Assembly (NCBI RefSeq): GCF_000184705.1 | Contig: NC_014831.1 | Location: 248,001-312,000, forward strand | Reading direction: 5' to 3' | Length of the DNA: 64,000 bases | Origin: Thermaerobacter marianensis DSM 12885 | Lineage (GTDB): Bacteria; Bacillota; Sulfobacillia; Thermaerobacterales; Thermaerobacteraceae | Shown: piece by piece, positions 1-64,000 of the stretch | How the letters are laid out: every line of letters begins with the position of its first letter | Position numbering within the stretch: the stretch's first letter is position 1 | Made by a program: the position numbers and the translations under genes | The notes under the pieces: generated by a model | The model's database searches: none | Told to the model about the DNA's origin: nothing | The model's input: only the letters and a program-made list of their open reading frames with translations

Positions 1-2
1 CG

Positions 3-1175
3 GGCGTGGAGGGTCTGGACGACGGCGAGCTGCTGGCCGCGTTCCTCAGCCAGTACTACGGCCGGGCCACCTTCGTGCCGCGGGAGATCCTGTTGCCCGT
101 CGACCTGCCGCCGGGGGAGGCGGAGCTCATCGGGCGGTGGCTCAGCCAGCGCCGCGGGATCCAGGTGCGCCTGCACCGGCCGCAGCGGGGCACCAAGCGC
201 CGGTGGGTGGAACTGGCGGAGCACAACGCCCGGCTGCTGCTGGCCCAGGCGCAGACCGACGAGCAGGTCCGCCAGGACCGGGCCCGCCGGGCCCTGGACG
301 AGCTGGCCCGCTACCTGGAACTGGACGAGCCGCCGCGCCGCATCGAGTGCTACGACATCTCCAACCTGCAGGGCGCCCAGCCCGTGGGATCCATGGTGGT
401 GATGATCGACGGCGAGCCGGCCAAGGCGGAGTACCGCCGGTTCCGCATCCGCACCGTGGAGGCGCCCAACGACTTCGCCAGCATGCAGGAGGTGCTATAC
501 CGGCGGCTGCGGCGCGGGCTGGAGGCCCAGGGCGTGCCGGTGGAGGGCCCCGTGGGCGGGCCCGGCGCCGCCGCCGGCGCGGACGAACCGGCCGAGGCGA
601 GGGGCGATGCGGGAACGGACGCGGCCCCGGGGCATGGGGCGGCCGGGGCGGCCGCGGCCGCCGTACCCAGCGCAACCGTCCGCGCCACCCGGGAGGAAAG
701 CGACGGCGGCGGGGCCCCGCACGGCTTCGCCGACCTGCCGGACCTGATCCTGATCGACGGCGGCAAGGGCCAGCTGTCGGCCGCCCAGGAGGTGCTGGAC
801 CGGCTGGGGCTGGTGGACATCCCCGTGTTCGCCCTGGCCAAGCGGTTCGAACTGGTTTTCGCACCGGACCGGGCGGATCCCATCGTGATCCCGCGGGACT
901 CGCCGGCGCTGCACCTGCTGCAGCGCATCCGGGACGAGGCCCACCGCTTCGCCCTGACCTACCACCGCCAGCTCCGGCAGCGGGCGGGGCTGCACTCGGT
1001 CCTCGAGGAGATCCCGGGCATCGGCCCGCGCCGGCGCAAGGCGCTGCTGGAGGCTTTCGGCTCGCTGGAGGCCATCGCGCGGGCCAGCGAGGATGAGCTG
1101 GCCGCCGTCCCGGGGATGAACCGGGCCGCCGCCCGGGCCGTATACCGGGCCTTCCACCGGCTGCCGTCGACCTAG
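3..1175 (+). CDS. uvrC: UvrABC system protein C, 3' part (5' end outside window)
   Basis: UvrC makes the 3' and 5' incisions around a lesion in nucleotide excision repair, together with UvrA and UvrB. The reading frame is already open at base 3, so the N-terminal GIY-YIG nuclease and most of the UvrB-contact region lie outside the window. The visible 390 residues hold the C-terminal endonuclease (RNase H-like) domain, with IECYDISNLQG near residue 112 and LILIDGGKGQL near 246, followed by tandem helix-hairpin-helix motifs (IPGIGPRRRKALL). Between about residues 178 and 238 there is a Gly/Ala/Pro/Glu-rich insert that UvrC proteins normally lack; it contains one copy (581-593) of the dispersed 13-bp motif. 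The frame stops at TAG 1173-1175. Identification is firm from the conserved C-terminal half. Confidence 0.95.
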   Translation, partial: GVEGLDDGELLAAFLSQYYGRATFVPREILLPVDLPPGEAELIGRWLSQRRGIQVRLHRPQRGTKRRWVELAEHNARLLLAQAQTDEQVRQDRARRALDELARYLELDEPPRRIECYDISNLQGAQPVGSMVVMIDGEPAKAEYRRFRIRTVEAPNDFASMQEVLYRRLRRGLEAQGVPVEGPVGGPGAAAGADEPAEARGDAGTDAAPGHGAAGAAAAAVPSATVRATREESDGGGAPHGFADLPDLILIDGGKGQLSAAQEVLDRLGLVDIPVFALAKRFELVFAPDRADPIVIPRDSPALHLLQRIRDEAHRFALTYHRQLRQRAGLHSVLEEIPGIGPRRRKALLEAFGSLEAIARASEDELAAVPGMNRAAARAVYRAFHRLPST

Positions 1176-1278
1176 ACCCGGGGGGCGCATGTCGCGCCGG
1201 ACCGCTCCGCGCCGGTTCATCCGTCCGGTCCCCCCAGCGCCACTCCCGTCACTTCGGTCGAGAAGGAAGGCGATGCCC

Positions 1279-3057
1279 ATGAACCGCCAATGGCAACACG
1301 TCACAGCGTCCCTGGTGCGCCCCTACCGGCCGGCCGCCGTGCTGGCGGCCGGGGTACCCTTGCCGGCCGCCCAGGCCGCGGCCGCGGCCGACGGGGCGGC
1401 GCGGGCGACGGGCCGCCCGGCGGTGCTGCTGGCCGGTTCGGGGGCCGAGCTCAACGCCATGCTCCCCGTCCTGGTCATGGCCGACGCCGACTCGGTGCCC
1501 CTCGTCGTCCTGGTGCGGGGCGGGACGGCCGCCGACCTGGAGGCGGGGCGCGAGCGGGCCGGTGCCCTGCCCGATACCCTGCGGCTCACCGAGCCCTTCA
1601 CCGGCTGGAACACCCGGGTCGACCGGCCCGAAGACGTCCAGCCGGTCCTGGAAGCCGCCTTCACGGACCTGGCCCGGCGCCGCCCGCGCCCCCTGCTCAT
1701 CGAGCTGGCGGACGAGGCGCTGCCCCGGTGGGCTGCCGATCCGCCCGCCGGGACCGGGGCCGGCGACGCCCCGCTCCCCGGCGACACGGCGTTTCCCCAC
1801 CTGTTGGGGGATGGGGACGAACCCGGGGCGGCGGGCCGCACCGCCGCGGACACCGCCGCGGAGGCGGCTGCGGGGATTCCCGGGGCCGCCACGGCTGCGG
1901 CCGGCCGCGGCCGGAGGCCCGCAGCGGAGGAAGAGGGAGAGGACGGGTTCCGTCCTGCGGGCGGGCCGACCGGAAATGGTGCGGTGATCCCCTTCCCCGG
2001 CCGCCGGGACGAACACGGCCGGCCCGGTGAGCCGGCCGTCGACCGCCGGTGGCTGGATCAGGTGGCGGCCGCCCTGGTCCGCTGCCGCCAGCCCGCCATC
2101 GTGGCCGGCGGCGGGGCGGCGGGCGCCGGCGAGAGCCTGCGCCGCCTGGCGGAGCACCTGGGCGCGCCGGTCTTTCTCACCTTGGCCGGCCGTGGCCTGT
2201 TGCCGGCCGGGCACCCGCTGGCCGTCAACGGGCTGGCGGCGGCGCCCGCCCGGCGGTGGCTGGAAGAGGCGGACGTGGTGCTGGTGGTGGGGACCAGCCT
2301 CTCGCCGGCCGAGCACGGCGATCTGGACCTCAAGGGCCGGGTGATCCAGGTGGACCGCGATGCCGAGCGGCTGGGCCGCAACGTGCCGGTCTGGATGGCC
2401 TTGCCCGGTGATGCGGCACCGGCCCTGGCGGCTCTCGTACGCCGCGTCGAGGTGGAGATGGCGCGTCCCGTGGGACCGGAGGCTTATCTGGGCGCCACCG
2501 GCCCCGAGCAGCGGCGCCGGGCCGTGGCCCGCCTGCAGGACGAGCTGGCGGCGGAGACGGCCCAGGCCGGGGCGGCGGGCGGGGACGGCGCCTGGCTCGC
2601 CACCCTGGAACCCCGCCTGACGGCTGCCGATCCCGACGCCTTGAGCGTGGCCGAAGCTGCCATCCTGCCCGTGACCGGCGCCCGCTCCCTGCTGCTGCCG
2701 GTGCGGCTCGGCGTGGCCGGCTATGCCATCCCGGCGGCCTGGGGCGCCGCCCGGGCCACGGGCCGCCCCGCCCGGGCCGTCACCACCGCCGCCGGGCTCT
2801 GGAACGCCGGGGCGGTGCTGCCGTGGATCGCGCCCCTGGCCGTCGACCTGGAGATCCTGGTGCGGCTGGACCGCGGCGACGAGGGCGGTGCGGGAGAAGA
2901 GGCGCAGGGTGCGGGCCACCCCGGTGACCGGCCCGGCCCGGCCAGCGTGGCCGAGTTCTTCCGGCGGGCGGCGCCGGCCCTAAACCTCCACTGGGACGAA
3001 CCCGGCTGGGGTGCCGGCGTCCCGGCGGCCCGCCTGCGGCCGGCGGGGGCACGGTAG
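1279..3057 (+). CDS. Degenerate thiamine-diphosphate-enzyme-like protein (acetolactate synthase fold)
   Basis: The roughly 590-residue protein follows the three-domain layout of acetolactate synthase-type ThDP enzymes: an N-terminal PYR-like domain (AADGAARATGRPAVLLAGSG), a central domain (QPAIVAGGGAAGAGESLRRL, then ADVVLVVGTSLS) and a C-terminal PP-like domain (LGVAGYAIPAAWGAARATG). Two hallmarks are missing by eye. The catalytic Glu that precedes the ARATG helix is replaced by an Ala/Gln-rich stretch, and the GDG...N metal/ThDP motif is replaced by VTTAAGLWNAG. It therefore probably cannot use ThDP in the normal way, and its function is unknown. A Gly/Ala-rich insert lies around residues 155-245. 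The start is chosen at ATG 1279, about 8 bases after GGAAGG; ATG 1273 is also possible. It begins about 100 bp after uvrC. Confidence 0.6.
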   Translation: MNRQWQHVTASLVRPYRPAAVLAAGVPLPAAQAAAAADGAARATGRPAVLLAGSGAELNAMLPVLVMADADSVPLVVLVRGGTAADLEAGRERAGALPDTLRLTEPFTGWNTRVDRPEDVQPVLEAAFTDLARRRPRPLLIELADEALPRWAADPPAGTGAGDAPLPGDTAFPHLLGDGDEPGAAGRTAADTAAEAAAGIPGAATAAAGRGRRPAAEEEGEDGFRPAGGPTGNGAVIPFPGRRDEHGRPGEPAVDRRWLDQVAAALVRCRQPAIVAGGGAAGAGESLRRLAEHLGAPVFLTLAGRGLLPAGHPLAVNGLAAAPARRWLEEADVVLVVGTSLSPAEHGDLDLKGRVIQVDRDAERLGRNVPVWMALPGDAAPALAALVRRVEVEMARPVGPEAYLGATGPEQRRRAVARLQDELAAETAQAGAAGGDGAWLATLEPRLTAADPDALSVAEAAILPVTGARSLLLPVRLGVAGYAIPAAWGAARATGRPARAVTTAAGLWNAGAVLPWIAPLAVDLEILVRLDRGDEGGAGEEAQGAGHPGDRPGPASVAEFFRRAAPALNLHWDEPGWGAGVPAARLRPAGAR

Positions 3058-3200
3058 CCAGGGGCCGGGCGCCGTCGCCGGCCGGCGGGTGCGCCCATTC
3101 CGGACGACTGCGGACGTCCTAGGAACGGCATGCGGCCCTGCCCGAAGGGGCTCGGGACTCCCGTGGTGAAGCCTTCACCATCCCGCGTCCCCCGCGGCCG

Positions 3201-3234
3201 GCGCCCCAGCGTGGGCGACAGCGCCCCAGCGTGG
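3201..3234 (+). repeat. Two direct copies of a 14-bp repeat upstream of the spermidine-synthase-like gene
   Basis: GCGCCCCAGCGTGG occurs at 3201-3214 and again at 3221-3234, a 20-bp period. The period and core (CGCCC..AG.GTGGG) resemble the 20-bp tandem units that begin at 4813, at the other end of the gene, so the two arrays may be related. No function is known. Confidence 0.6.
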
Positions 3235-3282
3235 AAGCGCCAACGGGTGCCCGCGCGGGTGGGATGGAGGCAAGGATCGACC

Positions 3283-4830
3283 GTGGTGAGCCTGACCGCC
3301 TTCTTCGCCGGGGCCGTGCTGATGGCCCTGGAACTCCTCGGCAGCCGCATCCTGGCTCCCACCCTGGGCAGTTCCATCTTCGTGTGGGGGAGCCTCATTG
3401 GCGTGGTCCTGGCGGCCCTGAGTGCCGGCTACGCCCTGGGTGGGGCGGCGGCGGACCGCTGGCCCTCGCGGGCCGGTCCCGCCCTGGTGCTGGTGGCCTC
3501 GGCGCTGTGGATCCTCCTGCTGGCCGCCCGCGGCGAGGCGTGGGTGGCCGCCCTGGCCGCCCGCGTGCCCGGGCCCCGGCTGGCGCCCCTGGCCGCGTCG
3601 GCGGCCCTGTTCCTCCTGCCCGGGCTGCTCCTCGGCAGCATCTCGCCCTGGGTGGTGCGGCTGGCGGCGCCGGAAGCCCACCGCCTGGGCCGGGTGGCCG
3701 GCCATCTCTACGCCGTCTCCACCGCCGGCAGCATCGCCGGGACCTGGGCGACGTCCTTCTGGCTCATCCCCTGGCTGGACACCACCACGATCCTCAAGGC
3801 CCTGGCCGCCGTCCTGGCGGGCACCGCCCTTTTGCTGGCGGGCCGGCGCCACCTGGCCGTGGCGTTGCCCGCGGCGGCGGTGCTGGGGCTGGCGGTGGTG
3901 CCGCCGCCGGCTCCCGTCACCGTGACGCCCGACGGGGCCCGGGTGCTCTTCCAGCGCAACACCCTCTACCACCACCTGCGGGTGGAGGACCGCGGCGACA
4001 GCCGGTTCCTCCGGTTCGACAACTCGTGGCAGAGCGGCATGTACCTGGACGACCCCGTGCGGGCCCGGTTCGAGTACACCGACGTCATGCACGCCGGCTG
4101 GGCCCTCAACCCCCAGGCCCGCCGGGTGCTGCTGGTGGGCCTGGGCGGCGGGTCGATCCCCAAGCGCATCCTGGCCTCGTACCCCGACGCGACGGTGGAC
4201 GTGGTGGAGCTGGACCCGGTGGTGGTCGACGTGGCCCGCCGGTACTTCTTCCTGCCTTCGGACCCGCGGCTGCGGGTGTACGTGGACGACGGCCGCCGGT
4301 TCGTCCGGCAGGCACCGGGCCGGTACGACCTGGTGATGCTCGACGCCTACTACGCCGACGCCATTCCCTTCCACCTGACGACCGTGGAGTTCCTGGAGGA
4401 GGTCCGCAGCCGGCTGGCGCCCGGGGGCGTGGTGGTGGCCAACGTCATCGGCAGCCTGGAGGGGCCGCGCAGTGCCCTGCTGCGGGCCTTCTACCGGACG
4501 TACCGGGAGGTCTTCCCGGAGGTGTACCTGCTGCCGGTGCTGCCGGTGGGAGCGGAGGAGCTGCAGAACGTGATCCTGCTGGCCCGCGATGACCGCGACG
4601 CTCCCGGGCCGCTCCCGGCGGAGGAACTGGCCCGCGCCATCGCCGCCTGGACTGCCCGCCACCCGGAGCTGGAGGCGCTGGCGGCGGCGGCCGGGTGGAT
4701 CTACGACCGGCCGGTGCCGGTAGACGACGTGCCGGTGCTACGGGACGCCTACGCGCCCGTCGACGCTCTGCTGCACTTCGAGCGGGAGAACCCGCTGCCC
4801 CAGGTGCCCCTGCCCGAGGGCGGGAACTGA
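3283..4830 (+). CDS. Membrane protein fused to a spermidine synthase-like domain
   Basis: The N-terminal 200 residues form about six hydrophobic segments (for example LMALELLGSRILAPTLGSS and LIGVVLAALSAGYALGG), as in the fused MFS/SpeE family. The C-terminal half is a Rossmann methyltransferase-type aminopropyltransferase domain, with VLLVGLGGGSIPK near residue 282, VVELDPVVVDVA near 306 and DLVMLDAYYADAIPFHL near 350. Family knowledge places such fusions in the inner membrane, but their substrate is mostly uncharacterised. Polyamine synthesis is therefore only a possibility, and no speD is adjacent. The start is chosen at GTG 3283, six bases after AGGA; the open frame extends upstream to 3130 without a better site. 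The last codons and the stop lie in the first unit of a 20-bp tandem repeat. Confidence 0.8.
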   Translation: MVSLTAFFAGAVLMALELLGSRILAPTLGSSIFVWGSLIGVVLAALSAGYALGGAAADRWPSRAGPALVLVASALWILLLAARGEAWVAALAARVPGPRLAPLAASAALFLLPGLLLGSISPWVVRLAAPEAHRLGRVAGHLYAVSTAGSIAGTWATSFWLIPWLDTTTILKALAAVLAGTALLLAGRRHLAVALPAAAVLGLAVVPPPAPVTVTPDGARVLFQRNTLYHHLRVEDRGDSRFLRFDNSWQSGMYLDDPVRARFEYTDVMHAGWALNPQARRVLLVGLGGGSIPKRILASYPDATVDVVELDPVVVDVARRYFFLPSDPRLRVYVDDGRRFVRQAPGRYDLVMLDAYYADAIPFHLTTVEFLEEVRSRLAPGGVVVANVIGSLEGPRSALLRAFYRTYREVFPEVYLLPVLPVGAEELQNVILLARDDRDAPGPLPAEELARAIAAWTARHPELEALAAAAGWIYDRPVPVDDVPVLRDAYAPVDALLHFERENPLPQVPLPEGGN

Positions 4831-4912
4831 CGCCCAAGGGCGGGAACTGACGCCCAAGGGTGGGCACTGACGCCCAGGGGTGGGAACGGGCGCCCGGGGC
4901 CGGCAGCGACGG
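4813..4912 (+). repeat. 20-bp tandem repeat, four clear units plus a degenerate fifth
   Basis: Units start at 4813, 4833, 4853, 4873 and 4893. The consensus is CCCAAGGGCGGGAACTGACG; the last unit is degenerate. The array begins inside the coding sequence and supplies its stop codon (TGA 4828-4830). The remaining intergenic DNA up to 5120 is G+C-rich and holds nothing else recognisable except the Shine-Dalgarno of the next gene. Confidence 0.85.
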
Positions 4913-5120
4913 CGCGGGACCCGCAGCCGCGGGACCCGCAGGTCCCGCAGGGATCGGACGGGAATGACGCCGGGGGAGGGGGCCCGGGGCACCCCGGTCG
5001 GCCGGTGCCCCGCGGCGGGGGCTCCGCGGGCGGTCCGGGGCGGAGGGCCCGGCACCGGGGGACCGCGGGCCCCGGCGAAGGAACCTGCCTCCATGGCGGT
5101 GGCCGATAGGAGGGCGCGAT

Positions 5121-5471
5121 ATGAACCTGCTGATCCGGTGGCTGATCAACGCCGGGGCCATCCTGCTGGTGGCCTGGCTGCTGGAGGGGATCGACGTCAC
5201 CGGACCGGGCGCGGCGCTGGTTGCCGCCCTGGTGCTGGGGCTGGTCAACGCCGTGATCCGGCCTGTGGTCCTGTTCCTGACCATGCCCATCGGGTGCCTG
5301 ACCCTGGGGCTCTTCACCTTCGTGGTCAACGCCCTGATGTTCTGGCTGGTGGCCTCCGTGGTTCCGGGCTTCGAGGTGGACGGCTTCATCCCGGCCCTGG
5401 TGGGCTCGCTGCTGGTGAGCATCGTCAGCACGGTGGCGACCCGGCTCTGGGCGGACCGGGGCGACCGGTGA
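5121..5471 (+). CDS. Small integral membrane protein, phage holin 4_2 / YvlD family
   Basis: This 116-residue protein has four hydrophobic segments separated by short turns (AGAILLVAWLLEGIDV, ALVLGLVNAVIRPVVLFLTM, GLFTFVVNALMFWLV, ALVGSLLVSIVSTV). That is the pattern of the YvlD/phage-holin-4_2 family found in many bacterial chromosomes. The conserved NA(V/I)(I/R)RP and FVVNA motifs are present. Despite the name, these are ordinary chromosomal proteins of unknown role, sometimes linked to envelope stress; nothing around it suggests a prophage. A strong Shine-Dalgarno (TAGGAGGG, 5107-5114) precedes ATG 5121. It converges on aroQ with a 163-bp gap in which I see no clear terminator. Confidence 0.85.
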   Translation: MNLLIRWLINAGAILLVAWLLEGIDVTGPGAALVAALVLGLVNAVIRPVVLFLTMPIGCLTLGLFTFVVNALMFWLVASVVPGFEVDGFIPALVGSLLVSIVSTVATRLWADRGDR

Positions 5472-5634
5472 ACCGGCGGGCGACCGCCACGCCCCGGTTG
5501 CCTCCCGGTGGTCGACGGGCCGTGCGGGCCGGCGGGATGCCGCGACGTCGATCCGTTCCCGGCCGGCCGAACCCGGCGTGCCAGCCTTCGAGGTGGCGGG
5601 CAGGTACCCGACGGCGCTACCCGTCCCGTGACGG

Positions 5635-6117
5635 TCAAGCGCCCCCATGGAGCAGGGCGTCCAGCGCCAGCAGGTAGCTCCAGATCCCCAGGCCGCTGAT
5701 CACGCCGCGGCAGGCACCGGCCGTCACCATGCGGTGGCGGAAGGATTCCCGGGCGTGGACGTTGGTCAGGTGGACCTCGATGACCGGGACCCCCAGGCCG
5801 GTGACGGCGGCCACGGCATCCCGCAACGCCACGCTGGTGTGGGCGTAGCCGCCGGGGTTGAGGATCACCCCGCGGTAGCGGCCCGGGGCGCCGTGCAGCC
5901 GGTCGATCAGCGTGCCCTCATGGTTGCTCTGGAAGGTGTCGACCTCCACCCCGTGCCGGGCGGCCCGCTCGCGCAAGGCGGCGTCGACGGCCTCCAGGGT
6001 GACGGTGCCGTACACCTCCGGCTCGCGCCGGCCCAGCAGGTTGAGGTTGGGGCCGTGCAGCACCAGGATGCGCCCTCCGGGAGCGTTCCCGCCTGCTGGC
6101 GACGTTGTGGCCGTCAT
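5635..6117 (-). CDS. aroQ: 3-dehydroquinate dehydratase, type II
   Basis: AroQ catalyses trans-dehydration of 3-dehydroquinate to 3-dehydroshikimate, step 3 of the shikimate pathway, in the cytosol. The 160-residue protein shows the type II signatures in order: LHGPNLNLLGRREPEVYG with the catalytic Tyr, QSNHEGTLIDRLH, GVILNPGGYAHTSVALRDA, and PVIEVHLTNVHARESFRH with the catalytic His. The start is taken at ATG 6117, seven bases after AAAGGTGGG; the frame is open to 6192, but the extra residues are low-complexity. It is the last gene of the leftward aro operon, about 190 bp beyond the aroKB stop. Confidence 0.95.
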   Translation of the reverse strand: MTATTSPAGGNAPGGRILVLHGPNLNLLGRREPEVYGTVTLEAVDAALRERAARHGVEVDTFQSNHEGTLIDRLHGAPGRYRGVILNPGGYAHTSVALRDAVAAVTGLGVPVIEVHLTNVHARESFRHRMVTAGACRGVISGLGIWSYLLALDALLHGGA

Positions 6118-6306
6118 GGGCGTTCCCACCTTTCCCATGGGTGTGACCGGCGTCCCCCCACCACCGGCACCGTGCCGGGCCTCCCGCCACAACCCGCGGC
6201 GGCCCCGACCTTCCGCCGGGCGCGGAGCACCCGGCTCTGCCCGACCCCTACCGCATCCCGCCGCCGGCCTGCCGCTGCCGCCGGCGTGGCGGGGCCGATC
6301 GTGCCG

Positions 6307-8307
6307 TCACGCCGGCGGGCCGCCCGCCAGGGAGCGCCGGACCAGCTCCTCCACCAGGGCGGGGGGCACGTCGTCCCGCAACGTGACCTGGCCGGGCGCA
6401 CCCAGCAGGACGAACCGGACCCGGCCGCGGCGGTTCTTCTTGTCGTACAGCAGCCGGCCGAGGACCGCCGCGGCCTCCGGCGGCGGCACGTCCCAGGCGC
6501 GGCAGGCCTCCGCCAGGGTCACCGGCAAGCCCAGGCGGGCCAGCAGGTGCTGCACCCGGGCGGCCAGCCCGGCGGGGATCATGCCCAGCCGCTCGGACAG
6601 GGCCAGGGCCAGCGCCAGCCCCGCTGCCACGGCGTCCCCGTGGGGAACCCGGTAGCCCGTGGCCGCCTCCAGGGCGTGGGCGAAGGTGTGGCCCAGGTTG
6701 AGGAAGGCCCGGGGGCCGCGTTCTTCCGGGTCCACGGCCACGATCCGGGCCTTGACGGCCACGGAGCGGGCGATCAGCGGTGCCAGCTGGTGGGGATCCC
6801 GCTCCCGCAGCCGCGGCACCGCCGCCTCCAGGCTGGCCAGGTGGTCCTCGCCGTCCAGGAGGGCGTGCTTGACCATCTCCGCCAGGCCACCCCGGTAGGC
6901 GGGCCACGGCTGGGTCACTAGGGTGGCGGGGTCGGCCACCACCAGCCGCGGCTGGTGGAAGGCGCCGATCAGGTTCTTGGCCCGGGGGTGGTTGACCGCC
7001 ACCTTGCCGCCGGCGCTGGCGTCCACCTGGGCGAGCAACGTGGTGGGCAACTGGGCGAAGGCGATCCCCCGCATGTAAGTGGCGGCGACGAACCCGGCCA
7101 GGTCGCCCACCACGCCGCCGCCCAGGGCGAAGACCCACGCGTCCCGGCCAGCGCCGGCCTCGAGCAGCCGATCGTAGAGGGCGGACGCCCAATGCAGGGA
7201 CTTGGCCTCCTCACCGGCCGGCACCACCGCCCGGACCACGTGGAACCCCGCCTGGTCCAGGGCGGCGGCCACGCCGTGGCCGTAGAGGGCGGCGACCACG
7301 GGGTCGCTGACCAGCAGGGCGACGGGGGCCCGTTCACCGGGTTCGGGGGGCGCAAGGCCGGACGCCGGGGGCTGGCCGCCTCCTCTGGATCGAGCCACCA
7401 TGCCGGACGAACCGGCCGGACCGGCCCCGCCGCCCCCGGACTGCAGGCCCGCCACGGCCGCCACCAGCACTTCCAGGCCCGCTGCCTCGACCGGGCCCAC
7501 GGTGCCGGGCCGAACCCAGAGGGGGTACCGGTCCGGGCCGGCTTCGATCACCAGATCCGGGTCCGGCACCGGCGCCGGGTACGGGCGCGTGGACGGGCCC
7601 TGCACGGGGCGGGCCCAACCCGATGCCTGCAGCGTTTCGAGCAGGCCGGTCACCACCTGGTCCACCGACCGGCCGGCGGTGGGGATGCGATGCCGGGCGA
7701 CGGCGGCATAGGCTGCCTGCCGCTGCTGGAGGAGCCCGGCCAGGCGGGCGACCAGAGCTTCCGCATCTGGCCCACCGGCACCGCCGGCGCCACCGGCGCG
7801 GGCCGGGTGCGCACCCGGTTCCCCCGAACGCCCTGAATTGGGCACATCCGCCCCAACCGAACCGGCCGGGAACCCGGCCCCGGACCCGGCCGGCGGGGGC
7901 GTGGCCGGCCGGCCGGTGGCGCCGGCCAGCAGCGGCCGTGCGGCCGCCCCCGGGCCCGCCAGCCGGCGGGCCAGTTCATCGGGAGGCGCCTCCAGCCAGA
8001 ACACCCACGGCTCCGCGGCCAGCCGCTGCCGGTTGCGGGCGGAGAGCACGGCCCCGCCGCCCGTGGCCAGGACCACCCGCTCCAGGGTCAGGGCGGTGGC
8101 CAGGGCTTGTTCCTCCCGGGTGCGGAACCCCGCCTCGCCCTCGCGGGCGAAGAGGTCCGCCACCGTCTGGCCCGCTTCCTGCTCGATGAGGTCGTCCAGG
8201 TCGAGGAACGCCCAGCCCAGGCGGGCGGCCAGGGCGCGGCCGACGGTGGTCTTGCCGGCACCCATGAGCCCGACCAGGACGATCCGCACCGGGGTGCCTC
8301 CGCTCAC
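6307..8307 (-). CDS. aroKB: Fused shikimate kinase / 3-dehydroquinate synthase
   Basis: This single 666-residue chain joins two shikimate-pathway enzymes. Residues 1-225 are shikimate kinase: P-loop GLMGAGKTT near residue 13, DLDDLIEQ near 36, the RTREEQAL substrate region and LATGGGAV near 80. An Ala/Gly/Pro-rich insert runs from about 120 to 180. Residues 245-660 are the NAD- and metal-dependent 3-dehydroquinate synthase: [46 protein letters not shown], and metal ligands in [10 protein letters not shown] and [10 protein letters not shown]. Another Gly-rich insert (about 292-325) sits inside the synthase. The fusion couples steps 5 and 2, which are not consecutive. The start ATG overlaps the aroC stop by four bases, indicating translational coupling. 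Confidence 0.95.
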
Positions 8308-10019
8308 CGGGCTTCCCTCCCGGTACCGCCGCCCGCCGGATCGCCCCCATCCGCTGAACCGCCGGTCCCGGCGGGCGGGGTGCCGCCGGGGCTGGCACCG
8401 GCGCGGCGGCCTGCCGCACCGCCCTGGCCGGCCGCACCGCGCGCCCCGGCGCCGCCGGCCTCACCGGCCCCACCGGTCCCACCGATCCCACCGATCCCCC
8501 GGGCCCCACCGGCCTTGTCGTCCCCGGCGGCGGGCCGCACCCACGTCGCCAGCCGCTGGCAATAGGCCGCGTAGTTCCGCCGGATCTCGTCCACGCTGTC
8601 GCCGCCGAACTTCTCCAGCCAGGCCGAGGCCAGTTCCAGGGCGACGATGGCCTCCGCCACCACGGCGGCGGCCGGCACCGCGCAGACGTCGGACCGCTCG
8701 TGGTGCGCCTCGAAAGGCTCGCCGGTGAGCAGGTCGGCCGAGGGGAGACGCCGGCGCAGGGTGGCGATGGGCTTCATGGCCGCCCGGAGGACCAGGGGCT
8801 CGCCGTTGGTGATGCCGCCTTCGATGCCGCCCGCCCCGTTCCGGTACCGGAAGAACCCTGCGGCCGGCCCGCGCCAGCCGTCGGCGCCGGCCCGGGCCGC
8901 CTCGGCGGGCACGCCGGGCGGCGGGGGGGTGGCGCCCGGCGGGCGGTAGCCGATGGGATCGTGGACTTGCGAACCGGGCAGGGCGGCGGCGGCAAAGCCC
9001 AGGCCCACCTCCACCCCCTTGATGGCGTTGAGGGCCATGAGGGCGCCGGCCAGCCGGCCCTCCAGGCGCCGGTCGCCGGTGACGTGGCTGCCCAGGCCCA
9101 CGGGGACGCCGGTCACCAGGATCTCGAACACTCCGCCCAGGGTGTCGCCCGCCTGGCCGGCAGCGCGGATGGCCTCCACCATGCGCTGCGACGCCTCAGG
9201 ATCCGGGCAGCGCACCGGCGAGGCTTCCGTAGCCGCTTCCAGCCGGGCGGGGTCTACCGGCGGCCGGCCGCCCTCGCCGTACGCCAGGACCGGCGAGGGA
9301 ATGGCCACCTGGCCGATGCGGAGCACGTAGCTCTGGATCCGCACGCCGAAGAGGCTCAGCAGCTTGCGGGCCACGGCCCCGGCCGCCACCCGGGCCGCCG
9401 TCTCGCGGGCGCTGGCCCGCTCCAGGATGTCGCGGATGTCGCGGGCCCCGTACTTGAGGGCCCCGGCCAGGTCGGCGTGGCCGGGCCGGGGCCGGGTGAC
9501 GGGCTCCATGCGCCAGTCGCCGGTCGCGGCCGCGCCCTGGCGGGCGGCGCTTGCCCTTCCCGTTCCTCCCGCCCCGTGCGCTTCATCGGTCCTGCCCAGG
9601 CCGGCCGGCGTGCCTTTCTCGGCCGCTCCATCCTTGGGCCCCGGGCCTTCCGCCGACGCCCCGGCACCTTCCACCTCCGTCCCTGGCGGGCCGGGCGGAA
9701 GAGGCGGCGTGCCGGCGCCGGCAAGAACCGCGTCCAGCGGCTCCGCCGCCATGGCCAGGGTCCAGTTCGCCCAGTCGCGGTTGGGGATCCAGAGGGCGAT
9801 GGGGCCGCCCAGGGTCCGGCCGTGGCGCACCCCGCCCAGGAACCGGACCCGGTCCCGCTCGATCTTCATCCGGCCGCCGCGGCCGTAACCCAGTTGGCGG
9901 CGGGCCAGGTCGCGGTCGATGTCGGCGGTGGTCAGGGGCAGCCCGTAGGGGATCCCCTCCAGCACCGCCACCAGCCCGGGACCGTGGGATTCGCCGGCGG
10001 TGAGCAGCCGCAGGGTCAA
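8304..10019 (-). CDS. aroC: Chorismate synthase with low-complexity inserts
   Basis: AroC converts EPSP to chorismate with reduced FMN, the last common step of the pathway. Signatures include [18 protein letters not shown] at the N-terminus, [33 protein letters not shown], the [17 protein letters not shown] signature, and [22 protein letters not shown]. At 571 residues it is about 180 longer than typical AroC. The excess is an insert at about 100-170 and a C-terminal Gly/Ala tail of about 65 residues with GG(I/T/A)GG repeats. It begins with TTG (10017-10019), whose last bases overlap the TGA of aroE, so expression is probably coupled. The family assignment is secure; the roles of insert and tail are unknown. 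Confidence 0.95.
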
Positions 10020-11197
10020 TGCCGGTCACGCTCCTCGACAAGCCTTTGCCCCGGCGTAGCGCCGGGTTCGCCATCGCGAACCGCCCCAACGGCCCCAACC
10101 GCCCCCTCCAGGGCGGCCTGCAACGCGGCGCGCATGGCCTCAACCGGTGCGGGCCGGTTCGTCCAGAGCTCGAAGGCGGCGGCCCCCTGGTGCAGCAACA
10201 TGCCGAGGCCGCCGATGGCCCGGGCGCCGGCAGCGGCCGCCCGGGCCAGGAAGGGCGTCACCGCCGGGCGGTACACCAGGTCGTAGAAGACCTGGCCCGG
10301 CTGCGGCCGGCAGGCAGGGGGCAGGGGGTCGACCCCCTCCTGGGGGGCCATCCCGGCGCTGGTGGCGTTCACCACCAGCAAGCACCCACGGGCCAGACCC
10401 GGCAGGCGCGGGTCGTCCGCAGACAGGGCCAGGACGGGAGGAACGCGGCCGCCGCCCGCCTCCCCCGCCGTCACACCGCGGCCGGCGGCGGCTGCCGGGT
10501 CACCGGGGGGTTCAGGCCCACCGGGTCGGGTGGCACCGGCGGGTCCGATGGGGCCGGAGGGCCCGCCCCTCAAGCTTCCGGCGGCCAGGGCGGCGGCCAC
10601 GGCGGCCGCCAGTTCCTCGGCGCGCCGGACCGTCCGGTTGGCGATCACCAGCGTCATGCCGGCTTCCGCCAGGGCGAAGGCCACGGCCCGGGCCGCGCCG
10701 CCGGCGCCCAGCACCAGGGCGCGGTGGCCCGCCAGCTGGGACGGCGGCAGGCCGTGTTCTTCCAGGTCGCGGAGGAAGCCGACCCCGTCGGTGTTGTACC
10801 CCACCAGGATGCCGCCGTCCTCCCGGACCACGGTGTTCACCGCGCCCACACGCCGGGCGGCGGGGTCCACCCGATCCAGCAGCGCCAGGGCCGCTTCCTT
10901 GTGGGGGATGGTGAGGTTCACCCCGGCCCAGGTGGGGTCGGCCCGCAAGGCGGCCAGGGCGGCGGGCAGCTCCGCCGGGGGCACGTCCCGCCGCTCGTAG
11001 GTCCAGGGAAGGCCCACCGCCCGGAAGGCCGCGTTGTGGAGGACCGGGGACAGGCTGTGGCCGATGGGATGGCCGAGGACGGCCAGGCGGCGGGGTTGCT
11101 CGCCGCCCGCCGGGGCGCCGGAAGCGGTCCCCCAATCGCCGCGGGCGGTCGCGGCGGGGGCGGCCGGCGTGCCGCCCCGTTCCTGGCGGGACCTCAT
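10016..11197 (-). CDS. aroE: Shikimate dehydrogenase (NADP-dependent)
   Basis: AroE reduces 3-dehydroshikimate to shikimate. The N-terminal substrate domain holds [18 protein letters not shown] and [13 protein letters not shown] with the catalytic Lys; the Rossmann domain has [16 protein letters not shown] and [13 protein letters not shown]; the C-terminal part carries NATSAGM and YDLVYRP. The 393-residue length exceeds the usual 270-290 because of a Gly/Pro insert around residues 205-255 and an N-terminal extension. ATG 11195-11197 overlaps the aroA stop (ATGA), and its own TGA overlaps the aroC start. A G-run lies about ten bases before the start. Confidence 0.94.
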
Positions 11198-12720
11198 GCC
11201 CGTTCGTCCCCCCTGGAAGGGGCGCCGGAGGGACCCTGCCCGGAAGCGGTGCCGGCGGGGTGCGGCCGGGAACCGGCGCCGGAGGGGGCCCGGGCGGTGA
11301 TCCGCGACGGCTCGTCGGCATCGGGACGGTCAGGGCCGTCCACCGGCGCACCGAGCCGGCGCAGGTTGGCGAAGAAGTCCGGATCCGAGACGGCGGCGCT
11401 GCTGGCGTCGAGGATCACCGTCTCCCCGGTGGCCACCAGCCCGGCCACGGCCAGGGCCATGGCCATCCGGTGGTCGCCCCGGGCCGAGCAGACCGCACCC
11501 CGCAGGGGGGTGGGGCCGTGGACGTCCAGCCCGTCCGGATGCTCGTCGACCCGGGCGCCCAGTCGGCGGAGTTCTTCCGCCAGCGCCCGCAGCCGGTCGG
11601 TCTCCTTGACCCGCAGCTCTGCCGCGTCGCGGATCCGGGTGGTGCCCCGGGCCTGGGTGGCCAACACGGCGAGGATGGGAATCTCGTCGATCAGCCGGGG
11701 GATCAGGTCGCCGCCGATGGTCACGGCCCGCAGCGCCGAGGTCTCGGCAGTCAGGTCGGCCACCGGCTCGCCGGCGGGCGAGCCGTCGCCCGCGGAGCCG
11801 TCACCGGCCTGCCGGGCCATCCCGACCCGGGCCCCCATGTTCTCCAGCACCTCGAGAAAGCCGGTGCGGGTGGGGTTGACGCCGACGCCCGGCAGGACGA
11901 TCCGGCTGTCCGGACACAGGATCGCCGCCGCCAGGTAGAACGCGGCGGCCGACGGGTCGCCCGGGATGACCAGCCGTGCCGGCGCCCGCAGAGGCCGGCC
12001 GCCTTCCACCGCCACGGTGAGGCCGTCCCGCTCCACCGGGACGCCGAAGAGGGGCAGCATCCGCTCCGTGTGGTCGCGGGAGAGGGCCGGCTCCCGCACG
12101 CTGGTTCGTCCCGCGGCGAACAGGCCGGCCAGCAGGACGGCGCTCTTGACCTGGGCGCTGGCGACGGGGCTGTCGTGGTGGATGCCCTGCAGGTCGCCGC
12201 CCTGCACGTGCAGCGGCGCCAACCGGCCGCCGTCCTGCCCTTCGATCCGGGCACCCATGCGGCGGAGGGGCTCCACCACCCGGCCCATGGGACGGCGGCG
12301 CAGGGACGCGTCGCCCGTCAGGGTGCTGCGGAAGGGACGGGTCGCCAGCAGGCCCAGCAGCAAGCGCATGGTGGTCCCCGAGTTGCCGGCGTCGAGGGGC
12401 GCGGCCGGCGCCCGCCAGCCGGCGATGCCGGGCCCGTCGATCACCACGCGGCCCGGGTCCGGCCGCTGGACGGTGACGCCCAGGGCGGCCAGGCATGCCA
12501 GGGTCGAGGCGGCATCCCGCCCGGGGGCATAGGACTCCAGCACGGTACGGCCCCCGGCCGCTGCCGCCAGCATGGCCGCCCGGTGGGAGATGGACTTGTC
12601 CCCGGGGACCTGAAGGGTGCCCTGCAGGCGGCGGCCGGGCCGCACGCGGGCGGCGCCGCCGGATCCGGGGGCAGGGGACCGGGTCGTGTCAGGGGTGGGG
12701 GTGGGTATGGCGCCGGACAT
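11194..12720 (-). CDS. aroA: 3-phosphoshikimate 1-carboxyvinyltransferase (EPSP synthase)
   Basis: AroA transfers enolpyruvyl from PEP to shikimate-3-phosphate. Visible motifs are LQVPGDKSISHRAAMLAA, LDAGNSGTTMRLLLGLLA, the RRRPMGRVVEPLRRMGA region, PGDPSAAAFYLAAA, and near the C-terminus ELRVKETDRLRALAEEL and GDHRMAMALAVAG. LDAGNSGTTMR with Gly is the usual glyphosate-sensitive type, as far as can be judged by eye. The start is taken at ATG 12720, five bases after GGTGA; GTG 12729 is an alternative. The first 32 bases overlap the end of tyrA. The C-terminal 50 residues are low-complexity. Confidence 0.95.
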   Translation of the reverse strand: MSGAIPTPTPDTTRSPAPGSGGAARVRPGRRLQGTLQVPGDKSISHRAAMLAAAAGGRTVLESYAPGRDAASTLACLAALGVTVQRPDPGRVVIDGPGIAGWRAPAAPLDAGNSGTTMRLLLGLLATRPFRSTLTGDASLRRRPMGRVVEPLRRMGARIEGQDGGRLAPLHVQGGDLQGIHHDSPVASAQVKSAVLLAGLFAAGRTSVREPALSRDHTERMLPLFGVPVERDGLTVAVEGGRPLRAPARLVIPGDPSAAAFYLAAAILCPDSRIVLPGVGVNPTRTGFLEVLENMGARVGMARQAGDGSAGDGSPAGEPVADLTAETSALRAVTIGGDLIPRLIDEIPILAVLATQARGTTRIRDAAELRVKETDRLRALAEELRRLGARVDEHPDGLDVHGPTPLRGAVCSARGDHRMAMALAVAGLVATGETVILDASSAAVSDPDFFANLRRLGAPVDGPDRPDADEPSRITARAPSGAGSRPHPAGTASGQGPSGAPSRGDERA

Positions 12721-13735
12721 GGGTTTCACCGTTCCCGTCGATGTCGTGGCCTGCCGTCGACGTGTCGTTCACGGGGTTCGCACCGCCGCCGGTGCTGCCG
12801 CCAGCTCCGGTGACGCCGGCCGCTCCAAGGACCGCCTCCCGGAAGCGGCGCGTCTCGTCCAGGTACCGGTACAGCGCCTCGCCGTCGCCCCGGGCGGCGG
12901 CCCGGGCCAGCTGGTCCAGCGCCTCGCGCAAGGCGTCCAGCCACGGGGCCACCCGGGGCCAGTTGGCCCGGAGCATGTCGCGCCCAAGAGCCGGATGCCC
13001 GCCGGCCACCCGGGTCGTGTCACGGAAGCCGCCGGCCACGAGCTGCGCCAGATAGGGAAGCTCGGCGGCGCCGCGGCGGGCGGTGCCTGCCAGGGCGGCG
13101 GCCACCAGCAGCGGCAGGTGGCTGGTCAGGGCCACGTGGCGATCGTGTTCCTCCGGATCCATGACCAGGATCCGGGCACCGACCGCCTCGAGCAGGGGAA
13201 TCCAGGGCCGGGCTGCCGCCTCGCCCCAGGGCGGAGCCGGGGTCAGGGTCCAGGTGCGCCCGCGGAAGAGGCCGGGATCCGCGGCGGCGGGGCCCCAGCG
13301 CTCCGTCCCCGCCATGGGGTGGCCGCCGGCAAAGGCCACGCCGGGCGGCAACAGGCGGCGGGCCGCGTCCACCACGGGCTCCTTGACGCTGCCCGTATCG
13401 GTGACCAGCACGCCCGGCCGCAGGTGCGGCCGGGCGGCCTCCAGGACGTCCGGGATCGCCCCGACGGGCACGGCGACGGCCACCGCATCGGCCTCCACCA
13501 GAAGTTCAAAGCCGTCGGCAGAACCGGTGTCGATGCGGCCAGCCTGCAAGGCGTGCTCGACCGCCTCCGGGTCGCGGTCGATGCCGATCACGCGGGCGAC
13601 CAGGGGGCGGGCGGCCGCCGCCAGCGAGCCCCCGATCTGCCCCAGGCCGATCACGGCCAGCGTGCGGTGGCGCCAGCCGTCAAGCCCCGCGGGGCCGAAG
13701 CCGTCCTCGCCATCCTGGGCATCCCGGCGTGCCAC
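12689..13735 (-). CDS. tyrA: Prephenate dehydrogenase
   Basis: TyrA oxidatively decarboxylates prephenate to 4-hydroxyphenylpyruvate, the committed step to tyrosine. The NAD-binding N-terminus reads LAVIGLGQIGGSLAAAARPL. VLVTDTGSVKEPVVDAA, FAGGHPMAGTERWGP and the helical C-terminal dimerisation domain with LPLLVAAALAGT follow. It starts at GTG 13735, three bases after the aroF stop, and its last residues overlap the start of aroA. No ACT domain is evident after the dehydrogenase; the C-terminal 40 residues are Gly/His-rich. No prephenate dehydratase (pheA) is present in the operon, so phenylalanine synthesis is completed elsewhere. Confidence 0.93.
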   Translation of the reverse strand: MARRDAQDGEDGFGPAGLDGWRHRTLAVIGLGQIGGSLAAAARPLVARVIGIDRDPEAVEHALQAGRIDTGSADGFELLVEADAVAVAVPVGAIPDVLEAARPHLRPGVLVTDTGSVKEPVVDAARRLLPPGVAFAGGHPMAGTERWGPAAADPGLFRGRTWTLTPAPPWGEAAARPWIPLLEAVGARILVMDPEEHDRHVALTSHLPLLVAAALAGTARRGAAELPYLAQLVAGGFRDTTRVAGGHPALGRDMLRANWPRVAPWLDALREALDQLARAAARGDGEALYRYLDETRRFREAVLGAAGVTGAGGSTGGGANPVNDTSTAGHDIDGNGETHVRRHTHPHP

Positions 13736-13738
13736 GGG

Positions 13739-14962
13739 TCACTGACCTCCACCCGCCGCGGCCCGCCGCCCGGCCGCTGCGGGCGGTGGGGCCGGGGCCG
13801 TCACGGCGGCCGGCCGGGCCCGCCCGCCGGTCCCGGCCCGCTCCTCCCGGGCCCGGGGCGCGTCCCCGGACGGGGACGCCTGCGGGGCCACGCCGTCGGC
13901 TGCCCCGGCGCCGGCCGCCTCCCCTCGGCCGCGTTCGTCCCCGTGGCGGTACAGGTGGCGGCCCACCGCCCGGGCCACCGCCTCCACCTCCCGCACCATC
14001 TGCTCGAACTGGGCGAAGTCGAGGCTCTGGGTTCCGTCGGACAGGGCCCGGTCGGGGCGCGGGTGGACTTCGACGATCAGCCCGTCCGCTCCGGCGGCGA
14101 TGGCGGCGCGGGCCAGGGGGATCACGTACTCGCGGTGGCCGGTGCCGTGGCTGGGGTCGACGATCACCGGCAGGTGGGTCAGGGTCTTGGCCACGGCCAC
14201 GGCGTTGAGGTCCAGGGTGTTGCGGGTCGCGGTCTCAAAGGTCCGGATCCCCCGCTCGCACAGGATCACGTGGGGGTTGCCCGCGGCCAGGACGTACTCC
14301 GCCGCCAGCAGCCACTCTTCGATGGTGGCCATGAACCCGCGCTTGAGCAGGACCGGCTTGCGGGTCCGGCCCACGGCCTGGAGCAGGGGGAAGTTCTGCA
14401 TGTTGCGGGCGCCGATCTGCAGCACGTCGGCGTACTCGGCCACCAGCTCCACCTGCTCGGGCGCCATGACCTCGGTGACCACTGGCAGGCCGGTGCGCTC
14501 GCGGGCCAGGGCCAGCAGCCGCAGGCCCTCCTCGCCGAGACCCTGGAAACTGTAAGGCGACGTGCGGGGCTTGAAGGCGCCGCCGCGCAGGGCCGCGGCA
14601 CCCGCCTGCCGGAGGAACCCGGCGATCTCCAGCAGCCCGGCCTCGCTCTCCACCGAGCACGGCCCCGCGATGATGGGGATGGCGGGGCCGCCGAAGGGTA
14701 CGCCGCCCGCCGAAACCACCGTGGGCTCGGGCCGGAACTCGCGGCTGGCCAGCTTGTAGGGTCGGCTCACGGTCACCACCCGTTCCACGCCGCGCAGGGT
14801 TTCCACCTGCTGGCCGTCCAGGGACCGCGGATCGCCGTGGCCGTGGATCACCACCCGCTCGTCGCCCCGCGCCACGAAGGGGCGCAGCCCGGCCTGCCGG
14901 AGGCGCTCCTGGACCTGATCGATGTCGTCGGGTGTGGCGTGGGGATGCATGATGACGATCAC
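13739..14962 (-). CDS. aroF: 3-deoxy-7-phosphoheptulonate synthase, type I-beta with N-terminal regulatory domain
   Basis: This enzyme condenses PEP and erythrose-4-phosphate to DAHP, the entry step of the pathway. Residues 1-70 form the small ferredoxin-like regulatory domain typical of the AroF/AroG(f) type ([20 protein letters not shown]), the place where aromatic end-products act in homologues. The barrel carries [53 protein letters not shown] and [17 protein letters not shown], so metal and PEP ligands are intact. A low-complexity tail of about 70 residues follows. The start is GTG 14962, overlapping the chorismate mutase stop by three bases. Confidence 0.95.
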
Positions 14963-15381
14963 CCTCGGTTCCCTCCCGCCAGGGCCTGGGCGACGGCCAT
15001 GCCGGCCATGGTCCCGTCAGGCTCCCAGCCCGCCAGGTCGGGGCGCAGGCAGCGGGCCTGGCCCAGGTAGACGTGGCGGATCTCCGCCGGCGACCGGTCG
15101 GTGTTGACCAGCATCAGGGCGCGAATGCAACGGGGCAGGTCGTCCTCCACCGGCGGCGCCACGGCGTCCAGCAGCGGGACGTGGGTCCACCCCAGCTCCC
15201 GCACCGCCGACGCCGGGAAGGCCCGGTCCAGGTCGCCGGTCACGGTGAAGAACACGGCAACAATATCATCGACTGAAGCTTCATTCAGCGCAACCATGGC
15301 CTGCAACAGCTCCCGGGTCGCACGACGGATCGCCTCGGGACTGTTGTCCTCGGCGACGACGGCACCCCGGATCCCGCGCAC
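14959..15381 (-). CDS. aroH: Chorismate mutase, AroH class
   Basis: AroH converts chorismate to prephenate. The 140-residue sequence matches the compact trimeric AroH type: [19 protein letters not shown] with the active-site Arg, a [23 protein letters not shown] segment, then [24 protein letters not shown] and [15 protein letters not shown]. It is the first gene of the aro operon. Start GTG 15381 has a strong AAGGAGGGAG eight bases upstream. An intrinsic-terminator-like hairpin (15423-15438) and UAG-rich repeats lie in its leader, so expression of the whole operon is probably set by transcription attenuation. Confidence 0.95.
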
Positions 15382-15412
15382 CTCGGCTCCCTCCTTGCCG
15401 GCCCCTGCGCAG

Positions 15413-15438
15413 AAAGGAAAAAGCCACCGGCTGGTGGC
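15413..15438 (-). terminator. Intrinsic terminator in the leader of the aro operon (attenuator candidate)
   Basis: On the minus strand GCCACC-AGCC-GGTGGC (15438-15423) is followed directly by TTTTTCCTTT. This is a textbook stem plus U-tract, placed 40 bases before the aroH start and downstream of the operon's promoter-like sequence. An alternative hairpin, GGCGG-AATCCTC-CCGCC (minus strand, just upstream), shares the GCC of the terminator's left arm, so the two cannot form together. This is the arrangement expected of an antiterminator/terminator switch. Confidence 0.8.
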
Positions 15439-15452
15439 GGGAGGATTCCGCC

Positions 15453-15575
15453 CCTACCGTCCTACCGTTCTACGCAGCGGCTGCCGTTGGATATTTGAGC
15501 GGATTCCCGGTCCGTGGCGCGGACCTTCCTCCGGGATCGCCGCGGGCCCGCCGGTCCTGCCTACCGTCCTACCTT
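15453..15575 (-). promoter_or_regulatory. UAG-rich repeated elements in the aro leader, candidate antiterminator-protein sites
   Basis: On the minus strand the 14-mer GGTAGGACGGTAGG occurs at 15573-15560 and again at 15466-15453, 107 bp apart. The proximal copy belongs to a run TAG-N5-TAG-N5-TAG that ends about 12 bases before the terminator region. HutP-family proteins are known to bind RNA containing spaced XAG triplets next to a terminator, and a HutP-family gene lies just upstream. Use as RNA sites is inferred. A further leader hairpin, GGTCCG-CGCCA-CGGACC, spans 15525-15509. Confidence 0.55.
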
Positions 15576-15661
15576 CCGGCGCCGGCCCGTTCCCCCGGAC
15601 GAACCGGCCCCGGCCTCCAGCCTGCTTGGGGGGACCGGTCCGTTTCGAACCACGGCCCGGG

Positions 15662-15703
15662 TTGTTATTCGGGAATATAACAATGCCGATCCGGGGTCGG
15701 CAA
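15662..15703 (-). promoter_or_regulatory. Promoter-like sequence and inverted repeat ahead of the aro leader
   Basis: Minus strand: TTGCCG (15703-15698), an 18-bp spacer, and TATATT (15679-15674) resemble a sigma-A promoter. It predicts a start near 15667 and a leader of about 285 bases to aroH. The -10 lies within a perfect inverted repeat TTGTTAT-N8-ATAACAA (15662-15683), strikingly A+T-rich for this genome and well placed for a repressor. No regulator for it can be named. Confidence 0.5.
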
Positions 15704-15803
15704 GACCTTGCCGCCCTGGATTCGGCGCCGCTGGCGCCCTTCGCCGTTGGCATCCGGAAACCGCGGTCCCAAGACGTGAGGTGCGGCCAGGCCCGGCACC
15801 CGG

Positions 15804-16247
15804 TCACGCCCCGGCGTCCACGTCGGGAACGGCACGGTGGGCCAGCCCCACGGCCACGTCGTCCAGGTGGACCAGGCCCACCCCGACGAAGACGGCACAG
15901 GCCAGATGCTCGCCGAAGCGGGCGATGGCCACCTTGCCGCCCACGTTGAAGCCCAGGGCCCGGCCGGCCAGCTGGGACAGCGCCTCCCGGGCCGCACCCG
16001 CCACCGCCCCTTCGTGGGGGTGGATGGGGGCGATCACCCCCTCGCGCCGCGCCGCCACGATGGCCCGCTGCACCATGCTGCCGATGGACTCGGCGTACGG
16101 CCCGCCGAAGTCCACCGCCACGCCGCGGATGCCCTGGCGCAACAGCTCCTCCTTGACCCGGGCCTCTTCGGCCCGGCCGGCCGACGTGGCCAGCCGCAGG
16201 GCGGCCCGGGCGACCGCCAGATTCGGTGCTTCCGTTCCGTGGGTCAC
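15804..16247 (-). CDS. HutP-family RNA-binding antitermination protein
   Basis: The 147-residue protein matches the HutP family by its ordered motifs: GVAVDFGGPYAESIGSMVQR, AIVAARREGVI, AGAAREALSQLAGRALGFN, VGGKVAIARFGEHLACAVF and VGVGLVHLDDVAVGLAHRAV. B. subtilis HutP is a hexamer that, with histidine and Mg2+, binds XAG triplets and prevents termination ahead of the hut operon. One metal-ligand His (GLVH) seems kept. The HxxxH pair of B. subtilis HutP does not align by eye, so the co-ligand may differ. The start is chosen at GTG 16247 after GGAAAGGCGGG; the frame is open to 16310. No histidine-utilisation genes are nearby; the next genes downstream on this strand are the aro operon, whose leader has a terminator and UAG repeats. 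Confidence 0.8.
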   Translation of the reverse strand: MTHGTEAPNLAVARAALRLATSAGRAEEARVKEELLRQGIRGVAVDFGGPYAESIGSMVQRAIVAARREGVIAPIHPHEGAVAGAAREALSQLAGRALGFNVGGKVAIARFGEHLACAVFVGVGLVHLDDVAVGLAHRAVPDVDAGA

Positions 16248-16409
16248 GGTCGTCCCGCCTTTCCGGAAGCTGGTTCGGGCGCCGGGCCGGGGGCGCGGCG
16301 CCCATGGCATCGGGTTCGATACCCGGCATGCCTGCCGCCTGCCGGGGGGTCGACCGCGGCGGCGGGCGCCCGCCGTTGCCGCCGCCAGCGGGAACCGGAC
16401 GATCCGACG

Positions 16410-17882
16410 CTAGCGAAGAAGCGGCGGGGATCCTGCCGCCACCAGGCGGATGCAGGCCGGGGTCCCGACCGGGATGAGCCGGCAGGTGCACCACCCCATC
16501 CGGGCCAGGGCGCCGGCCACGTGCCGCAAGCGCTCGCCGCCCGCGGCTCCCGCCGGCGCCAGCCAGAGGGCCCACACCGGCAGGGCCAGGTGCCACGCGG
16601 GCCACGCGGGGGGGCTGGCCGGCCGGTCCGGCGCCCAGCCCAGGCGGGCCAGCGCCTCGTCCAGGCGGCGGCCCGCCTCCGCCACGTCCGGTGGCACGAG
16701 GCCTTCGTCCCGGAAGAACCGGCCCAGCCGGGCGGCTTCCTGCAGCAGCGCCGCGAGGGCCGCCGCTGCCTCACGGCCAGCGGCGGCCGCTCCCTCTGCC
16801 GCGGAAGGCGCCGGCGCGGAAGGGCCGGCCGGCGGCGGCGCACCGGGGGCGGCTGTGCCGCCCGGCACCCGGCCGGGGCGGGGGTCGGCAGGCAGGTCCG
16901 GCGGCAGCCGCCGGCGCCATGCCTCCAGCCAGGCCGCCTCCCGGGCCACCGCGCCGGCCAGGGCCGGGCCGGCATCCGGCCGGCCGGCAAGGCCGCCTTC
17001 GACCCAGGCCGCCGCCCACCGCCACTCCACGCGGGCGGGGCCGGTGCCCCCGGGGAGTACCCCGCCACCGCCGGGAGCGGCGGCTTCGCCCCGGTGCGCT
17101 CCACCCCAACCGGCGGGCCAGATCAGAAGCAGTCCCTGACGGAGGGGGCGGACCCATCCCGGACGGACGGCGGCCAGGGCGGCGGCCCGGCGGGCGGCCC
17201 GGGGCGTCGGCCAGCCTTCGCCCCCGTCCCGCGGCCGGGGGGCACCGTCCGGCGGCCAGCGCCCGGATTCTCCTCCGGTTGGTCGGGCCCGTTGCGAGTC
17301 CTCCGACAGGCCGGCCGCTACGATGCCGCCGGCGTCGCCCGTCGGATCCCGGTACAGGCCGCCGGCCGGCGGCGGGCCGGCCCACCGCAGGCCGCCCAGG
17401 GCCATGGCCACCGCCCGCGGCCACCCGCCGAGGGCTAAAGCGGCGTCCCAGGCCGCCGCCAGCGGCGGAACGGGGGTTCCCGCCTCCCAGGCGGCGCGCA
17501 GGGTGCGGGCCATGTGCGCCTGGAGCGGGTCCGGCGGCACGGCCGCGGCGATCTCAAGCCGGCGGAGCGGCCGGGCCGCCACCGCCAGGGCAAGACCCAG
17601 GGTGGTACCGGTGGCGGCAGTCCCGCCAGGACCGGGCGGGGCCGGCCCGGCCCCGGTGCCGCGGGCCGGATCCGCCGGCGACGGGGTGCCGGCCGGGCCC
17701 ATCGGGCCGGCCATGCCGCGGGTTGCCCCGCGGGCGAGCCACAGCGGCAACCCGCCGGTCACGAACCCACCCAGCAGGATGGCGCCCGGCACGCGGGGGC
17801 AGGCGATCCACCCGCCGGGGGCCTCCCCGCCCCCGGCCGGGTTCGTCCCGCCGGGTTCGGACCGCGTCGACTCGCCCACCAC
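16410..17882 (-). CDS. Hypothetical protein, Gly/Ala/Pro-rich
   Basis: I do not recognise this family. The frame is open from 18185, but the part before about 18029 overlaps mgtE, so the start is set provisionally at GTG 17882, eight bases after AGGTGGGTGGG. The N-terminal part has a hydrophobic stretch (GAILLGGFVTGGLPLWLA). The middle (ARTLRAAWEAGTPVPPLAAAWDAALALGG) and C-terminal parts (RRLDEALARLGW, WHLALPVWALWLAPAG) look like folded helical segments separated by low-complexity Gly/Pro linkers. It runs leftward directly after mgtE. Codon use (third-position G/C) supports coding on this strand, but the evidence is compositional, and the exact limits are uncertain. Confidence 0.45.
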   Translation of the reverse strand: MVGESTRSEPGGTNPAGGGEAPGGWIACPRVPGAILLGGFVTGGLPLWLARGATRGMAGPMGPAGTPSPADPARGTGAGPAPPGPGGTAATGTTLGLALAVAARPLRRLEIAAAVPPDPLQAHMARTLRAAWEAGTPVPPLAAAWDAALALGGWPRAVAMALGGLRWAGPPPAGGLYRDPTGDAGGIVAAGLSEDSQRARPTGGESGRWPPDGAPRPRDGGEGWPTPRAARRAAALAAVRPGWVRPLRQGLLLIWPAGWGGAHRGEAAAPGGGGVLPGGTGPARVEWRWAAAWVEGGLAGRPDAGPALAGAVAREAAWLEAWRRRLPPDLPADPRPGRVPGGTAAPGAPPPAGPSAPAPSAAEGAAAAGREAAAALAALLQEAARLGRFFRDEGLVPPDVAEAGRRLDEALARLGWAPDRPASPPAWPAWHLALPVWALWLAPAGAAGGERLRHVAGALARMGWCTCRLIPVGTPACIRLVAAGSPPLLR

Positions 17883-18028
17883 GTCCGTCCCACCCACCTG
17901 AAGGCTTGCAGCCGGTTCCGGGTCTGGCGCCGGTTGCGGGTCTCGTGGCGGCGGCGGGGTGCCGGCACCGGTCCGCTTCCCGCCAAGGCTCGCCGGCAGC
18001 CGGTCTGCGGCCGTTGCCGGGCCGGCCG

Positions 18029-19378
18029 TCAGGTCAGGCGCAGCATGACCTGGGCCACGGTGAAGTACAGGAACAGCCCCGTGCCGTCGACCAGCGTGCT
18101 GATGAAGGGGCCCGAGACCACCGCCGGGTCGACCCGCAGGCGGTGCAGGAGCAGGGGCAGCACGGCCGACACCATGGACGCCCACAGGACGATGAACAGG
18201 GCGGTGACGGCCACCACCGGTCCGAGCTGGGGGCCGACGCCCAGCGTGTACGCGCGGACCAGGGCGGCGGCGGCCATCACGGTTCCCAGCAGGGTACCCG
18301 TGGCCAGTTCCCGAGCCAGCACGCGCAGCCAGTCGCGGAAGGTGACCTCACCGACGGCGAGGGCCCGGACCAGCGTGGAAACGGTCTGACTGCCGGTGTT
18401 GCCCCCCGTGCCGATGAGGAGGGGGATGAAGAACGCGAGGCCGACCACACGGGACAAGATGTCCTCGAAATGGCGCAACACGGTACCCGTGTACGCCTCG
18501 GCGACGAACAGGGTCAGCAGCCACCCGACCCGCTTGCGGAAGAGCACCGGCACCGGCGTCTTGAAGTACGACTCGGCCAGGGGCACGCTGCCGCCCAGGC
18601 GCTGGATGTCTTCCGTGGCCTCGCGGTGGATCACGTCCACGATGTCGTCGATGGTGATGATGCCGAGCAGCCGGTTCTGGTCGTCGACCACGGGCAGGGC
18701 GACGAAGTCGTAGCGGGTCAGCAGCCGCGCCGCCTCTTCGCGGTCGGCGGTGGCGCGGACGGCGATGACGTCCGGCCGCCCCACGGCGGTCAGGGGCGCG
18801 CGCGGATCGGCCAGGATCAACTCGCGCAGCGACGCCACCCGCACCAGCCGGCCCCGGGCGTCGACCACGTACACGTAGGAGACCACCTCGGCGTCGTGGC
18901 CCACCTTGCGCACGTGGTCCAGGGCCTGCTGGACGGTCCACCCCTCCCGGGCGGCGATGTACTCGATGGTGGCCAGGCTGCCCGCCGTATTCTCCGGGAA
19001 GGTCATCAGGGTGTCGATGCGCTCCCGGTAGGCGGAGGGCAGCCAGGCCTTGAGCTTCGCCGCCTGCAGCGGGTGCAGGGCGAGGAGCAGGTCGACCACC
19101 GTGTCGCTGGACATCGCCTGGAGCAGCGCCGCCGCCAGGGGCTCGTCCAGGTGGTCGAGGATGCGGTACTGGGTTTCGGGTTCCAGGTATTCGAGGGTCT
19201 CCGCGGCCAGCGAGGTGGGCATGGCCCGGACCAGGCGCAGGCGGTCGGCGGGTTCCAGGTGCGCCAGCACCTCGGCCCGGTCGAAGGGTTGCAGCCGGGC
19301 CAGCCGCTCCAGGGCACCCTGCTCGTCTTCGCCTCGGAGGGTGTCGGTGATGTCGCGGGCCCATTCGGCGGCCTGCAC
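18029..19378 (-). CDS. mgtE: Magnesium transporter MgtE
   Basis: MgtE is a dimeric Mg2+-gated Mg2+ channel. The 449 residues show the canonical order. An N-terminal superhelical N domain with ALERLARLQPFDRAEVLAHL repeats comes first. Two CBS domains cover about 135-255 (MTFPENTAGSL, AVRATADREEAARLLTRYD, GIITIDDIVDVI). The five-helix pore domain begins near 285 (RKRVGWLLTLFVAEAYT), with GTGGNTGSQTVSTLVRALA lining the ion path. In the family, acidic residues in the N/CBS domains sense cytosolic Mg2+. The start is GTG 19378 after a GAGGGGG tract. A perfect -10 TATAAT on the minus strand lies at 19521-19516. No M-box riboswitch is seen in the 140-base leader. Confidence 0.95.
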   Translation of the reverse strand: MQAAEWARDITDTLRGEDEQGALERLARLQPFDRAEVLAHLEPADRLRLVRAMPTSLAAETLEYLEPETQYRILDHLDEPLAAALLQAMSSDTVVDLLLALHPLQAAKLKAWLPSAYRERIDTLMTFPENTAGSLATIEYIAAREGWTVQQALDHVRKVGHDAEVVSYVYVVDARGRLVRVASLRELILADPRAPLTAVGRPDVIAVRATADREEAARLLTRYDFVALPVVDDQNRLLGIITIDDIVDVIHREATEDIQRLGGSVPLAESYFKTPVPVLFRKRVGWLLTLFVAEAYTGTVLRHFEDILSRVVGLAFFIPLLIGTGGNTGSQTVSTLVRALAVGEVTFRDWLRVLARELATGTLLGTVMAAAALVRAYTLGVGPQLGPVVAVTALFIVLWASMVSAVLPLLLHRLRVDPAVVSGPFISTLVDGTGLFLYFTVAQVMLRLT

Positions 19379-19632
19379 GGCTGGATCCCCCTCTCGGCGC
19401 CTGAGGAAGTGGGTTCGTCCGGATCAACCACCTCGCGATGGCGGCTGGAACGGCCGGGCCACCCGCGGCGGGTTCGTCCCGTTGGGCCGCGCGCGCCCGG
19501 CGGTGGCCCGCCGCCCCATTATAGTGCGGGCGGGGGAGCTGGCGGAAGCCGTCGAGCGCCGTGCCAGGAATCCGGCCGCCGGCACCGTAGCAGACACCGT
19601 GGACCCGGTATCCGGCACGGAGTGAGGAGGGG

Positions 19633-20616
19633 ATGGCGGTGGCCGGTGATCGCCCGCGGGTCTTCGTCACCCGCCAGGTGCCCGAGGGCGCCCTGGCGCC
19701 CCTGGAGGGATGGGCCCACGTGGAGGTGTGGCCCGAGTTCCTGCCCCCGCCCCGGGAGGAACTGGCCCGCCGGCTGGCGGAGGCCGACGGGGTGATCACC
19801 ATGATCACCGACCGCATCGACGACGACCTGCTCGCCGCGGCCCCGCGCCTGCGGGTGGTCAGCAACTGCGCCGTGGGCTACGACAATGTGGACGTCGCGG
19901 CCGCCCGCCGGCGCGGCGTCATGGTCACCCATACGCCCGGCGTCCTGACCGAGGCCACGGCCGACCTGGCCTTCGCCCTCATCCTGGCCTGCGCCCGCCG
20001 GCTGCCCCAGGCCGAAGCCGACCTGCGGGCGGGCCGGTGGACCACCTGGCACCCGCTGCAGTGGCTCGGCCTCGAGCTGGACGGTGCCACCCTGGGCATC
20101 GTCGGGCTGGGCCGCATCGGGCGGGCCGTCGCCCGCCGTGCCCGTGCCTTCGGCATGCGGATCCTGTACTACAGCCGGCGCCGCGACCCCGCGGCCGAAG
20201 CGGAGCTGGGGGTGGAGTACCGGGACCTGGACGACCTGCTGGCCGAGGCGGATGTGGTCAGCCTGCACGTGCCCCTGAACGCGGAGACGCGCCATCTCAT
20301 CGATGGCCGGCGGCTGAGGCGGATGAAACCCGGCGCCATCCTGGTCAACACCGCCCGCGGCGACGTGGTGGACGAACAGGCCCTGGTGGAGGCGTTGCGC
20401 AGCGGGCACCTGGGCGCGGCGGGCCTGGACGTGTACGGCCGGGAGCCGGTTCCTCCCGATCACCCGCTGCTGCAGGTGCCGAACGTGGTCGCCCTGCCCC
20501 ACATCGGCAGCGCCACGGCCCGCACCCGCTGGCGCATGGCGCGCCTGGCGGCCGAGAACTGCGCCGCGGTGCTGCAGGGGCGGCGCCCGCCGCACCCGGT
20601 GCGGGAGATGCTATGA
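19633..20616 (+). CDS. D-isomer-specific 2-hydroxyacid dehydrogenase (glyoxylate/hydroxypyruvate reductase type)
   Basis: This 327-residue NAD(P)H-dependent oxidoreductase most resembles the glyoxylate reductase/D-glycerate dehydrogenase branch. Features in order: a substrate-binding half with LRVVSNCAVGYDNVDV and TPGVLTEATADLAFALILA, then the Rossmann fold [20 protein letters not shown], catalytic Arg in NTARGDVVDEQALV, Glu in LDVYGREPVP and His in ALPHIGSAT. ATG 19633 directly abuts GAGGAGGGG, so translation may really begin at GTG 19639, which has normal spacing. It diverges from mgtE, and its last six bases overlap the 3' end of the opposite-strand doc gene. Exact substrate is uncertain. 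Confidence 0.88.
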   Translation: MAVAGDRPRVFVTRQVPEGALAPLEGWAHVEVWPEFLPPPREELARRLAEADGVITMITDRIDDDLLAAAPRLRVVSNCAVGYDNVDVAAARRRGVMVTHTPGVLTEATADLAFALILACARRLPQAEADLRAGRWTTWHPLQWLGLELDGATLGIVGLGRIGRAVARRARAFGMRILYYSRRRDPAAEAELGVEYRDLDDLLAEADVVSLHVPLNAETRHLIDGRRLRRMKPGAILVNTARGDVVDEQALVEALRSGHLGAAGLDVYGREPVPPDHPLLQVPNVVALPHIGSATARTRWRMARLAAENCAAVLQGRRPPHPVREML

Positions 20617-20997
20617 TGGCCGCCTGCGCGCCCACCGTTCAGCCCAGTGGGCGAGTTCATGTTCGTTCCACCGGCCGGTGGCCACTCGCTCCATCGCCTG
20701 CACCGCTTCGTGGGGCGGAGGGTCGAGGAGGTAACCCTCGGCGGCGAGCCACAGGCCGAGAACGAGGAACGCCGTGCGCTTGTTCGCGTCGGCGAAGGGA
20801 TGGCTACGAGCCAGGGAATGGGCGCACGCGGCTGCACGCTGGAAAGGGGACGGGTAAGCGGGCTGGCCGGCCGCGGTCTGCAGGGCCCTCGCAATGGCTG
20901 CTTCGATGCGGCCCGGGTCGAGGATTCCGGGGGTACCGCCACCGAATTCAAGGGCCAGCTCGTGCAGGTAGAGGATCTGGGCCGGTGTGAGATTCAT
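20611..20997 (-). CDS. doc: Doc-type toxin (Fic/Doc kinase fold)
   Basis: Doc toxins phosphorylate EF-Tu using an inverted Fic fold, arresting translation until neutralised by the partner. The 128-residue protein carries the family motif intact, HPFADANKRTAFLVLGLWLA (about residues 66-85), preceded by the typical N-terminal LTPAQILYLHELALEFGG. Its ATG overlaps the stop of the upstream antitoxin-like gene (ATGA), the usual toxin-antitoxin coupling. The gene converges with, and overlaps by six bases, the dehydrogenase on the other strand. This suggests a late insertion of the module. Confidence 0.85.
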   Translation of the reverse strand: MNLTPAQILYLHELALEFGGGTPGILDPGRIEAAIARALQTAAGQPAYPSPFQRAAACAHSLARSHPFADANKRTAFLVLGLWLAAEGYLLDPPPHEAVQAMERVATGRWNEHELAHWAERWARRRPS

Positions 20998-21236
20998 CGC
21001 CGGGCGAGTTCCTCAAGGGTACTCCGGTGGCGCTCGGCAAAACGCCGGGCTTCCTCGATGAACGCCGGATCCACGGTTCCCGCCGGTCCCAGGGGGCGGA
21101 TGATCACCCGTTGATGTACCCGATCGACCTGCACCTCTACCGGAGTGCCTTCCTCCAGCCCCAGCTCGCGTACCTCCTGGGCCGGCAAGGTGACGCCCAG
21201 GCTGCGGCCAATCCGGAGGATGCGCCGTACGGACAC
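20994..21236 (-). CDS. AbrB/MazE-like antitoxin partner of Doc
   Basis: The 80-residue protein has a swapped-hairpin AbrB/SpoVT-type DNA-binding N-terminus (VRRILRIGRSLGVTLPAQEV, then GLEEGTPVEVQV) and a charged C-terminal tail (DPAFIEEARRFAERHRSTLE) of the kind that wraps the toxin. Start GTG 21236 follows GAGGAGGG at seven bases; the frame is open to 21302, but that region is the promoter. Antitoxins of this type usually repress their own operon. The gene overlaps doc by four bases. Confidence 0.8.
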   Translation of the reverse strand: MSVRRILRIGRSLGVTLPAQEVRELGLEEGTPVEVQVDRVHQRVIIRPLGPAGTVDPAFIEEARRFAERHRSTLEELARR

Positions 21237-21287
21237 GGTCCGTCCCTCCTCGTCGACGCCGGACCCTCGGCAATAAGGTCTGCATGG

Positions 21288-21320
21288 ATTATAACTTTTC
21301 AAACCGTTAAATTATTACGG
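21288..21320 (-). promoter_or_regulatory. Promoter and palindromic operator of the toxin-antitoxin operon
   Basis: A perfect -10 TATAAT on the minus strand (21293-21288) lies about 50 bases before the antitoxin start. Immediately upstream is an A+T-rich imperfect palindrome, CCGT-N9-ACGG (21304-21320). This is the place where an AbrB-like antitoxin would autorepress. The -35 is poor. Confidence 0.5.
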
Positions 21321-21472
21321 GCACGCCTTCCACGAGCGTCGCACCGACGCATGTCGAGAGGTTCGACGGCGCCCAGGGGAACGGCCAGTATCCAGAATAA
21401 AGAGAGCAGCAGGAGCCGAGAGCAGCAAGGGCCGGCGGGCCCCGACGGGCCCCGGCGGGAAGGAGGCCGGAG

Positions 21473-21751
21473 ATGGGCGGCGTGCTCGACGTCCTGATTC
21501 TCATCGGCAAGGTCCTGATCAGCATCGCCGCCATCGCCCTGGGCATCTCCTGGGGCGTGCGCGGCCAGATGCGCACGGCGCTGGCGGTGTGTGCCGTGCT
21601 GCTGGCGATGGGTATCTTCTGGACGAACCTGGCCGGGTTGCTGATTCCGACGATCCTGCTGGCCTACATGGCCGGTGTCCTGATGGAGCGCGGCTGGCAC
21701 CGGGCCGGGCGGCAGCGGGAGGAGAACGGCGGCCACGCCACCGGGGGGTGA
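21473..21751 (+). CDS. Small hydrophobic membrane protein of unknown function
   Basis: The 92-residue protein has two or three membrane segments (VLILIGKVLISIAAIALGIS, TALAVCAVLLAMGIF, LAGLLIPTILLAYMAGVLM) and a short polar, basic C-terminal tail. I do not recognise the family. ATG 21473 has a good AAGGAGG six bases upstream. It contains a partial copy of the dispersed motif (GGACGAACC at 21624). It precedes a decayed gene fragment. Confidence 0.7.
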   Translation: MGGVLDVLILIGKVLISIAAIALGISWGVRGQMRTALAVCAVLLAMGIFWTNLAGLLIPTILLAYMAGVLMERGWHRAGRQREENGGHATGG

Positions 21752-21811
21752 TCCGGCGCCCAGGCCCGGAAGCGGGCGGTGCCGGAGCGGGCGGCGGCGG
21801 GACCGCCCTGA

Positions 21812-22060
21812 CGGACCGCCACCTGGAATATCGGCCACGGCCGCGGTCTGGACGGCCGGGTCGACCTGGAGGGCATCCGCCGCGTGGTGGAGCGGGCGGG
21901 TGCCCGCCGGGTGGGCCTGCAGGAGGCCGGCGGCGGCCGGCGGCGCAGCGGAAACGTCCACCAGGCGGCATGGCTGGGGTCGGCCCTGGGCCGGCCCTGG
22001 TTGTTTCATGCCACGGTGCGCGGGGGCGGGCCGCGGGGCCGGTGTTGCGGCCGTGAGGCC
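21812..22060 (+). pseudogene. Remnant of an endonuclease/exonuclease/phosphatase-family gene
   Basis: Immediately after an in-frame TGA (21809-21811), one frame reads TATWNIGHGRGLDGRVDLEG, then GIRRVVERAGARRVGLQEAG, RRRSGNVHQAAWLGSALGRP and WLFHATVRGGG. This is the ordered N-terminal third of EEP-family metal-dependent hydrolases (TWNI.HG, VGLQE with the metal-binding Glu, QAAWLA.LG). There is no start codon, and the similarity ends near 22060, well short of the family's roughly 250 residues, so it is a truncated relic. The frame continues without a stop into rapZ. The rest of the 546-bp gap before rapZ holds only an A+T-richer segment with the palindrome GGAACGTTCC (22118-22127). Confidence 0.6.
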
Positions 22061-22297
22061 CCGTGGCCCTGGTGGGGGCTGCGACAGGCCGGCGGCCGCG
22101 CCGGTCGCGTTCCAGGAGGAACGTTCCTTTTCCCGGCGGAAGAATTGAAGGATAAATGGGATCGGGAACGGCGACGTGACGGGAATCCCGCCGGGCGTCC
22201 CGGTGTGCGGGCACCGAAGAGGCCAGGTCTTGCGGGGCGCCGAAGCCGATCCGGACGCCGGTGGCGGCACGACGCCCGGTGGGTGGGAGGTGAGGGC

Positions 22298-23386
22298 ATG
22301 GAGGGGACGGAAGCCGGCCCGCCGGTCGCCGGGGCGGCGGGGACGGATGGCGACCCCGGACGGCCGGCCGCATCCGGGGGGCCGCATGGTGACCTCCCCG
22401 CAGCCGGGACGGGGGCCGCGGTCCCGGCCGGGGCCTCCTGCGGCGAGGGTCTCGGGGCCGGCCACGAGGGCGGCCACCATCGGCCCGCCGGGGAACGGGA
22501 CCTGCAGTTGGTGGTGGTGACGGGTCTGTCCGGCGCGGGCAAGACCCAGGCCATCCATGCCCTCGAAGACCTGGGTTTCTTCTGCGTCGACAACCTGCCG
22601 CCCGCCCTGCTGGCGCCCTTCGCGGCGCTGTGCCGGCAGGCCGACAGCCCCGTGCGCCGCGTGGCCGTGGTCATGGACGTGCGCGGCGGCGACTGGTTCG
22701 ACCAGGCGGTGGAGGCCCTGCAGGACCTGGACCGGGCGGGCGTGTTCTACCGGATCGTGTTCCTGGAGGCGTCGGAGGAGACCCTGGTCAAGCGGTTCAA
22801 GGAGACGCGGCGCCGGCACCCCCTGGCGCCCCAGGGTCGGCTGCTGGAGGGCATCCGGGCCGAACGCCAGCGCCTGGGCGCCCTGCGCGGCCGCGCCCAC
22901 GTGATCCTGGATACCAGCGAGCTGTCACCGCGGCAGCTGCGGGAGCGCATCGCCCAGCTGTGGGGCGGGCCGGAGACGCCGCGGCTCATCGCCCACCTGG
23001 TGAGCTTCGGCTTCCGCTACGGGCTGCCGGCGGACGCCGACCTGGTCTTCGACGTGCGCTTTTTGCCCAACCCGCACTACGTGCCGGACCTGCAGCCTTT
23101 GACCGGTACCGACGACCGGGTGCGCGAGTACGTCTTGCGGTGGCCCAGCGCGCGGCGGCTGCTGGACAAGCTCCAGGACCTGCTGGACTTCCTGCTGCCG
23201 CAGTACATCAACGAGGGGAAGACCCAGTTGACGGTGGCGGTAGGCTGCACCGGCGGCCAGCACCGCTCGGTGGTGATCACCGAAGCCCTGGCGGCGCACC
23301 TGCGCAACCAGGGCCACCGGGTGCTGGTGGAACACCGCGACGTGGAGCGGTCCGTGGCGGAGCGGGCGCGGGGGAAGCGAGGATGA
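22298..23386 (+). CDS. rapZ: RNase adapter / nucleotide-binding protein RapZ (YvcJ)
   Basis: RapZ/YvcJ proteins bind nucleotides and, in E. coli, GlmZ/GlmY RNAs; in Firmicutes YvcJ hydrolyses GTP/ATP and affects competence. After an N-terminal low-complexity extension of about 65 residues come the Walker A motif VVVTGLSGAGKTQAIHALED, LGFFCVDNLPPALL, DVRGGDWF, a RFKETRRRHPL segment and the C-terminal domain with SFGFRYGLPADADLVFDVR, RFLPNPHYVPDL and GCTGGQHRSV. Start ATG 22298 follows GGGAGGTGAGG; the longer open frame upstream is the EEP remnant. The stop is three bases before yvcK, the first of the conserved rapZ-yvcK-whiA trio. Confidence 0.95.
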   Translation: MEGTEAGPPVAGAAGTDGDPGRPAASGGPHGDLPAAGTGAAVPAGASCGEGLGAGHEGGHHRPAGERDLQLVVVTGLSGAGKTQAIHALEDLGFFCVDNLPPALLAPFAALCRQADSPVRRVAVVMDVRGGDWFDQAVEALQDLDRAGVFYRIVFLEASEETLVKRFKETRRRHPLAPQGRLLEGIRAERQRLGALRGRAHVILDTSELSPRQLRERIAQLWGGPETPRLIAHLVSFGFRYGLPADADLVFDVRFLPNPHYVPDLQPLTGTDDRVREYVLRWPSARRLLDKLQDLLDFLLPQYINEGKTQLTVAVGCTGGQHRSVVITEALAAHLRNQGHRVLVEHRDVERSVAERARGKRG

Positions 23387-23389
23387 TGG

Positions 23390-24778
23390 ATGAAGCTGGC
23401 TGACTGGCTCTTGCCCGGCCTGCGCATCAAGCGATGGCTGGTGGTCTTCGCCGCGGGGCTGTATCTGGTGGCCCTGGGCGGGGCCATGGCCGCCGGCGCC
23501 GACCTCTGGGCGGCGGCGGCGGGCTGGCTGCGCCGCCCGTGGCTGGCGGTGACGGGCCGGTTCGTCCCCGAGCCCTGGCCGGGGGTGGCGGTGATGGCCT
23601 TGGGGGGCTTTCTGGCCCTGGGCGCCACCTACCGGCTCCTGCGGGTGGTGGCCGAGCTCCTCACCCCGGCGGGCGGTTCCAACGGCGGCGCGGTGGACCG
23701 CCTCGTCCTGCGGCGGCGGCTGGACCGCGGGCCGCGGGTGGTGGCCATCGGCGGCGGCACCGGCCTCTCCGTGCTGCTGCGCGGGCTCAAGGAGTACACG
23801 GGCAACGTCACGGCGGTGGTCACCGTCACCGATGACGGTGGCAGTTCCGGCCGCCTCCGCGGCGAGCTGGGCATCCTGCCCCCCGGCGACATCCGCAACT
23901 GCCTGGTCGCCCTGGCCGACGCCGAGCCCCTGATGGCCCGGCTCTTCCAGCACCGCTTCACCCAGGGGACCCTGGCCGGCCACAGCCTGGGCAACCTGGT
24001 CATCGGCGCCCTGGCGGAGTTGCTGGGCGACTTCGAGCAGGCGGTGTACGAATCCAGCAAGGTGCTGGCCGTGCGGGGGCGGGTGCTGCCTTCGACCCTC
24101 ACGCCCGTCACCCTGGTGGCGCGCATGGCCGACGGGCGCGTGGTCCGCGGGGAGACGGCCATCGCCAGCGACGCGGCGCCCATCGAGCGAATCTGGCTGG
24201 ACCCGCCGGGGGTGGAGCCGCCGCCGGCCGCCATCGAGGCCATCGAGGCGGCGGACCTGATCGTCCTGGGGCCGGGCAGCCTGTACACCAGCATCCTGCC
24301 CAACCTGCTGATCCCCGGCATCTGCGACGCCGTGCGCCGCTCCCGGGCCGTCAAGGTCCTGGTGGTCAACGCCATGACCCAGCCCGGCGAGACCACGGGC
24401 TATACCGCCGCCGACCACGCTCGGGCCCTGATCGACGCCGTGGGACCCGGCGTGTTCCACCACGTGCTGGTCAACGTCCAGCAACCGCCGGCGGCCCTGC
24501 TGCAGCGGTACCGGCAGCAGGGCCAGGAGCCGGTGCGCCTGGACCGCGAGCGGCTGCGGCAGATGGGCTTGCAGGTGCACACGGCGCGGCTGCTGGCGGG
24601 GGACGACTTCGTCCGCCACGACCCCCAGCGGCTGGCCCGGGCCCTGTTGCGGGTGCTGCTGGCGGCCCGGCCGCGGGTCAACCCGCGCCGGCGGCTGGAC
24701 TTCTTCCTGCTGGGCGAGCGCCTGTGGCGGGAGGAGGCGGGGTCGGCGGAACCGGCCCGGGCGGCACGGGACGCGTAA
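23390..24778 (+). CDS. yvcK: Gluconeogenesis factor YvcK (CofD-like), with N-terminal membrane segments
   Basis: YvcK/MgfK is a CofD-fold protein that binds UDP-sugars and is needed for growth on gluconeogenic carbon and for wall synthesis. The core begins near residue 115 with VVAIGGGTGLSVLLRGLKE and continues through AVVTVTDDGGSSGRLRGELG, GILPPGDIRNCLVAL, GHSLGNLVIGALAEL, VLGPGSLYTSILPNLLIPGI and NAMTQPGETTGYTAADH. The first 110 residues include two hydrophobic helices (WLVVFAAGLYLVALGGAMA and GVAVMALGGFLALGATYRLL), absent from the roughly 317-residue B. subtilis protein, so this one may be membrane-anchored. It starts four bases after rapZ. Confidence 0.94.
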   Translation: MKLADWLLPGLRIKRWLVVFAAGLYLVALGGAMAAGADLWAAAAGWLRRPWLAVTGRFVPEPWPGVAVMALGGFLALGATYRLLRVVAELLTPAGGSNGGAVDRLVLRRRLDRGPRVVAIGGGTGLSVLLRGLKEYTGNVTAVVTVTDDGGSSGRLRGELGILPPGDIRNCLVALADAEPLMARLFQHRFTQGTLAGHSLGNLVIGALAELLGDFEQAVYESSKVLAVRGRVLPSTLTPVTLVARMADGRVVRGETAIASDAAPIERIWLDPPGVEPPPAAIEAIEAADLIVLGPGSLYTSILPNLLIPGICDAVRRSRAVKVLVVNAMTQPGETTGYTAADHARALIDAVGPGVFHHVLVNVQQPPAALLQRYRQQGQEPVRLDRERLRQMGLQVHTARLLAGDDFVRHDPQRLARALLRVLLAARPRVNPRRRLDFFLLGERLWREEAGSAEPARAARDA

Positions 24779-24955
24779 CGCGCCCGCGGCGTGGCTCCGC
24801 CGCCGGCCTTCGCCGGGGTCCCCGGGCGCTCTCTCGAGTGAGGGGGCCGCGCCGGCGCCCGCCGGGAGCGGCATGGGCGGTCGCACTCCCAGGGGTGCGC
24901 CGCCCGGGGATCCGGCGCCGGGCGCCGCCGGCCCATCCGGCCCGGACCGGGAGGG

Positions 24956-26110
24956 ATGCCTTTGATACGGGACACCTTCTCCGGCCAGGTGAAGGACGAG
25001 CTGGCGCGGCTGTGGCCGGCCGATGCCGGGGCGCTGGCCTGGGAGCTGGCGGGACTGTGCCTGGGCTGCGGCAGCCCGCGCCCCGGCGGCGGCTGGCGCT
25101 GGCGGACGGAAAGCGCCGCCACGGCGCGGTTGCTGGTGCGGCTGGTGCGGGCGCGGTATGGCGTGGTGCCCCGGCTGGTGGTCGACCGGCGGGGGCGGCT
25201 GGGTCGCGGCAACGTGTACGAGCTGTGGCTGGACGCCCTGCCGGACTCTCTGGATGAACCCGGCCCGGCGGCCGGCGCCGCGGGCGAATCCCTGGCGGCG
25301 GGCGGGAGCGGGGGCCTGGGGTCCACCCCCGCTACCGGACCGGGAGGCGCGGGGCCAGGCGAAGACCGGCGGCCTTCTGCGCACGGGGAAACCGCGCACG
25401 ACGAGGCGGGACGGGGTGGGAGACCGCCGCGGGCCGCGGACCGGGATGCCGCCGCCGCGGGCCGGAATGCTGCCCGAGCGGGCTCCTCCTACCACGTCCT
25501 GCCCGGCCTGCCGGACCCGGCGGCGGGCCAGCGCCCCTTGCGCCGCCGGGACCGGGAGGCCTTCCTGCGCGGCCTGTTCCTCGGTTCGGGCAGCGTCACC
25601 GGGCCGGGCCACGGCTACCACGCGGAGCTGGTGCTGCCCGAGACGGCCGCCGCCGCCCGGGTGGCCCGCGAACTGCGCCGCTGGGGCTTGCGGCCGGGCA
25701 GGGCGCGCCGGCGGGGCCGTATCGGCGTCTACCTCAAGGAGGCGGACCAGATCGCCGAGTTCCTCGGGCGGCTGGGCGCCCACCAGGCGGTGCTGGCCCT
25801 GGAGAACCACCGGGTGGTCAAGGGCGTGCGCAACCGGGTCAACCGCCTGGTCAATGCCGAGACGGCCAACCTGCGCAAGGCGGTGGACGCCGGCCTGCGC
25901 CAGGTGGAGGCCATCCGGCGCCTGGTGGAGGCTGTGGGCTGGGACGGCCTTCCTCCGTCCCTGCGGGAGGTGGCCCGGATGCGGCTGGAACACCCGTCGG
26001 CCAGCCTGCGGGACCTGGGCCAGATGCTGGATCCGCCCCTGAGCAAGTCCGCCGTGGGGCACCGCATCCGGCGCCTGCAGGCGCTGGCGGCCCGGCACGG
26101 GGAAAGGTAA
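24956..26110 (+). CDS. whiA: DNA-binding protein WhiA
   Basis: WhiA combines a LAGLIDADG homing-endonuclease-like N-terminal domain, without nuclease activity, with a C-terminal helix-turn-helix. It affects sporulation in Streptomyces and division and chromosome segregation in B. subtilis. Visible are FSGQVKDELARL, LAGLCLGCGS, the second half of the fold after an insert (AFLRGLFLGSGSVTGPGHGYHAEL, YLKEADQIAEFLGRLGAHQA, ENHRVVKGVRNRVNRLVNAE), and the HTH with LREVARMRLEHPSASLRDLGQ and SKSAVGHRIRRL. A Gly/Ala insert occupies about 100-180. ATG 24956 abuts GGGAGGG, so TTG 24962 with normal spacing may be the true start. A 177-bp gap, in which I see nothing notable, separates it from yvcK. Confidence 0.93.
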   Translation: MPLIRDTFSGQVKDELARLWPADAGALAWELAGLCLGCGSPRPGGGWRWRTESAATARLLVRLVRARYGVVPRLVVDRRGRLGRGNVYELWLDALPDSLDEPGPAAGAAGESLAAGGSGGLGSTPATGPGGAGPGEDRRPSAHGETAHDEAGRGGRPPRAADRDAAAAGRNAARAGSSYHVLPGLPDPAAGQRPLRRRDREAFLRGLFLGSGSVTGPGHGYHAELVLPETAAAARVARELRRWGLRPGRARRRGRIGVYLKEADQIAEFLGRLGAHQAVLALENHRVVKGVRNRVNRLVNAETANLRKAVDAGLRQVEAIRRLVEAVGWDGLPPSLREVARMRLEHPSASLRDLGQMLDPPLSKSAVGHRIRRLQALAARHGER

Positions 26111-26192
26111 AATGATTCATGTCCCGCGTGTTGACGGAATTTCCTGCCCCGGGGAGCGCCGCAGGCGCCGCGGGTGCGCCGGGGGAAGATGC

Positions 26193-27188
26193 ATGGCAGG
26201 CGAAGGACAGACATCCGTGACCGTCTCGGCGGGGGCGGTCTTCGAACCCATCCGCGACGACCTGGCCGGGGTCGAGGTGGCGATCCGGCGGGCACTGGAT
26301 GGTCCTGATCCCCACATCGTCGAGCTGGCCACCTACCTGCAGCGCGGCGGCGGCAAGCGGCTGCGGCCCGCTCTCCTGCTCCTGACGGCCCGCAACTTCC
26401 ATTACGACCGGGAGCGGCTCCTGCCGGTGGCGGCGGCCGTCGAGCTCATCCACATGGCCACCCTGGTCCACGACGACATCGTGGACGGGGCCACGTCCCG
26501 CCGGGGCCTGCCCACGGTCAACGTGCGCTGGGGCACGGGGACGGCGGTGCTGACGGGCGACTTCCTGTTCGCCCGCGCCTTCTCGCTGCTGGCGGCCGAC
26601 GGCGACAACCGCGTGGTCCGGGTCATGGCCGAAGCGGTGTACGAGATGTCCACCGGCGAGATCGAGCAGCAGGCCCAGCTCTTCGACCCGGCCGCGGGGG
26701 AAGAGGGCTACTACCGCCGGATCTACAAGAAGACCGCCCACTTCATCAGCCACTGCTGCCTGATGGGCGGCCTGATGGGCGGCGCCCCGGAGCGGCAGGT
26801 CGAAGCCCTGCGGCGCTACGGCTACGGCATCGGCATGGGCTTCCAGGTCATCGACGACATCCTCGACCTGACGGGCAACCCGGAGCAGCTGGGCAAGCCG
26901 CGGGGAACGGACCTGCGCAGCGGCGTGCTCACCCTGCCCGTGCTCTTCGCGCTGGCCAAGGACCCGCAGCCATGGCTGCTGGAGCGGCTGGCTGCCCGCC
27001 AGGTGGACGATGCCACGGTGGAGCGGGTCACCGAGTGGGTCGAGGCCGTGGGCGGCATCGCCTACGCCCGGCGGCGGGCGGAGCAGTTCATCAGCGACGC
27101 CCTGGAGGCGCTGGACGAGCTGGCGGAGGCGCCCATGGCACCGCACCTGCGGGCCCTGGCCCGGTTCATCCTGGAGCGGAACAACTGA
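26193..27188 (+). CDS. hepT: Trans-polyprenyl diphosphate synthase (heptaprenyl-type component II)
   Basis: The enzyme elongates allylic diphosphates with IPP to make the menaquinone side chain. Of its two Asp-rich motifs the first is DDIVD (in MATLVHDDIVDGATSRRG, near residue 83) and the second DDILD (in GYGIGMGFQVIDDILDLTGN, near 221). GGGKRLRPALLLL and TGEIEQQAQLF also match. Residues before the first motif are of the long-chain type; the partner subunit HepS is not adjacent, so a homomeric enzyme is possible. ATG 26193 follows GGGGGAAG; the frame extends to 26112. The gene lies 82 bp after whiA and just before rex. Confidence 0.9.
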   Translation: MAGEGQTSVTVSAGAVFEPIRDDLAGVEVAIRRALDGPDPHIVELATYLQRGGGKRLRPALLLLTARNFHYDRERLLPVAAAVELIHMATLVHDDIVDGATSRRGLPTVNVRWGTGTAVLTGDFLFARAFSLLAADGDNRVVRVMAEAVYEMSTGEIEQQAQLFDPAAGEEGYYRRIYKKTAHFISHCCLMGGLMGGAPERQVEALRRYGYGIGMGFQVIDDILDLTGNPEQLGKPRGTDLRSGVLTLPVLFALAKDPQPWLLERLAARQVDDATVERVTEWVEAVGGIAYARRRAEQFISDALEALDELAEAPMAPHLRALARFILERNN

Positions 27189-27201
27189 CCGGGAGGCGGG
27201 C

Positions 27202-28149
27202 ATGGCGGCGAGGGCGGAGAAACAGCGGCAAAGCAGGCCGGCCGGCCCGGCGCCCCAACCCGGCCAGGGGGCGGCACCGGACCCGGGTAGGGCGGCCGGT
27301 TTCGCCGGGTCCGTGGACGGCGGCGGTGCGGGCATGCCCGGGACGGCCGGGGATCCGGGCGAGGCCGGGCCTGCGGCCCGGCCGGCGGCGGACGACCCGG
27401 GCGCGGCCGGCGGCGGGCCCCACGGCGACGCCGGTGAAACTCCGGCCCGGGCGAGCGGACCCGGCGCAGCCGGGACCCCCGGCGGGGACGCGGGAAGCCC
27501 GGCGGGCCCGCCCGAGCCGGCCCGCGTGCCCGACGTGGCCATCCGCCGGCTGCCCGTCTACCTGCGGGCGCTGGAAGAGCTGCGCGCCGAGGACCACGAG
27601 ATCGTCTCCTCCGCCGACCTGGCGGCCCGCACGGGCTACTCTTCCGAGCAGATCCGCAAGGACTTGGCCTACTTCGGCGCCTTCGGCACCCGGGGCGTGG
27701 GCTACCGAATCGATGTCCTGGTGGACCGGCTGCGGCATATCCTGGGCTTGGACCGGGAGGTGCCCATCGCCCTGGTGGGGGCCGGTCACCTGGGCACGGC
27801 CCTGGCCCGGTACAACCGCACGCGCCATCGGGACGTGCGCATCGTGGCCATCTTCGACAGCGACCCGCGCCGCATCGGCGACGAGATCGAGGGGCTGGCG
27901 ATCCAGCCGGCCGACGCTATGGAGGCGACGATCCGCCAGGCGGGCATCAAGCTGGCCGTCATCGCGGTGCCCGCGGCGGCCGCCCAGCAGGTGGCGCGGC
28001 GGCTGGTGGCGGCCGGCGTCGAGGCGATCCTCAACTTCGCCCCGGTCACCCTCCAGGTGCCGCCGGGCGTGGTGGTGCAGAACATCGACCTGACGTTGGA
28101 GCTGCAGAGCCTGGCGTATTACATCCGGCCGGAGCCGGCCACCGGCTGA
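27202..28149 (+). CDS. rex: Redox-sensing transcriptional repressor Rex
   Basis: Rex represses fermentative and respiratory genes until displaced by NADH. After about 110 low-complexity residues comes the winged helix (AIRRLPVYLRALEELRAED, SSADLAARTGYSSEQIRKDL, AYFGAFGTRGVGY), then the Rossmann domain (PIALVGAGHLGTALARYN, RIVAIFDSDPRRIGDEIEG) and the domain-swap C-terminal helix (NIDLTLELQSLAYYI). Typical Rex is about 210 residues; here it is 315 because of the Gly/Ala/Pro extension. ATG 27202 has GGGAGGCGGG just upstream, 13 bases after hepT. A menaquinone-synthesis gene next to a redox sensor fits joint respiratory control. Confidence 0.94.
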   Translation: MAARAEKQRQSRPAGPAPQPGQGAAPDPGRAAGFAGSVDGGGAGMPGTAGDPGEAGPAARPAADDPGAAGGGPHGDAGETPARASGPGAAGTPGGDAGSPAGPPEPARVPDVAIRRLPVYLRALEELRAEDHEIVSSADLAARTGYSSEQIRKDLAYFGAFGTRGVGYRIDVLVDRLRHILGLDREVPIALVGAGHLGTALARYNRTRHRDVRIVAIFDSDPRRIGDEIEGLAIQPADAMEATIRQAGIKLAVIAVPAAAAQQVARRLVAAGVEAILNFAPVTLQVPPGVVVQNIDLTLELQSLAYYIRPEPATG

Positions 28150-28343
28150 AGGTCGCCGGGTGCCGGCCAGCAGCCGGGCGGCCGGGCCACCCGGCCCGGA
28201 CCAGGGGACGCCAGACCGTAAGGGCGGCCGGTTCATCCGGCCCGGAACCCCGGGACGCCGGTGCCGGGGTTCGGGTGCGGAGGATCCGGCCGGGGTGGAA
28301 GCCTGCTGCCGGGCCGCCGGCAGTCCCGGGAGGGAGGCCCGAG

Positions 28344-29168
28344 GTGCCGCTACCCGCGTTCCTCTTCACCATGACCTGGGTCGACTGGCTGATCTCCCTG
28401 GTGGACATCGCCCTGGTCGCCTACCTGTTCTACCGGTTCTTCCTGCTGATCCGCGGCACGCGGGCCGTCCCCATCCTGAGCGGCATCCTGGTGCTCGTCG
28501 TCTTCACCAGCGTCAGTGGGTGGCTGCGGCTCGACACCATCCACTGGCTGCTGCGCCAGGCCCAGCTGGCCCTGATCGTGGCGCTGCCCATCGTGTTCCA
28601 GCCCGAGCTGCGCCGCGCCCTGGAGCAGCTGGGCCGCGGCCGCTTCTTCGCCCGCCCGCTCTTCGCGCTGCCCCAGCAGGACGTGGCCCGCATGATCGAC
28701 GAGGTGGTGCGGGCCGTCGAGCAGCTCTCCCGCAACAAGGTCGGCGCCATCATCGTCATCGAGCGGGAGACCGGGCTCAACGAGATCATCGAGACCGGCA
28801 TCATCATCGACGGCATCGTCTCGGCGCCCTTCCTGGTCAACGTGTTCATCCCCAACACGCCCCTGCACGACGGGGCGGTGATCATCCGGGGCAACCGGGT
28901 CATGGCCGCCGGCACCTTCCTGCCCCTGACCGAGGAGGCGGGGCCCGGTCCCGAGCTGGGCAGCCGCCACCGGGCCGCCCTGGGCATCAGCGAGCATTCC
29001 GACGCGGTGGCCGTGGTGGTGTCGGAGGAGACGGGCCGCGTCTCCCTGGCCCAGGGTGGCAAGCTGATCCGCAACCTGGACGACACCACTTTGAAGGAGC
29101 TCTTGATGTCCCTGCTGGCGGCGGAGGAAACCCCGGCGCTGCTGCCGTGGATGCGGGGGTCGTCGTGA
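28344..29168 (+). CDS. cdaA: Diadenylate cyclase CdaA
   Basis: CdaA makes c-di-AMP from two ATP and is the main housekeeping cyclase of Firmicutes, controlling K+/osmolyte transport and wall homeostasis. Three N-terminal membrane helices (WLISLVDIALVAYLFYRFF, AVPILSGILVLVVFTSVSGW) precede the DAC domain with the catalytic motifs NTPLHDGAVIIRGN (DGA) and GSRHRAALGISEHSDAVAVV (RHR). Start GTG 28344 is placed six bases after GGAGG. The stop overlaps the first base of cdaR, and glmM follows: the conserved cdaA-cdaR-glmM operon. In B. subtilis CdaR and GlmM bind and modulate CdaA. Confidence 0.95.
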   Translation: MPLPAFLFTMTWVDWLISLVDIALVAYLFYRFFLLIRGTRAVPILSGILVLVVFTSVSGWLRLDTIHWLLRQAQLALIVALPIVFQPELRRALEQLGRGRFFARPLFALPQQDVARMIDEVVRAVEQLSRNKVGAIIVIERETGLNEIIETGIIIDGIVSAPFLVNVFIPNTPLHDGAVIIRGNRVMAAGTFLPLTEEAGPGPELGSRHRAALGISEHSDAVAVVVSEETGRVSLAQGGKLIRNLDDTTLKELLMSLLAAEETPALLPWMRGSS

Positions 29169-30217
29169 TGGAGCGGCTGTTCGAAAATGAGAACCGGCTC
29201 AAGATCCTGTCGGTCATCCTGGCGATCATCCTGTGGTTCGGGGTGATGAGCAGCCAGAACCCCGACCAGGCCCGCACCGTCTACGACGTCGAGGTGGTGC
29301 CCGAGGGCTTGGATCCCGGGCTGGCGGTTCTCTCCCTCGAACCTCACGCCGTGGACGTGACCTTCGGCGGCCCACCGGAGTTCCTGCAGGACCTGGCGCC
29401 GCGGGACGCCCGGGTGACGGTGGACGTGAGCGGCGTGGGTCCCGGGGAGACCCGGCGTCCCGTCACCGTGATCCCCGCCCGCGGCCGGTTGCGCGTGGTG
29501 CGGGTGAGCCCTCAGTATGTCACCGTGCGCCTCGAACCGCGCATGGAGAAGACGGTGCCCGTGGAGCTGCAGCTCAACGGCGAGCCGTCGCCGGATTATA
29601 TGATCGAAAACCCCACCGTCTCCGTGGAGCAGGTGACCGTCAGCGGCGCCCGCAGCCTGGTGGAGCAGGTGGCACGGGTGGTGGCGTCGGTGGCCGTCAG
29701 CGGCATCCAGAGCACCATCGCGCACTCGGTCACCCTGGTGCCGGTCGACGCCTCGGGCCGGCCCGTTGAGGCCGCCTACCCGCAGGCGCTGGTCCTCGAA
29801 CCGCCCACGGCGCAGGTGACGGTGCCGGTGGTCTTCATGCCGCGGAAGACGGTGCCCGTCCAGGCGCGGCTGGAGGGGGCGCCCGCCCAGGGGTTCGAGA
29901 TCGGAAACATCGCCATCGAACCTGCCGAGGTGACGGTGCGGGCGCGGGAGGAGAGGATCCTCCAGGAACTGGATTTCCTGCAGACGGAACCGGTGGACAT
30001 CAGCGGCCTCGACCGCACGGTCACCCGGGAGGTGGCGCTGGCGCCGCCCGAGGGCGTGGTGGTGGTCGGCGGGCCACCCGCGGTGCGGGTGACCATCGAG
30101 ATCCGGCCGGTCAAGGAGGCACCCGGGGCCGGCGGGGGTGCCGGTACGGGGACGGGGACCGGGGCCGCGGGAGACGGGCAGGCCGCGGGCGGCGGCGCCG
30201 GCAGCGGCGGCTCGTAG
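29168..30217 (+). CDS. cdaR: YbbR-domain protein, CdaA regulator CdaR
   Basis: The protein has a single N-terminal membrane anchor (LKILSVILAIILWFGVMSSQ, residues 10-29) and an extracytoplasmic region of about three YbbR beta-domains (for example VTFGGPPEFL, KTVPVELQLNGEPS, ENPTVSVEQVTVSGA and KTVPVQARLEGAPA). It ends in a Gly-rich tail. CdaR modulates CdaA activity from outside the membrane in Firmicutes. ATG 29168 shares a base with the cdaA stop, so translation is coupled. The open frame continues upstream over cdaA but shows no domain there. Confidence 0.92.
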   Translation: MERLFENENRLKILSVILAIILWFGVMSSQNPDQARTVYDVEVVPEGLDPGLAVLSLEPHAVDVTFGGPPEFLQDLAPRDARVTVDVSGVGPGETRRPVTVIPARGRLRVVRVSPQYVTVRLEPRMEKTVPVELQLNGEPSPDYMIENPTVSVEQVTVSGARSLVEQVARVVASVAVSGIQSTIAHSVTLVPVDASGRPVEAAYPQALVLEPPTAQVTVPVVFMPRKTVPVQARLEGAPAQGFEIGNIAIEPAEVTVRAREERILQELDFLQTEPVDISGLDRTVTREVALAPPEGVVVVGGPPAVRVTIEIRPVKEAPGAGGGAGTGTGTGAAGDGQAAGGGAGSGGS

Positions 30218-30255
30218 GGCCGCTGGAAGTCGGTTGGTCCGATGGGAGGGCGGGT

Positions 30256-31722
30256 ATGGCACGGCTCTTTGGAACCGACGGCGTACGGGGTGTGGCGAAC
30301 ACGGAGCTGACGGCGGAGCTGGCCCTGGCCCTGGGCCGGGCGGCGGCCCGCGTCCTGGCCGGCCGGTGGGGCGACCCGCCGCGGGTGGTGGTGGGCCGGG
30401 ACACCCGGGCCTCGGGCGAGATGCTGGAGGCGGCTCTGGCGGCCGGCCTGATGTCCGCCGGCGCCACCGTGATCCCCCTGGGGGTGATGACCACCCCGGG
30501 TGTCTCCTACCTGACGGGGGCCCTGCACGCCACGGGCGGCGCGGTGATCAGCGCCAGCCACAACCCGCCGGAGTACAACGGCATCAAGTTCTTCGATCCC
30601 CAGGGGCGCAAGCTGCCCGACGAGTTGGAAGAGGCCGTGGAGGAACTGGTGCTGGACGGCCGCGGCGAGGGGAGCCCGGCCGCCGGGGGCGGTCCGGGAG
30701 CGGCGTCCGGGAGCGGTACGGGGGATGGGGCGGCCGTGGCTGCAGGGCGGGGCGGCGGCGCGCCCGCCGGTGCGGCCGGGTTCGTCCCGCCCGTAGGCGG
30801 CGGCGTGGGGCGGTGGCAGGCGGTCCCGGACGCGGGCGAGCGCTACCTCGAGCACCTGCGCCGGGTGGCGGGGCCGGGCCTTGAAGGCCTGCGGGTGGTG
30901 CTGGACTGCGCCCACGGCGCAGCCACGCCCTGGGCGCCGGCGGCGTGGCGGGCGGTGGGCGCGCGGGTGACGGTGATCCACGACGCCCCCGACGGCACCA
31001 ACATCAACGTGGGGTGCGGGTCGACGGCGCCCCAGTCCCTGGCGGAGGCGGTGCGCCGCGAGGGGGCGGACCTGGGCCTGGCCTTCGACGGCGACGCGGA
31101 CCGGGTGATCGCCGTGGACGAGCAGGGCCGGGTGGTGGACGGCGACGCCATCCTGGCGGTGCTGGCGCTGGACATGGCGCGCCGGGGCGACCTGCCCGGC
31201 GGTACCGTGGTGGCCACGGTGATGAGCAACCTGGGGCTCGAGCGGGCGCTCAAGGCCGCGGGTCTGCGCCTGGTGCGGACGCGGGTGGGAGACCGGCACG
31301 TCTGCGAGGCCATGGAGGAGGGCGGCTACGTCCTGGGCGGCGAGCAGTCGGGTCACATCATCCTGCGCCGCCATGCGGTGACGGGGGACGGCATCCTGAC
31401 GGGGCTGGCGTTGGCGTCGGTCATGGTTCGCACGGGGCAGCCTTTGTCGCGCCTGGCGGCGGTGGTGCAGCCCGTTCCCCAGGTCCTGATCAACGTGCCG
31501 GTGGCCCGGCGGGACGGCTGGGAGGAGGAACCCGGCATCCAGGCGGCCATCGCCGCGGCCCGGCAACGGCTGGGGGAGGGCGGCCGGATCCTGGTGCGGC
31601 CGTCGGGCACCGAGCCCTTGATCCGCGTCATGGTGGAAGGGGACGATGAGGCGCTGGTGCGGGAGCTGGCCGAGTCGGTGGCCGGCGCCATCCGGCGTGC
31701 GCTGGGACGGGGAACCGATTGA
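30256..31722 (+). CDS. glmM: Phosphoglucosamine mutase
   Basis: GlmM interconverts glucosamine-6-P and glucosamine-1-P on the way to UDP-GlcNAc and peptidoglycan. Motifs: ARLFGTDGVRGVANTELTAE at the N-terminus, active-site Ser in VISASHNPPEYNGIKFF (near residue 103), metal loop LAFDGDADRVIAVDE, sugar-binding GGEQSGHIILRRHA and phosphate-binding LVRPSGTEPLIRVM. A Gly/Ala insert at about 136-185 raises the length from the usual 450 to 488. The stop TGA lies within the TTGACA hexamer of the putative glmS promoter. Confidence 0.95.
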   Translation: MARLFGTDGVRGVANTELTAELALALGRAAARVLAGRWGDPPRVVVGRDTRASGEMLEAALAAGLMSAGATVIPLGVMTTPGVSYLTGALHATGGAVISASHNPPEYNGIKFFDPQGRKLPDELEEAVEELVLDGRGEGSPAAGGGPGAASGSGTGDGAAVAAGRGGGAPAGAAGFVPPVGGGVGRWQAVPDAGERYLEHLRRVAGPGLEGLRVVLDCAHGAATPWAPAAWRAVGARVTVIHDAPDGTNINVGCGSTAPQSLAEAVRREGADLGLAFDGDADRVIAVDEQGRVVDGDAILAVLALDMARRGDLPGGTVVATVMSNLGLERALKAAGLRLVRTRVGDRHVCEAMEEGGYVLGGEQSGHIILRRHAVTGDGILTGLALASVMVRTGQPLSRLAAVVQPVPQVLINVPVARRDGWEEEPGIQAAIAAARQRLGEGGRILVRPSGTEPLIRVMVEGDDEALVRELAESVAGAIRRALGRGTD

Positions 31723-31749
31723 CAGGGAGCGGACGCGGGTGCATAGAAT
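31719..31749 (+). promoter_or_regulatory. Putative sigma-A promoter for the glmS leader
   Basis: A perfect -35 TTGACA (31719-31724) overlaps the glmM stop codon. A TAGAAT -10 lies at 31744-31749, spacer 19 bp, longer than the optimal 17. Transcription from here would give a leader of about 285 bases before the ribozyme and 900 before glmS. Confidence 0.5.
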
Positions 31750-32040
31750 GGGGTGCCTGTGGCCGGGAGAGCGCCTGCGGTCCGGGCCGCTCCGGTCCGG
31801 ACCGCAGGGTGCCGCCGCGCTTCGGGATGCGGCCCGGGTGACCGGGGAACCGGGCGCGGCGTCGGGCCCGGGCGCCAGCGCCCGGCCGCCCAATCCGGGG
31901 GCGGCCCAGGGAGCGGGAGGCGCTGAGGGAAGGCGCCGGGGAGGTGGTACCGGAGGGCACGGTGATGGCGCGGCGATGGAGCCGGATCGGGGTGCGGTCG
32001 GGGTTCACCAGCACGACGGAAAGCAGCCGGAAGGCTTGCT

Positions 32041-32180
32041 AGCGCCAGGACTCGCCGGCAGGGCGCCGGCGAGTTGACGAGGACCGGGCGTATCGAACCT
32101 TCGGCGGATCGCCCGGCGGTCGGCCACGACCGAGAGCGGCCCGGCAAATCCCGGGAGCGATCCCGGGGACAATACGGGCC
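32041..32180 (+). ncRNA. glmS glucosamine-6-phosphate-activated ribozyme (riboswitch)
   Basis: The sequence fits the glmS ribozyme in order and spacing. AGCGCC sits at the cleavage site, predicted between A32041 and G32042. A perfect 10-bp P1 pairs 32050-32059 with 32065-32074. GTTGACGAGG follows, then P2 (CCGGGCG 32084-32090 with CGCCCGG 32110-32116) enclosing TATCGA and TCGGCGGAT. P3 is GGTCG/CGACC at 32118-32131. The P4-region hairpin CCCGGGA/TCCCGGG spans 32150-32167, with a closing GGCCCG/CGGGCC helix ending at 32180. In known cases GlcN6P binding triggers self-cleavage and RNase J decay of glmS mRNA. Here it lies 491 bases upstream of glmS, an unusually long distance. Confidence 0.93.
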
Positions 32181-32593
32181 AGGTGGCGTGAACCCTCCTC
32201 GCACCGGAACCTTCCCGTCCGGTGTGCCCTCACCCGTTCATCCAGCCGGCATCTCACTGCACGGACGAGCGAGCCCGTTGCGGCGCCGTGACGCCCGGGC
32301 GGCGGTGACGTCTTGGCCTGGGCTGGGCTCCGGGACCGCGTTGGGCCCGTGTTGTGCTCGGCGGACATCATGGCCCGTGGCCCGTGCGACGCTGCGGGAG
32401 CCGGAGTGCGCGGGCCTGCCGCCGGCGGCCCCCTTGCCGGCGTCGGCGGCAGGCCCCGGGGCCGGTTCGTCCTGCGGATCGCGGCGGGATCGGGCCGGAG
32501 CCTGCCCGGCACCACCGGGGGGACCGGACGCGGCCCTGGGCGGCCTCTTCGCGGGTTCTTCGGGGGGCCTTTGTGGGCCCTTCGCAGGCCGTG

Positions 32594-32630
32594 GCAGCCG
32601 GTTGCCGGCCGCAGCCGGTTGCCGGCCTTT
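32594..32630 (+). repeat. 17-bp tandem duplication followed by a short T-run in the glmS leader
   Basis: GCAGCCGGTTGCCGGCC occurs twice head to tail (32594-32610, 32611-32627). The second copy ends in CTTTT, so GGCCG...CGGCC plus TTTT could fold as a weak terminator about 40 bases before glmS. The rest of the interval 32181-32671 shows no gene or other signal I can recognise. Confidence 0.5.
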
Positions 32631-32671
32631 TCCCAGCCGTGTTGTCCAATTCCGGGAGGGAACGCGAAACC

Positions 32672-34501
32672 ATGTGCGGCATCGTCGGTTACGTCGGGCC
32701 CAAGCAGGCCGTGCCCATCCTCATCGGCGGCCTGCGGGCCCTGGAATACCGCGGCTATGACTCGGCGGGCATCGCCGTCAGCTACAACGGCACCGTGGAC
32801 GTGCGCAAGCGGGTGGGCCGCATCGACGGCCTGGAGCAGCTTTTGGCCCAGCGGCCCCTGCGCGGCACCGCCGGCATCGGCCACACCCGGTGGGCGACCC
32901 ACGGCCGCCCGTCGGACGCCAACGCCCACCCGCACACCGACTGCACCGGCACCTTCGTGGTGGTGCACAACGGGATCATCGAGAACTACGCCGAGCTCCG
33001 GGACGAGCTGGCCGGCCGCGGCCACCGCTTTGCGTCGGAGACGGATACGGAAGTGGTGGCCCACCTGCTGGAAGACCTGTATGACGGCGACCTGGTGCGC
33101 ACCGTCCGGCGGGCCGCCGCGCGCCTGCAAGGCGCCTACGCCCTGGCCGTGCTGACCCGGCGCGAGCCCGGCAAGATCGTGGCCGTCAAGCAGGCCTCGC
33201 CGCTGATCGTCGGCCTCGGCCAGGGGGAGAACTTCCTGGCCTCGGACATCCCCGCCCTGCTGCCCCACACCCGCCGGGTCATCCCCCTGGACGAGGGCGA
33301 GATGGCCGTCCTGACCCGCGACGGGGTCCAGCTGATGCGGCTCGACGGCACCCCGGTGGAGCGGGAGCCCATGACGGTGACCTGGGATCCCGGCCAGGCG
33401 GAGCGCGGCGGCTACCCCCATTTCATGCTGAAGGAGATCCACGAGCAGCCGCGGGCTGTCCGCGACACCCTGTCGGGCCGCATCCACCGCTCCGGCGAGG
33501 GCGTGGTGCTGGACGCCGTCCGGTTCGACCCCGAGTGGGTGCGGCAGCTGCGGGCCGTGTACCTGGTGGCCTGCGGGACCGCCTACCACGCCGGGCTCAT
33601 CGGCGGCCGGCTCATCGAGCGGCTGGCGGGCATCCCGGCCTGGACGGAGATCGCCTCGGAGTTCCGCTATCGCGAACCCCTGGTGGACGAGCGCACCCTG
33701 TTCGTCGCCATCAGCCAGTCGGGCGAGACGGCCGACACCCTGGCCGCCATGCGCGAGGCGAAGCGCCGCGGTGCGCGGGTCCTGGCCATCACCAACGTGG
33801 TGGGCAGCTCGGTGGCCCGAGAGGCCGACGACGTGGTCTACACCTGGGCGGGGCCGGAGATCGCCGTGGCGTCGACCAAGGCATACACCACCCAGATCGT
33901 GGCCCTGACCCTGCTGGCGGTCCACCTGGCGGAGCGGACCGGGTTCACCGGACCCCTGGGCCGGAAGAACCTGCTGGAGAGCCTGCGGCAGCTGCCCGAC
34001 GCGGTGGAAGCCGCCCTGCAGGTGGAAGAGGAGGTCAAGCAGATCGGAGAGCTGGCCGGCGGCTGGAGCGACGCCTTCTTCATCGGCCGCGGCCTCGACT
34101 ACTTCACCGCCCTGGAGGGCCAGCTGAAGCTCAAGGAGATCTCCTACATCCACGCCGAGGCCTACGCCGCCGGCGAGCTGAAGCACGGCACCCTGGCGCT
34201 GATCGAGCAGGATACGCCGGTGATCGCCCTGGCCACCCAGCCCGCCCTGCGGGAGAAGATGATCAGCAACATCGAGGAGGTCCGCGCCCGGGGCGCCACG
34301 GTGTTCGCCGTGATCCGGCGCGACCTGACGGGCGTCGAGCGGTACGCGCGGCACACGGTGAAGCTGCCGGTGGTGCACCCGCTGCTGATGCCCGTGGTGG
34401 CGGCGGTGCCCTTGCAGCTCCTGGCGTACTACGCCGCCGTGGCCAAGGGGACCGACGTCGACAAGCCGCGGAACCTGGCGAAGAGCGTCACCGTGGAGTG
34501 A
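32672..34501 (+). CDS. glmS: Glutamine-fructose-6-phosphate aminotransferase (isomerizing)
   Basis: GlmS makes glucosamine-6-P from fructose-6-P and glutamine, the entry to UDP-GlcNAc. The N-terminal Cys nucleophile follows the initiator Met (MCGIVGYVGPKQAV). The glutaminase domain has GIGHTRWATHGRPSDANAHP and VVHNGIIENYAELR. Two SIS isomerase domains follow (VACGTAYHAGLIGGRLIERL, FVAISQSGETADTLAAMREA, FIGRGLDYFTALEGQLKLKE, YAAGELKHGTLALIE), ending PRNLAKSVTVE. The length of 609 residues is typical. ATG 32672 follows GGGAGGG by 13 bases. It is controlled by the upstream ribozyme and lies next to glmM. Confidence 0.97.
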   Translation: MCGIVGYVGPKQAVPILIGGLRALEYRGYDSAGIAVSYNGTVDVRKRVGRIDGLEQLLAQRPLRGTAGIGHTRWATHGRPSDANAHPHTDCTGTFVVVHNGIIENYAELRDELAGRGHRFASETDTEVVAHLLEDLYDGDLVRTVRRAAARLQGAYALAVLTRREPGKIVAVKQASPLIVGLGQGENFLASDIPALLPHTRRVIPLDEGEMAVLTRDGVQLMRLDGTPVEREPMTVTWDPGQAERGGYPHFMLKEIHEQPRAVRDTLSGRIHRSGEGVVLDAVRFDPEWVRQLRAVYLVACGTAYHAGLIGGRLIERLAGIPAWTEIASEFRYREPLVDERTLFVAISQSGETADTLAAMREAKRRGARVLAITNVVGSSVAREADDVVYTWAGPEIAVASTKAYTTQIVALTLLAVHLAERTGFTGPLGRKNLLESLRQLPDAVEAALQVEEEVKQIGELAGGWSDAFFIGRGLDYFTALEGQLKLKEISYIHAEAYAAGELKHGTLALIEQDTPVIALATQPALREKMISNIEEVRARGATVFAVIRRDLTGVERYARHTVKLPVVHPLLMPVVAAVPLQLLAYYAAVAKGTDVDKPRNLAKSVTVE

Positions 34502-34582
34502 GGCGCTGCCGGCCGCGGGGTCTGCTGCGGAAACGCGGCGGATGCCGCAAGACCGGCGCGGCTGCCTGAGGGAAGAACGCAG

Positions 34583-34624
34583 CGCCGGGGCCGGGAGGGT
34601 CGGGGAGACCTCCCGGCCCCGGCG
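34583..34624. terminator. Perfect 16-bp GC hairpin between convergent glmS and chrA
   Basis: CGCCGGGGCCGGGAGG (34583-34598) and its exact complement (34609-34624) are separated by 10 bases. There is no U-tract on either side, yet the position between convergent genes suggests a bidirectional terminator or 3'-end stabiliser. Apart from this and the 25-bp repeat, the 34502-34867 interval looks empty. Confidence 0.6.
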
Positions 34625-34838
34625 TCTGGCGGGTCCGGGCCGCTGCGGAGCGCTCCGGATCGCTCCCTGTGAACGGCCCACCGATGGCCCGCCGAGGATC
34701 GGGGCCGCTCCGGGCGGCGTCCGGATCCCCGCCTCCGTGCTGCTTCCGGTTCGCCCGCTTGCCCTCCCGCACCCCCTGGCGCGGGCCGGCGCCCCCGGCC
34801 CCTGGGCAGAACGGCTCCGGCGGAAGGCCGGCCGGCAA

Positions 34839-34888
34839 CGAACTACCGGAGCATCAGCAACCCCGAACTACCGGGGCATCAGCAACCC
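34839..34888 (+). repeat. 25-bp tandem duplication spanning the chrA stop codon
   Basis: A 25-bp unit beginning CGAACTACCGG is present at 34839-34863 and 34864-34888, differing at one base (A/G). The second copy contains the last codons and the TAG stop of chrA (minus strand); the first lies just beyond the gene. It looks like a local slippage duplication of the gene's 3' end. Confidence 0.8.
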
Positions 34889-36220
34889 GATGACGGCGCC
34901 CGCCGCGATGAGCCACGCCGAGTTGAGCCGGGTGCGTCCCAGGATGACCAGGGCCGCGGCGAACAGGCCCGCCGTCCACAGGTTGAACACCGCCGTGCGG
35001 GCCAGCTGCCAGGTGACGCCCGCCATCAGGGCCAGCGACGCCACGTTGAGCCCGTCCAGGGCAGCGGCCAGCACCGGCGAGCGCCGCAGCCGGTCGGCCA
35101 GGGGACGGATGGCCGCCACGAACACGAAAGACGGCAGGAAGATCCCCGCCGTGGCCACGGCGGCCCCGGCCCACCCGCCCGTCAGGTAACCCACGAAGGT
35201 GGCGGTGGTGAACACCGGCCCGGGGGTGAACTGGCCTACGGCGATGGCGTCCAGCAACTGCCGGTCGGTGAGCCAGCCCAGGCGCTCGACGAAGTCCCGG
35301 CGCAGGAAGGCGAGCAGCACGTAGCCGCTGCCGTACAGGACCGAGCCGATCTTCAAGAAGGTGAGGAACAGGGTGGAGAGGCTGAAGGGTACGGCCGGCG
35401 CGGCGGCGGCCAGGACGGCCAGGCTCCCGCTGCCTGTCGCCCCGGCAGCGGCTGCCAGGCTGGCGGCGTCTAGGCTGCCCCCGGCAGCGGCGGCGCCCGG
35501 GAACCGGGCGGAGCCCGCGCTCCCCGCCGCACCGGCTGCTTCCGCGAGGCGGGTGACGCCCGCCCCGGCCAGGCCGGCGGTCCCCAAGGCGCCTGCCACC
35601 ATCGCCATGGCGGATAGGCCGCGCCGGCGCCGGCGGGCGACGGCGGCGGCACCGCCCCAGGCCACCGCCGCTGCCAACAGCAACAGCAGCTCGTGGACCC
35701 CGGCCCAATACAGGGCCAGGGCGGTCACCGCCAGGCCCGCCCGGGCCGCCAGGGCGGCGGCGGGCCGGGGACGGCCGGTGCCCTCCGCCGCGCCCGGTTC
35801 CGGCGCCCGGAACACCGTGCGCCCCAGCCCCCACAGGGCCTGGACCACGATGGCCAGCACCACCGGCAGCACGCCTTCCAGGAAGCGCACCGCCACCGGC
35901 GCCCGGCCGTAGACCGCGTACAGGTGGGCCAGCACGCCCACCATCAAGGCGGCCGGCAGGATGAAGCACGCGCCCGCCGCCAGCCACCCGCGCCAGCCCG
36001 CCCGTTCCATCCCCAGGTGCATGGCCAGTTCCGTGGAGTTCGGACCAGGGATCAGATGGGTGATGCTCAAGAGGTCGAGGAAGCGCTGCTCGTCCAGCCA
36101 GCGCCGGCGCCGCACCAACTCGTCCTGCATCATGGCGATGTGGGCGGCCGGCCCGCCGAAGGCCAGCACGCCCAGCCGGAAGAACACGGCCACCACTTCA
36201 CCGAGGGTGCTGCGGTGCAT
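34868..36220 (-). CDS. chrA: ChrA-family chromate/anion transporter, two-domain form
   Basis: Two homologous CHR domains are visible. The N-terminal one has FFRLGVLAFGGPAAHIAMMQ, RRRWLDEQRFLDLLSITHLI and PGPNSTELAMHLG. The C-terminal one has LFLTFLKIGSVLYGSGYVLL, AFLRRDFVERLGWLTDRQLL, DAIAVGQFTPGPVFTTATFV and GYLTGGWAGAAVATAGIFLP. That is about ten to twelve membrane helices in all, plus an Ala/Gly-rich linker around residues 185-245. Family members export chromate by proton antiport; the natural substrate in a wild strain is often unknown. ATG 36220 follows GGAGGGAAGG closely; upstream frame to 36532 is open but lacks homology. It diverges from the gntR operon across about 620 bp. Confidence 0.9.
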   Translation of the reverse strand: MHRSTLGEVVAVFFRLGVLAFGGPAAHIAMMQDELVRRRRWLDEQRFLDLLSITHLIPGPNSTELAMHLGMERAGWRGWLAAGACFILPAALMVGVLAHLYAVYGRAPVAVRFLEGVLPVVLAIVVQALWGLGRTVFRAPEPGAAEGTGRPRPAAALAARAGLAVTALALYWAGVHELLLLLAAAVAWGGAAAVARRRRRGLSAMAMVAGALGTAGLAGAGVTRLAEAAGAAGSAGSARFPGAAAAGGSLDAASLAAAAGATGSGSLAVLAAAAPAVPFSLSTLFLTFLKIGSVLYGSGYVLLAFLRRDFVERLGWLTDRQLLDAIAVGQFTPGPVFTTATFVGYLTGGWAGAAVATAGIFLPSFVFVAAIRPLADRLRRSPVLAAALDGLNVASLALMAGVTWQLARTAVFNLWTAGLFAAALVILGRTRLNSAWLIAAGAVIGLLMPR

Positions 36221-36518
36221 CCACCTTCCCTCCCCGCGCAACCCGCCTGGCGGGTGCCACCTCCGGGGCCGCGTCAGACGGGGCTGCCCAGCCGCCCCGT
36301 CCGGCGTGCCCACGCCCACTGGGTGCGCAGCACGGCCCATCCGGTGCCGAGCCACGCCACGGCGACCGCCCAGGCGGCGATGCCCACCTGCCGTCCATAC
36401 CCTCTTCATTCGCTTTCCGGCAGCGGGGGGCCTGGCGGGCCGGTTCGTCCGCAACGGGCCTGTGCCCAGGGGCTCCTGCCCATGGACGGAAGGGAAGCGA
36501 AGAGCCGGCGGGGCCGTG

Positions 36519-36575
36519 TTGACAGGTTCCAAGGGACCGTGGTACCTTTCGTCCGGGGCATATACGTCTATAGAC
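36519..36575 (+). promoter_or_regulatory. Promoter and GntR-type operator ahead of the nucleoside-salvage operon
   Basis: TTGACA (36519-36524) is followed after 18 bp by TACCTT (36543-36548). Just downstream is a perfect palindrome GTCTATAGAC (36566-36575) in an A+T-rich patch. The half-site GTCTA resembles operators of HutC/NagR-type GntR regulators, and such a regulator is encoded 265 bp downstream, so autoregulation is likely. The remainder of 36221-36839 shows no gene or clear signal. Confidence 0.55.
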
Positions 36576-36839
36576 CTCTACCTAGCCTCTGCTGGGGCCA
36601 CATGGGTACGTCCGAGGGCACCGGAGGCCCGCCGGAGCGGCGCCGTCCCGGTGCCCGCGGGCCTTCGGGGGAGCGGGGAGCCGGTGGGAATGGAGGAAGC
36701 CGGTAGATGCGGCCGCCGTTCGTCCCGCGGGCCCGATCCGGCCGGTCACCCGCCGCGCCGCGGCAGGGGCCGCGATGGCGGGTGCCGATGCGGGGCCGGT
36801 GGGGGGAGCGCGAACGGGCTCCGGGATGCCGGAGGGGGG

Positions 36840-37718
36840 ATGGGCGTGGAGGGACCGCAGCTCGACCGGACCAGCCCTGTCCCGCTCTATCTCCAAATCA
36901 AGGAGTGGATGCTGGACCAGATCCGGTCGGGCCGCTGGCCGCAGCGGTTCAAGCTGCCCGCGGAAGAGGACCTGGCCGGCGCCATCGGCGTGAGCCGCGG
37001 CACCCTGCGCAAGGCCATCGCCGCGCTGGTCAGCGAGGGCGTGCTGGACCAGATCCACGGCAAGGGAACCTTCGTCACCGCCGGGGGCATCGAGCAGCCG
37101 CTGGCCCAACGCCTCTCGGCCTTTTCCGAGCTCCTGGAAGAGCGCGGCATCACCTACAGCACCCGGGTACTGGAACAGGCGCTGGAGGAGCCCGCCAGCC
37201 GGGTGGCCTCCCTGCTGCGCCTGGAGCCGGGCCAGCGGGTGGTCCACCTGGCGCGGATCCGCCTGGTGGAGTCGTGCCCGGTGGCGTACATGGAGAACTA
37301 CGTGCCGGCCCACCTGGCCCCGGGGCTGGAACGGGCCGACTTCACCCGCAACGGGCTCTTCCGCACCCTCGAGCAGGAGTATGGCCTCAGGCTGGCCTGG
37401 GGCCAGCGCACCTTCGAGGCCCTGGGGGCCGAAGGCGACGTGGCGCGATACCTGGACCTGCCCCCCGGGGCGCCCGTGTTCTACATCCAGCAGGTGGTCT
37501 ACCTGGACGACGGCCGGCCCGTCGAGTTCTCCGACGTGTGGCTGCGCGGCGACCGGTTCCGCCTGTCGGCGGTGATCCGCCGGTCCCGGGAGGGGCGCGG
37601 GCGGGAAGGGGCCGGGGCCTTGCGGGGCCCGCGGGTGGGGCCGCCGGTGCCGGGACCCGGGGACGCGGTGCCCGGCGGCGGCTGGTCCGGGCCGGGAGCC
37701 GCCAAGCTCTCGTTTTAA
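36840..37718 (+). CDS. GntR/HutC-family transcriptional regulator
   Basis: The N-terminal winged helix is VPLYLQIKEWMLDQIRSG, KLPAEEDLAGAIGVSRGTLR, KAIAALVSEGVLDQIHGKGT. The UTRA effector domain follows (LAQRLSAFSELLEERGITY, RVVHLARIRLVESCPVAYME, FYIQQVVYLDDGRPVEFSDV). In the HutC subfamily, UTRA binds a small, often phosphorylated, sugar or amino acid. Genes downstream (ribokinase, nucleoside hydrolase, DeoC) suggest a nucleoside- or (deoxy)ribose-phosphate-type signal; that is inference. ATG 36840 sits directly after GGAGGGGGG, so GTG 36846 may be the true start. The C-terminal 40 residues are Gly/Pro-rich. Confidence 0.9.
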   Translation: MGVEGPQLDRTSPVPLYLQIKEWMLDQIRSGRWPQRFKLPAEEDLAGAIGVSRGTLRKAIAALVSEGVLDQIHGKGTFVTAGGIEQPLAQRLSAFSELLEERGITYSTRVLEQALEEPASRVASLLRLEPGQRVVHLARIRLVESCPVAYMENYVPAHLAPGLERADFTRNGLFRTLEQEYGLRLAWGQRTFEALGAEGDVARYLDLPPGAPVFYIQQVVYLDDGRPVEFSDVWLRGDRFRLSAVIRRSREGRGREGAGALRGPRVGPPVPGPGDAVPGGGWSGPGAAKLSF

Positions 37719-37758
37719 GGGGCCTGTGGACGCGATGATGCCCAGGGGGCGTGAACCG

Positions 37759-38703
37759 ATGAGCGGGCATGCGGAGCCTCGGCGGCCGGTGGTGACCGTG
37801 GTGGGGAGTTTTGCCGTGGGCCTCACCCTGCGGGCCGACCGCTTCCCCGTGGCCGGCGAAACCGTGGTGGGCCGGGACTTCGATCGCGGGCCCGGCGGCA
37901 AGGGCAGCAACCAGGCGGTCCAGGCGGCCCGCCTGGGGGCCGACGTGGAGTTCGTCGGGCTGGTGGGGGACGACGACCTGGCGGCCATGGCCTGGGAACT
38001 CTACCGGCGGGAGGGGGTCGGTACCCGCTATCTGGGCGTGGTGCCCGGGCGCAACACGGGCGTGGGCTTCATCGTCCTCAACGCCCAGGGCGAGAACTTC
38101 ATCGTGCTGGACCCGGGCGCCAACGGGTGCCTCGGACCGGCCCACGTGGAGCGGGCGCGGGAGCGGCTGGCGCAGAGCCACGTGGTGCTGACCCAGCTGG
38201 AGATCCCGGTGGAAGCGGCCGTCCATGCCCTGCGCCTGGCCCGGGACGCCGGGGTGACGGCGATCCTCAACCCGGCGCCGGCGCGGCCGCTGCCCCTCGA
38301 GCACCTGGCGCTGGCCGACGTCATCACGCCCAACGAGACGGAACTGCGCATCCTGCTCGGGCTACCGCCCGACGACCCTGCGGACTCCCTGGACTTATGT
38401 CATCGCCTGCTGGCGGCGGGGGTCCGGACCGTGGTGCTGACCCGTGGCGCCCGCGGCGTCCTGGTGGTCGAACCGGGTGGTGTCGTCGAGATCCCCGCTT
38501 TCCCCGTCGCCGTCGTGGACACCACGGGCGCCGGCGACGCCTTCAGTGCCACCTTCGCCGTCTCCCTGGCCGAGGGGCGGCCCCTGGCCGAGGCGGCCCG
38601 GCGGGCGGCGGCCGCGGGGGCCCTGGCCTGCACGGCCCTGGGCGTGATTCCGGCCCTGCCCCGGCGGGACCAGCTGGACGCCCTGCTGGCGGCGCGCGCC
38701 TGA
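37759..38703 (+). CDS. rbsK: Ribokinase (PfkB family)
   Basis: RbsK phosphorylates D-ribose to ribose-5-P. Visible are the N-terminal VVGSFAVGLTLRADRFPVAG, substrate signature GPGGKGSNQAVQAARLGADV, VGLVGDDDLAAMAWEL, ITPNETELRILLG, VVLTRGARGVLVVEPGG and the catalytic/anion-hole signature VVDTTGAGDAFSATFAVSLA with the base Asp. The N-terminal motif lacks the usual N-x-D (SFAVGL instead), so specificity for ribose is likely but other pentoses or 2-deoxyribose are possible. ATG 37759 is chosen from alignment with the family; ATG 37735 is an alternative. It follows gntR by about 40 bp. Confidence 0.85.
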   Translation: MSGHAEPRRPVVTVVGSFAVGLTLRADRFPVAGETVVGRDFDRGPGGKGSNQAVQAARLGADVEFVGLVGDDDLAAMAWELYRREGVGTRYLGVVPGRNTGVGFIVLNAQGENFIVLDPGANGCLGPAHVERARERLAQSHVVLTQLEIPVEAAVHALRLARDAGVTAILNPAPARPLPLEHLALADVITPNETELRILLGLPPDDPADSLDLCHRLLAAGVRTVVLTRGARGVLVVEPGGVVEIPAFPVAVVDTTGAGDAFSATFAVSLAEGRPLAEAARRAAAAGALACTALGVIPALPRRDQLDALLAARA

Positions 38704-38727
38704 TGCCGCAAAGGAGGAGGAACAGGC

Positions 38728-39681
38728 TTGCCGGTCCGCTTGATCATCGACACCGACACCGCCGGCGATGACGTCAACTCCCTGCTCATCGCCCTGCTGC
38801 ACCCCGAGATCCAGCTGGAGGCCGTCACCATCTCCGTGGGGAACGTGGGGTTCGAGCAGCAGATCGAGAACGCCCTCTACACCATCGAGATGGCGGGCCG
38901 CAGCGGCCAGGTGCCCGTCTACCCGGGCTGCGCCACCCCGCTGCTCAGCGAGTGGGTGGCTGCCGACTACGTCCACGGCCGCGACGGCATGGGCGACTCC
39001 TTCTTCCCGAAGGCGCGGCAGCGGCCCGAGCCGAAGCACGCCGTCGACGCCCTGATCGAGCGCATCCACGCGGCCCCGGGCGAGTTGACCATCCTGGCCC
39101 AGGCGCCGCTGACCAACATCGCCGCCGCGGTGATCCGCGACCCCTCCATCGCGGCCAAGGTCAAGACCCTCTACATCATGGGCGGCACCTACTTCGCGCC
39201 GGGGAACATCACCCCGGCGGCGGAGTACAACTTCTACGTCGACCCCGAGGCCGCGCGCATCGTCTTTCGGGCCGGGTTCGACATCCGCCTGGTGGACTGG
39301 GGCCTGTGCGTCCGCGACACCGTGCTGGACGACGCCGACCTGGACGACATCCGGCGGCTGGACACCGAGCTGGCCCGGTTCTACCTCCAGGTGAACCGGG
39401 TGGTGCGGCGGTTCAACGAGACGGTGGGCATCCGCGGCGTCACCCACCCCGACTCCATCGTGGCCGCCATGATCGCCGACCCCGCCATCGCCCGCGGCTG
39501 GCAGCCCTGCCAGGTGGACATCGAGACCCGGGGCGAGCTCACCCGCGGGGCCTCGGTGATCACCCCGGCGGAGTACGCGGGCGTCGAGAAGCGGGTCGAG
39601 AAGCCCAACGCCCAGGTGTGCCTGGGGGCCGACAAGGCACGGTTCAAGGCACTGCTGATGGACATCCTCTCCCGGCGGTAG
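38728..39681 (+). CDS. Inosine-uridine preferring nucleoside hydrolase
   Basis: Nucleoside hydrolases split ribonucleosides into base and ribose using a Ca2+ held by an Asp cluster. The N-terminal signature LIIDTDTAGDDVNSLLIALL (DxDxxxDD) is intact. TILAQAPLTNIAAAV, IMGGTYFAPGNITPAAEYNF (the N..AE.N substrate motif) and a late Asp in GVTHPDSIVAAMI are present. Length 317 is typical. It starts at TTG 38728 with a very strong AGGAGGAGG upstream. Its ribose product would feed the ribokinase encoded just before it. Confidence 0.9.
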   Translation: MPVRLIIDTDTAGDDVNSLLIALLHPEIQLEAVTISVGNVGFEQQIENALYTIEMAGRSGQVPVYPGCATPLLSEWVAADYVHGRDGMGDSFFPKARQRPEPKHAVDALIERIHAAPGELTILAQAPLTNIAAAVIRDPSIAAKVKTLYIMGGTYFAPGNITPAAEYNFYVDPEAARIVFRAGFDIRLVDWGLCVRDTVLDDADLDDIRRLDTELARFYLQVNRVVRRFNETVGIRGVTHPDSIVAAMIADPAIARGWQPCQVDIETRGELTRGASVITPAEYAGVEKRVEKPNAQVCLGADKARFKALLMDILSRR

Positions 39682-39946
39682 CGCCGGCGGTCCGCCACGG
39701 CCCTGCCCCCGGTGGCAGGTGGCATCGCGACCGCGGTCCGGCGTCGCCGGCCCGTGATCGCGGTGCAGCCTGGACCTTCCCCGGGTGCCCGGTGTCCCGG
39801 ACGGATCGGCCGCCGTCCGACATATCGGAAGGGAAGGGGCGGTTCCCCGGGCCACCGGCCGGCGGGGCGGGGGCGCGGCACCGGCCGGGAGCGGGTCGAG
39901 CCGGCGGGACGCCGGATCGGGTGGGGAGAAGGAGGCGGGTCGTCCC

Positions 39947-40741
39947 TTGACCTCGGAAGGGTATCCCAACGGGTCGGCCGGGACCGGCACCGGGCGGAGC
40001 GGGGCGCGCCTGGCACGGTTCATCCAGTCGACCCTGATCGCCAGCGACGCGACGGAAGAACGGGTGGTGGCCCACTGCCGGGCCTGTTTGGAGTACGGGT
40101 TCCATGCGGCCATGGTGCCGCCGCTGTGGGTGCCCGTGGCCCGGCGGGTGCTGGCCGGTTCCCCGGTCCGGGTCGCATCCTTCGTCGACTTCCCCCTCGG
40201 TTGCATGACCACCGGGGCGCGGGTCGCCCTGGCCCGCGAGCTGGCTGAGGCCGGGGTGGACGAGATCGATGTGATGGTGCCGCTGGGCCTGTTCAAGAGC
40301 GGCCGGCTGGCGGAGTTCCGAGCCGACCTGGAGGCGGTGGTGCGGGCCGCCCGGCCGGCGGCGACCAAGGCGATGCTGGAGCTGCCGCTGCTGGAGCCCG
40401 GGGAGCGTGAGCGGATGGTGGAACTGGCCCTGGCCGCGGGCTTCGACTGGCTCAAGAACGCCAGCGGCGGCGCCGTGGGCGTCGCCACGCCCGACGACAT
40501 CCGCTTCCTGCGGGGGCGGGCACCCGCGGGGGTGGGGGTCAAGGCCTCGGGCGGTATCAAGACGGCGGCCCAGGCCTGGGCCCTGATCGACGCGGGGGCC
40601 GAGCTGCTGGGGACCAGTTCCGCCGTCGCCCTGGTCACAGGAGAGGACGCCCAGGACGCCGCGGGGCTTGCCGGTGGGGACGAACCGGCCGGCCGGTCCG
40701 GCGCGGCGGCCGGGGACCGCAACCCCGCCGCGCCGTATTGA
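39947..40741 (+). CDS. deoC: Deoxyribose-phosphate aldolase
   Basis: DeoC cleaves 2-deoxyribose-5-P into glyceraldehyde-3-P and acetaldehyde. The TIM-barrel active site is preserved: Asp in GVDEIDVMVPLGLFKSG, Schiff-base Lys in GFDWLKNASGGAVGVAT (KTSTG in many homologues) and the second Lys in GVGVKASGGIKTAAQAWALI. Start TTG 39947 lies seven bases after AAGGAGGCGGG; the frame is open to 39785. The 265-bp gap from the hydrolase gene shows no signal. A canonical terminator follows at 40914, closing the operon. A copy of the 13-bp motif (40678-40690) lies in the C-terminal tail. Confidence 0.87.
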   Translation: MTSEGYPNGSAGTGTGRSGARLARFIQSTLIASDATEERVVAHCRACLEYGFHAAMVPPLWVPVARRVLAGSPVRVASFVDFPLGCMTTGARVALARELAEAGVDEIDVMVPLGLFKSGRLAEFRADLEAVVRAARPAATKAMLELPLLEPGERERMVELALAAGFDWLKNASGGAVGVATPDDIRFLRGRAPAGVGVKASGGIKTAAQAWALIDAGAELLGTSSAVALVTGEDAQDAAGLAGGDEPAGRSGAAAGDRNPAAPY

Positions 40742-40913
40742 CCGCCCCGAGGTACGGGGGCATGGGGATGGGAACCCGCAACCGTGTGGCGGGGTCGCCG
40801 TCGCCACCGAGAGGTCCGGACACGTGAATTGCGAAACGCCCGTGCAGCGATCCGGCGACCCAGCCGGAAGGGGGTGCACGGCCGGGCAGGAACGGGCGGA
40901 AAGGCATGGAAGT

Positions 40914-40945
40914 AGGCCGGGGGCGCGTCAGTACCCCGGCCTTTT
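40914..40945 (+). terminator. Intrinsic terminator after the nucleoside-salvage operon
   Basis: AGGCCGGGG (40914-40922), an 11-base loop region, then CCCCGGCCT (40934-40942) and TTT. It is a canonical stem with a short T-run, oriented to end the gntR-rbsK-hydrolase-deoC transcript. Confidence 0.75.
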
Positions 40946-40972
40946 CGTCTTCGGCACGAGGAGCGACGGAAC

Positions 40973-41875
40973 GTGGAGCCGATCCGGCTGACCGCGCGGG
41001 TGACGATGTTGCACGGGGCGGTCAACAGCGGTCTGGTGCAGACGGGCGAGGGCGTGCTGGTCATCGACACGGGCCTGGACCGGTCGGCGGCCAACAAGAT
41101 CCTGCGCGCCGTGGAGGAACTGGGCGGGCCGGTGCGGGCGGTCCTCAACACCCACGCCCATGCCGACCATTTCGGTGGAAACGCCCAGATCGTCCGAAAG
41201 ACGGGGGTGGCGGTCTACGCTCCGGCAGGCGAGGCGGAGGTGATCCGCCAGCCGCTGTACGAGCCCGTCTATCTCTTCGGCGGTGCCGCCCCCATCGCGG
41301 CGCTGCGCCACCGGTTCCTCCTGGCCGAGGCGTCGCCGGTGCACCATGAGGTCGAGCCGGGACAGAGGCTGGAGTGGGACGGGGTTTCCGTGGAGGTGAT
41401 CGACCTGGCGGGCCACAGCCTGGCCCAGGTGGGGTTCCTGGTCGACGGGGTGCTGTTCGCCGCCGACAGCTTCGCCGGGCTCGGCCCTCTGGCCAAGCAC
41501 CCTATCCCGTACCTGGTGGACGCCGGCCGGATGCTGGAGTCCCTGGAGCGGGTGCGGGAGGTCGACGCGGGCTGGTTCGTCCCGGGGCATGGGCCGGCGG
41601 TCCGGGCCGGGGCCGAACTGGGCGAGGTGCTGGAGGCCAACGCTGCCGCCATCCGGCGCCTGCTGGAGTGGGCGGCGGAGCGGCTGCGGCAGGGGCCGGC
41701 GGGGACGGAAGACCTGCTGGCCGAGATGGGGGCGGCCCTCGGGGTCGCCATGACGGACCCCGTCGCGTACGTGCTGAACCGCACGGCCCTCCTGGGGGTG
41801 CTGGCGACCCTGGAGCGGGAGGGTGCCGTTCGGGCGGAGGTGCGGGACGGGCGGTGGTGGTGGGCCGCGGTCTAG
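40973..41875 (+). CDS. Metallo-beta-lactamase-fold hydrolase
   Basis: The 300-residue protein carries the MBL metal motifs: VLNTHAHADHFGGNAQIVRK (HxHxDH), VIDLAGHSLAQVGFLVDG, LFAADSFAGLG with the bridging Asp, and GWFVPGHGPAVRAG. The last 70 residues form a winged-helix-like region (LLAEMGAALGVAMTDPVAY, LGVLATLEREGAVRAEV), as in RNase Z/SoxH-like hydrolases of the LACTB2 kind. The substrate is unknown. It starts at GTG 40973, 28 bases after the preceding terminator, so it probably has its own promoter. Confidence 0.82.
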   Translation: MEPIRLTARVTMLHGAVNSGLVQTGEGVLVIDTGLDRSAANKILRAVEELGGPVRAVLNTHAHADHFGGNAQIVRKTGVAVYAPAGEAEVIRQPLYEPVYLFGGAAPIAALRHRFLLAEASPVHHEVEPGQRLEWDGVSVEVIDLAGHSLAQVGFLVDGVLFAADSFAGLGPLAKHPIPYLVDAGRMLESLERVREVDAGWFVPGHGPAVRAGAELGEVLEANAAAIRRLLEWAAERLRQGPAGTEDLLAEMGAALGVAMTDPVAYVLNRTALLGVLATLEREGAVRAEVRDGRWWWAAV

Positions 41876-41986
41876 GCCGCGGCCCAGGCGTGATGACCGG
41901 AAAAGGCTGGCGGCGCCAGACCCGACCTGCAGGAGGGTGCCAGGCCAGTTGGGATGGTGCCAGGCCCGCCGTGGCGCGGACGGTTC

Positions 41987-42012
41987 GGGGCCGCCTCCTT
42001 GGAGGCGGCCCC
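41987..42012. terminator. Perfect 12-bp GC hairpin between convergent genes
   Basis: GGGGCCGCCTCC (41987-41998), TT, then GGAGGCGGCCCC (42001-42012). A third half-copy follows at 42016-42027. There is no U-tract. The position between the convergent MBL and aminopeptidase genes suggests a bidirectional terminator. Confidence 0.6.
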
Positions 42013-42077
42013 GGCGGAGGCGGCCCCGCTGCAACCAGGGCCGGCATGATGGGCGGGTTCTTCCGGCACGTGGCGCA

Positions 42078-43184
42078 TTACACCCCGATGAGGAACTTAC
42101 CGTCGCGGTAGATCAGCTCGCCGTCGGCGTAGATCTCGCCGCCCTGGCGCAGGTCGCAGATCATGTCCCAGTGGATCGCGGACTGGTTCCGGCCGCCGGT
42201 GATGGGGTAGCTGGCCCCCAGGGCCAGGTGCACGGTGCCGCCGATCTTCTCGTCGAAGAGCAGGTTGCGGCTGAAGCGCGTGATCCGCTCGTTGGTGCCG
42301 ATGGCGAACTCGCCGACGTAGCGGGCGCCCTGGTCGGTGGCCAGCAGGGCATCCAGCAGCGCCTGGCCGCGGGCGGCCTCAGCCTGCACCACGCGGCCGT
42401 CCTCGAAGCGCAGCCGGATGTCCTCGATCTCCTGCCCCTGGAAGATCCCCGGGAAGCTGAAGCGGATGGTGCCCCGGACGCTGTCTTCCACGGGGCCGGT
42501 GAACACCTCGCCGTCGGGGAAGTTGATGTGGCCGTCGGCGTTGATCCAGGTCCGGCCGGCCACCGAGACGGTCAAGTCCGTGCCGTCGCCCACCACCCGC
42601 ATCTCCTTGACGCCGTTGAGAAACTCCACCAGCCGCTGCTGCCGGTGGCTGACCTCCTGCCAGGCGGCGACGGGATCGTCGTCGTTGAGGCGGCAGGCCT
42701 CGAAGACGAACTCCTGGTAGTCGCTCAGGGACATGCCCGCCTCCTGGGCCAGCGCCTGGGTGGGGAAGAGGGTGACGCAGTACTTGCCGCCCTGGCCGAT
42801 GCGGGCCATGAGCCGGTCCGCCAGCTGCCGCCGGGCCTCGTGGACGATGGCCAGCCGCCGCGGGTCCACGCCGCTGAGCGCCTTGACGTTATGGGGCGCG
42901 TGGATCACCATGGCGTGCTGGTATTGTTCGAAGGCCACGCGGTCCAGGGGCGTCAGGACCCGCAGCTGTTCCTCGGACGCCTCCTTGAGGTAGATCTCGC
43001 TGAGCCCCTCGAGCTGGGCCAGCACCTGGGGGAAGGCGCCCACCTGCAAGGCTTCCCGATAGATCGCCTGGACCAGGGGGGTGGCCAGGTCGGTGGTCTG
43101 GATGAGGAAGTGGTCGCCGGCCTCGAGGCCCAAGGAGTAGCGCACCAGCACCTGGGCCAGCTTCCGCACGCGGGGATCGGTCAC
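42078..43184 (-). CDS. M29-family (thermophilic) metallo-aminopeptidase
   Basis: The 368 residues match the AmpS/PepS/aminopeptidase T family: MTDPRVRKLAQVLVRYSLGL, LDRVAFEQYQHAMVIHAPHN, WINADGHINFPDGEVFTGPV, then the metal-binding C-terminal block EFAIGTNERITRFSRNLLFD, GTVHLALGASYPITGGRNQS and AIHWDMICDLRQGG. These enzymes use two metal ions to remove N-terminal residues from peptides in the cytosol and were first described from thermophiles. GTG 43184 has AAAGGAGCG upstream. No linked genes; it runs opposite to its neighbours. Confidence 0.92.
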   Translation of the reverse strand: MTDPRVRKLAQVLVRYSLGLEAGDHFLIQTTDLATPLVQAIYREALQVGAFPQVLAQLEGLSEIYLKEASEEQLRVLTPLDRVAFEQYQHAMVIHAPHNVKALSGVDPRRLAIVHEARRQLADRLMARIGQGGKYCVTLFPTQALAQEAGMSLSDYQEFVFEACRLNDDDPVAAWQEVSHRQQRLVEFLNGVKEMRVVGDGTDLTVSVAGRTWINADGHINFPDGEVFTGPVEDSVRGTIRFSFPGIFQGQEIEDIRLRFEDGRVVQAEAARGQALLDALLATDQGARYVGEFAIGTNERITRFSRNLLFDEKIGGTVHLALGASYPITGGRNQSAIHWDMICDLRQGGEIYADGELIYRDGKFLIGV

Positions 43185-43380
43185 CGTTTTCGCTCCTTTC
43201 CGATCTTACGATTGCGACACGGGTCCGCCGGTTCCTCCCCACGAGGCTCGTTGCCGTCCAACGGGCTCCCCACGCCGGGGGACGGCGCATGCCGGACGGC
43301 CATCCGGTGTGGAGACGGTGCGACCCATAGGCCCTCCCGCCGTCTTCGGTCAAACTGGTGGCTGAGGGGGTGAGGTCGCG

Positions 43381-44070
43381 GTGTACCCATCGTCACCGGA
43401 CGAATCCGGCCGCAGGGGTGAACCGGCCGGTCCGGGCGGACCGGCGCACGGAGCCGGGATGCACGGCCACCCGCACCAGGTGCCGTGGGAGGCGGCGGTA
43501 TCCTGGGCAGAGATCTTTGAGCATCAAAAACGGCGGCAACCTCTGGTGGAGGAATGGTTGGGCTGGCTGGAACTGGGCCCGGGGGACCATCTGGCCGACC
43601 TGGGGACGGGGCCCGGTTTGACCAGTCTCATGGCGGCAAACCGTGTCCAACCCCACGGCCGGGTGTATGCCGTGGACCATTGGCCCGAGGCGCTGGACTT
43701 CCTTCGCCGGCAGGCTGCGGCGGCCGGCGTCGACAACATCGATCTCATTCAGGCCGACCTCGGCCACGACGACCTGAGTGGGGTCGTTCCGGCCGGACGG
43801 GTGCGGAAGGCGATGCTCACCCACGTGCTGCACCACGTTCCCGCCCCGCAATCCGTGCTCCAGCGCGTGCACGCGTGGCTCGGTCCCGGTGCCCGGATGG
43901 TCGTCGCGGAGTTCGACCCGGGCGGCCCAGGCCGCGTGGGGCCGCCGCCGGAGGAGCGGATCAGAGAAGCGGAACTGGCGCAGTGGTTGAGCGACGCGGG
44001 TTTCCACATCGTGCGACGCAAGACGTATCCCGAACAAGAGCAGTACGCCCTTCTGGTGGAGCGTCGCTAG
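43381..44070 (+). CDS. Class I SAM-dependent methyltransferase
   Basis: A Rossmann methyltransferase fold is visible: motif I LADLGTGPGLTSLMAANRV, acidic loop VYAVDHWPEALDFLRRQ, NIDLIQADLGHDD, KAMLTHVLHHVPAPQSVLQR and GPGARMVVAEFDPGGPGR. It resembles the UbiE/Methyltransf_25 group, but the substrate cannot be told. The first 35 residues are Gly/Pro-rich. GTG 43381 is the open-frame start; Met27 is an alternative. It is divergent from the aminopeptidase and convergent with the selenoprotein gene. Confidence 0.8.
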   Translation: MYPSSPDESGRRGEPAGPGGPAHGAGMHGHPHQVPWEAAVSWAEIFEHQKRRQPLVEEWLGWLELGPGDHLADLGTGPGLTSLMAANRVQPHGRVYAVDHWPEALDFLRRQAAAAGVDNIDLIQADLGHDDLSGVVPAGRVRKAMLTHVLHHVPAPQSVLQRVHAWLGPGARMVVAEFDPGGPGRVGPPPEERIREAELAQWLSDAGFHIVRRKTYPEQEQYALLVERR

Positions 44071-44123
44071 ACGGCAACCTGCGCCCCGGCGGCCGTGCCC
44101 GGCCGGCGAGGGCAAGACATGGA

Positions 44124-44155
44124 CCCGCCGGCTCCCCCGTAGGGGAGCCGGCGGG
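44124..44155. terminator. Perfect 14-bp GC hairpin between convergent genes
   Basis: CCCGCCGGCTCCCC (44124-44137), loop CGTA, then the exact complement (44142-44155). There is no U-tract. It lies about 60 bases past the stop of each flanking convergent gene. Confidence 0.6.
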
Positions 44156-44216
44156 CGACTGCAGCGGCATGCCGTGCATGCAAGGTCCGTCGGTTGCGTT
44201 CCAGCCGGGGCCCCCT

Positions 44217-44867
44217 TCAGTCGAGGGCCCTCTGAATCACCGCCAGCAGGTGCGGTTCCGGCACCGCGCCCTCCACGGCCGCCGAACCGTTGACCACGGT
44301 CTTCGGAACACCGAAGACCGCAAAGCGGTTGGCCAGTTCGGGGAACTCCATGGCCTCGATGGCATCGGCGCGCACCCGATCGCTGGCGAGCGCCATTTTG
44401 TGAGCCAGGCGGACCGCCCGGGGACAGTACGGTCACGTCGGCGTCACGAAGACCTGCAGGTGCACGTCGGTGTCCAGTGACTTCAGGTAGGCTTCCGTCT
44501 CCGGCGACAGTTCCCCGGTTCCGCGGGATACGTCCACGATGTCGTCGATCAGCGTGCCGAACTCGTAACCCGCCGGGATGCCGTAGAACCGCACGCCCGT
44601 GTCGCTGCCGTCGGCCCGCGCGAACACGATGGCGGGAGCCATGTCGACACCGTACCGATCGGCCACCTCCGGCTCGAGATCGAGGTCGTGGACCTCGACC
44701 GTTACGCGGTCGTCCAGCTCCGCCACCGCCTCCAGCAGCTGGCGGGTGTCCTCGCAGTACGGGCATTCGTCCTTGTCCCCACGGACGAATAGCTTCAGTA
44801 CCACGGGGGATTCCAACGCCTCAAACCGCCGGCGGATCTCCCGCCGGTCCTGTTCGGAAAGCTGCAC
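44217..44867 (-). CDS. Protein disulfide oxidoreductase (two-thioredoxin-domain PDO), predicted selenoprotein with in-frame UGA (Sec145)
   Basis: The frame from GTG 44867 (AGGAGGGAACCGAG upstream) encodes thioredoxin domain 1 with an intact CPYC (GDKDECPYCEDTRQLLEAV, about residue 47). It then continues through VHLQVFVTPT to a TGA at 44435-44433. Read as one residue X, the frame goes on XPYCPRAVRLAHKMALAS, EAMEFPELANRFAVFGVPKT, VVNGSAAVEGAVPEPHLLAV to TGA 44219-44217. That is domain 2 of a PDO, with its cis-Pro loop (GVPKT), and X falls exactly on the first Cys of the expected CPYC. Total 216 residues matches PDO length (about 220-230). A bacterial SECIS-like hairpin follows the UGA, so selenocysteine is the best reading; a Cys-to-stop mutation or sequencing error is the alternative. 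It is the last gene of the arsR-DUF302-PDO group, 31 bases after DUF302. Confidence 0.8.
44405..44435 (-). promoter_or_regulatory. Putative bacterial SECIS element downstream of the in-frame UGA
   Basis: Counting the U of UGA as 1, bases 15-31 fold as CCGGGCG-GUC-CGCCUGG, seven pairs with one G-U. The apical G22-U23 is within one base of G23-U24 in the E. coli fdhF SECIS, where the loop GGUCU is bound by SelB. The surrounding sequence GCGGUCCGC also resembles the fdhF apex GCAGGUCUGC. The fold is seen in sequence; SelB binding is inference. Confidence 0.65.
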
Positions 44868-44898
44868 CTCGGTTCCCTCCTGTACGGGGCCGGCAGCC

Positions 44899-45300
44899 TC
44901 AGCGGGCCGCTGCATCCACCACCGCGCGCAGCTCCTGTTCCACCTCGTTCGCCAGGTCACGAAACCGCTCGTCGTCCAGCAGGCCGATCAACGTCTGCGG
45001 GCGCAGCAGGCCGATCTTCGTGCGGTTGCCGTCGTTGCGGTCGGAGTACACCACGATCTTGCAAGGCAGTAGGTAACCGACCTTCTGATCGGTCTCCAGG
45101 GCCTGTTTGGCCTTGGCAGGGTTGCAGACCTCGAAGATGTGGAAGTCGGGTTCGAGGTGGAAGCCCTTCTCCCGCAGCTTCTCGTTGACGTGCAGGTGCC
45201 AGAGGGCGCTGAACTTGCGCTCAGCCAGCGCGGATTGCAGCGCTTGGATAGCCTCGTCCACCGGCTTGTCCGTGGCCACCGTGTAATCCAGTTCGGCCAT
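44899..45300 (-). CDS. DUF302-family protein
   Basis: The 133-residue protein matches DUF302: MAELDYTVATDKPVDEAIQA, LQSALAERKFSALWHLHVNE, EVCNPAKAKQALETDQKVGY, LLPCKIVVYSDRNDGNRTKI and a C-terminal helical segment. The family (fold related to heme/small-ligand binding proteins) is common near sulfur and redox genes, and its biochemical role is unsettled. Two Cys (ICEVCNP-like FEVCNP and LLPC) are typical. ATG 45300 follows GGAGGGATGGACGG. The stop is 31 bases before the selenoprotein start; the 147-bp gap to arsR holds nothing recognised. Confidence 0.85.
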   Translation of the reverse strand: MAELDYTVATDKPVDEAIQALQSALAERKFSALWHLHVNEKLREKGFHLEPDFHIFEVCNPAKAKQALETDQKVGYLLPCKIVVYSDRNDGNRTKIGLLRPQTLIGLLDDERFRDLANEVEQELRAVVDAAAR

Positions 45301-45447
45301 CCGTCCATCCCTCCACCGTGTTGCTGCCTGAGCTGGATCCCAACCCGTCCGGCTGTGCAAGCCTGGAGGTCCGGGACCCCGTCCAGGTGCGTGGCGTTCA
45401 CGCCGTCGTTGGCCCCCACCCGGACCGGCGCGGGGCGAATCGCCTTG

Positions 45448-45813
45448 TCACTCCTGACCGGATGGCGGCTCCGCGCCGCCCTCCGCGGCCAACCTCGCAT
45501 TGCGCCGCAAGTGCTCGAGGAGCACCTGGCGCACGGCCTGGCACGCTTCCAGGATCTCCCGCGAGGCGAGCCGGTAATACACGTTGAGCCCTTCCTTGCG
45601 CGACTCCACCAAGCCGTACTGGCGCATGAGGGCCAGGTGCTGGGAGAGGTTGGCGGTGGTGGTGTCGACGACACGTGCCAGTTCACCGGCCGTCATCTCA
45701 CCACCGGCCAGGGTGTACAGAATCTCCAAGCGCTTGGGGCTCGCCAGCACATGACAGAGTCGCGCCTGCAGCTCCAGCAACTGCTTTTCCGTGTCCGTCC
45801 GCTCCGCAGTCAT
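45448..45813 (-). CDS. ArsR/SmtB-family transcriptional repressor
   Basis: The 121-residue winged-helix protein has LLELQARLCHVLASPKRLEI, GEMTAGELARVVDTTTANLS and QHLALMRQYGLVESRKEGLN, followed by VYYRLASREILEACQAVRQV. It has only two cysteines, C20 near the N-terminal helix and C91 in the C-terminal helix. It lacks the metal-binding CxC motif of ArsR proper. A two-Cys layout recalls persulfide/redox sensors such as SqrR and BigR, although the first Cys is not at the same alignment position. Located divergently from the sulfur operon and next to palindromic A+T-rich sites, it is the likely regulator of both sides. Confidence 0.85.
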   Translation of the reverse strand: MTAERTDTEKQLLELQARLCHVLASPKRLEILYTLAGGEMTAGELARVVDTTTANLSQHLALMRQYGLVESRKEGLNVYYRLASREILEACQAVRQVLLEHLRRNARLAAEGGAEPPSGQE

Positions 45814-45848
45814 GGGCTACCGCTTCCCAGGCCGGAAGCACCGGTTGC

Positions 45849-45900
45849 TAAGTAATTTCTTAACTACTCCCAATATGATCTCCCATGCGTCTGCTGTCAA
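45849..45900 (-). promoter_or_regulatory. arsR promoter with quasi-palindromic operator
   Basis: Minus strand: TTGACA (45900-45895), 17-bp spacer, CATATT (45877-45872), then the near-palindrome TAAGAAATTACTTA (45862-45849, 12 of 14 symmetric) where transcription would start. It is 36 bases before the arsR ATG, ideal for autorepression. The patch is markedly A+T-rich. Confidence 0.65.
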
Positions 45901-46018
45901 GTCGATCTTCTCCCGCACCCTGGCATGTCATCCGAATCACGGCGGGTGGGCCGCCCGGCCCCCGGCCAAACCCGGCGTATGGCCCGACCGGCACGGCAGC
46001 GACGACTCTGCGCAGGGG

Positions 46019-46081
46019 TTGCGCGCAGGGGAGGCACCTCGTATACTGGTTGCCAGGTATTTCAGTAGTTGCTTAAATAAG
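46019..46081 (+). promoter_or_regulatory. Sulfur-operon promoter with operator-like palindrome
   Basis: TTGCGC (46019-46024), 17-bp spacer, TATACT (46042-46047). Downstream, CTTAAATAAG (46072-46081) is preceded by AGTAGTTG, and the AGTAGTT word also precedes the arsR operator on the other strand. The shared words suggest one regulator, probably the ArsR protein, for both divergent promoters. The middle of the 45814-46171 interval shows nothing else. Confidence 0.6.
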
Positions 46082-46171
46082 AACTGACTTTCGCGTCCGG
46101 CCGATCCCGGCAGGGCCGTCATCAGGTGCCCGGCACCGCCGAGCCGGCCGGAGGCCAAGGGGGGGAACGCC

Positions 46172-46513
46172 ATGGCGATGCGCGCTTCGTTGCCGGACAC
46201 CGTCACCCCCGAGGAGCTGCGCCGGCGACTCGAGGCCGGTAACGCCCCGCTGATCATCGATGTCCGCGAGCCCGACGAGTACGCCGGTGGGCACATCCCG
46301 GGCGCGCGGTTGCTCCCGCTGGGCCAGGTACCCATGCGGTACCGGGAGTTGCCGGCGGATCAGGAGATCGTCCTGGTCTGTCGCAGCGGGAACCGCTCCG
46401 GCCTGGCCCAGGAATGGCTGCAAGCAATGGGTTTCCGCAATGTCCGCAACCTGGTAGGCGGCATGCGGCGGTGGAACGGCCCGGTGGAATATGGGGCCGG
46501 GCAGAGACGCTGA
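46172..46513 (+). CDS. Single-domain rhodanese-like sulfurtransferase
   Basis: The 113 residues form one rhodanese domain: TPEELRRRLEAGNAPLIIDV, REPDEYAGGHIPGARLLPLG, active-site loop VLVCRSGNRSGLAQEWLQ with the persulfide Cys, and VGGMRRWNGPVE. It moves sulfane sulfur between thiols in the cytosol. It is the first gene of the rightward sulfur operon, 91 bases after an operator-like palindrome. A G-run precedes ATG 46172; ATG 46178 is equally possible. Confidence 0.92.
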   Translation: MAMRASLPDTVTPEELRRRLEAGNAPLIIDVREPDEYAGGHIPGARLLPLGQVPMRYRELPADQEIVLVCRSGNRSGLAQEWLQAMGFRNVRNLVGGMRRWNGPVEYGAGQRR

Positions 46514-46527
46514 GGGGAGGGACAGAG

Positions 46528-47739
46528 GTGGACGCAAGGACGCGGACTCCCTGGGAAATCGATGCCGGTGAGCTCAAGCGGATGCTGGACCGGGGTGAAA
46601 CTCCGTTCCTGATCGATGTCCGCAATGACGAGGAGTTTCGCCGCTGGCGGATCGAAGGCCGCCAGCCCCTACCGGTGATCCACGTGCCGTACTACGAGAT
46701 CCTGGCCGAGGCGGAGGAAGACGATGTCACCGCATCGGCCAAGGCCTACGCGCGCCGGTACTGGGTGGACCACCTGCCCCGGGAAGGGCGGATCGTGGTC
46801 GTGTGTGCCCACGGCGGCACCTCCCGGTATGTGGCCCAGGGGCTGCGCGAGCTGGGGTATGACGCCTTCAGCTTGCGCGGCGGCATGATCGCCTGGGGCG
46901 ACCATTACGAGTTTGTCCCCGTGGTGGAAGAGGAGGGCCTTGCCGTTTATCAGATCAACCGCCCGGCCCGCGGCTGCCTGAGCTATCTGGTGGCCTCGGA
47001 GGGGGAGGCGGTGATCATCGACCCGCTGCGCCACGCCGAGCGCTACCTGGAGTTCTCGCGCCGGCACGGCCTGGCCATCACCCGGGTCCTGGACACCCAC
47101 GCCCACGCCGACCACATCAGCAGCGGCACCGAGCTGGCAGAAAAATTGGGCGTGCCGTACCACCTGCACCCCTACGACGCCATTCATCCCATGGACGTGT
47201 TGCCCGCCACCTTCCGCTACCAGCCGGTGTACGACGGGCAGGAGGTCCGCGTGGGCCGCGCCACCTTGCGGGCGATCCATGTGCCCGGCCACACCCTGGG
47301 CCAGGTGGTCTACCTGCTGGACGACCGCTACCTGTTCAGCGGCGACACCATCTTCGTCGAGTCCATCGCCCGCCCGGACCTGGGTGGCCGGGCCGAGACC
47401 TGGACGCCCCTGTATTACCGGTCCCTTCTGCGGCTGATGGAGCTGCCCGACTCCACGCTGGTTCTTCCCGGGCACTTCAGCCGGCCGCAGGAGGCCGACG
47501 CCCGCGGCCTCGTCGCCGGCACGCTGGGCGACCTCAAACAGTCCAACGAGGGGTTGCAGGCCCTGGCAGCGGGCGAGCGAGCCTTCGTCGACTTCATCAT
47601 GGCCCGCCTGCCGGAGTTCCCCCAGCACTACGTGGACATCAAGCGGGTGAACACCGGTTTGCTACGGCCGAGCGAGGAGCAGGCGTCCGAGCTCGAGCTG
47701 GGGCGTAATGTCTGCGCGCTGGCGGAAGAAGCGGCCTGA
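46528..47739 (+). CDS. Rhodanese / MBL-fold fusion, persulfide dioxygenase-like
   Basis: Residues 1-125 are a rhodanese domain (GETPFLIDVRNDEEFRRWRI, active loop VVVCAHGGTSRYVAQGLREL). Residues 140-400 are an ETHE1/glyoxalase II-type MBL domain with ITRVLDTHAHADHISSGTEL, IHVPGHTLGQVVYLLDDRYL, FSGDTIFVESIARPDLGG and LVLPGHFS. ETHE1-type enzymes oxidise glutathione or other low-molecular-weight persulfides to sulfite with Fe and O2. The fused rhodanese would pass sulfane sulfur to or from that site. Start GTG 46528 follows GGGGAGGGACAGAG, 14 bases past the first rhodanese gene. Sulfite formed here could be exported by the TauE protein encoded downstream. Confidence 0.9.
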   Translation: MDARTRTPWEIDAGELKRMLDRGETPFLIDVRNDEEFRRWRIEGRQPLPVIHVPYYEILAEAEEDDVTASAKAYARRYWVDHLPREGRIVVVCAHGGTSRYVAQGLRELGYDAFSLRGGMIAWGDHYEFVPVVEEEGLAVYQINRPARGCLSYLVASEGEAVIIDPLRHAERYLEFSRRHGLAITRVLDTHAHADHISSGTELAEKLGVPYHLHPYDAIHPMDVLPATFRYQPVYDGQEVRVGRATLRAIHVPGHTLGQVVYLLDDRYLFSGDTIFVESIARPDLGGRAETWTPLYYRSLLRLMELPDSTLVLPGHFSRPQEADARGLVAGTLGDLKQSNEGLQALAAGERAFVDFIMARLPEFPQHYVDIKRVNTGLLRPSEEQASELELGRNVCALAEEAA

Positions 47740-47754
47740 GGGAGGGAATCGTCC

Positions 47755-48363
47755 GTGAACGCGACGTTCAAGCCGAGCGCCACCGTGGATGCCCGCGGCC
47801 TTTCCTGCCCGCTGCCGATCGTGCGGACACGCAAGGCGATCGATGCCCTGCAGGTCGGGGAGATCCTCGAGGTGCTGGCGACCGACAGGGGCGCACCCGC
47901 CGATTTCCGGGGCTGGTGTGAGCAGACGGAGCACAAGTTCCTGGGCGTGGTGGAGGACGACGGTTTCCTCCGGCTGTATGTCAAGAAGCTGGTCCCCGAA
48001 ACCAGGGAGAAGGGACAACTCTTCGATCGTGAGATGAGCAATGAGGAACTGGCCCGGCGCCTCGAAGCCGGCGATCCGCTGGTCGTGCTGGACGTGCGGG
48101 AACCCGAGGAATACGAGGCCGGCCATATCCCCGGTGCCGTCTCCGTGCCGATCGAGTCAGTGTCCGAGTTCGCCGCGCAGCTTGAACGGTCGGCGGAGAT
48201 CGCCGTGGTCTGCCGCAGCGGCCGCCGCAGCGCCTACGCCTGCCGCATCCTGGAACAGGCCGGCTTCGAGAAGGTGGTCAACGTGGTGCCGGGCATGTCC
48301 GCCTGGTCCGGCCCGGTCGAGCGCGGCGGTGCCGGGGATGCCCCGGCACCGGCATCCCGCTGA
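47755..48363 (+). CDS. TusA-rhodanese fusion sulfur carrier
   Basis: Residues 1-75 are a TusA/SirA domain with the CPxP motif (VDARGLSCPLPIVRTRKAID) and the usual EVLATDRGAPADFRGWCEQT strand-helix. Residues 95-195 are a rhodanese domain (DPLVVLDVREPEEYEAGHIP, loop AVVCRSGRRSAYACRILEQ). It probably accepts sulfane sulfur on one Cys and relays it to the other. It starts at GTG 47755, 15 bases after the persulfide dioxygenase gene, and is followed by dsrE. Such fusions occur in sulfur-oxidising and sulfur-detoxifying clusters. Confidence 0.92.
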   Translation: MNATFKPSATVDARGLSCPLPIVRTRKAIDALQVGEILEVLATDRGAPADFRGWCEQTEHKFLGVVEDDGFLRLYVKKLVPETREKGQLFDREMSNEELARRLEAGDPLVVLDVREPEEYEAGHIPGAVSVPIESVSEFAAQLERSAEIAVVCRSGRRSAYACRILEQAGFEKVVNVVPGMSAWSGPVERGGAGDAPAPASR

Positions 48364-48438
48364 CGTCACGCCGGCATTCGGGTGCCACGGGTCCAATCCG
48401 GCTCCCGGCACGGCGAAATCAGGAGGGAGGGGTACGCG

Positions 48439-48837
48439 GTGTCCGTCCGTCGCGTCGCCATCATCGCCAGCCACGGCAACATCGACGATGCTTACAAGGT
48501 GCTGAACATCGCCACGGCGGCCGCCGCCATGGGGGCGGAGGTCCAGGTCTTCTTCACCTTCGATGGCCTGAAGATCATCCACAAGGAAGCGAACCGGCAA
48601 TTGCCGGTGCCGGAGCACCTGCAGCCGGCGCTGGAAGGCTTCAAGAAGAACAACGTGCCTTCGGTGCCCGAGCTGCTGGAGATCGCCAGGGAGTCGGGCG
48701 TCAAGCTGATCGGCTGCCAGATGACCATGGACGTCATGGGCATCGGCCTCGACGAGCTGGTGGACGGGGTCGAGCCCGGCGGTGCGGCCGCCTTCCTGGC
48801 CTTCGCGGCCGAGGCCGACGTCAACGTCACGTTTTGA
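48439..48837 (+). CDS. DsrE/DsrF-like (DsrE2-type) sulfur-relay protein
   Basis: The 132-residue protein has VAIIASHGNIDDAYKVLNIA, TAAAAMGAEVQVFFTFDGLK, and VPSVPELLEIARESGVKLIG followed by CQMTMDVMGI, where the Cys (near residue 95) is the conserved sulfur-carrying residue of the DsrE2 group. Membrane-type DsrE2 proteins have two helices; this one has only moderately hydrophobic stretches and is probably cytosolic. GTG 48439 has AGGAGGGAGGGG upstream. Partner of the TusA-rhodanese protein in sulfur transfer, by context. Confidence 0.87.
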   Translation: MSVRRVAIIASHGNIDDAYKVLNIATAAAAMGAEVQVFFTFDGLKIIHKEANRQLPVPEHLQPALEGFKKNNVPSVPELLEIARESGVKLIGCQMTMDVMGIGLDELVDGVEPGGAAAFLAFAAEADVNVTF

Positions 48838-48952
48838 ACGGTGGGAGCGGGCGCCCGGGCCCGGTCCCGGGCGCCCGGTGCACCCCGCGGCCACGTGCGG
48901 TAACGGGCGCTTCAGGAATCCGAGGACATGAGACAAGGGGAGGAAGGTCCGG

Positions 48953-49726
48953 ATGAGCGCCCTCCTTTTCCTGATCGGCCTGGCCGGCGGGTTCTTCTCG
49001 GGATTGCTGGGACTCGGCGGTGCGATCCTCATGGTTCCGCTGTTGTTGTTCGTCCCGCCGCTGTTCGGCTTCCCGGCCCTGGACATGAAGCAGGTGGCCG
49101 CCATCACCATCGTGCAGGTGTTCTTCGCGGCGCTGTCCGGGATGCTGGTCCACTGGCGGAACCGGTTCGTCCACAAGGATCTGGTCCTGACCATGGGAGG
49201 AGCCAGCGCCCTCGCCGCCCTGGCGGGCGGCCTGCTGTCCGATCTCGTGAACGCGCGCGCGTTACTCCTTCTCTTCGCCAGCATTGCCACGGTGGCGGGC
49301 GTGCTGATGTTCCTGCCCCGGCGGGAAGACGATCCGGATGCGACGGCGGACAGCGTCCGTTTCAACAGGCCGCTGGCCGTGGCCATCGCCCTGGCGGTGG
49401 GGTTGGTGGGCGGGCTCGTCGGGGCGCCGGGCGCCTTCATCTACGTGCCCCTCATGATGTACGTGCTCAAGATCCCGACGCGGGTCACTCTGGGCTCGAC
49501 CCTGGCCATCGTCCTCTTCACCGCCACCTTCGGCATGGTGGGCAAGGTGGCGACGGGGCAGGTCGACTGGCCGCTGGCGCTGGCCCTGGTGCTGGGTTCG
49601 GTACCCGGGGCCCAGGCGGGTGGGTATCTGTCGAAGCGGGTCCGCGCCGGCGCGCTGCGCTGGATGGTGGCGGCGGTGGTCTGGGCGTCCGTCCTCCAGA
49701 TGTGGCGCCATGCCCTTTCCGGCTGA
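48953..49726 (+). CDS. TauE/SafE-family sulfite/anion exporter
   Basis: The 257-residue protein has seven to eight hydrophobic segments and the two internal TauE repeats, each opening with a Gly-rich helix (FLIGLAGGFFSGLLGLGGAI and ALAVGLVGGLVGAPGAFIYV). LDMKQVAAITIVQVFFAAL and PTRVTLGSTLAIVLFTATFG are the matching second helices. The family exports sulfite, sulfoacetate and related anions. As last gene of the operon it would remove sulfite formed by the persulfide dioxygenase-like enzyme. A terminator follows at 49859. Confidence 0.9.
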   Translation: MSALLFLIGLAGGFFSGLLGLGGAILMVPLLLFVPPLFGFPALDMKQVAAITIVQVFFAALSGMLVHWRNRFVHKDLVLTMGGASALAALAGGLLSDLVNARALLLLFASIATVAGVLMFLPRREDDPDATADSVRFNRPLAVAIALAVGLVGGLVGAPGAFIYVPLMMYVLKIPTRVTLGSTLAIVLFTATFGMVGKVATGQVDWPLALALVLGSVPGAQAGGYLSKRVRAGALRWMVAAVVWASVLQMWRHALSG

Positions 49727-49858
49727 TCATCCGGGTCGGCCGGGCCGGTTACGGCAACAGGGGGGTCGATGGGGCGCCAGTGCAAGAACCAGCGGGAGCG
49801 GGGGACGGCCGGCGGGGTGCGGCCCGGCGGCGTCACCGCGGAAACGCAGCCGACGGGG

Positions 49859-49891
49859 AAGGAGGGCGCGCATGCGCGTCCTCCTTTTTTT
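49859..49891 (+). terminator. Canonical intrinsic terminator after the sulfur operon
   Basis: The stem AAGGAGGGCGCGC / GCGCGTCCTCCTT, closed by AT and containing one G-T pair, is followed by a run of T to 49891. It cleanly separates the sulfur operon from the oxidase operon. The following 49892-50104 stretch shows no gene; a promoter is expected there, but I see no convincing one. Confidence 0.9.
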
Positions 49892-50104
49892 GTAATCGGC
49901 CGTGGCCGGCCGGTCCGGGCGGGAGCCCAAGTCTTCAGCGTCTACTCAGGTTCCACTCATGTCGGCCTCAGGTTGGTGCCCGACGGTGAAGGTGATGCCG
50001 AGCCCGCGGCCGACCGCGGGCCGGCCACCGGTAGCGAAGCCGACGGCACCGGACTTCGCCGCCGGCGTCGCCCTCCAGACGAGAGACCCGGGAGGTGAAA
50101 GGCC

Positions 50105-50284
50105 ATGGCCACCAACCTGCGGCGGGTTGCGGAACAGGACGGGCTGCAGCAGGTCGCCCCCGTGGAAGAGGGCGTTCGGGACGTAGAGGCGCCCAAGGGG
50201 ACCCTGCTGGTCGTGTTCCTCTACTTGCTCGGCATCGCCGCCATGTGGAGCTACGTGTACTTCAGGTTGCTCCGCAGTGCGTGA
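50105..50284 (+). CDS. cbaD: ba3-type cytochrome oxidase subunit IIa
   Basis: This 59-residue protein has one transmembrane helix: after a polar N-terminus it reads EAPKGTLLVVFLYLLGIAAM then WSYVYFRLL. It closely resembles the 34-residue subunit IIa of Thermus ba3 oxidase (KPKGALAVILVL...), with the same PKG before the helix. It supplies the extra helix that takes the place of the missing first helix of subunit II. ATG 50105 follows GGAGGTGAAAGG, and TGA 50282-50284 overlaps the subunit II GTG (GTGA). It is the first gene of the oxidase operon. Confidence 0.8.
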   Translation: MATNLRRVAEQDGLQQVAPVEEGVRDVEAPKGTLLVVFLYLLGIAAMWSYVYFRLLRSA

Positions 50285-50832
50285 CCCCGGTGCCTCGCAC
50301 GACCCCTTGGGAGCAGCTTCGGGAGGCGATGGTCGTGCACGTCGACCGCTACGAAAAGATGTGGATCTGGGTCAGCGCCGCCTTCCTGCTCGCCCTGGTT
50401 CTGGTGCTGGCGTACACCACCTGCGGCATGGGCATTCACCTGCCCGGCTCGGGTGACGCCCACGCGGCCGGCGTCGATCACGGGACGGCGGCGCCGGCCC
50501 ACGTGACGGCGAACGATCCGCCCTTCACCGCACCGGGAGTGCGTGCCGTAGGGCCCAACCGATATGAGGTCGTCATGACGGCGCAGGTCTTCGGATTCGA
50601 GCCCAACGAGATCCGCATTCCCCGGGGTGCGACGGTGGACTTCGTGGTGACCAGCAAGGACGTGATTCACGGTTTCATGATTCCGGGAACCACGGTGAAC
50701 ACGATGATCATCCCGGGCCAGGTGACCCACGTGCAATATACCTTCGACAAACCGGGCGAGTACACGTTCTTCTGTCACGAGTACTGCGGGATCGGGCATC
50801 ACGTGATGTCGGGCCGGATCGTCGTCGAATGA
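50281..50832 (+). CDS. cbaB: ba3-type cytochrome c oxidase subunit II (CuA)
   Basis: This is a single-helix subunit II: YEKMWIWVSAAFLLALVLVL anchors it, and the periplasmic cupredoxin domain carries the CuA site as DVIHGFMIPG plus CHEYCGIGHHVMSG (Cys, Glu backbone, Cys, His, Met). It accepts electrons from cytochrome c. One membrane helix, rather than two, is diagnostic of the B-type (ba3) family. GTG 50281 overlaps subunit IIa; ATG 50329 after GGGAGGCG is a plausible shorter start that aligns better with Thermus subunit II. Confidence 0.93.
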   Translation: MTPVPRTTPWEQLREAMVVHVDRYEKMWIWVSAAFLLALVLVLAYTTCGMGIHLPGSGDAHAAGVDHGTAAPAHVTANDPPFTAPGVRAVGPNRYEVVMTAQVFGFEPNEIRIPRGATVDFVVTSKDVIHGFMIPGTTVNTMIIPGQVTHVQYTFDKPGEYTFFCHEYCGIGHHVMSGRIVVE

Positions 50833-50854
50833 GGCCGGCGGCATCGAGGGGGAC

Positions 50855-52513
50855 GTGACCATGGGATCTGGCGGCATTCCGCTGGAGTTTCGTGAGGACT
50901 ATGCCGACGCCCGCAAGCACCTGCTCACCGCCATCTTCTTCGGCCTGGTGCTGGGCGTGTTGATGGGCCCGCTGCAGGCCCTCGACAAGGCACGCATCGA
51001 TTTGTACCAGAACCTACCCTTGATCAAGAGTTACTATCAGGGGCTCACCCTCCACGGCGTCGCCCTGGCCCTGATCTGGACCAGCTTTTTCAACGTGGGC
51101 TTCCTGACGTTCGCCGCGGTGCGGGGTTTCGGCCGCCCCTTGCAGAGCCGGCGGCTGAGCCGGGCCACCCTGTGGATCATGTGGACCGGCCTCGCCCTGG
51201 CGCTGTTCGCCATTCTGACCAACCGGGCCACCGTCCTGTTCACCGCCTACGCGCCCCTGAAGGGGCACTGGACCTTCTACACCGGCGTGGCCCTGTTCGC
51301 CGTCGTCGGCACGTGGTTGCTGGCGGCCAACGTCTTCTTGACGTACCGAGCGTGGAAGCGCGACAACCCCGGCCGGAAGACGCCCCTGCTGGCCTTCGGT
51401 ACCCTGGTGACGCTGACCATGTGGACCCTCGCCACCAGCGGCGTGGCGGCGGAGTTCGTGATCTACCTCATCCCGTGGTCGCTGGGCTTGCGGCAGGGCG
51501 TCGACCCGCTGCTGACGCGCAGCCTGTTCTGGCTGACGGGCCATCCCATCGTGTACTGGTGGCTGCTCCCGGCCTACCTGTCGTGGTACTTCATGCTGCC
51601 GCGCCAGGCGGGCGGCAAGCTGTTCAGCGAATCCATGGCGCGGCTGGCCCTGCTGCTGTTCATCCCCTTCTCCCTGCCCATCGGCGCCCACCACATGTAC
51701 ACCGACCCCGGGGTCGCCACCCCCAGCAAGATGCTGCACGGCTTTCTGACCTTTGTGGTCTTCCTGCCGAGCTTGATCACGGCCTTCACGGTGGTGGCCT
51801 CCCTGGAGATCGCGGGACGCCGGCGCGGGGGCCGGGGATGGCTGGGGTGGATCCGCGCCCTGCCGTGGCGGGAACCCTCGGTGGCGGCCCAGTTGCTGGC
51901 CATGGTGCTCTTCACCGTGGGCGGGGCGTCGGGCCTGATCAACGCCTCCTATGTCCTGAACCTGCTGGTCCACAACACGCTGTTCGTGGTGGGGCACTTC
52001 CACCTGACCGTAGGCAGCGCCGTCACCCTCACCTTCATGGGCATCAGCTACTGGCTGATTCCCGAGTTGACCGGCCGTGCGCTGCGCGGCCAGCGGGTCG
52101 CGCTGGCCCAGGTGTGGCTGTGGTTCCTCGGCATGGCCATCATGGGCCGTGGTATGGCGGTGATGGGGCTTGAGGGGGTGCCCCGCCGCACCTGGTGGTC
52201 CCAGGCCGCGTACCAGATCGCCCAGGCCCAGGCCGGCGGCGTGATGACGGCCGTGGGCGGCGTGCTCCTGTTTGTCAGCATGCTGCTGTTCGTCGGCGTC
52301 ATCGTGGCGACCATGCGCGGCGCGGAAGCGCCAGTGCGGCAGGAGGTGCCCGTCGCCGAGCCCCTGGACGGCGGCATGCCGGTGCCGGTGTGGCTCAACC
52401 GGCTGACCCCGTGGGTCGTCGGCACCGTGGTCCTCACCCTGCTGGCCTGGGGTCCCGTGGTGTGGGGACTGCTGCAGTCGCCGTTCAGCGCCCACGGCCT
52501 GAGGACCTGGTGA
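50855..52513 (+). CDS. cbaA: ba3-type cytochrome oxidase subunit I
   Basis: The catalytic heme-copper subunit, 552 residues with about 13 helices, reduces O2 and pumps protons. Heme and copper ligands are visible: His in YYQGLTLHGVALALIWTSFF (low-spin heme), GHPIVYWWLLPAY (CuB His cross-linked to Tyr), HHMYTDPG (two CuB His) and HNTLFVVGHFHLTVG (heme ligands). The D-channel motif of A-type enzymes is absent, as expected for B-type oxidases, which suit low oxygen. GTG 50855 and ATG 50861 are both possible starts. No subunit III or heme-A synthesis genes follow. Confidence 0.94.
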   Translation: MTMGSGGIPLEFREDYADARKHLLTAIFFGLVLGVLMGPLQALDKARIDLYQNLPLIKSYYQGLTLHGVALALIWTSFFNVGFLTFAAVRGFGRPLQSRRLSRATLWIMWTGLALALFAILTNRATVLFTAYAPLKGHWTFYTGVALFAVVGTWLLAANVFLTYRAWKRDNPGRKTPLLAFGTLVTLTMWTLATSGVAAEFVIYLIPWSLGLRQGVDPLLTRSLFWLTGHPIVYWWLLPAYLSWYFMLPRQAGGKLFSESMARLALLLFIPFSLPIGAHHMYTDPGVATPSKMLHGFLTFVVFLPSLITAFTVVASLEIAGRRRGGRGWLGWIRALPWREPSVAAQLLAMVLFTVGGASGLINASYVLNLLVHNTLFVVGHFHLTVGSAVTLTFMGISYWLIPELTGRALRGQRVALAQVWLWFLGMAIMGRGMAVMGLEGVPRRTWWSQAAYQIAQAQAGGVMTAVGGVLLFVSMLLFVGVIVATMRGAEAPVRQEVPVAEPLDGGMPVPVWLNRLTPWVVGTVVLTLLAWGPVVWGLLQSPFSAHGLRTW

Positions 52514-52550
52514 TCGCCACGGGTGAACCGGGCCATGCATCACCGCGGGT

Positions 52551-52591
52551 GCCGAGCGCCCTTCCCGCAGCGGCCGGGGAGGGCGCTCGGC
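52551..52591 (+). terminator. GC-rich hairpin after the oxidase operon
   Basis: GCCGAGCGCCCTTCCC (52551-52566) pairs with GGGGAGGGCGCTCGGC (52576-52591) over 15 of 16 positions, loop 9 bases, no U-tract. It lies 38 bases past the oxidase stop, so it is probably a terminator or mRNA 3' end. The rest of the gap to acpS shows nothing else. Confidence 0.6.
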
Positions 52592-52792
52592 GTATGGCGG
52601 GCGCACCCGCCGTGCGGAGCTGCCCGGTCCATGGCCCGGGAGCCACACTGCAGCGATGCCGGCTCGTCGCATGGGGCGGCACGCCCCCCTGGCGGAGCCG
52701 CTGCACCGTGAATCCCCCCGGCCCGGCTTTCCCGGTACCTTTTACCGCGCCGCCCGCTGCGCTAGAAAGAGGTAGAGAGGGGAGCGACGGGC

Positions 52793-53191
52793 GTGATCGT
52801 CGGGACCGGGATCGACATTGTGCAGGTGGAGCGGATCGAAGCCATCCTGCGCCGCCGGGGGTGGCGCTGGGCGGAGCGGGTCTTCTCTCCGGACGAACTG
52901 GCCGCCGCCGGCGCCGGGCCCCACCGGGCCCGGCGCCTGGCGGCCCGCTGGGCGGCCAAGGAGGCCTTCGCCAAGGCCTTGGGCACGGGCCTGCGGGGGT
53001 TGCGCTGGCGGGACATCCGTGTCCGCCAGGACGAGGGGGGCCGGCCGTGGTTGGAAGTGGCCGGCCGGGCGTCCGCGCTGGCCCGGGCGGCCGGCGTCCG
53101 GCGCATCCACCTCAGCCTGTCCCACGACGGCCAGTGGGCGGTGGCCCAGGTCATCCTGGAAGGGACCGGCCCCGGGGAGGGACGGCCGTGA
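52793..53191 (+). CDS. acpS: Holo-[acyl-carrier-protein] synthase
   Basis: AcpS moves 4'-phosphopantetheine from CoA to ACP. The family motifs are intact: VGTGIDIVQVERIEAILRRR with the Mg2+-binding Asp, WAERVFSPDELAAAG, RRLAARWAAKEAFAKALGTG with the metal Glu, and HLSLSHDGQWAVAQVILEG. At 132 residues the length is typical. GTG 52793 starts it, and its TGA overlaps the next gene's GTG (GTGA). The acpS-nnr-alr-antitoxin-endoA order is that of B. subtilis except for ydcC. Confidence 0.95.
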   Translation: MIVGTGIDIVQVERIEAILRRRGWRWAERVFSPDELAAAGAGPHRARRLAARWAAKEAFAKALGTGLRGLRWRDIRVRQDEGGRPWLEVAGRASALARAAGVRRIHLSLSHDGQWAVAQVILEGTGPGEGRP

Positions 53192-55362
53192 CGGCGGAAG
53201 AACCGGCCGGCACCGCAGGGAGAACCATTGAGGGCACTGCAACCGGGGTGTCCGCGACGCCGGGTGGGGCATCCGTGACCGAGGGAGGGGCATACGCGAC
53301 GCCTGGAGAGCCGCCCACGACCCCGGCCGGGGCGCCCGCCACCGGCCTCGCGCCGGCCAGCGGCACCGGCCCGGGAGCGGATCCGGGGCCCGCCGGGACG
53401 TGGGTGCTCTCGGCTGCGGCGGTCCGGCGCGGCGACCGCCTGGCCGCGGACGCCGGGCTGGGCGGCCCGGTGCTCATGGAGACGGCCGGGCGTACGGCGG
53501 CCACCCTGCTCTGGAAGGTGGCAGGCCCCTTCTCGGCGCGGGAGCCCGTGGTGGTCCTGGCCGGCGGCGGGAACAACGGCGGCGACGGGATGGTGCTGGC
53601 CCGCTGGGTGGCCCGCTGGGCGGGGCCCGCCGCGGTGAAGGTCTTCCTGCTGGCGGAACCCGGGCGGTTGCGGGGCGAGGCGGCGGTGCAATGGTCCCTG
53701 CTGGCCCGTGCGGGCGTGCCGGCGATCGCGCTGGCGGGTGAACCGGCCCCGGGCGCCCAGCAGGGAACCCGCCAGAACCCCGGGGCGGGGGCGGCACCGG
53801 TGGCGGCCGAGTTCCCGGAGCCCGGGGCGGGCCGGCAACCCACGGCGGGTCCGGCTGGCGCGGCGGGCCCGCACCCCGGGGCCGGGTTGCAACCCGGAGC
53901 GGGCCGGCCGGCCGCGGCCGGCCCGGGATCCGGGGTGGGGCTGGCGGTGGACCCGTTTCTCGACCACTTGGAAGCCGCCGTCGCCCGCGCCCGGGTGGTG
54001 GTCGATGCCCTGCTGGGCGTGGGGGTGCGGGGCGCCCTGCGTCCCCTGGCCGCCCGGGCCCTGGAGGTGGTGGGGGCCGCGGGGGTGCCGGTCTTCGCCC
54101 TGGATTTGCCCTCGGGCCTTGACGCCGACACCGGGGAGGCGGCGCCGGTGGTGCCTCGCGCCACGTGGACCGCCACCTTCGCCGCGGCCAAGTGGGGTCT
54201 CTTGCTCGGCCAGGGGCCGGAACGGGCCGGGCAGGTCTTCGTGGTCGACATCGGCTGGCCGCAGGCGGCCGGCGCCGGCGGGACGGGCGGTGAGGCGGAA
54301 GCCGGCGCGCCCGGCGGCACCGGGGGGTTCCCCGCCGCCCGCGTCCTCGACGCGGCCGGCGTGGCGGCTCTCCTGCCCCGGCGGCCCTGGGATGCCCACA
54401 AGGGCTGGGCGGGTCACGTCGTCGTGGCCGGCGGCCGCCCGGGCCAGGTCGGGGCGGCGGTCCTGGCGGGCACGGCCGCCCTGCAGGCCGGGGCGGGCAC
54501 CGTGACCCTGGCCGTGCCCGCCCCGGTGCGGACCGAGGCCGCGGTCCACCGCCCGGAGATCATGACCTGGGCCCTGCCCGCCACAGCCGGCGGCGAGTGG
54601 GACGCGGCGGCCGCCACCGCGCTGGCGGAACGGGAAGGGGAGCGCCGGGGCCGGGTGGTACGGGTCATCGGGCCGGGGCTGGGCCAAAGCCCGGGGGCGG
54701 CGGCCTGCCTGGCCCAATGGCTCGGGCTGGGCGATCCGTCCGCTGCCGGCGGGCCCGCGGATCCTGGTCCCGCGGGCGGTCCGCCCGCCGGCGCGCCGGC
54801 CTTCCCGCCCACCGTTCTGGACGCCGACGGCCTCAACCTGGCGGCCCGCCTGGGTATCGACCGGCTGCGGGAGCGGCCGGGACCCTTCCCGCTGGTGCTG
54901 ACGCCCCACCCCGGGGAGGCGGCCCGACTGCTGGGCTGGACCACGGCCCAGGTGCAGGCCCGGCGGCCCCTGGCGGCCCTCGAGCTGGCCCGCCGGTCGG
55001 GGGCGGTGGCCGTCCTCAAGGGGGCCGGCACCCTGATTGCCAGCCCCGCGGGCGACCTGTACGTCTGCACCCGGGGGCATCCCGGCATGGCCAGCGCCGG
55101 CATGGGCGACGCCCTGGCCGGCGTCGCGGGGGCCATGCTGGCCCAGGGGCTCGAACCCCTGGCCGCCGCCCTGGCGGCCGTGTTCCTCCACGCCCTGGCA
55201 GGGGAACTGGCGGCGCCCGCGGCCGGCATCCCGGTCCGGGCCACGGAGCTCATCGCCCGGCTCCCCGCCGCCTTGGAACTGGTCCGGCGCGGGCTGCCCC
55301 GCGGCACCGAAGCCCTGGGCGTGCCGGGCGTGGCGTGGTTGCGGCCGCCGCTGGCCGGCTGA
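53188..55362 (+). CDS. nnr: Bifunctional NAD(P)H-hydrate epimerase / ADP-dependent dehydratase
   Basis: The protein repairs hydrated NAD(P)H. The N-terminal epimerase (YjeF_N) shows GPVLMETAGRTAATLLWKV, VVVLAGGGNNGGDGMVLARW, VVDALLGVGVRGALRPLAAR and VFALDLPSGLDADTGEA. The C-terminal ribokinase-like dehydratase has KGWAGHVVVAGGRPGQVGAA, FPLVLTPHPGEAARLLGW, GAVAVLKGAGTLIASPAGDL and GHPGMASAGMGDALAGVAGA. At 724 residues it is long, because of a 55-residue N-terminal extension, an insert around 185-250 and smaller Gly-rich loops. It starts at GTG 53188, overlapping acpS. Confidence 0.93.
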   Translation: MTAEEPAGTAGRTIEGTATGVSATPGGASVTEGGAYATPGEPPTTPAGAPATGLAPASGTGPGADPGPAGTWVLSAAAVRRGDRLAADAGLGGPVLMETAGRTAATLLWKVAGPFSAREPVVVLAGGGNNGGDGMVLARWVARWAGPAAVKVFLLAEPGRLRGEAAVQWSLLARAGVPAIALAGEPAPGAQQGTRQNPGAGAAPVAAEFPEPGAGRQPTAGPAGAAGPHPGAGLQPGAGRPAAAGPGSGVGLAVDPFLDHLEAAVARARVVVDALLGVGVRGALRPLAARALEVVGAAGVPVFALDLPSGLDADTGEAAPVVPRATWTATFAAAKWGLLLGQGPERAGQVFVVDIGWPQAAGAGGTGGEAEAGAPGGTGGFPAARVLDAAGVAALLPRRPWDAHKGWAGHVVVAGGRPGQVGAAVLAGTAALQAGAGTVTLAVPAPVRTEAAVHRPEIMTWALPATAGGEWDAAAATALAEREGERRGRVVRVIGPGLGQSPGAAACLAQWLGLGDPSAAGGPADPGPAGGPPAGAPAFPPTVLDADGLNLAARLGIDRLRERPGPFPLVLTPHPGEAARLLGWTTAQVQARRPLAALELARRSGAVAVLKGAGTLIASPAGDLYVCTRGHPGMASAGMGDALAGVAGAMLAQGLEPLAAALAAVFLHALAGELAAPAAGIPVRATELIARLPAALELVRRGLPRGTEALGVPGVAWLRPPLAG

Positions 55363-55615
55363 GACGGCCGGGGAGTCCGGCCGCTTGGCCGGCCCGCCTC
55401 TTGGGATGGCCCGCTGGCCGGCCGGCCTTGCGGACCGCCGGGGAAGCTGTGACGGCGAGACCGCCGTCTGCCGAACTTACAAGCGCGGGACCCGGGGGCC
55501 GCCGGCGACAGGGTCCCGGGCCGGACCGGCGAACCCATCAGGTGCGGCCGGGGCCGGGGAGGGCCACCGGCGCCGCCGTGTCGACCACGTCACCGCCAGC
55601 GGAGGAGGAGTCGCC

Positions 55616-56800
55616 TTGGAAGGGCCGGGCCGGGGGCGGCCGGTGCGCCCCACCTGGGTGGAAGTCGACCTGGACGCCATCGCCCACAACGTGCAAACCC
55701 TCCAGCGGCTGGCCGCCCCCGCCCAGCTCATGGCGGTGGTCAAGGCCGACGGCTACGGCCACGGCGCGGTGATGGTCGCCCGCACGGCCCTGGCCCATGG
55801 TGCCCGCCGCCTGGCCGTGGCGGTGGTGGAAGAGGGCGTCCACCTGCGCCAGTCGGCCATCGCCTGTCCCATCCTGGTCATGGGCTGGACCCCGCCCTGG
55901 CAGTACAGCCTGGCGCTGCGCTACGACCTGGAGCTGGCGGTCAGCAGCGAGGACGAGGCCCGGGCCCTGGCCGAGGCCGCCCGCCGCGAGGGCCGCAAGG
56001 TGCGGGTGCACCTGAAGGTTGACACCGGCATGGGCCGCCTGGGCCTGCGCTGGGACCATCCGCGGTTGGCCGAGACGGCGGCCCGGATCGCCGGCCTGGG
56101 GGGCCTGGAGGTGGTCGGGGTTTTCACCCACCTGGCCACGGCCGACGACCCTGAAGCCCCCCTCACCGAGGACCAGCTGGCCCGCTTCGCCCGGATCGTC
56201 CACGCCCTGGACGAGCGCGGCCTGCGGCCCCTCCTGCGGCACGCGGCCAACAGCGCCGCCCTGCTGCGGCTGCCCGGGGCCCGGTACGACCTGGTCCGCC
56301 CCGGCATCGCCCTCTACGGGCTCGAGCCCTTCCCCGGCGCCGTGGCGGCCTTCGGCCTGCGGCCCGCCCTGGCGTGGAAGACACGGGTCGCCCTCGTCAA
56401 GGAGGTCCCTCCCGGCACCCCCATCAGTTACGGGGCCACCTTCGTCACCCGCCGCCGCTCCCGCATCGCCACCTTGCCGGTGGGGTACGCCGACGGATTG
56501 CGGCGGGCCCTGTCCAACCGCGGACAGGTGCTGGTGGGCGGCCGGCGCGCGCCCATCGTGGGCCGGGTCTGCATGGACCAGGTGATGGTCGACGTGACCG
56601 ACGCCGGGCCGGTGGCCGTGGGGGACGAGGTCGTCCTCATCGGCCGCCAGGGCGACCAGCAGATCACCGCCGACGAGATGGCGGGCTGGATGGACACCAT
56701 CGGCTACGAGGTGGTCACCGGCATCGGGCGCCGGGTGCCCCGCATCTACTTACGGGGGGGCCGTCCCGTGGCGCAGGCGCCGGTGTCCCACCTGCTGTGA
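55616..56800 (+). CDS. alr: Alanine racemase
   Basis: Alr is a PLP enzyme supplying D-Ala for peptidoglycan. WVEVDLDAIAHNVQTLQRL, PLP-Lys in LMAVVKADGYGHGAVMVART, HLKVDTGMGRLGLRWDHPR, FTHLATADDPEAPLTEDQLA, YDLVRPGIALYGLEPFPG, the catalytic Tyr region ISYGATFVTRRRSRIATLPV, and GRVCMDQVMVDVTDAGPVAV are all present. TTG 55616 follows AGCGGAGGAGGAG; the upstream open frame runs on into nnr without homology. The 253-bp gap before it shows nothing. A short gap, containing an inverted pair of the 13-bp motif, leads to the toxin-antitoxin pair. Confidence 0.95.
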   Translation: MEGPGRGRPVRPTWVEVDLDAIAHNVQTLQRLAAPAQLMAVVKADGYGHGAVMVARTALAHGARRLAVAVVEEGVHLRQSAIACPILVMGWTPPWQYSLALRYDLELAVSSEDEARALAEAARREGRKVRVHLKVDTGMGRLGLRWDHPRLAETAARIAGLGGLEVVGVFTHLATADDPEAPLTEDQLARFARIVHALDERGLRPLLRHAANSAALLRLPGARYDLVRPGIALYGLEPFPGAVAAFGLRPALAWKTRVALVKEVPPGTPISYGATFVTRRRSRIATLPVGYADGLRRALSNRGQVLVGGRRAPIVGRVCMDQVMVDVTDAGPVAVGDEVVLIGRQGDQQITADEMAGWMDTIGYEVVTGIGRRVPRIYLRGGRPVAQAPVSHLL

Positions 56801-56867
56801 CGACGGAGCGGGGCGGCGGGCGGCGCAGCCGGGGCGGCCTGGCCGGCCGCCGGAGCCGGGCCCGAGG

Positions 56868-56899
56868 GGCCGGTTCGTCCGGCGGGGGACGAACCGGCC
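56868..56899. repeat. Inverted pair of the dispersed 13-bp motif GGCCGGTTCGTCC
   Basis: GGCCGGTTCGTCC (56868-56880) and its exact complement (56887-56899) are separated by six bases, giving a perfect 13-bp stem in the alr-antitoxin gap. The same 13-mer, in either orientation, occurs exactly at 581, 7405, 10152, 15597, 23555, 32460, 36438, 40678, 60761 and 63408. Confidence 0.85.
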
Positions 56900-56952
56900 A
56901 CGGGGGACGGACCCGCGACGGGCATCGAACCCGCGTGAAGGGGTGATGGGCC

Positions 56953-57159
56953 GTGCCGGAGGAACCCTTGTGGTCGCTGGTGGCCGCCGCCATGCCGCCT
57001 GCGGGCACCGAGGCGGGGACCGCCGGCACGCCGTGGACGGAAGAATGGATGCGCCGCGGCTATCAGGAGATGGGCCCCCTCAACCAGCGCCTGGCGGAGG
57101 AGTGGATCCCCGGGGAGCTGGAACCCCGGCGCTGGGAATGGGGTGGGGAGGGCGGTTGA
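56953..57159 (+). CDS. EndoAI/MazE-like antitoxin without a ribbon-helix-helix domain
   Basis: The 68-residue product shares with the C-terminal part of B. subtilis EndoAI the run [19 protein letters not shown] (EndoAI: LMRRGYMEMAKINL...), the segment that wraps the toxin. The N-terminal ribbon-helix-helix DNA-binding half of EndoAI is absent. The upstream sequence is non-coding, low-complexity DNA with the 13-bp motif. It is thus a toxin-binding peptide that should be unable to autoregulate by DNA binding. GTG 56953 follows AAGGGGTGATGGGCC, and the stop is one base before the endoA start. The assignment rests on the short motif plus position. Confidence 0.65.
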
Positions 57160-57160
57160 C

Positions 57161-57511
57161 GTGGAGGTTCGCCGCGGCGACATCTTCTTTGCCGACCTGA
57201 GTCCCGTGGTGGGGTCCGAGCAGGGCGGCATCCGCCCCGTCCTGGTGATCCAGAACGACGTGGGGAACCGCTACAGCCCGACGACCATCGTGGCGGCCAT
57301 CACCTCCCAGATCAACAAGGCCAAGCTGCCCACCCACGTGGAGCTGCCCGCCGGCAGTTACGGCCTGGAGAAGGACTCGGTGGTCCTGCTGGAGCAGATC
57401 CGCACCATCGACAAGCGGCGGCTGCTGGAGCGGGTCGCCCGTCTGGACGCTGCGGCCATGCGGCGGGTGAACGTGGCCCTGGAGATCAGCCTGGGATTGC
57501 GGGAGGTGTGA
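57161..57511 (+). CDS. ndoA: mRNA interferase EndoA / MazF
   Basis: EndoA/MazF is a ribosome-independent endoribonuclease cutting mRNA at short sites (UACAU in B. subtilis). The 116-residue length equals EndoA, and the sequence [79 protein letters not shown] is nearly canonical, with the catalytic Arg/Thr residues in RPVLVIQN and VAAIT. GTG 57161 starts immediately after the antitoxin stop. Its neighbour alr matches the Bacillus arrangement. Confidence 0.95.
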
Positions 57512-57569
57512 GCCCGGCCGCCGCGGTGGGCCTTCATCGAGACCAGCGGTCGCGACGGGAGACGATGGG

Positions 57570-58595
57570 ATGAACGCCGAACTACTGGTGGAAGTGACCC
57601 GCGGCGGCTGGGTGGAAAGCCGCCACGACGGCCACGCCGTGGTCGTGGACAAGCAGGGGCAGATCGTAGCGGCCCTGGGCGATCCCGGCCACGTTTCGTT
57701 CCTGCGGTCGAGCCTCAAGCCCTTTCAGGCCCTGGCGGTGGTGGCGTCGGGCGCGCCCGACGCCTTCGGCTTCACCGACGCCGAGATCGCCCTGATGTGC
57801 GGCTCCCACGCCGGCGAGCCCGAGCACGTGGCGGCCGCCACGTCCATGCTGGCCAAGCTCGGCCTCGGTCCCGATCACCTGGCCTGCGGCCCCCATCCCC
57901 TGACGAGCCCGGCGGCGCGGCGGGCCCTGGCCGAGACGGGCATGGAGCCCACCCGGGTGCACAACAACTGCTCGGGCAAGCACGCGGGGATGCTGGCCCT
58001 GGCCCGTCACCGGGGCTGGCCCGTGGAGGGATACCACCGGCCGGATCACCCCGTGCAGCAGGAGGTGCGGGCGCTGGTGGCGGCCCTGACCGGGCTCTCC
58101 CCCGGCGGCCCGGATTGGCACGAGGCCGTGGACGGCTGCGGCGTGGTCACCTTCGCCCTGCCCCTGGTGGCGGTGGCCCGGATGTTCCGCTACCTGGGCC
58201 GCCCGGACCTGCTGCCGGCGGACCTCGCCCACCTGGCGCCGGCGCTGGATCGGATCCGCCGGGCGCTGGTCGCCCACCCCACCATGATCCGCGGCGCCGG
58301 CCAGTTCGACACCGAGGTGATCCGGGCCACCGGCGGCGCCTGGATCGGCAAGGTCGGGGCCGAGGGGTACTACGCCGCCGGCCTGGCGACGGGCCACGCC
58401 CTGGCCCTGAAAATCGCCGACGGCCAGGACCGCGCCCGGCCCGTGGCCGTCCTGGCCCTGCTGGAGCGCTTCGGCCTGCTGCCACCGGGCGCCGAGGCCC
58501 TGAAGGAGCGGTGGGCGCGGGTGCCGGTGACCAACACCCGCGGCGAGGTGGTTGGGGAGATCCGGCCGGCGGGGCGCCTGGCGGCCGGGCTGTAG
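57570..58595 (+). CDS. L-asparaginase, Rhizobium-type (asparaginase II family)
   Basis: The sequence follows the R. etli/thermolabile asparaginase II family rather than the E. coli type: [75 protein letters not shown] with the catalytic SxxK pair (S and K in CSGKHAG), [17 protein letters not shown] and [26 protein letters not shown]. It hydrolyses Asn to Asp and ammonia. ATG 57570 lies 59 bases after endoA. Length 341 is usual. Confidence 0.88.
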
Positions 58596-58658
58596 CCGCC
58601 CCGGTGCCGGTCGCGGCGGGCTCCGGGCCGGCCCCCGGTGCGAAGGAGGCGATGGACC

Positions 58659-59660
58659 GTGGCGCGACCGGAAGCGGAACTTTTGCGCATTGCCGACATG
58701 GCCGCCCTGGAGCAGGTGGTCAAGGGCTGCACCGCGTGCCGCCTGCGGGCGGGCTGCCGCGGCGTCGTCTTCGGCGACGGCAACCCGGCGGCCCGGCTGA
58801 TGCTCATCGGCGAGGGGCCGGGGGCCGACGAGGACCGGCTGGGCCGCCCCTTCGTCGGCCGGGCGGGCCAGCTGCTGGACCGCATCCTGGCCGCCTGCGG
58901 GTTCGACCGCCAGCGCCACGTCTACATCGCCAACGTGGTGAAGTGCCGCCCGCCGGGCAACCGCACGCCCACGCCGGACGAGCGGGCCGCGTGCCTGCCC
59001 AACCTGCGGGCCCAGATGCGGCTGGTCAACCCGGTCATCGTGGTGCTGCTGGGGTCCACGGCCCTGCAGGCGCTGATCGATCCGGCGGCCCGCATCACCC
59101 GCTGGCGGGGCCAGTGGATCCACCGCGACGGGGTCTGGTACATGCCCACCTACCACCCCGCCGCCCTGTTGCGCAACCCGAGCCTGAAGCGGGACTGCTG
59201 GCATGACTTCAAAAAGGTCATCGATAAGTACCGGGAGCTGGTGGATCCGTACCACGTGGCGCCCCACCACCCGCCCGAGGCGGCGGAGGAACCGGCCGGT
59301 GGCGGCGCACCGGCGGCAGCCCCCGGCGGGCGGGCCGTGGCCGGGGAGCCGGCGGCCGGGGCCGGCGGCCGGGGGCCCGGCGCGGGGGCGGCCGTCGAGG
59401 CGCGGGCGGAGGCCGCGGCGGCGGCGGAACCGGCCGGGGTAGAACCGGCCCCGGCGACACCGGCCCCGGTGGAACGCGCCGCGCCCGGCGCCGGCGGTCC
59501 CGGTGGCACGGGTCCCGGTGAAGCCAACGCCGCCCCGCCCGGCGTGCAGCTGACCCTGTTCGACTTCGACCCGGACGGCGGCCCGGTGGGGCGCCGGGGC
59601 CGCCACCGGGGCCGACGCCATGCAGGGGACCTGCAGCCCTGGGAGGGAGGGGCATGGTGA
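58659..59660 (+). CDS. udg: Family 4 uracil-DNA glycosylase with [4Fe-4S] cluster
   Basis: This thermophile-type UDG removes uracil from DNA. The cluster cysteines are visible as C24-x2-C27 ([10 protein letters not shown]) and a second pair 16 residues apart ([20 protein letters not shown]). Motif A reads [20 protein letters not shown] and the late motif [17 protein letters not shown]. After about residue 205 there is a 120-residue Ala/Gly/Pro/Glu-rich tail not found in the family. GTG 58659 follows GAAGGAGGCG. The stop overlaps the tsaE ATG by seven bases. Confidence 0.93.
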
Positions 59661-60247
59661 CGGTCGCCTGGACGGCCCGGATCCCGTCGGCTGAAGCCAT
59701 GGAGCGACTCGGGGAACGGCTGGCCGCGGCCCTGCAGCCGGGGGACTGGATCGCCCTGACCGGGCCCCTGGGCGCGGGCAAGACCACCCTGGTGCGGGGG
59801 CTGGCGCGGGGCCTGGGGTTCCGGGGGCGGGTCGCCAGTCCCACCTTCACCCTGGTCCACGTGTACCGGGGCCGGCTGCCCCTCTACCACCTGGACCTGT
59901 ACCGGCTGGAAGGCGAAGACGCCCTGCGGGACGTGGTCGACCCCGGCGAGATGGAGGCGGCGGGGGCGGTGGTGGTGGAGTGGGCCGACCGGGCGCCGCG
60001 GTGGATCCCTGCCGACGCCCTGTGGCTGGACCTGGCTGTGGACCCGGCAGGGGACGGCCGCCGCGTGGCGGCCCGGGCGGGAGGGGACCGCGCCCGGCGG
60101 CTGGCGGCCCACCTCGCCCACCGGGCGGATCCGGCGGTGGAGCCTGCGGCGGGGGCGATCCCTGCGGGTCCTGGTGCGGCGGGCCCGGGCAGCCCCGGCG
60201 GGGAAGCCGGCCGGCCGGCGACGGGAAAGGACGAGGGTAGGCGGTGA
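59654..60247 (+). CDS. tsaE: tRNA threonylcarbamoyladenosine biosynthesis ATPase TsaE
   Basis: TsaE is the ATPase that resets the TsaB-TsaD complex in t6A37 tRNA modification. Walker A is ALTGPLGAGKTTLVRGLARG; then VASPTFTLVHVYRGRLPLYH, LDLYRLEGEDALRDVVDPGE and VVVEWADRAPRWIP are typical. The C-terminal 55 residues are Gly/Ala-rich. Start and stop overlap the neighbouring genes (ATG inside udg, ATGA-type overlap with tsaB), so the group udg-tsaE-tsaB is translationally coupled. Confidence 0.94.
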   Translation: MVTVAWTARIPSAEAMERLGERLAAALQPGDWIALTGPLGAGKTTLVRGLARGLGFRGRVASPTFTLVHVYRGRLPLYHLDLYRLEGEDALRDVVDPGEMEAAGAVVVEWADRAPRWIPADALWLDLAVDPAGDGRRVAARAGGDRARRLAAHLAHRADPAVEPAAGAIPAGPGAAGPGSPGGEAGRPATGKDEGRR

Positions 60248-61206
60248 CCTGGATCCTCGGCATCGATACGTCGGGCCCGCGCTGCGGCGTGGCCCTGCTG
60301 AAGGACGGCGAGCCCGCCGGCGCGGAGGAACTGGCGGCTCCCGGCACCAACCGGGCCCTGATGCCGGCGGTGGACCGGCTGTGCCGGCGGGCCGGCATCG
60401 GCCCCCGGCAACTGGACGGGATCGCCGTGGCCCTGGGGCCGGGCTCCTTTACGGGGCTGCGGATCGGGCTGGCGGCCGCCAAGGGCCTGGCCCTGGGCCT
60501 CGGCCGGCCCCTGGCGGGGGTGGGAACCCTGGATGCCGTGGTCTTCGCCGCCGCCGGCCCGGCGGGGGACGCGGCCACGGGGACGGCCGGCGGGGGAGCG
60601 GAGGGCGGCGGAGCCGGACCGTGGCAAGGCTGGCTGGTGGCGCGCCCCGCCCGCCGGGGCGAGTTCTACGCGGCAGCCTACGACGGCCCGGGCCGGCGCC
60701 TCTGGGGGCCGGACCTGGTGGCCGCGGCCGCCCTGGCCGAGGCGGTCCGGCGGCCGGGCGGGCCGGTTCGTCCCCCTGCCGGGGAAGGGGCGGGGCGCAG
60801 CGCCGAGGGAGCGCCCGGGGACTGCGGCCCGGGGCCTGCCCTGGCCGGGAGGGGGGCGGCGGCCGCCGCTCCCGCCGCCGGCGCGCGTGCCGCTGGTGCT
60901 TCCACCGCAAGCAGTGGACCCGGCGCCACCGTTGGATGGTGGGCCGTCGTCGTCGACCCTCAACATGCGGCCGCCCTCGGCCTTTCGCCGGAGGAAGCGG
61001 GTGTGGAGGGTGAGGCGGCGGCCGGTCAATCCTTGCACCGAAGGGGGCCTGCCGTCGCCCTCGTGCCCGATCCCGGCGCCGTGCCCGTAGCGGTCGCCCG
61101 GCTGGCCCTGCCCCGCCTGGCGGCCGGCGGCGACGACCCGGCCACCCTGGCACCCCTCTACCTGCCCGCCGGTTCCACGTTCCGGCCGTATCCGGGTGCA
61201 GGTTAG
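60244..61206 (+). CDS. tsaB: tRNA threonylcarbamoyladenosine biosynthesis protein TsaB
   Basis: TsaB is the inactive ASKHA-fold scaffold that dimerises with TsaD. ILGIDTSGPRCGVALLKDGE, TNRALMPAVDRLCRRAGIG, and GIAVALGPGSFTGLRIGLAA AKGLALG are diagnostic. The second half is diluted by two Gly/Ala/Pro inserts (about 100-125 and 170-235), so the length is 320 rather than about 230. GTG 60244 overlaps the tsaE stop. An A+T-rich hairpin separates it from rimI. Confidence 0.92.
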   Translation: MTWILGIDTSGPRCGVALLKDGEPAGAEELAAPGTNRALMPAVDRLCRRAGIGPRQLDGIAVALGPGSFTGLRIGLAAAKGLALGLGRPLAGVGTLDAVVFAAAGPAGDAATGTAGGGAEGGGAGPWQGWLVARPARRGEFYAAAYDGPGRRLWGPDLVAAAALAEAVRRPGGPVRPPAGEGAGRSAEGAPGDCGPGPALAGRGAAAAAPAAGARAAGASTASSGPGATVGWWAVVVDPQHAAALGLSPEEAGVEGEAAAGQSLHRRGPAVALVPDPGAVPVAVARLALPRLAAGGDDPATLAPLYLPAGSTFRPYPGAG

Positions 61207-61209
61207 GGT

Positions 61210-61248
61210 GCAAGTTCGAGATGAATCGAGATGATATGATGAACTTGC
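61210..61248 (+). repeat. A+T-rich inverted repeat between tsaB and rimI
   Basis: GCAAGTTC (61210-61217) and GAACTTGC (61241-61248) form an 8-bp stem around 23 bases that hold two CGAGATGA copies and a TATGAT hexamer. It stands out against the surrounding GC-rich DNA and lies 20 bases before the rimI start. It may be an internal promoter/operator or processing site. Confidence 0.5.
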
Positions 61249-61267
61249 GCCGCGGGAGGTGAGCGGG

Positions 61268-62023
61268 GTGGCCCTTTCCCACGACGTGCAGTCGCAGCCG
61301 GGCGAGATCCGCATCGAGCCCATGACGCCGGGCGACCTGCCCCTGGTGCTGGCCATCGAGCGCCGCTCCTTCCCCACGCCCTGGTCGGAGCGGGCCTTCG
61401 TCGGCGAGCTGCGGGACAACCTGTACGCCGACTACATCGTGGCCCGCCACGACGGCCGGGTGGTGGGCTATGCCGGCATGTGGTGCATCCTCGACGAGGC
61501 CCACGTGACCACCATCGCCGTCGATCCGGACTTCCGCGGCCGCGGCGTGGGCGACCGGCTGCTCACCGCCCTGGAGGAACGGGCCCTGCGGTACGGTTGC
61601 CGGCGCATGACCTTGGAGGTCCGGGTGAGCAACCACGTGGCCCAGCGCCTCTACCGCCGCCACGGCTTCCGCCCCTGCGGGATCCGGCGGGGGTATTACG
61701 TCGACAACGGCGAGGACGCCATCATCATGTGGCGCGATCGCCTGGACCCGCCGGGACCCGTGGCGACGGAAGAACCCGGCCCGGACGGCACGGCGGCCCC
61801 CCCGGCGGGCGCCGGGGCAAGTGGCGGCACCGCCGGCGCTGGGGCCCTGAGCTCGGCGGCCCCGGCCGCGCCCGCGGCGGGCGGTTCCGCTCCGGCGGCC
61901 GGATCGGCCGCCGGTTCATCCGCCGGCGCGGGCAGCGGGACGGGGACGGCCGGGGCGGGCGGACCTGCCGGCCCGGCAGGGACGGAGACGGGCGGCGTGC
62001 CCGCCGGGAGCGAGGCACCGTGA
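61268..62023 (+). CDS. rimI: Ribosomal-protein-S18-alanine N-acetyltransferase RimI-like
   Basis: This is a GNAT fold acetyltransferase: IRIEPMTPGDLPLVLAIERR, SFPTPWSERAFVGELRDNL, motif A VTTIAVDPDFRGRGVGDRLL, EVRVSNHVAQRLYRRHGFRP and RRGYYVDNGEDAIIMWRDRL. RimI acetylates the N-terminus of S18; in this gene order it is the ydiD position between tsaB and tsaD. GTG 61268 has GGGAGGTGA eight bases ahead; GTG 61259 is the outer alternative. The C-terminal 95 residues are an Ala/Gly/Pro tail. Its stop overlaps tsaD (GTGA). Confidence 0.92.
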   Translation: MALSHDVQSQPGEIRIEPMTPGDLPLVLAIERRSFPTPWSERAFVGELRDNLYADYIVARHDGRVVGYAGMWCILDEAHVTTIAVDPDFRGRGVGDRLLTALEERALRYGCRRMTLEVRVSNHVAQRLYRRHGFRPCGIRRGYYVDNGEDAIIMWRDRLDPPGPVATEEPGPDGTAAPPAGAGASGGTAGAGALSSAAPAAPAAGGSAPAAGSAAGSSAGAGSGTGTAGAGGPAGPAGTETGGVPAGSEAP

Positions 62024-63081
62024 GCCGTCCCCACCTCACCCTGGGCATCGAGACCAGCTGCGACGAGACCAGCTTCGCCGTGGTGGCCGGGGGCCGCCGC
62101 ATCCTGGCCAACGTGGTCCTGAGCCAGACGGGTGAGCACCGGCGCTACGGGGGCGTCGTGCCCGAACTGGCCTCCCGCCGCCACGTCACCAACGCCGTGC
62201 CCCTGCTGCAGGCGGCCTTGGCCGAGGCGGGCATCGGTTTGGGGGATCTGGACCTCATCGCCGTCACCCGCGGTCCGGGGCTGGTGGGCGCGCTGCTGGT
62301 GGGCGTCTCCCTGGCCAAGGCGCTGGCCTGGGCCCTGGACAAGCCCCTGGTGGGCGTGCACCACCTGGCGGGCCACGTCTACGCCAACTTTCTGGCCCCG
62401 CCGGGCGGTGATACGGCGCCCGAGCCCCGCTACCCCGCCGTGACCCTGGTGGTCTCGGGCGGCCACACGGACCTGTTTCACCTCGAGGCGGGGGGCGGCT
62501 TGCGGTGGCTGGGAGGCACCCGGGACGATGCCGCCGGCGAGGCCTTCGACAAGGTGGCCCGGGAACTGGGGCTGGGGTACCCCGGCGGGCCGGTCATCGA
62601 CCGGCTGGCGGCGCAAGGGGATCCGGGAGCCTTCGCCTTTCCCCGCGCCATGCTGGACGACGACACCCTGGACTTCAGTTTCAGCGGGCTGAAGACGGCG
62701 GTGCTGTACGAGCTGGAGCGGCGCGGCTGGCGGGACCCGGACCGGCGTGCGGAACTGGAGGCCCACCTCCCCGACCTGGCCGCCAGCTTCCAACAGGCGG
62801 TGGTGGACGTGCTGGTGGCCAAGACCCTGCGGGCGGCCCGGCAGGTGGGGGCACGGCAGATCTACCTGGCGGGCGGGGTGGCGGCCAACCGCCGCTTGCG
62901 CCATGACCTGGGGGTCGCCGCCGCCGCGGCGGGTCTCGACCTGGCCTACCCGCCGCCCGTCCTCTGCACCGACAACGGCGCCATGATCGCGGCGGCCGGT
63001 TTCGCCGCCTGGCAGCGCGGCCGCCGGGACGGCCTCGACCTGGACGTCGATCCCGATCCGCCCCTGGACGAATGGTTTTAG
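62020..63081 (+). CDS. tsaD: tRNA N6-adenosine threonylcarbamoyltransferase TsaD
   Basis: TsaD transfers threonylcarbamoyl to A37 of ANN-decoding tRNAs. TLGIETSCDETSFAVVAGGR, GGVVPELASRRHVTNAVPLL, VTRGPGLVGALLVGVSLAKA, the iron-binding GVHHLAGHVYANFLAPPGG, VTLVVSGGHTDLFHLE, DFSFSGLKTAVLYELE and LAGGVAANRRLRHDLGVAAA are all present, with the C-terminal metal Asp in CTDNGAMIAAAGF. Length 353 is typical. The start is GTG 62020 overlapping rimI. Confidence 0.96.
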   Translation: MSRPHLTLGIETSCDETSFAVVAGGRRILANVVLSQTGEHRRYGGVVPELASRRHVTNAVPLLQAALAEAGIGLGDLDLIAVTRGPGLVGALLVGVSLAKALAWALDKPLVGVHHLAGHVYANFLAPPGGDTAPEPRYPAVTLVVSGGHTDLFHLEAGGGLRWLGGTRDDAAGEAFDKVARELGLGYPGGPVIDRLAAQGDPGAFAFPRAMLDDDTLDFSFSGLKTAVLYELERRGWRDPDRRAELEAHLPDLAASFQQAVVDVLVAKTLRAARQVGARQIYLAGGVAANRRLRHDLGVAAAAAGLDLAYPPPVLCTDNGAMIAAAGFAAWQRGRRDGLDLDVDPDPPLDEWF

Positions 63082-63141
63082 GGGTCGTGGCGCGTGGTCG
63101 TACACGTGAAGGCGTGGGGTCGTGATGGGGGAGGGGAGGCC

Positions 63142-63942
63142 ATGGGGGCAGCAGGGGACGGCCGGGAGCACGCCCATCCCGAGGTGGGTGGCCGGCCGCG
63201 GCCAGGTCCGGCGCCGGCGCCGGCCATCCCGGGGGGGCCGGGGCACGGGCGTCCGGCCCACCATGGCGCGGAGACGTCCCGGGAACGGCGGCACGACGCA
63301 CCCCATGGGTGTCGCGGCGGTGCCTCCTCCGGGTGGTGGCCGCTGGAGGAGCCTGCCGGGTCCCAGGCCCGGGCGGCCGCTGACGGGCAGGAAGCAGCAC
63401 GGCGCCCGGCCGGTTCGTCCGGCGAGACGGCCGCGGGCTGGCATGCGGTACCGCGCCAGGAGCGGCTGCAGCGGCATCCCGTGCCGCCGGGGCGCAACTC
63501 CCTGCACTACTGGCGCCAGGCCAAGAGCCTGCCCCGGGTGGCGTGGAACTTCTTCGTGATCTCCCTATGCCGGGTGCTGCCCTGGTTCGGGGTGAAGAAC
63601 TTCCTCTACCGGCGCCTCGGCATGAAGGTGGGCCGGGATGTGGCCTTCGGCCTCATGGCGATGGTCGACATTTTCTGGCCCGAGCTGATCCAGGTGGGCG
63701 ACAACAGCATCATCGGCTACAACACCGTGCTGCTGGCCCACGAATTCCTCATCGACGAGTACCGCACGGGCCCCGTGGTCATCGGCCGCAACGTGATGAT
63801 CGGCGCCAACTGCACGGTGCTGCCCGGCGTGGTCATCGGGGACGGCGCCGTGGTGTCGGCCCACTCCCTGGTCAACGCCGACGTGCCGCCCGGGGCGGTG
63901 GTGGGGGGCGTTCCCGCCCGGCCCCTCGGCCGGCGCCCTTGA
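63142..63942 (+). CDS. Hexapeptide-repeat (left-handed beta-helix) acyltransferase
   Basis: After about 115 low-complexity residues the conserved part begins (NSLHYWRQAKSLPRVAWNFF), with an amphipathic segment (FVISLCRVLPWFGVKNFLYR). It is followed by beta-helix hexapeptide repeats: MKVGRDVAFGLMAMVDIFWP, IQVGDNSIIGYNTVLLAHEF, GPVVIGRNVMIGANCTVLPG and VVIGDGAVVSAHSLVNADVP. It ends PPGAVVGGVPARPLG as in O-acetyltransferases. The substrate is unknown. ATG 63142 directly follows GGGGAGGGGAGG; the true start may be further in. One 13-bp motif copy (63408-63420) lies in the low-complexity N-terminus. Bases 63943-64000 show no feature. Confidence 0.75.
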   Translation: MGAAGDGREHAHPEVGGRPRPGPAPAPAIPGGPGHGRPAHHGAETSRERRHDAPHGCRGGASSGWWPLEEPAGSQARAAADGQEAARRPAGSSGETAAGWHAVPRQERLQRHPVPPGRNSLHYWRQAKSLPRVAWNFFVISLCRVLPWFGVKNFLYRRLGMKVGRDVAFGLMAMVDIFWPELIQVGDNSIIGYNTVLLAHEFLIDEYRTGPVVIGRNVMIGANCTVLPGVVIGDGAVVSAHSLVNADVPPGAVVGGVPARPLGRRP

Positions 63943-64000
63943 GGCGCGCCGGGTGCGAATGTTTTCCAGCAGCGGGCCCCAACCTAGCCCTGAGGGGCCG

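Follow-up and report, generated by a model that had tools for sequence, protein, structure and literature searches.

A predicted selenocysteine-containing protein disulfide oxidoreductase encoded near sulfane-sulfur genes in Thermaerobacter marianensis

The locus and its reading frame

The genome of T. marianensis DSM 12885 is a single contig of 2,844,696 bases, and the window analyzed here is the stretch of 64,000 nucleotides at positions 248001-312000. Its minus strand carries a gene for a protein disulfide oxidoreductase (PDO) with an in-frame TGA, together with genes for a DUF302 protein and an ArsR-family regulator, and a divergent set of sulfane-sulfur genes lies beyond them. The features are, in window coordinates:

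44217..44867, minus strand: predicted selenoprotein PDO gene, 216 residues with selenocysteine (Sec) at 145; match to TIGR02187 (PDO_seleno_TRX)
44881-44875, minus strand: AGGAGGG ribosome-binding site of the PDO gene
44867, minus strand: GTG start of the PDO gene
44754..44765, minus strand: domain-1 CPYC, residues 35-38; the CxxC is kept in most homologues, not all
44433..44435, minus strand: UGA, predicted to be read as Sec145, which opens the domain-2 UPYC motif; of 61 homologues, 35 have TGA at this codon and 26 have TGC/TGT
44424..44426, minus strand: Cys148, predicted resolving Cys of the UPYC motif; invariant
44405..44421, minus strand: candidate apical hairpin of a bacterial SECIS, with a 7-bp stem and a GUC loop that lies 18 nt beyond the UGA
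44304..44306, minus strand: Pro188, invariant, occupying the cis-Pro position of the thioredoxin fold in domain 2
44219-44217, minus strand: second TGA, the stop of the PDO gene
44899..45360, minus strand: DUF302 protein (Pfam PF03625), directly upstream of the PDO gene; upstream in 3/3 sister genomes
45448..45813, minus strand: ArsR-family regulator (PF01022, NF033788), genus-conserved
46172..49726, plus strand: divergent sulfane-sulfur set of rhodanese, rhodanese-MBL, TusA-rhodanese, DsrE2 and TauE

The frame and coordinates, the in-frame TGA, the 216 codons to the second TGA and the CPYC, UPYC and GVPK motifs described in the earlier note were all reproduced. Read through, the full frame matches NCBIfam TIGR02187.2 ("protein disulfide oxidoreductase") with 275.1 bits over model positions 2-208 of 209, the curated cut-off being 185 bits. 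This match and the column at codon 145, which holds TGA or a Cys codon throughout the 61 homologues, argue that the UGA-containing frame is not a product of chance. The PDO gene makes a solid example of a recoded stop codon, one at which ordinary gene calling would end the product after 144 residues.

A tandem thioredoxin-fold PDO architecture is confidently predicted by AlphaFold2 from the family alignment (mean pLDDT 95.9, pTM 0.92), and the model superposes on the solved PDOs 1a8l and 1j08 with a Z of 34.1 and an rmsd of 1.1 Å over 213 residues; the sequence matches the same two structures with an E of about 1e-51. The archaeal and Aquifex PDOs (1a8l, 1j08, 2ayt, 2hls) likewise consist of two thioredoxin-fold domains and match over the full length in both sequence and fold. 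The P. furiosus enzyme has a Cys as domain-2 nucleophile (VFVTPTCPYCP) where the T. marianensis gene reads VFVTPT-U-PYCP. The N-terminal domain of AhpF (1zyn, 5h29, 6il7) has the same tandem fold with a weaker match (Z 27-30), but in AhpF it belongs to a flavoprotein, whereas the Sec-PDO is a stand-alone protein.

A long GC-rich hairpin, GCCGGCTCCCC-TAC-GGGGGAGCCGGC, occupies window positions 44124-44153, where the PDO and methyltransferase genes converge; it has no T run and is possibly a two-way terminator.

Selenocysteine machinery, Sec/Cys exchange and the downstream hairpin

The genome search that the earlier note had proposed as a check found selA, selB, selD and tRNA-Sec. The tRNA-Sec lies at genome positions 395728-395820 (82.8 bits), and ARAGORN likewise identifies a tRNA-SeC there, its anticodon being TCA. 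selA scores 571.8 bits, and selB is a 673-codon open frame whose summed matches reach 352 bits, above the cut-off. selD scores 400.5 bits (L027, G000:C1:961929-962864) and contains one in-frame TGA, so SelD itself is probably a selenoprotein, as is common for this protein.

A protein search of 61 genomes gave a match in 33, and loci were fetched from 30 of them, one per genome. Of these 30 class-level loci, 21 have TGA as the catalytic codon and 9 have TGC or TGT, always in the same TPT-[U/C]-P-x-C-P column. selA is present in 21/21 UGA genomes, and the 3/30 genomes that lack it all have the Cys form (Fisher one-sided p of about 0.02, calculated from the 30-genome counts). The wider set of 61 rows, which combines the class-level loci with phylum-level hits, Chloroflexota contigs and paralogues, shows the Cys/Sec exchange that an alignment around the UGA had been expected to reveal. 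The tree of these rows contains 11 Sec/Cys state changes, at least 3 of them forced by well-supported branches; this is below every one of 500 label shuffles (mean 20), yet it still amounts to 11 changes, and the Sec/Cys label therefore tracks ancestry but switches repeatedly. One switch separates two species of a single genus, where a UPYC form (L035) and a CPYC form (L036) have nearly identical flanking and downstream DNA. Since Cys and Sec have exchanged repeatedly, even at this short range, matched Sec and Cys enzymes allow the benefit of selenium to be tested.

Within the genus, the UGA is kept in 4/4 members, T. marianensis and three sister species. After the UGA, T. marianensis and the sister G002 differ at codon positions 1/2/3 by 4/3/18 substitutions; within the genus this region is under purifying selection, like the region before the UGA. 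Thus selB and a tRNA-Sec exist, the close relatives have TGA and not TGC, and conservation in sister species continues past the UGA, the points on which the earlier note had staked its prediction.

Position 145 is always C or U, Cys148 and Pro188 are invariant, and Sec in domain 1 occurs in 0/61 rows. The domain-1 CxxC is missing from nine Sec forms and five Cys forms (L102 and L104 being truncated rows), and in the nine Sec forms (L045, L047, L051, L054, L057, L058, L059, L106 and L107) the Sec site is the sole CxxC-type motif left. Taken together, the domain-2 invariants, the lack of domain-1 Sec and the losses of the domain-1 CxxC identify domain 2 as the conserved catalytic half. A second Sec-PDO paralogue with a TPT-U-PHCP motif is encoded in the same genome (L102, G000:C1:2641112-2641906), its two domains joined by a long Ala/Pro/Glu-rich linker, and one sister genome has two paralogues of this type (L103 and L104).

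The 7-bp hairpin reported downstream of the UGA, CCGGGCG-GUC-CGCCUGG, was located at 44421-44405; it starts 11 nt after the UGA and has a G within the first two loop bases. Taken alone, the hairpin of the PDO gene is no better than synonymous-codon chance (p of about 0.12). With one sequence per genus, pairing in the UGA forms reaches 5.5 of the 7 pairs, where 4.19 (sd 0.29) would be expected, whereas the Cys forms have 3.56 against 3.82. RNAalifold over all UGA forms found no consensus structure, because the loop moves by one base and the stems vary among clades, and a position-flexible hairpin score was therefore adopted and compared with synonymous shuffles in a wider set from which the window sequence was left out. 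On this score, 25 UGA forms reach 17.2 against 12.9 (sd 0.8) when shuffled, with 0/400 shuffles as high, whereas 22 Cys forms reach 12.2 against 11.3 (sd 0.9; p 0.14). The stem variants differ by clade (CCGGGCG/CGCCTGG, CCAGGCG/CGCCTGG, CCGGCCGC/GCGGCTGG, CAGGGC/GCCCTG and CGCAAGC/GCTTGCG) with pairing preserved, as predicted for a maintained hairpin. It is weak or shifted in the UGA forms L035, L055, L078 and L102, and the whole-region folding energy of the UGA forms showed no excess. We regard the hairpin as a candidate SECIS, with a constraint that is specific to UGA forms and a signal that resides in the set rather than in the single gene; the sequences in these sets are phylogenetically non-independent, though near copies had been taken out.

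Reading of the UGA and proposed mechanism

The TGA is one base apart from TGC, and a sequencing or assembly error might have produced it; but TGA recurs in the three sister species and in another 31 rows of homologues, which, in addition to the Sec machinery of the genome, makes such an error vanishingly improbable. In the standard code UGA means stop, and the PDO gene itself terminates with one, so the in-frame UGA might be a true stop; translation would then yield a truncated one-domain protein, and the remainder would be a pseudogene in decay or a second polypeptide with its own start. We consider this very improbable given the purifying selection on domain 2, the retention of its active site where relatives have lost the domain-1 CxxC, and the fact that in distant lineages the UGA swaps for exactly the catalytic Cys codon and tracks the presence of selA. 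Bacteria are known to read through UGA by near-cognate decoding, and suppression might insert Cys or Trp instead of Sec; the complete Sec pathway, the exchange of position 145 with Cys and the hairpin constraint specific to UGA forms all speak for Sec, and we hold suppression to be extremely improbable.

The gene thus almost certainly encodes a PDO of the TIGR02187 family with Sec as the domain-2 nucleophile (UPYC), the UGA being decoded by the Sec machinery under the direction of the hairpin. The machinery, the Sec/Cys exchange, the hairpin constraint and the fold model all support the UPYC selenoprotein proposed in the earlier note. For Sec insertion, catalysis and substrate, we infer the following scheme. 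SelA, SelD, tRNA-Sec and SelB would bring Sec to the UGA, where the hairpin about 11 nt downstream would direct its insertion. The Sec145 selenolate would then act as the nucleophile on a disulfide or persulfide, the intermediate would be resolved by Cys148 as a selenenylsulfide, and electrons would be passed by domain 1 (CPYC) or by a flavin reductase.

The Sec-PDO belongs to a family already listed as Sec-containing in reviews, the 2026 review citing Kryukov and Gladyshev 2004 and classing the family as "predicted with high confidence", outside the experimentally validated group (PMC9312934, PMC13188914). A 2006 survey recorded members in Symbiobacterium thermophilum and Carboxydothermus hydrogenoformans (PMC1794560), and family selenoproteins are also reported from Asgard archaea (PMC11227280). 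A literature search under the PDO name with selenoprotein or selenocysteine returned nothing relevant, because papers use the AhpF N-terminal-domain name. The listed Sec-PDO/AhpF-N-type selenoproteins share the family model, the single-Sec UxxC and the presence of Cys homologues among relatives; compared by description, they show no difference in kind from the T. marianensis gene. The literature has listed the family as selenium-containing since 2004; the T. marianensis gene adds one more member to a predicted selenoprotein family that was already known, and the suggestion that a two-domain Sec-PDO would be a noteworthy variant overstated its novelty. What is less familiar is that Sec and Cys exchange so widely, that Sec is confined to domain 2, that one genome encodes two Sec-PDOs and that the neighbourhood of persulfide genes is conserved in the genus.

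The persulfide gene neighbourhood

In the sister genomes too, the rhodanese and rhodanese-MBL genes adjoin the ArsR gene, and the gene order is common to the three sister genomes within the stretches read there. The three sister species carry an extra flavoprotein gene between the DUF302 and PDO genes (L108:2897-4276 in G002); this protein scores 452 bits against a CoA-disulfide reductase model, under the cut-off of 579. No such gene lies between window positions 44867 and 44899, and elsewhere in the T. marianensis genome there are only distant homologues, the best with 32% identity. An apparent non-conservation of the DUF302 and ArsR genes in 1.5-kb flanks was rejected, the sister genomes having the 1.4-kb flavoprotein gene in between.

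Beyond the genus, DsrE2, TusA-rhodanese and ArsR genes are found near the PDO gene in two genomes of family f28, and rhodanese or MBL-rhodanese and DUF302 genes in two of family f8. Most other Sec-PDO lineages examined have none of these genes nearby, and the genes immediately beside the PDO gene vary (rubrerythrin, OsmC, CoA-binding protein, peptidases). The persulfide link is thus genuine within the genus but scattered outside it, so the association with persulfide genes that had been put forward holds for the genus and a few other families and fails in most Sec-PDO lineages. Our tentative and rather doubtful proposal is that the Sec-PDO might be the catalytic partner in an ArsR-controlled sulfane-sulfur operon, reducing persulfides or polysulfides with the CoA-disulfide-reductase-like flavoprotein, and hence a selenium-dependent persulfide reductase and not a general protein disulfide enzyme. 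If the persulfide link is true, a selenoprotein family that the reviews cited above list only as predicted would acquire a function.

Elsewhere in the window, a glmS ribozyme lies at 32030-32191 on the plus strand (90.3 bits).
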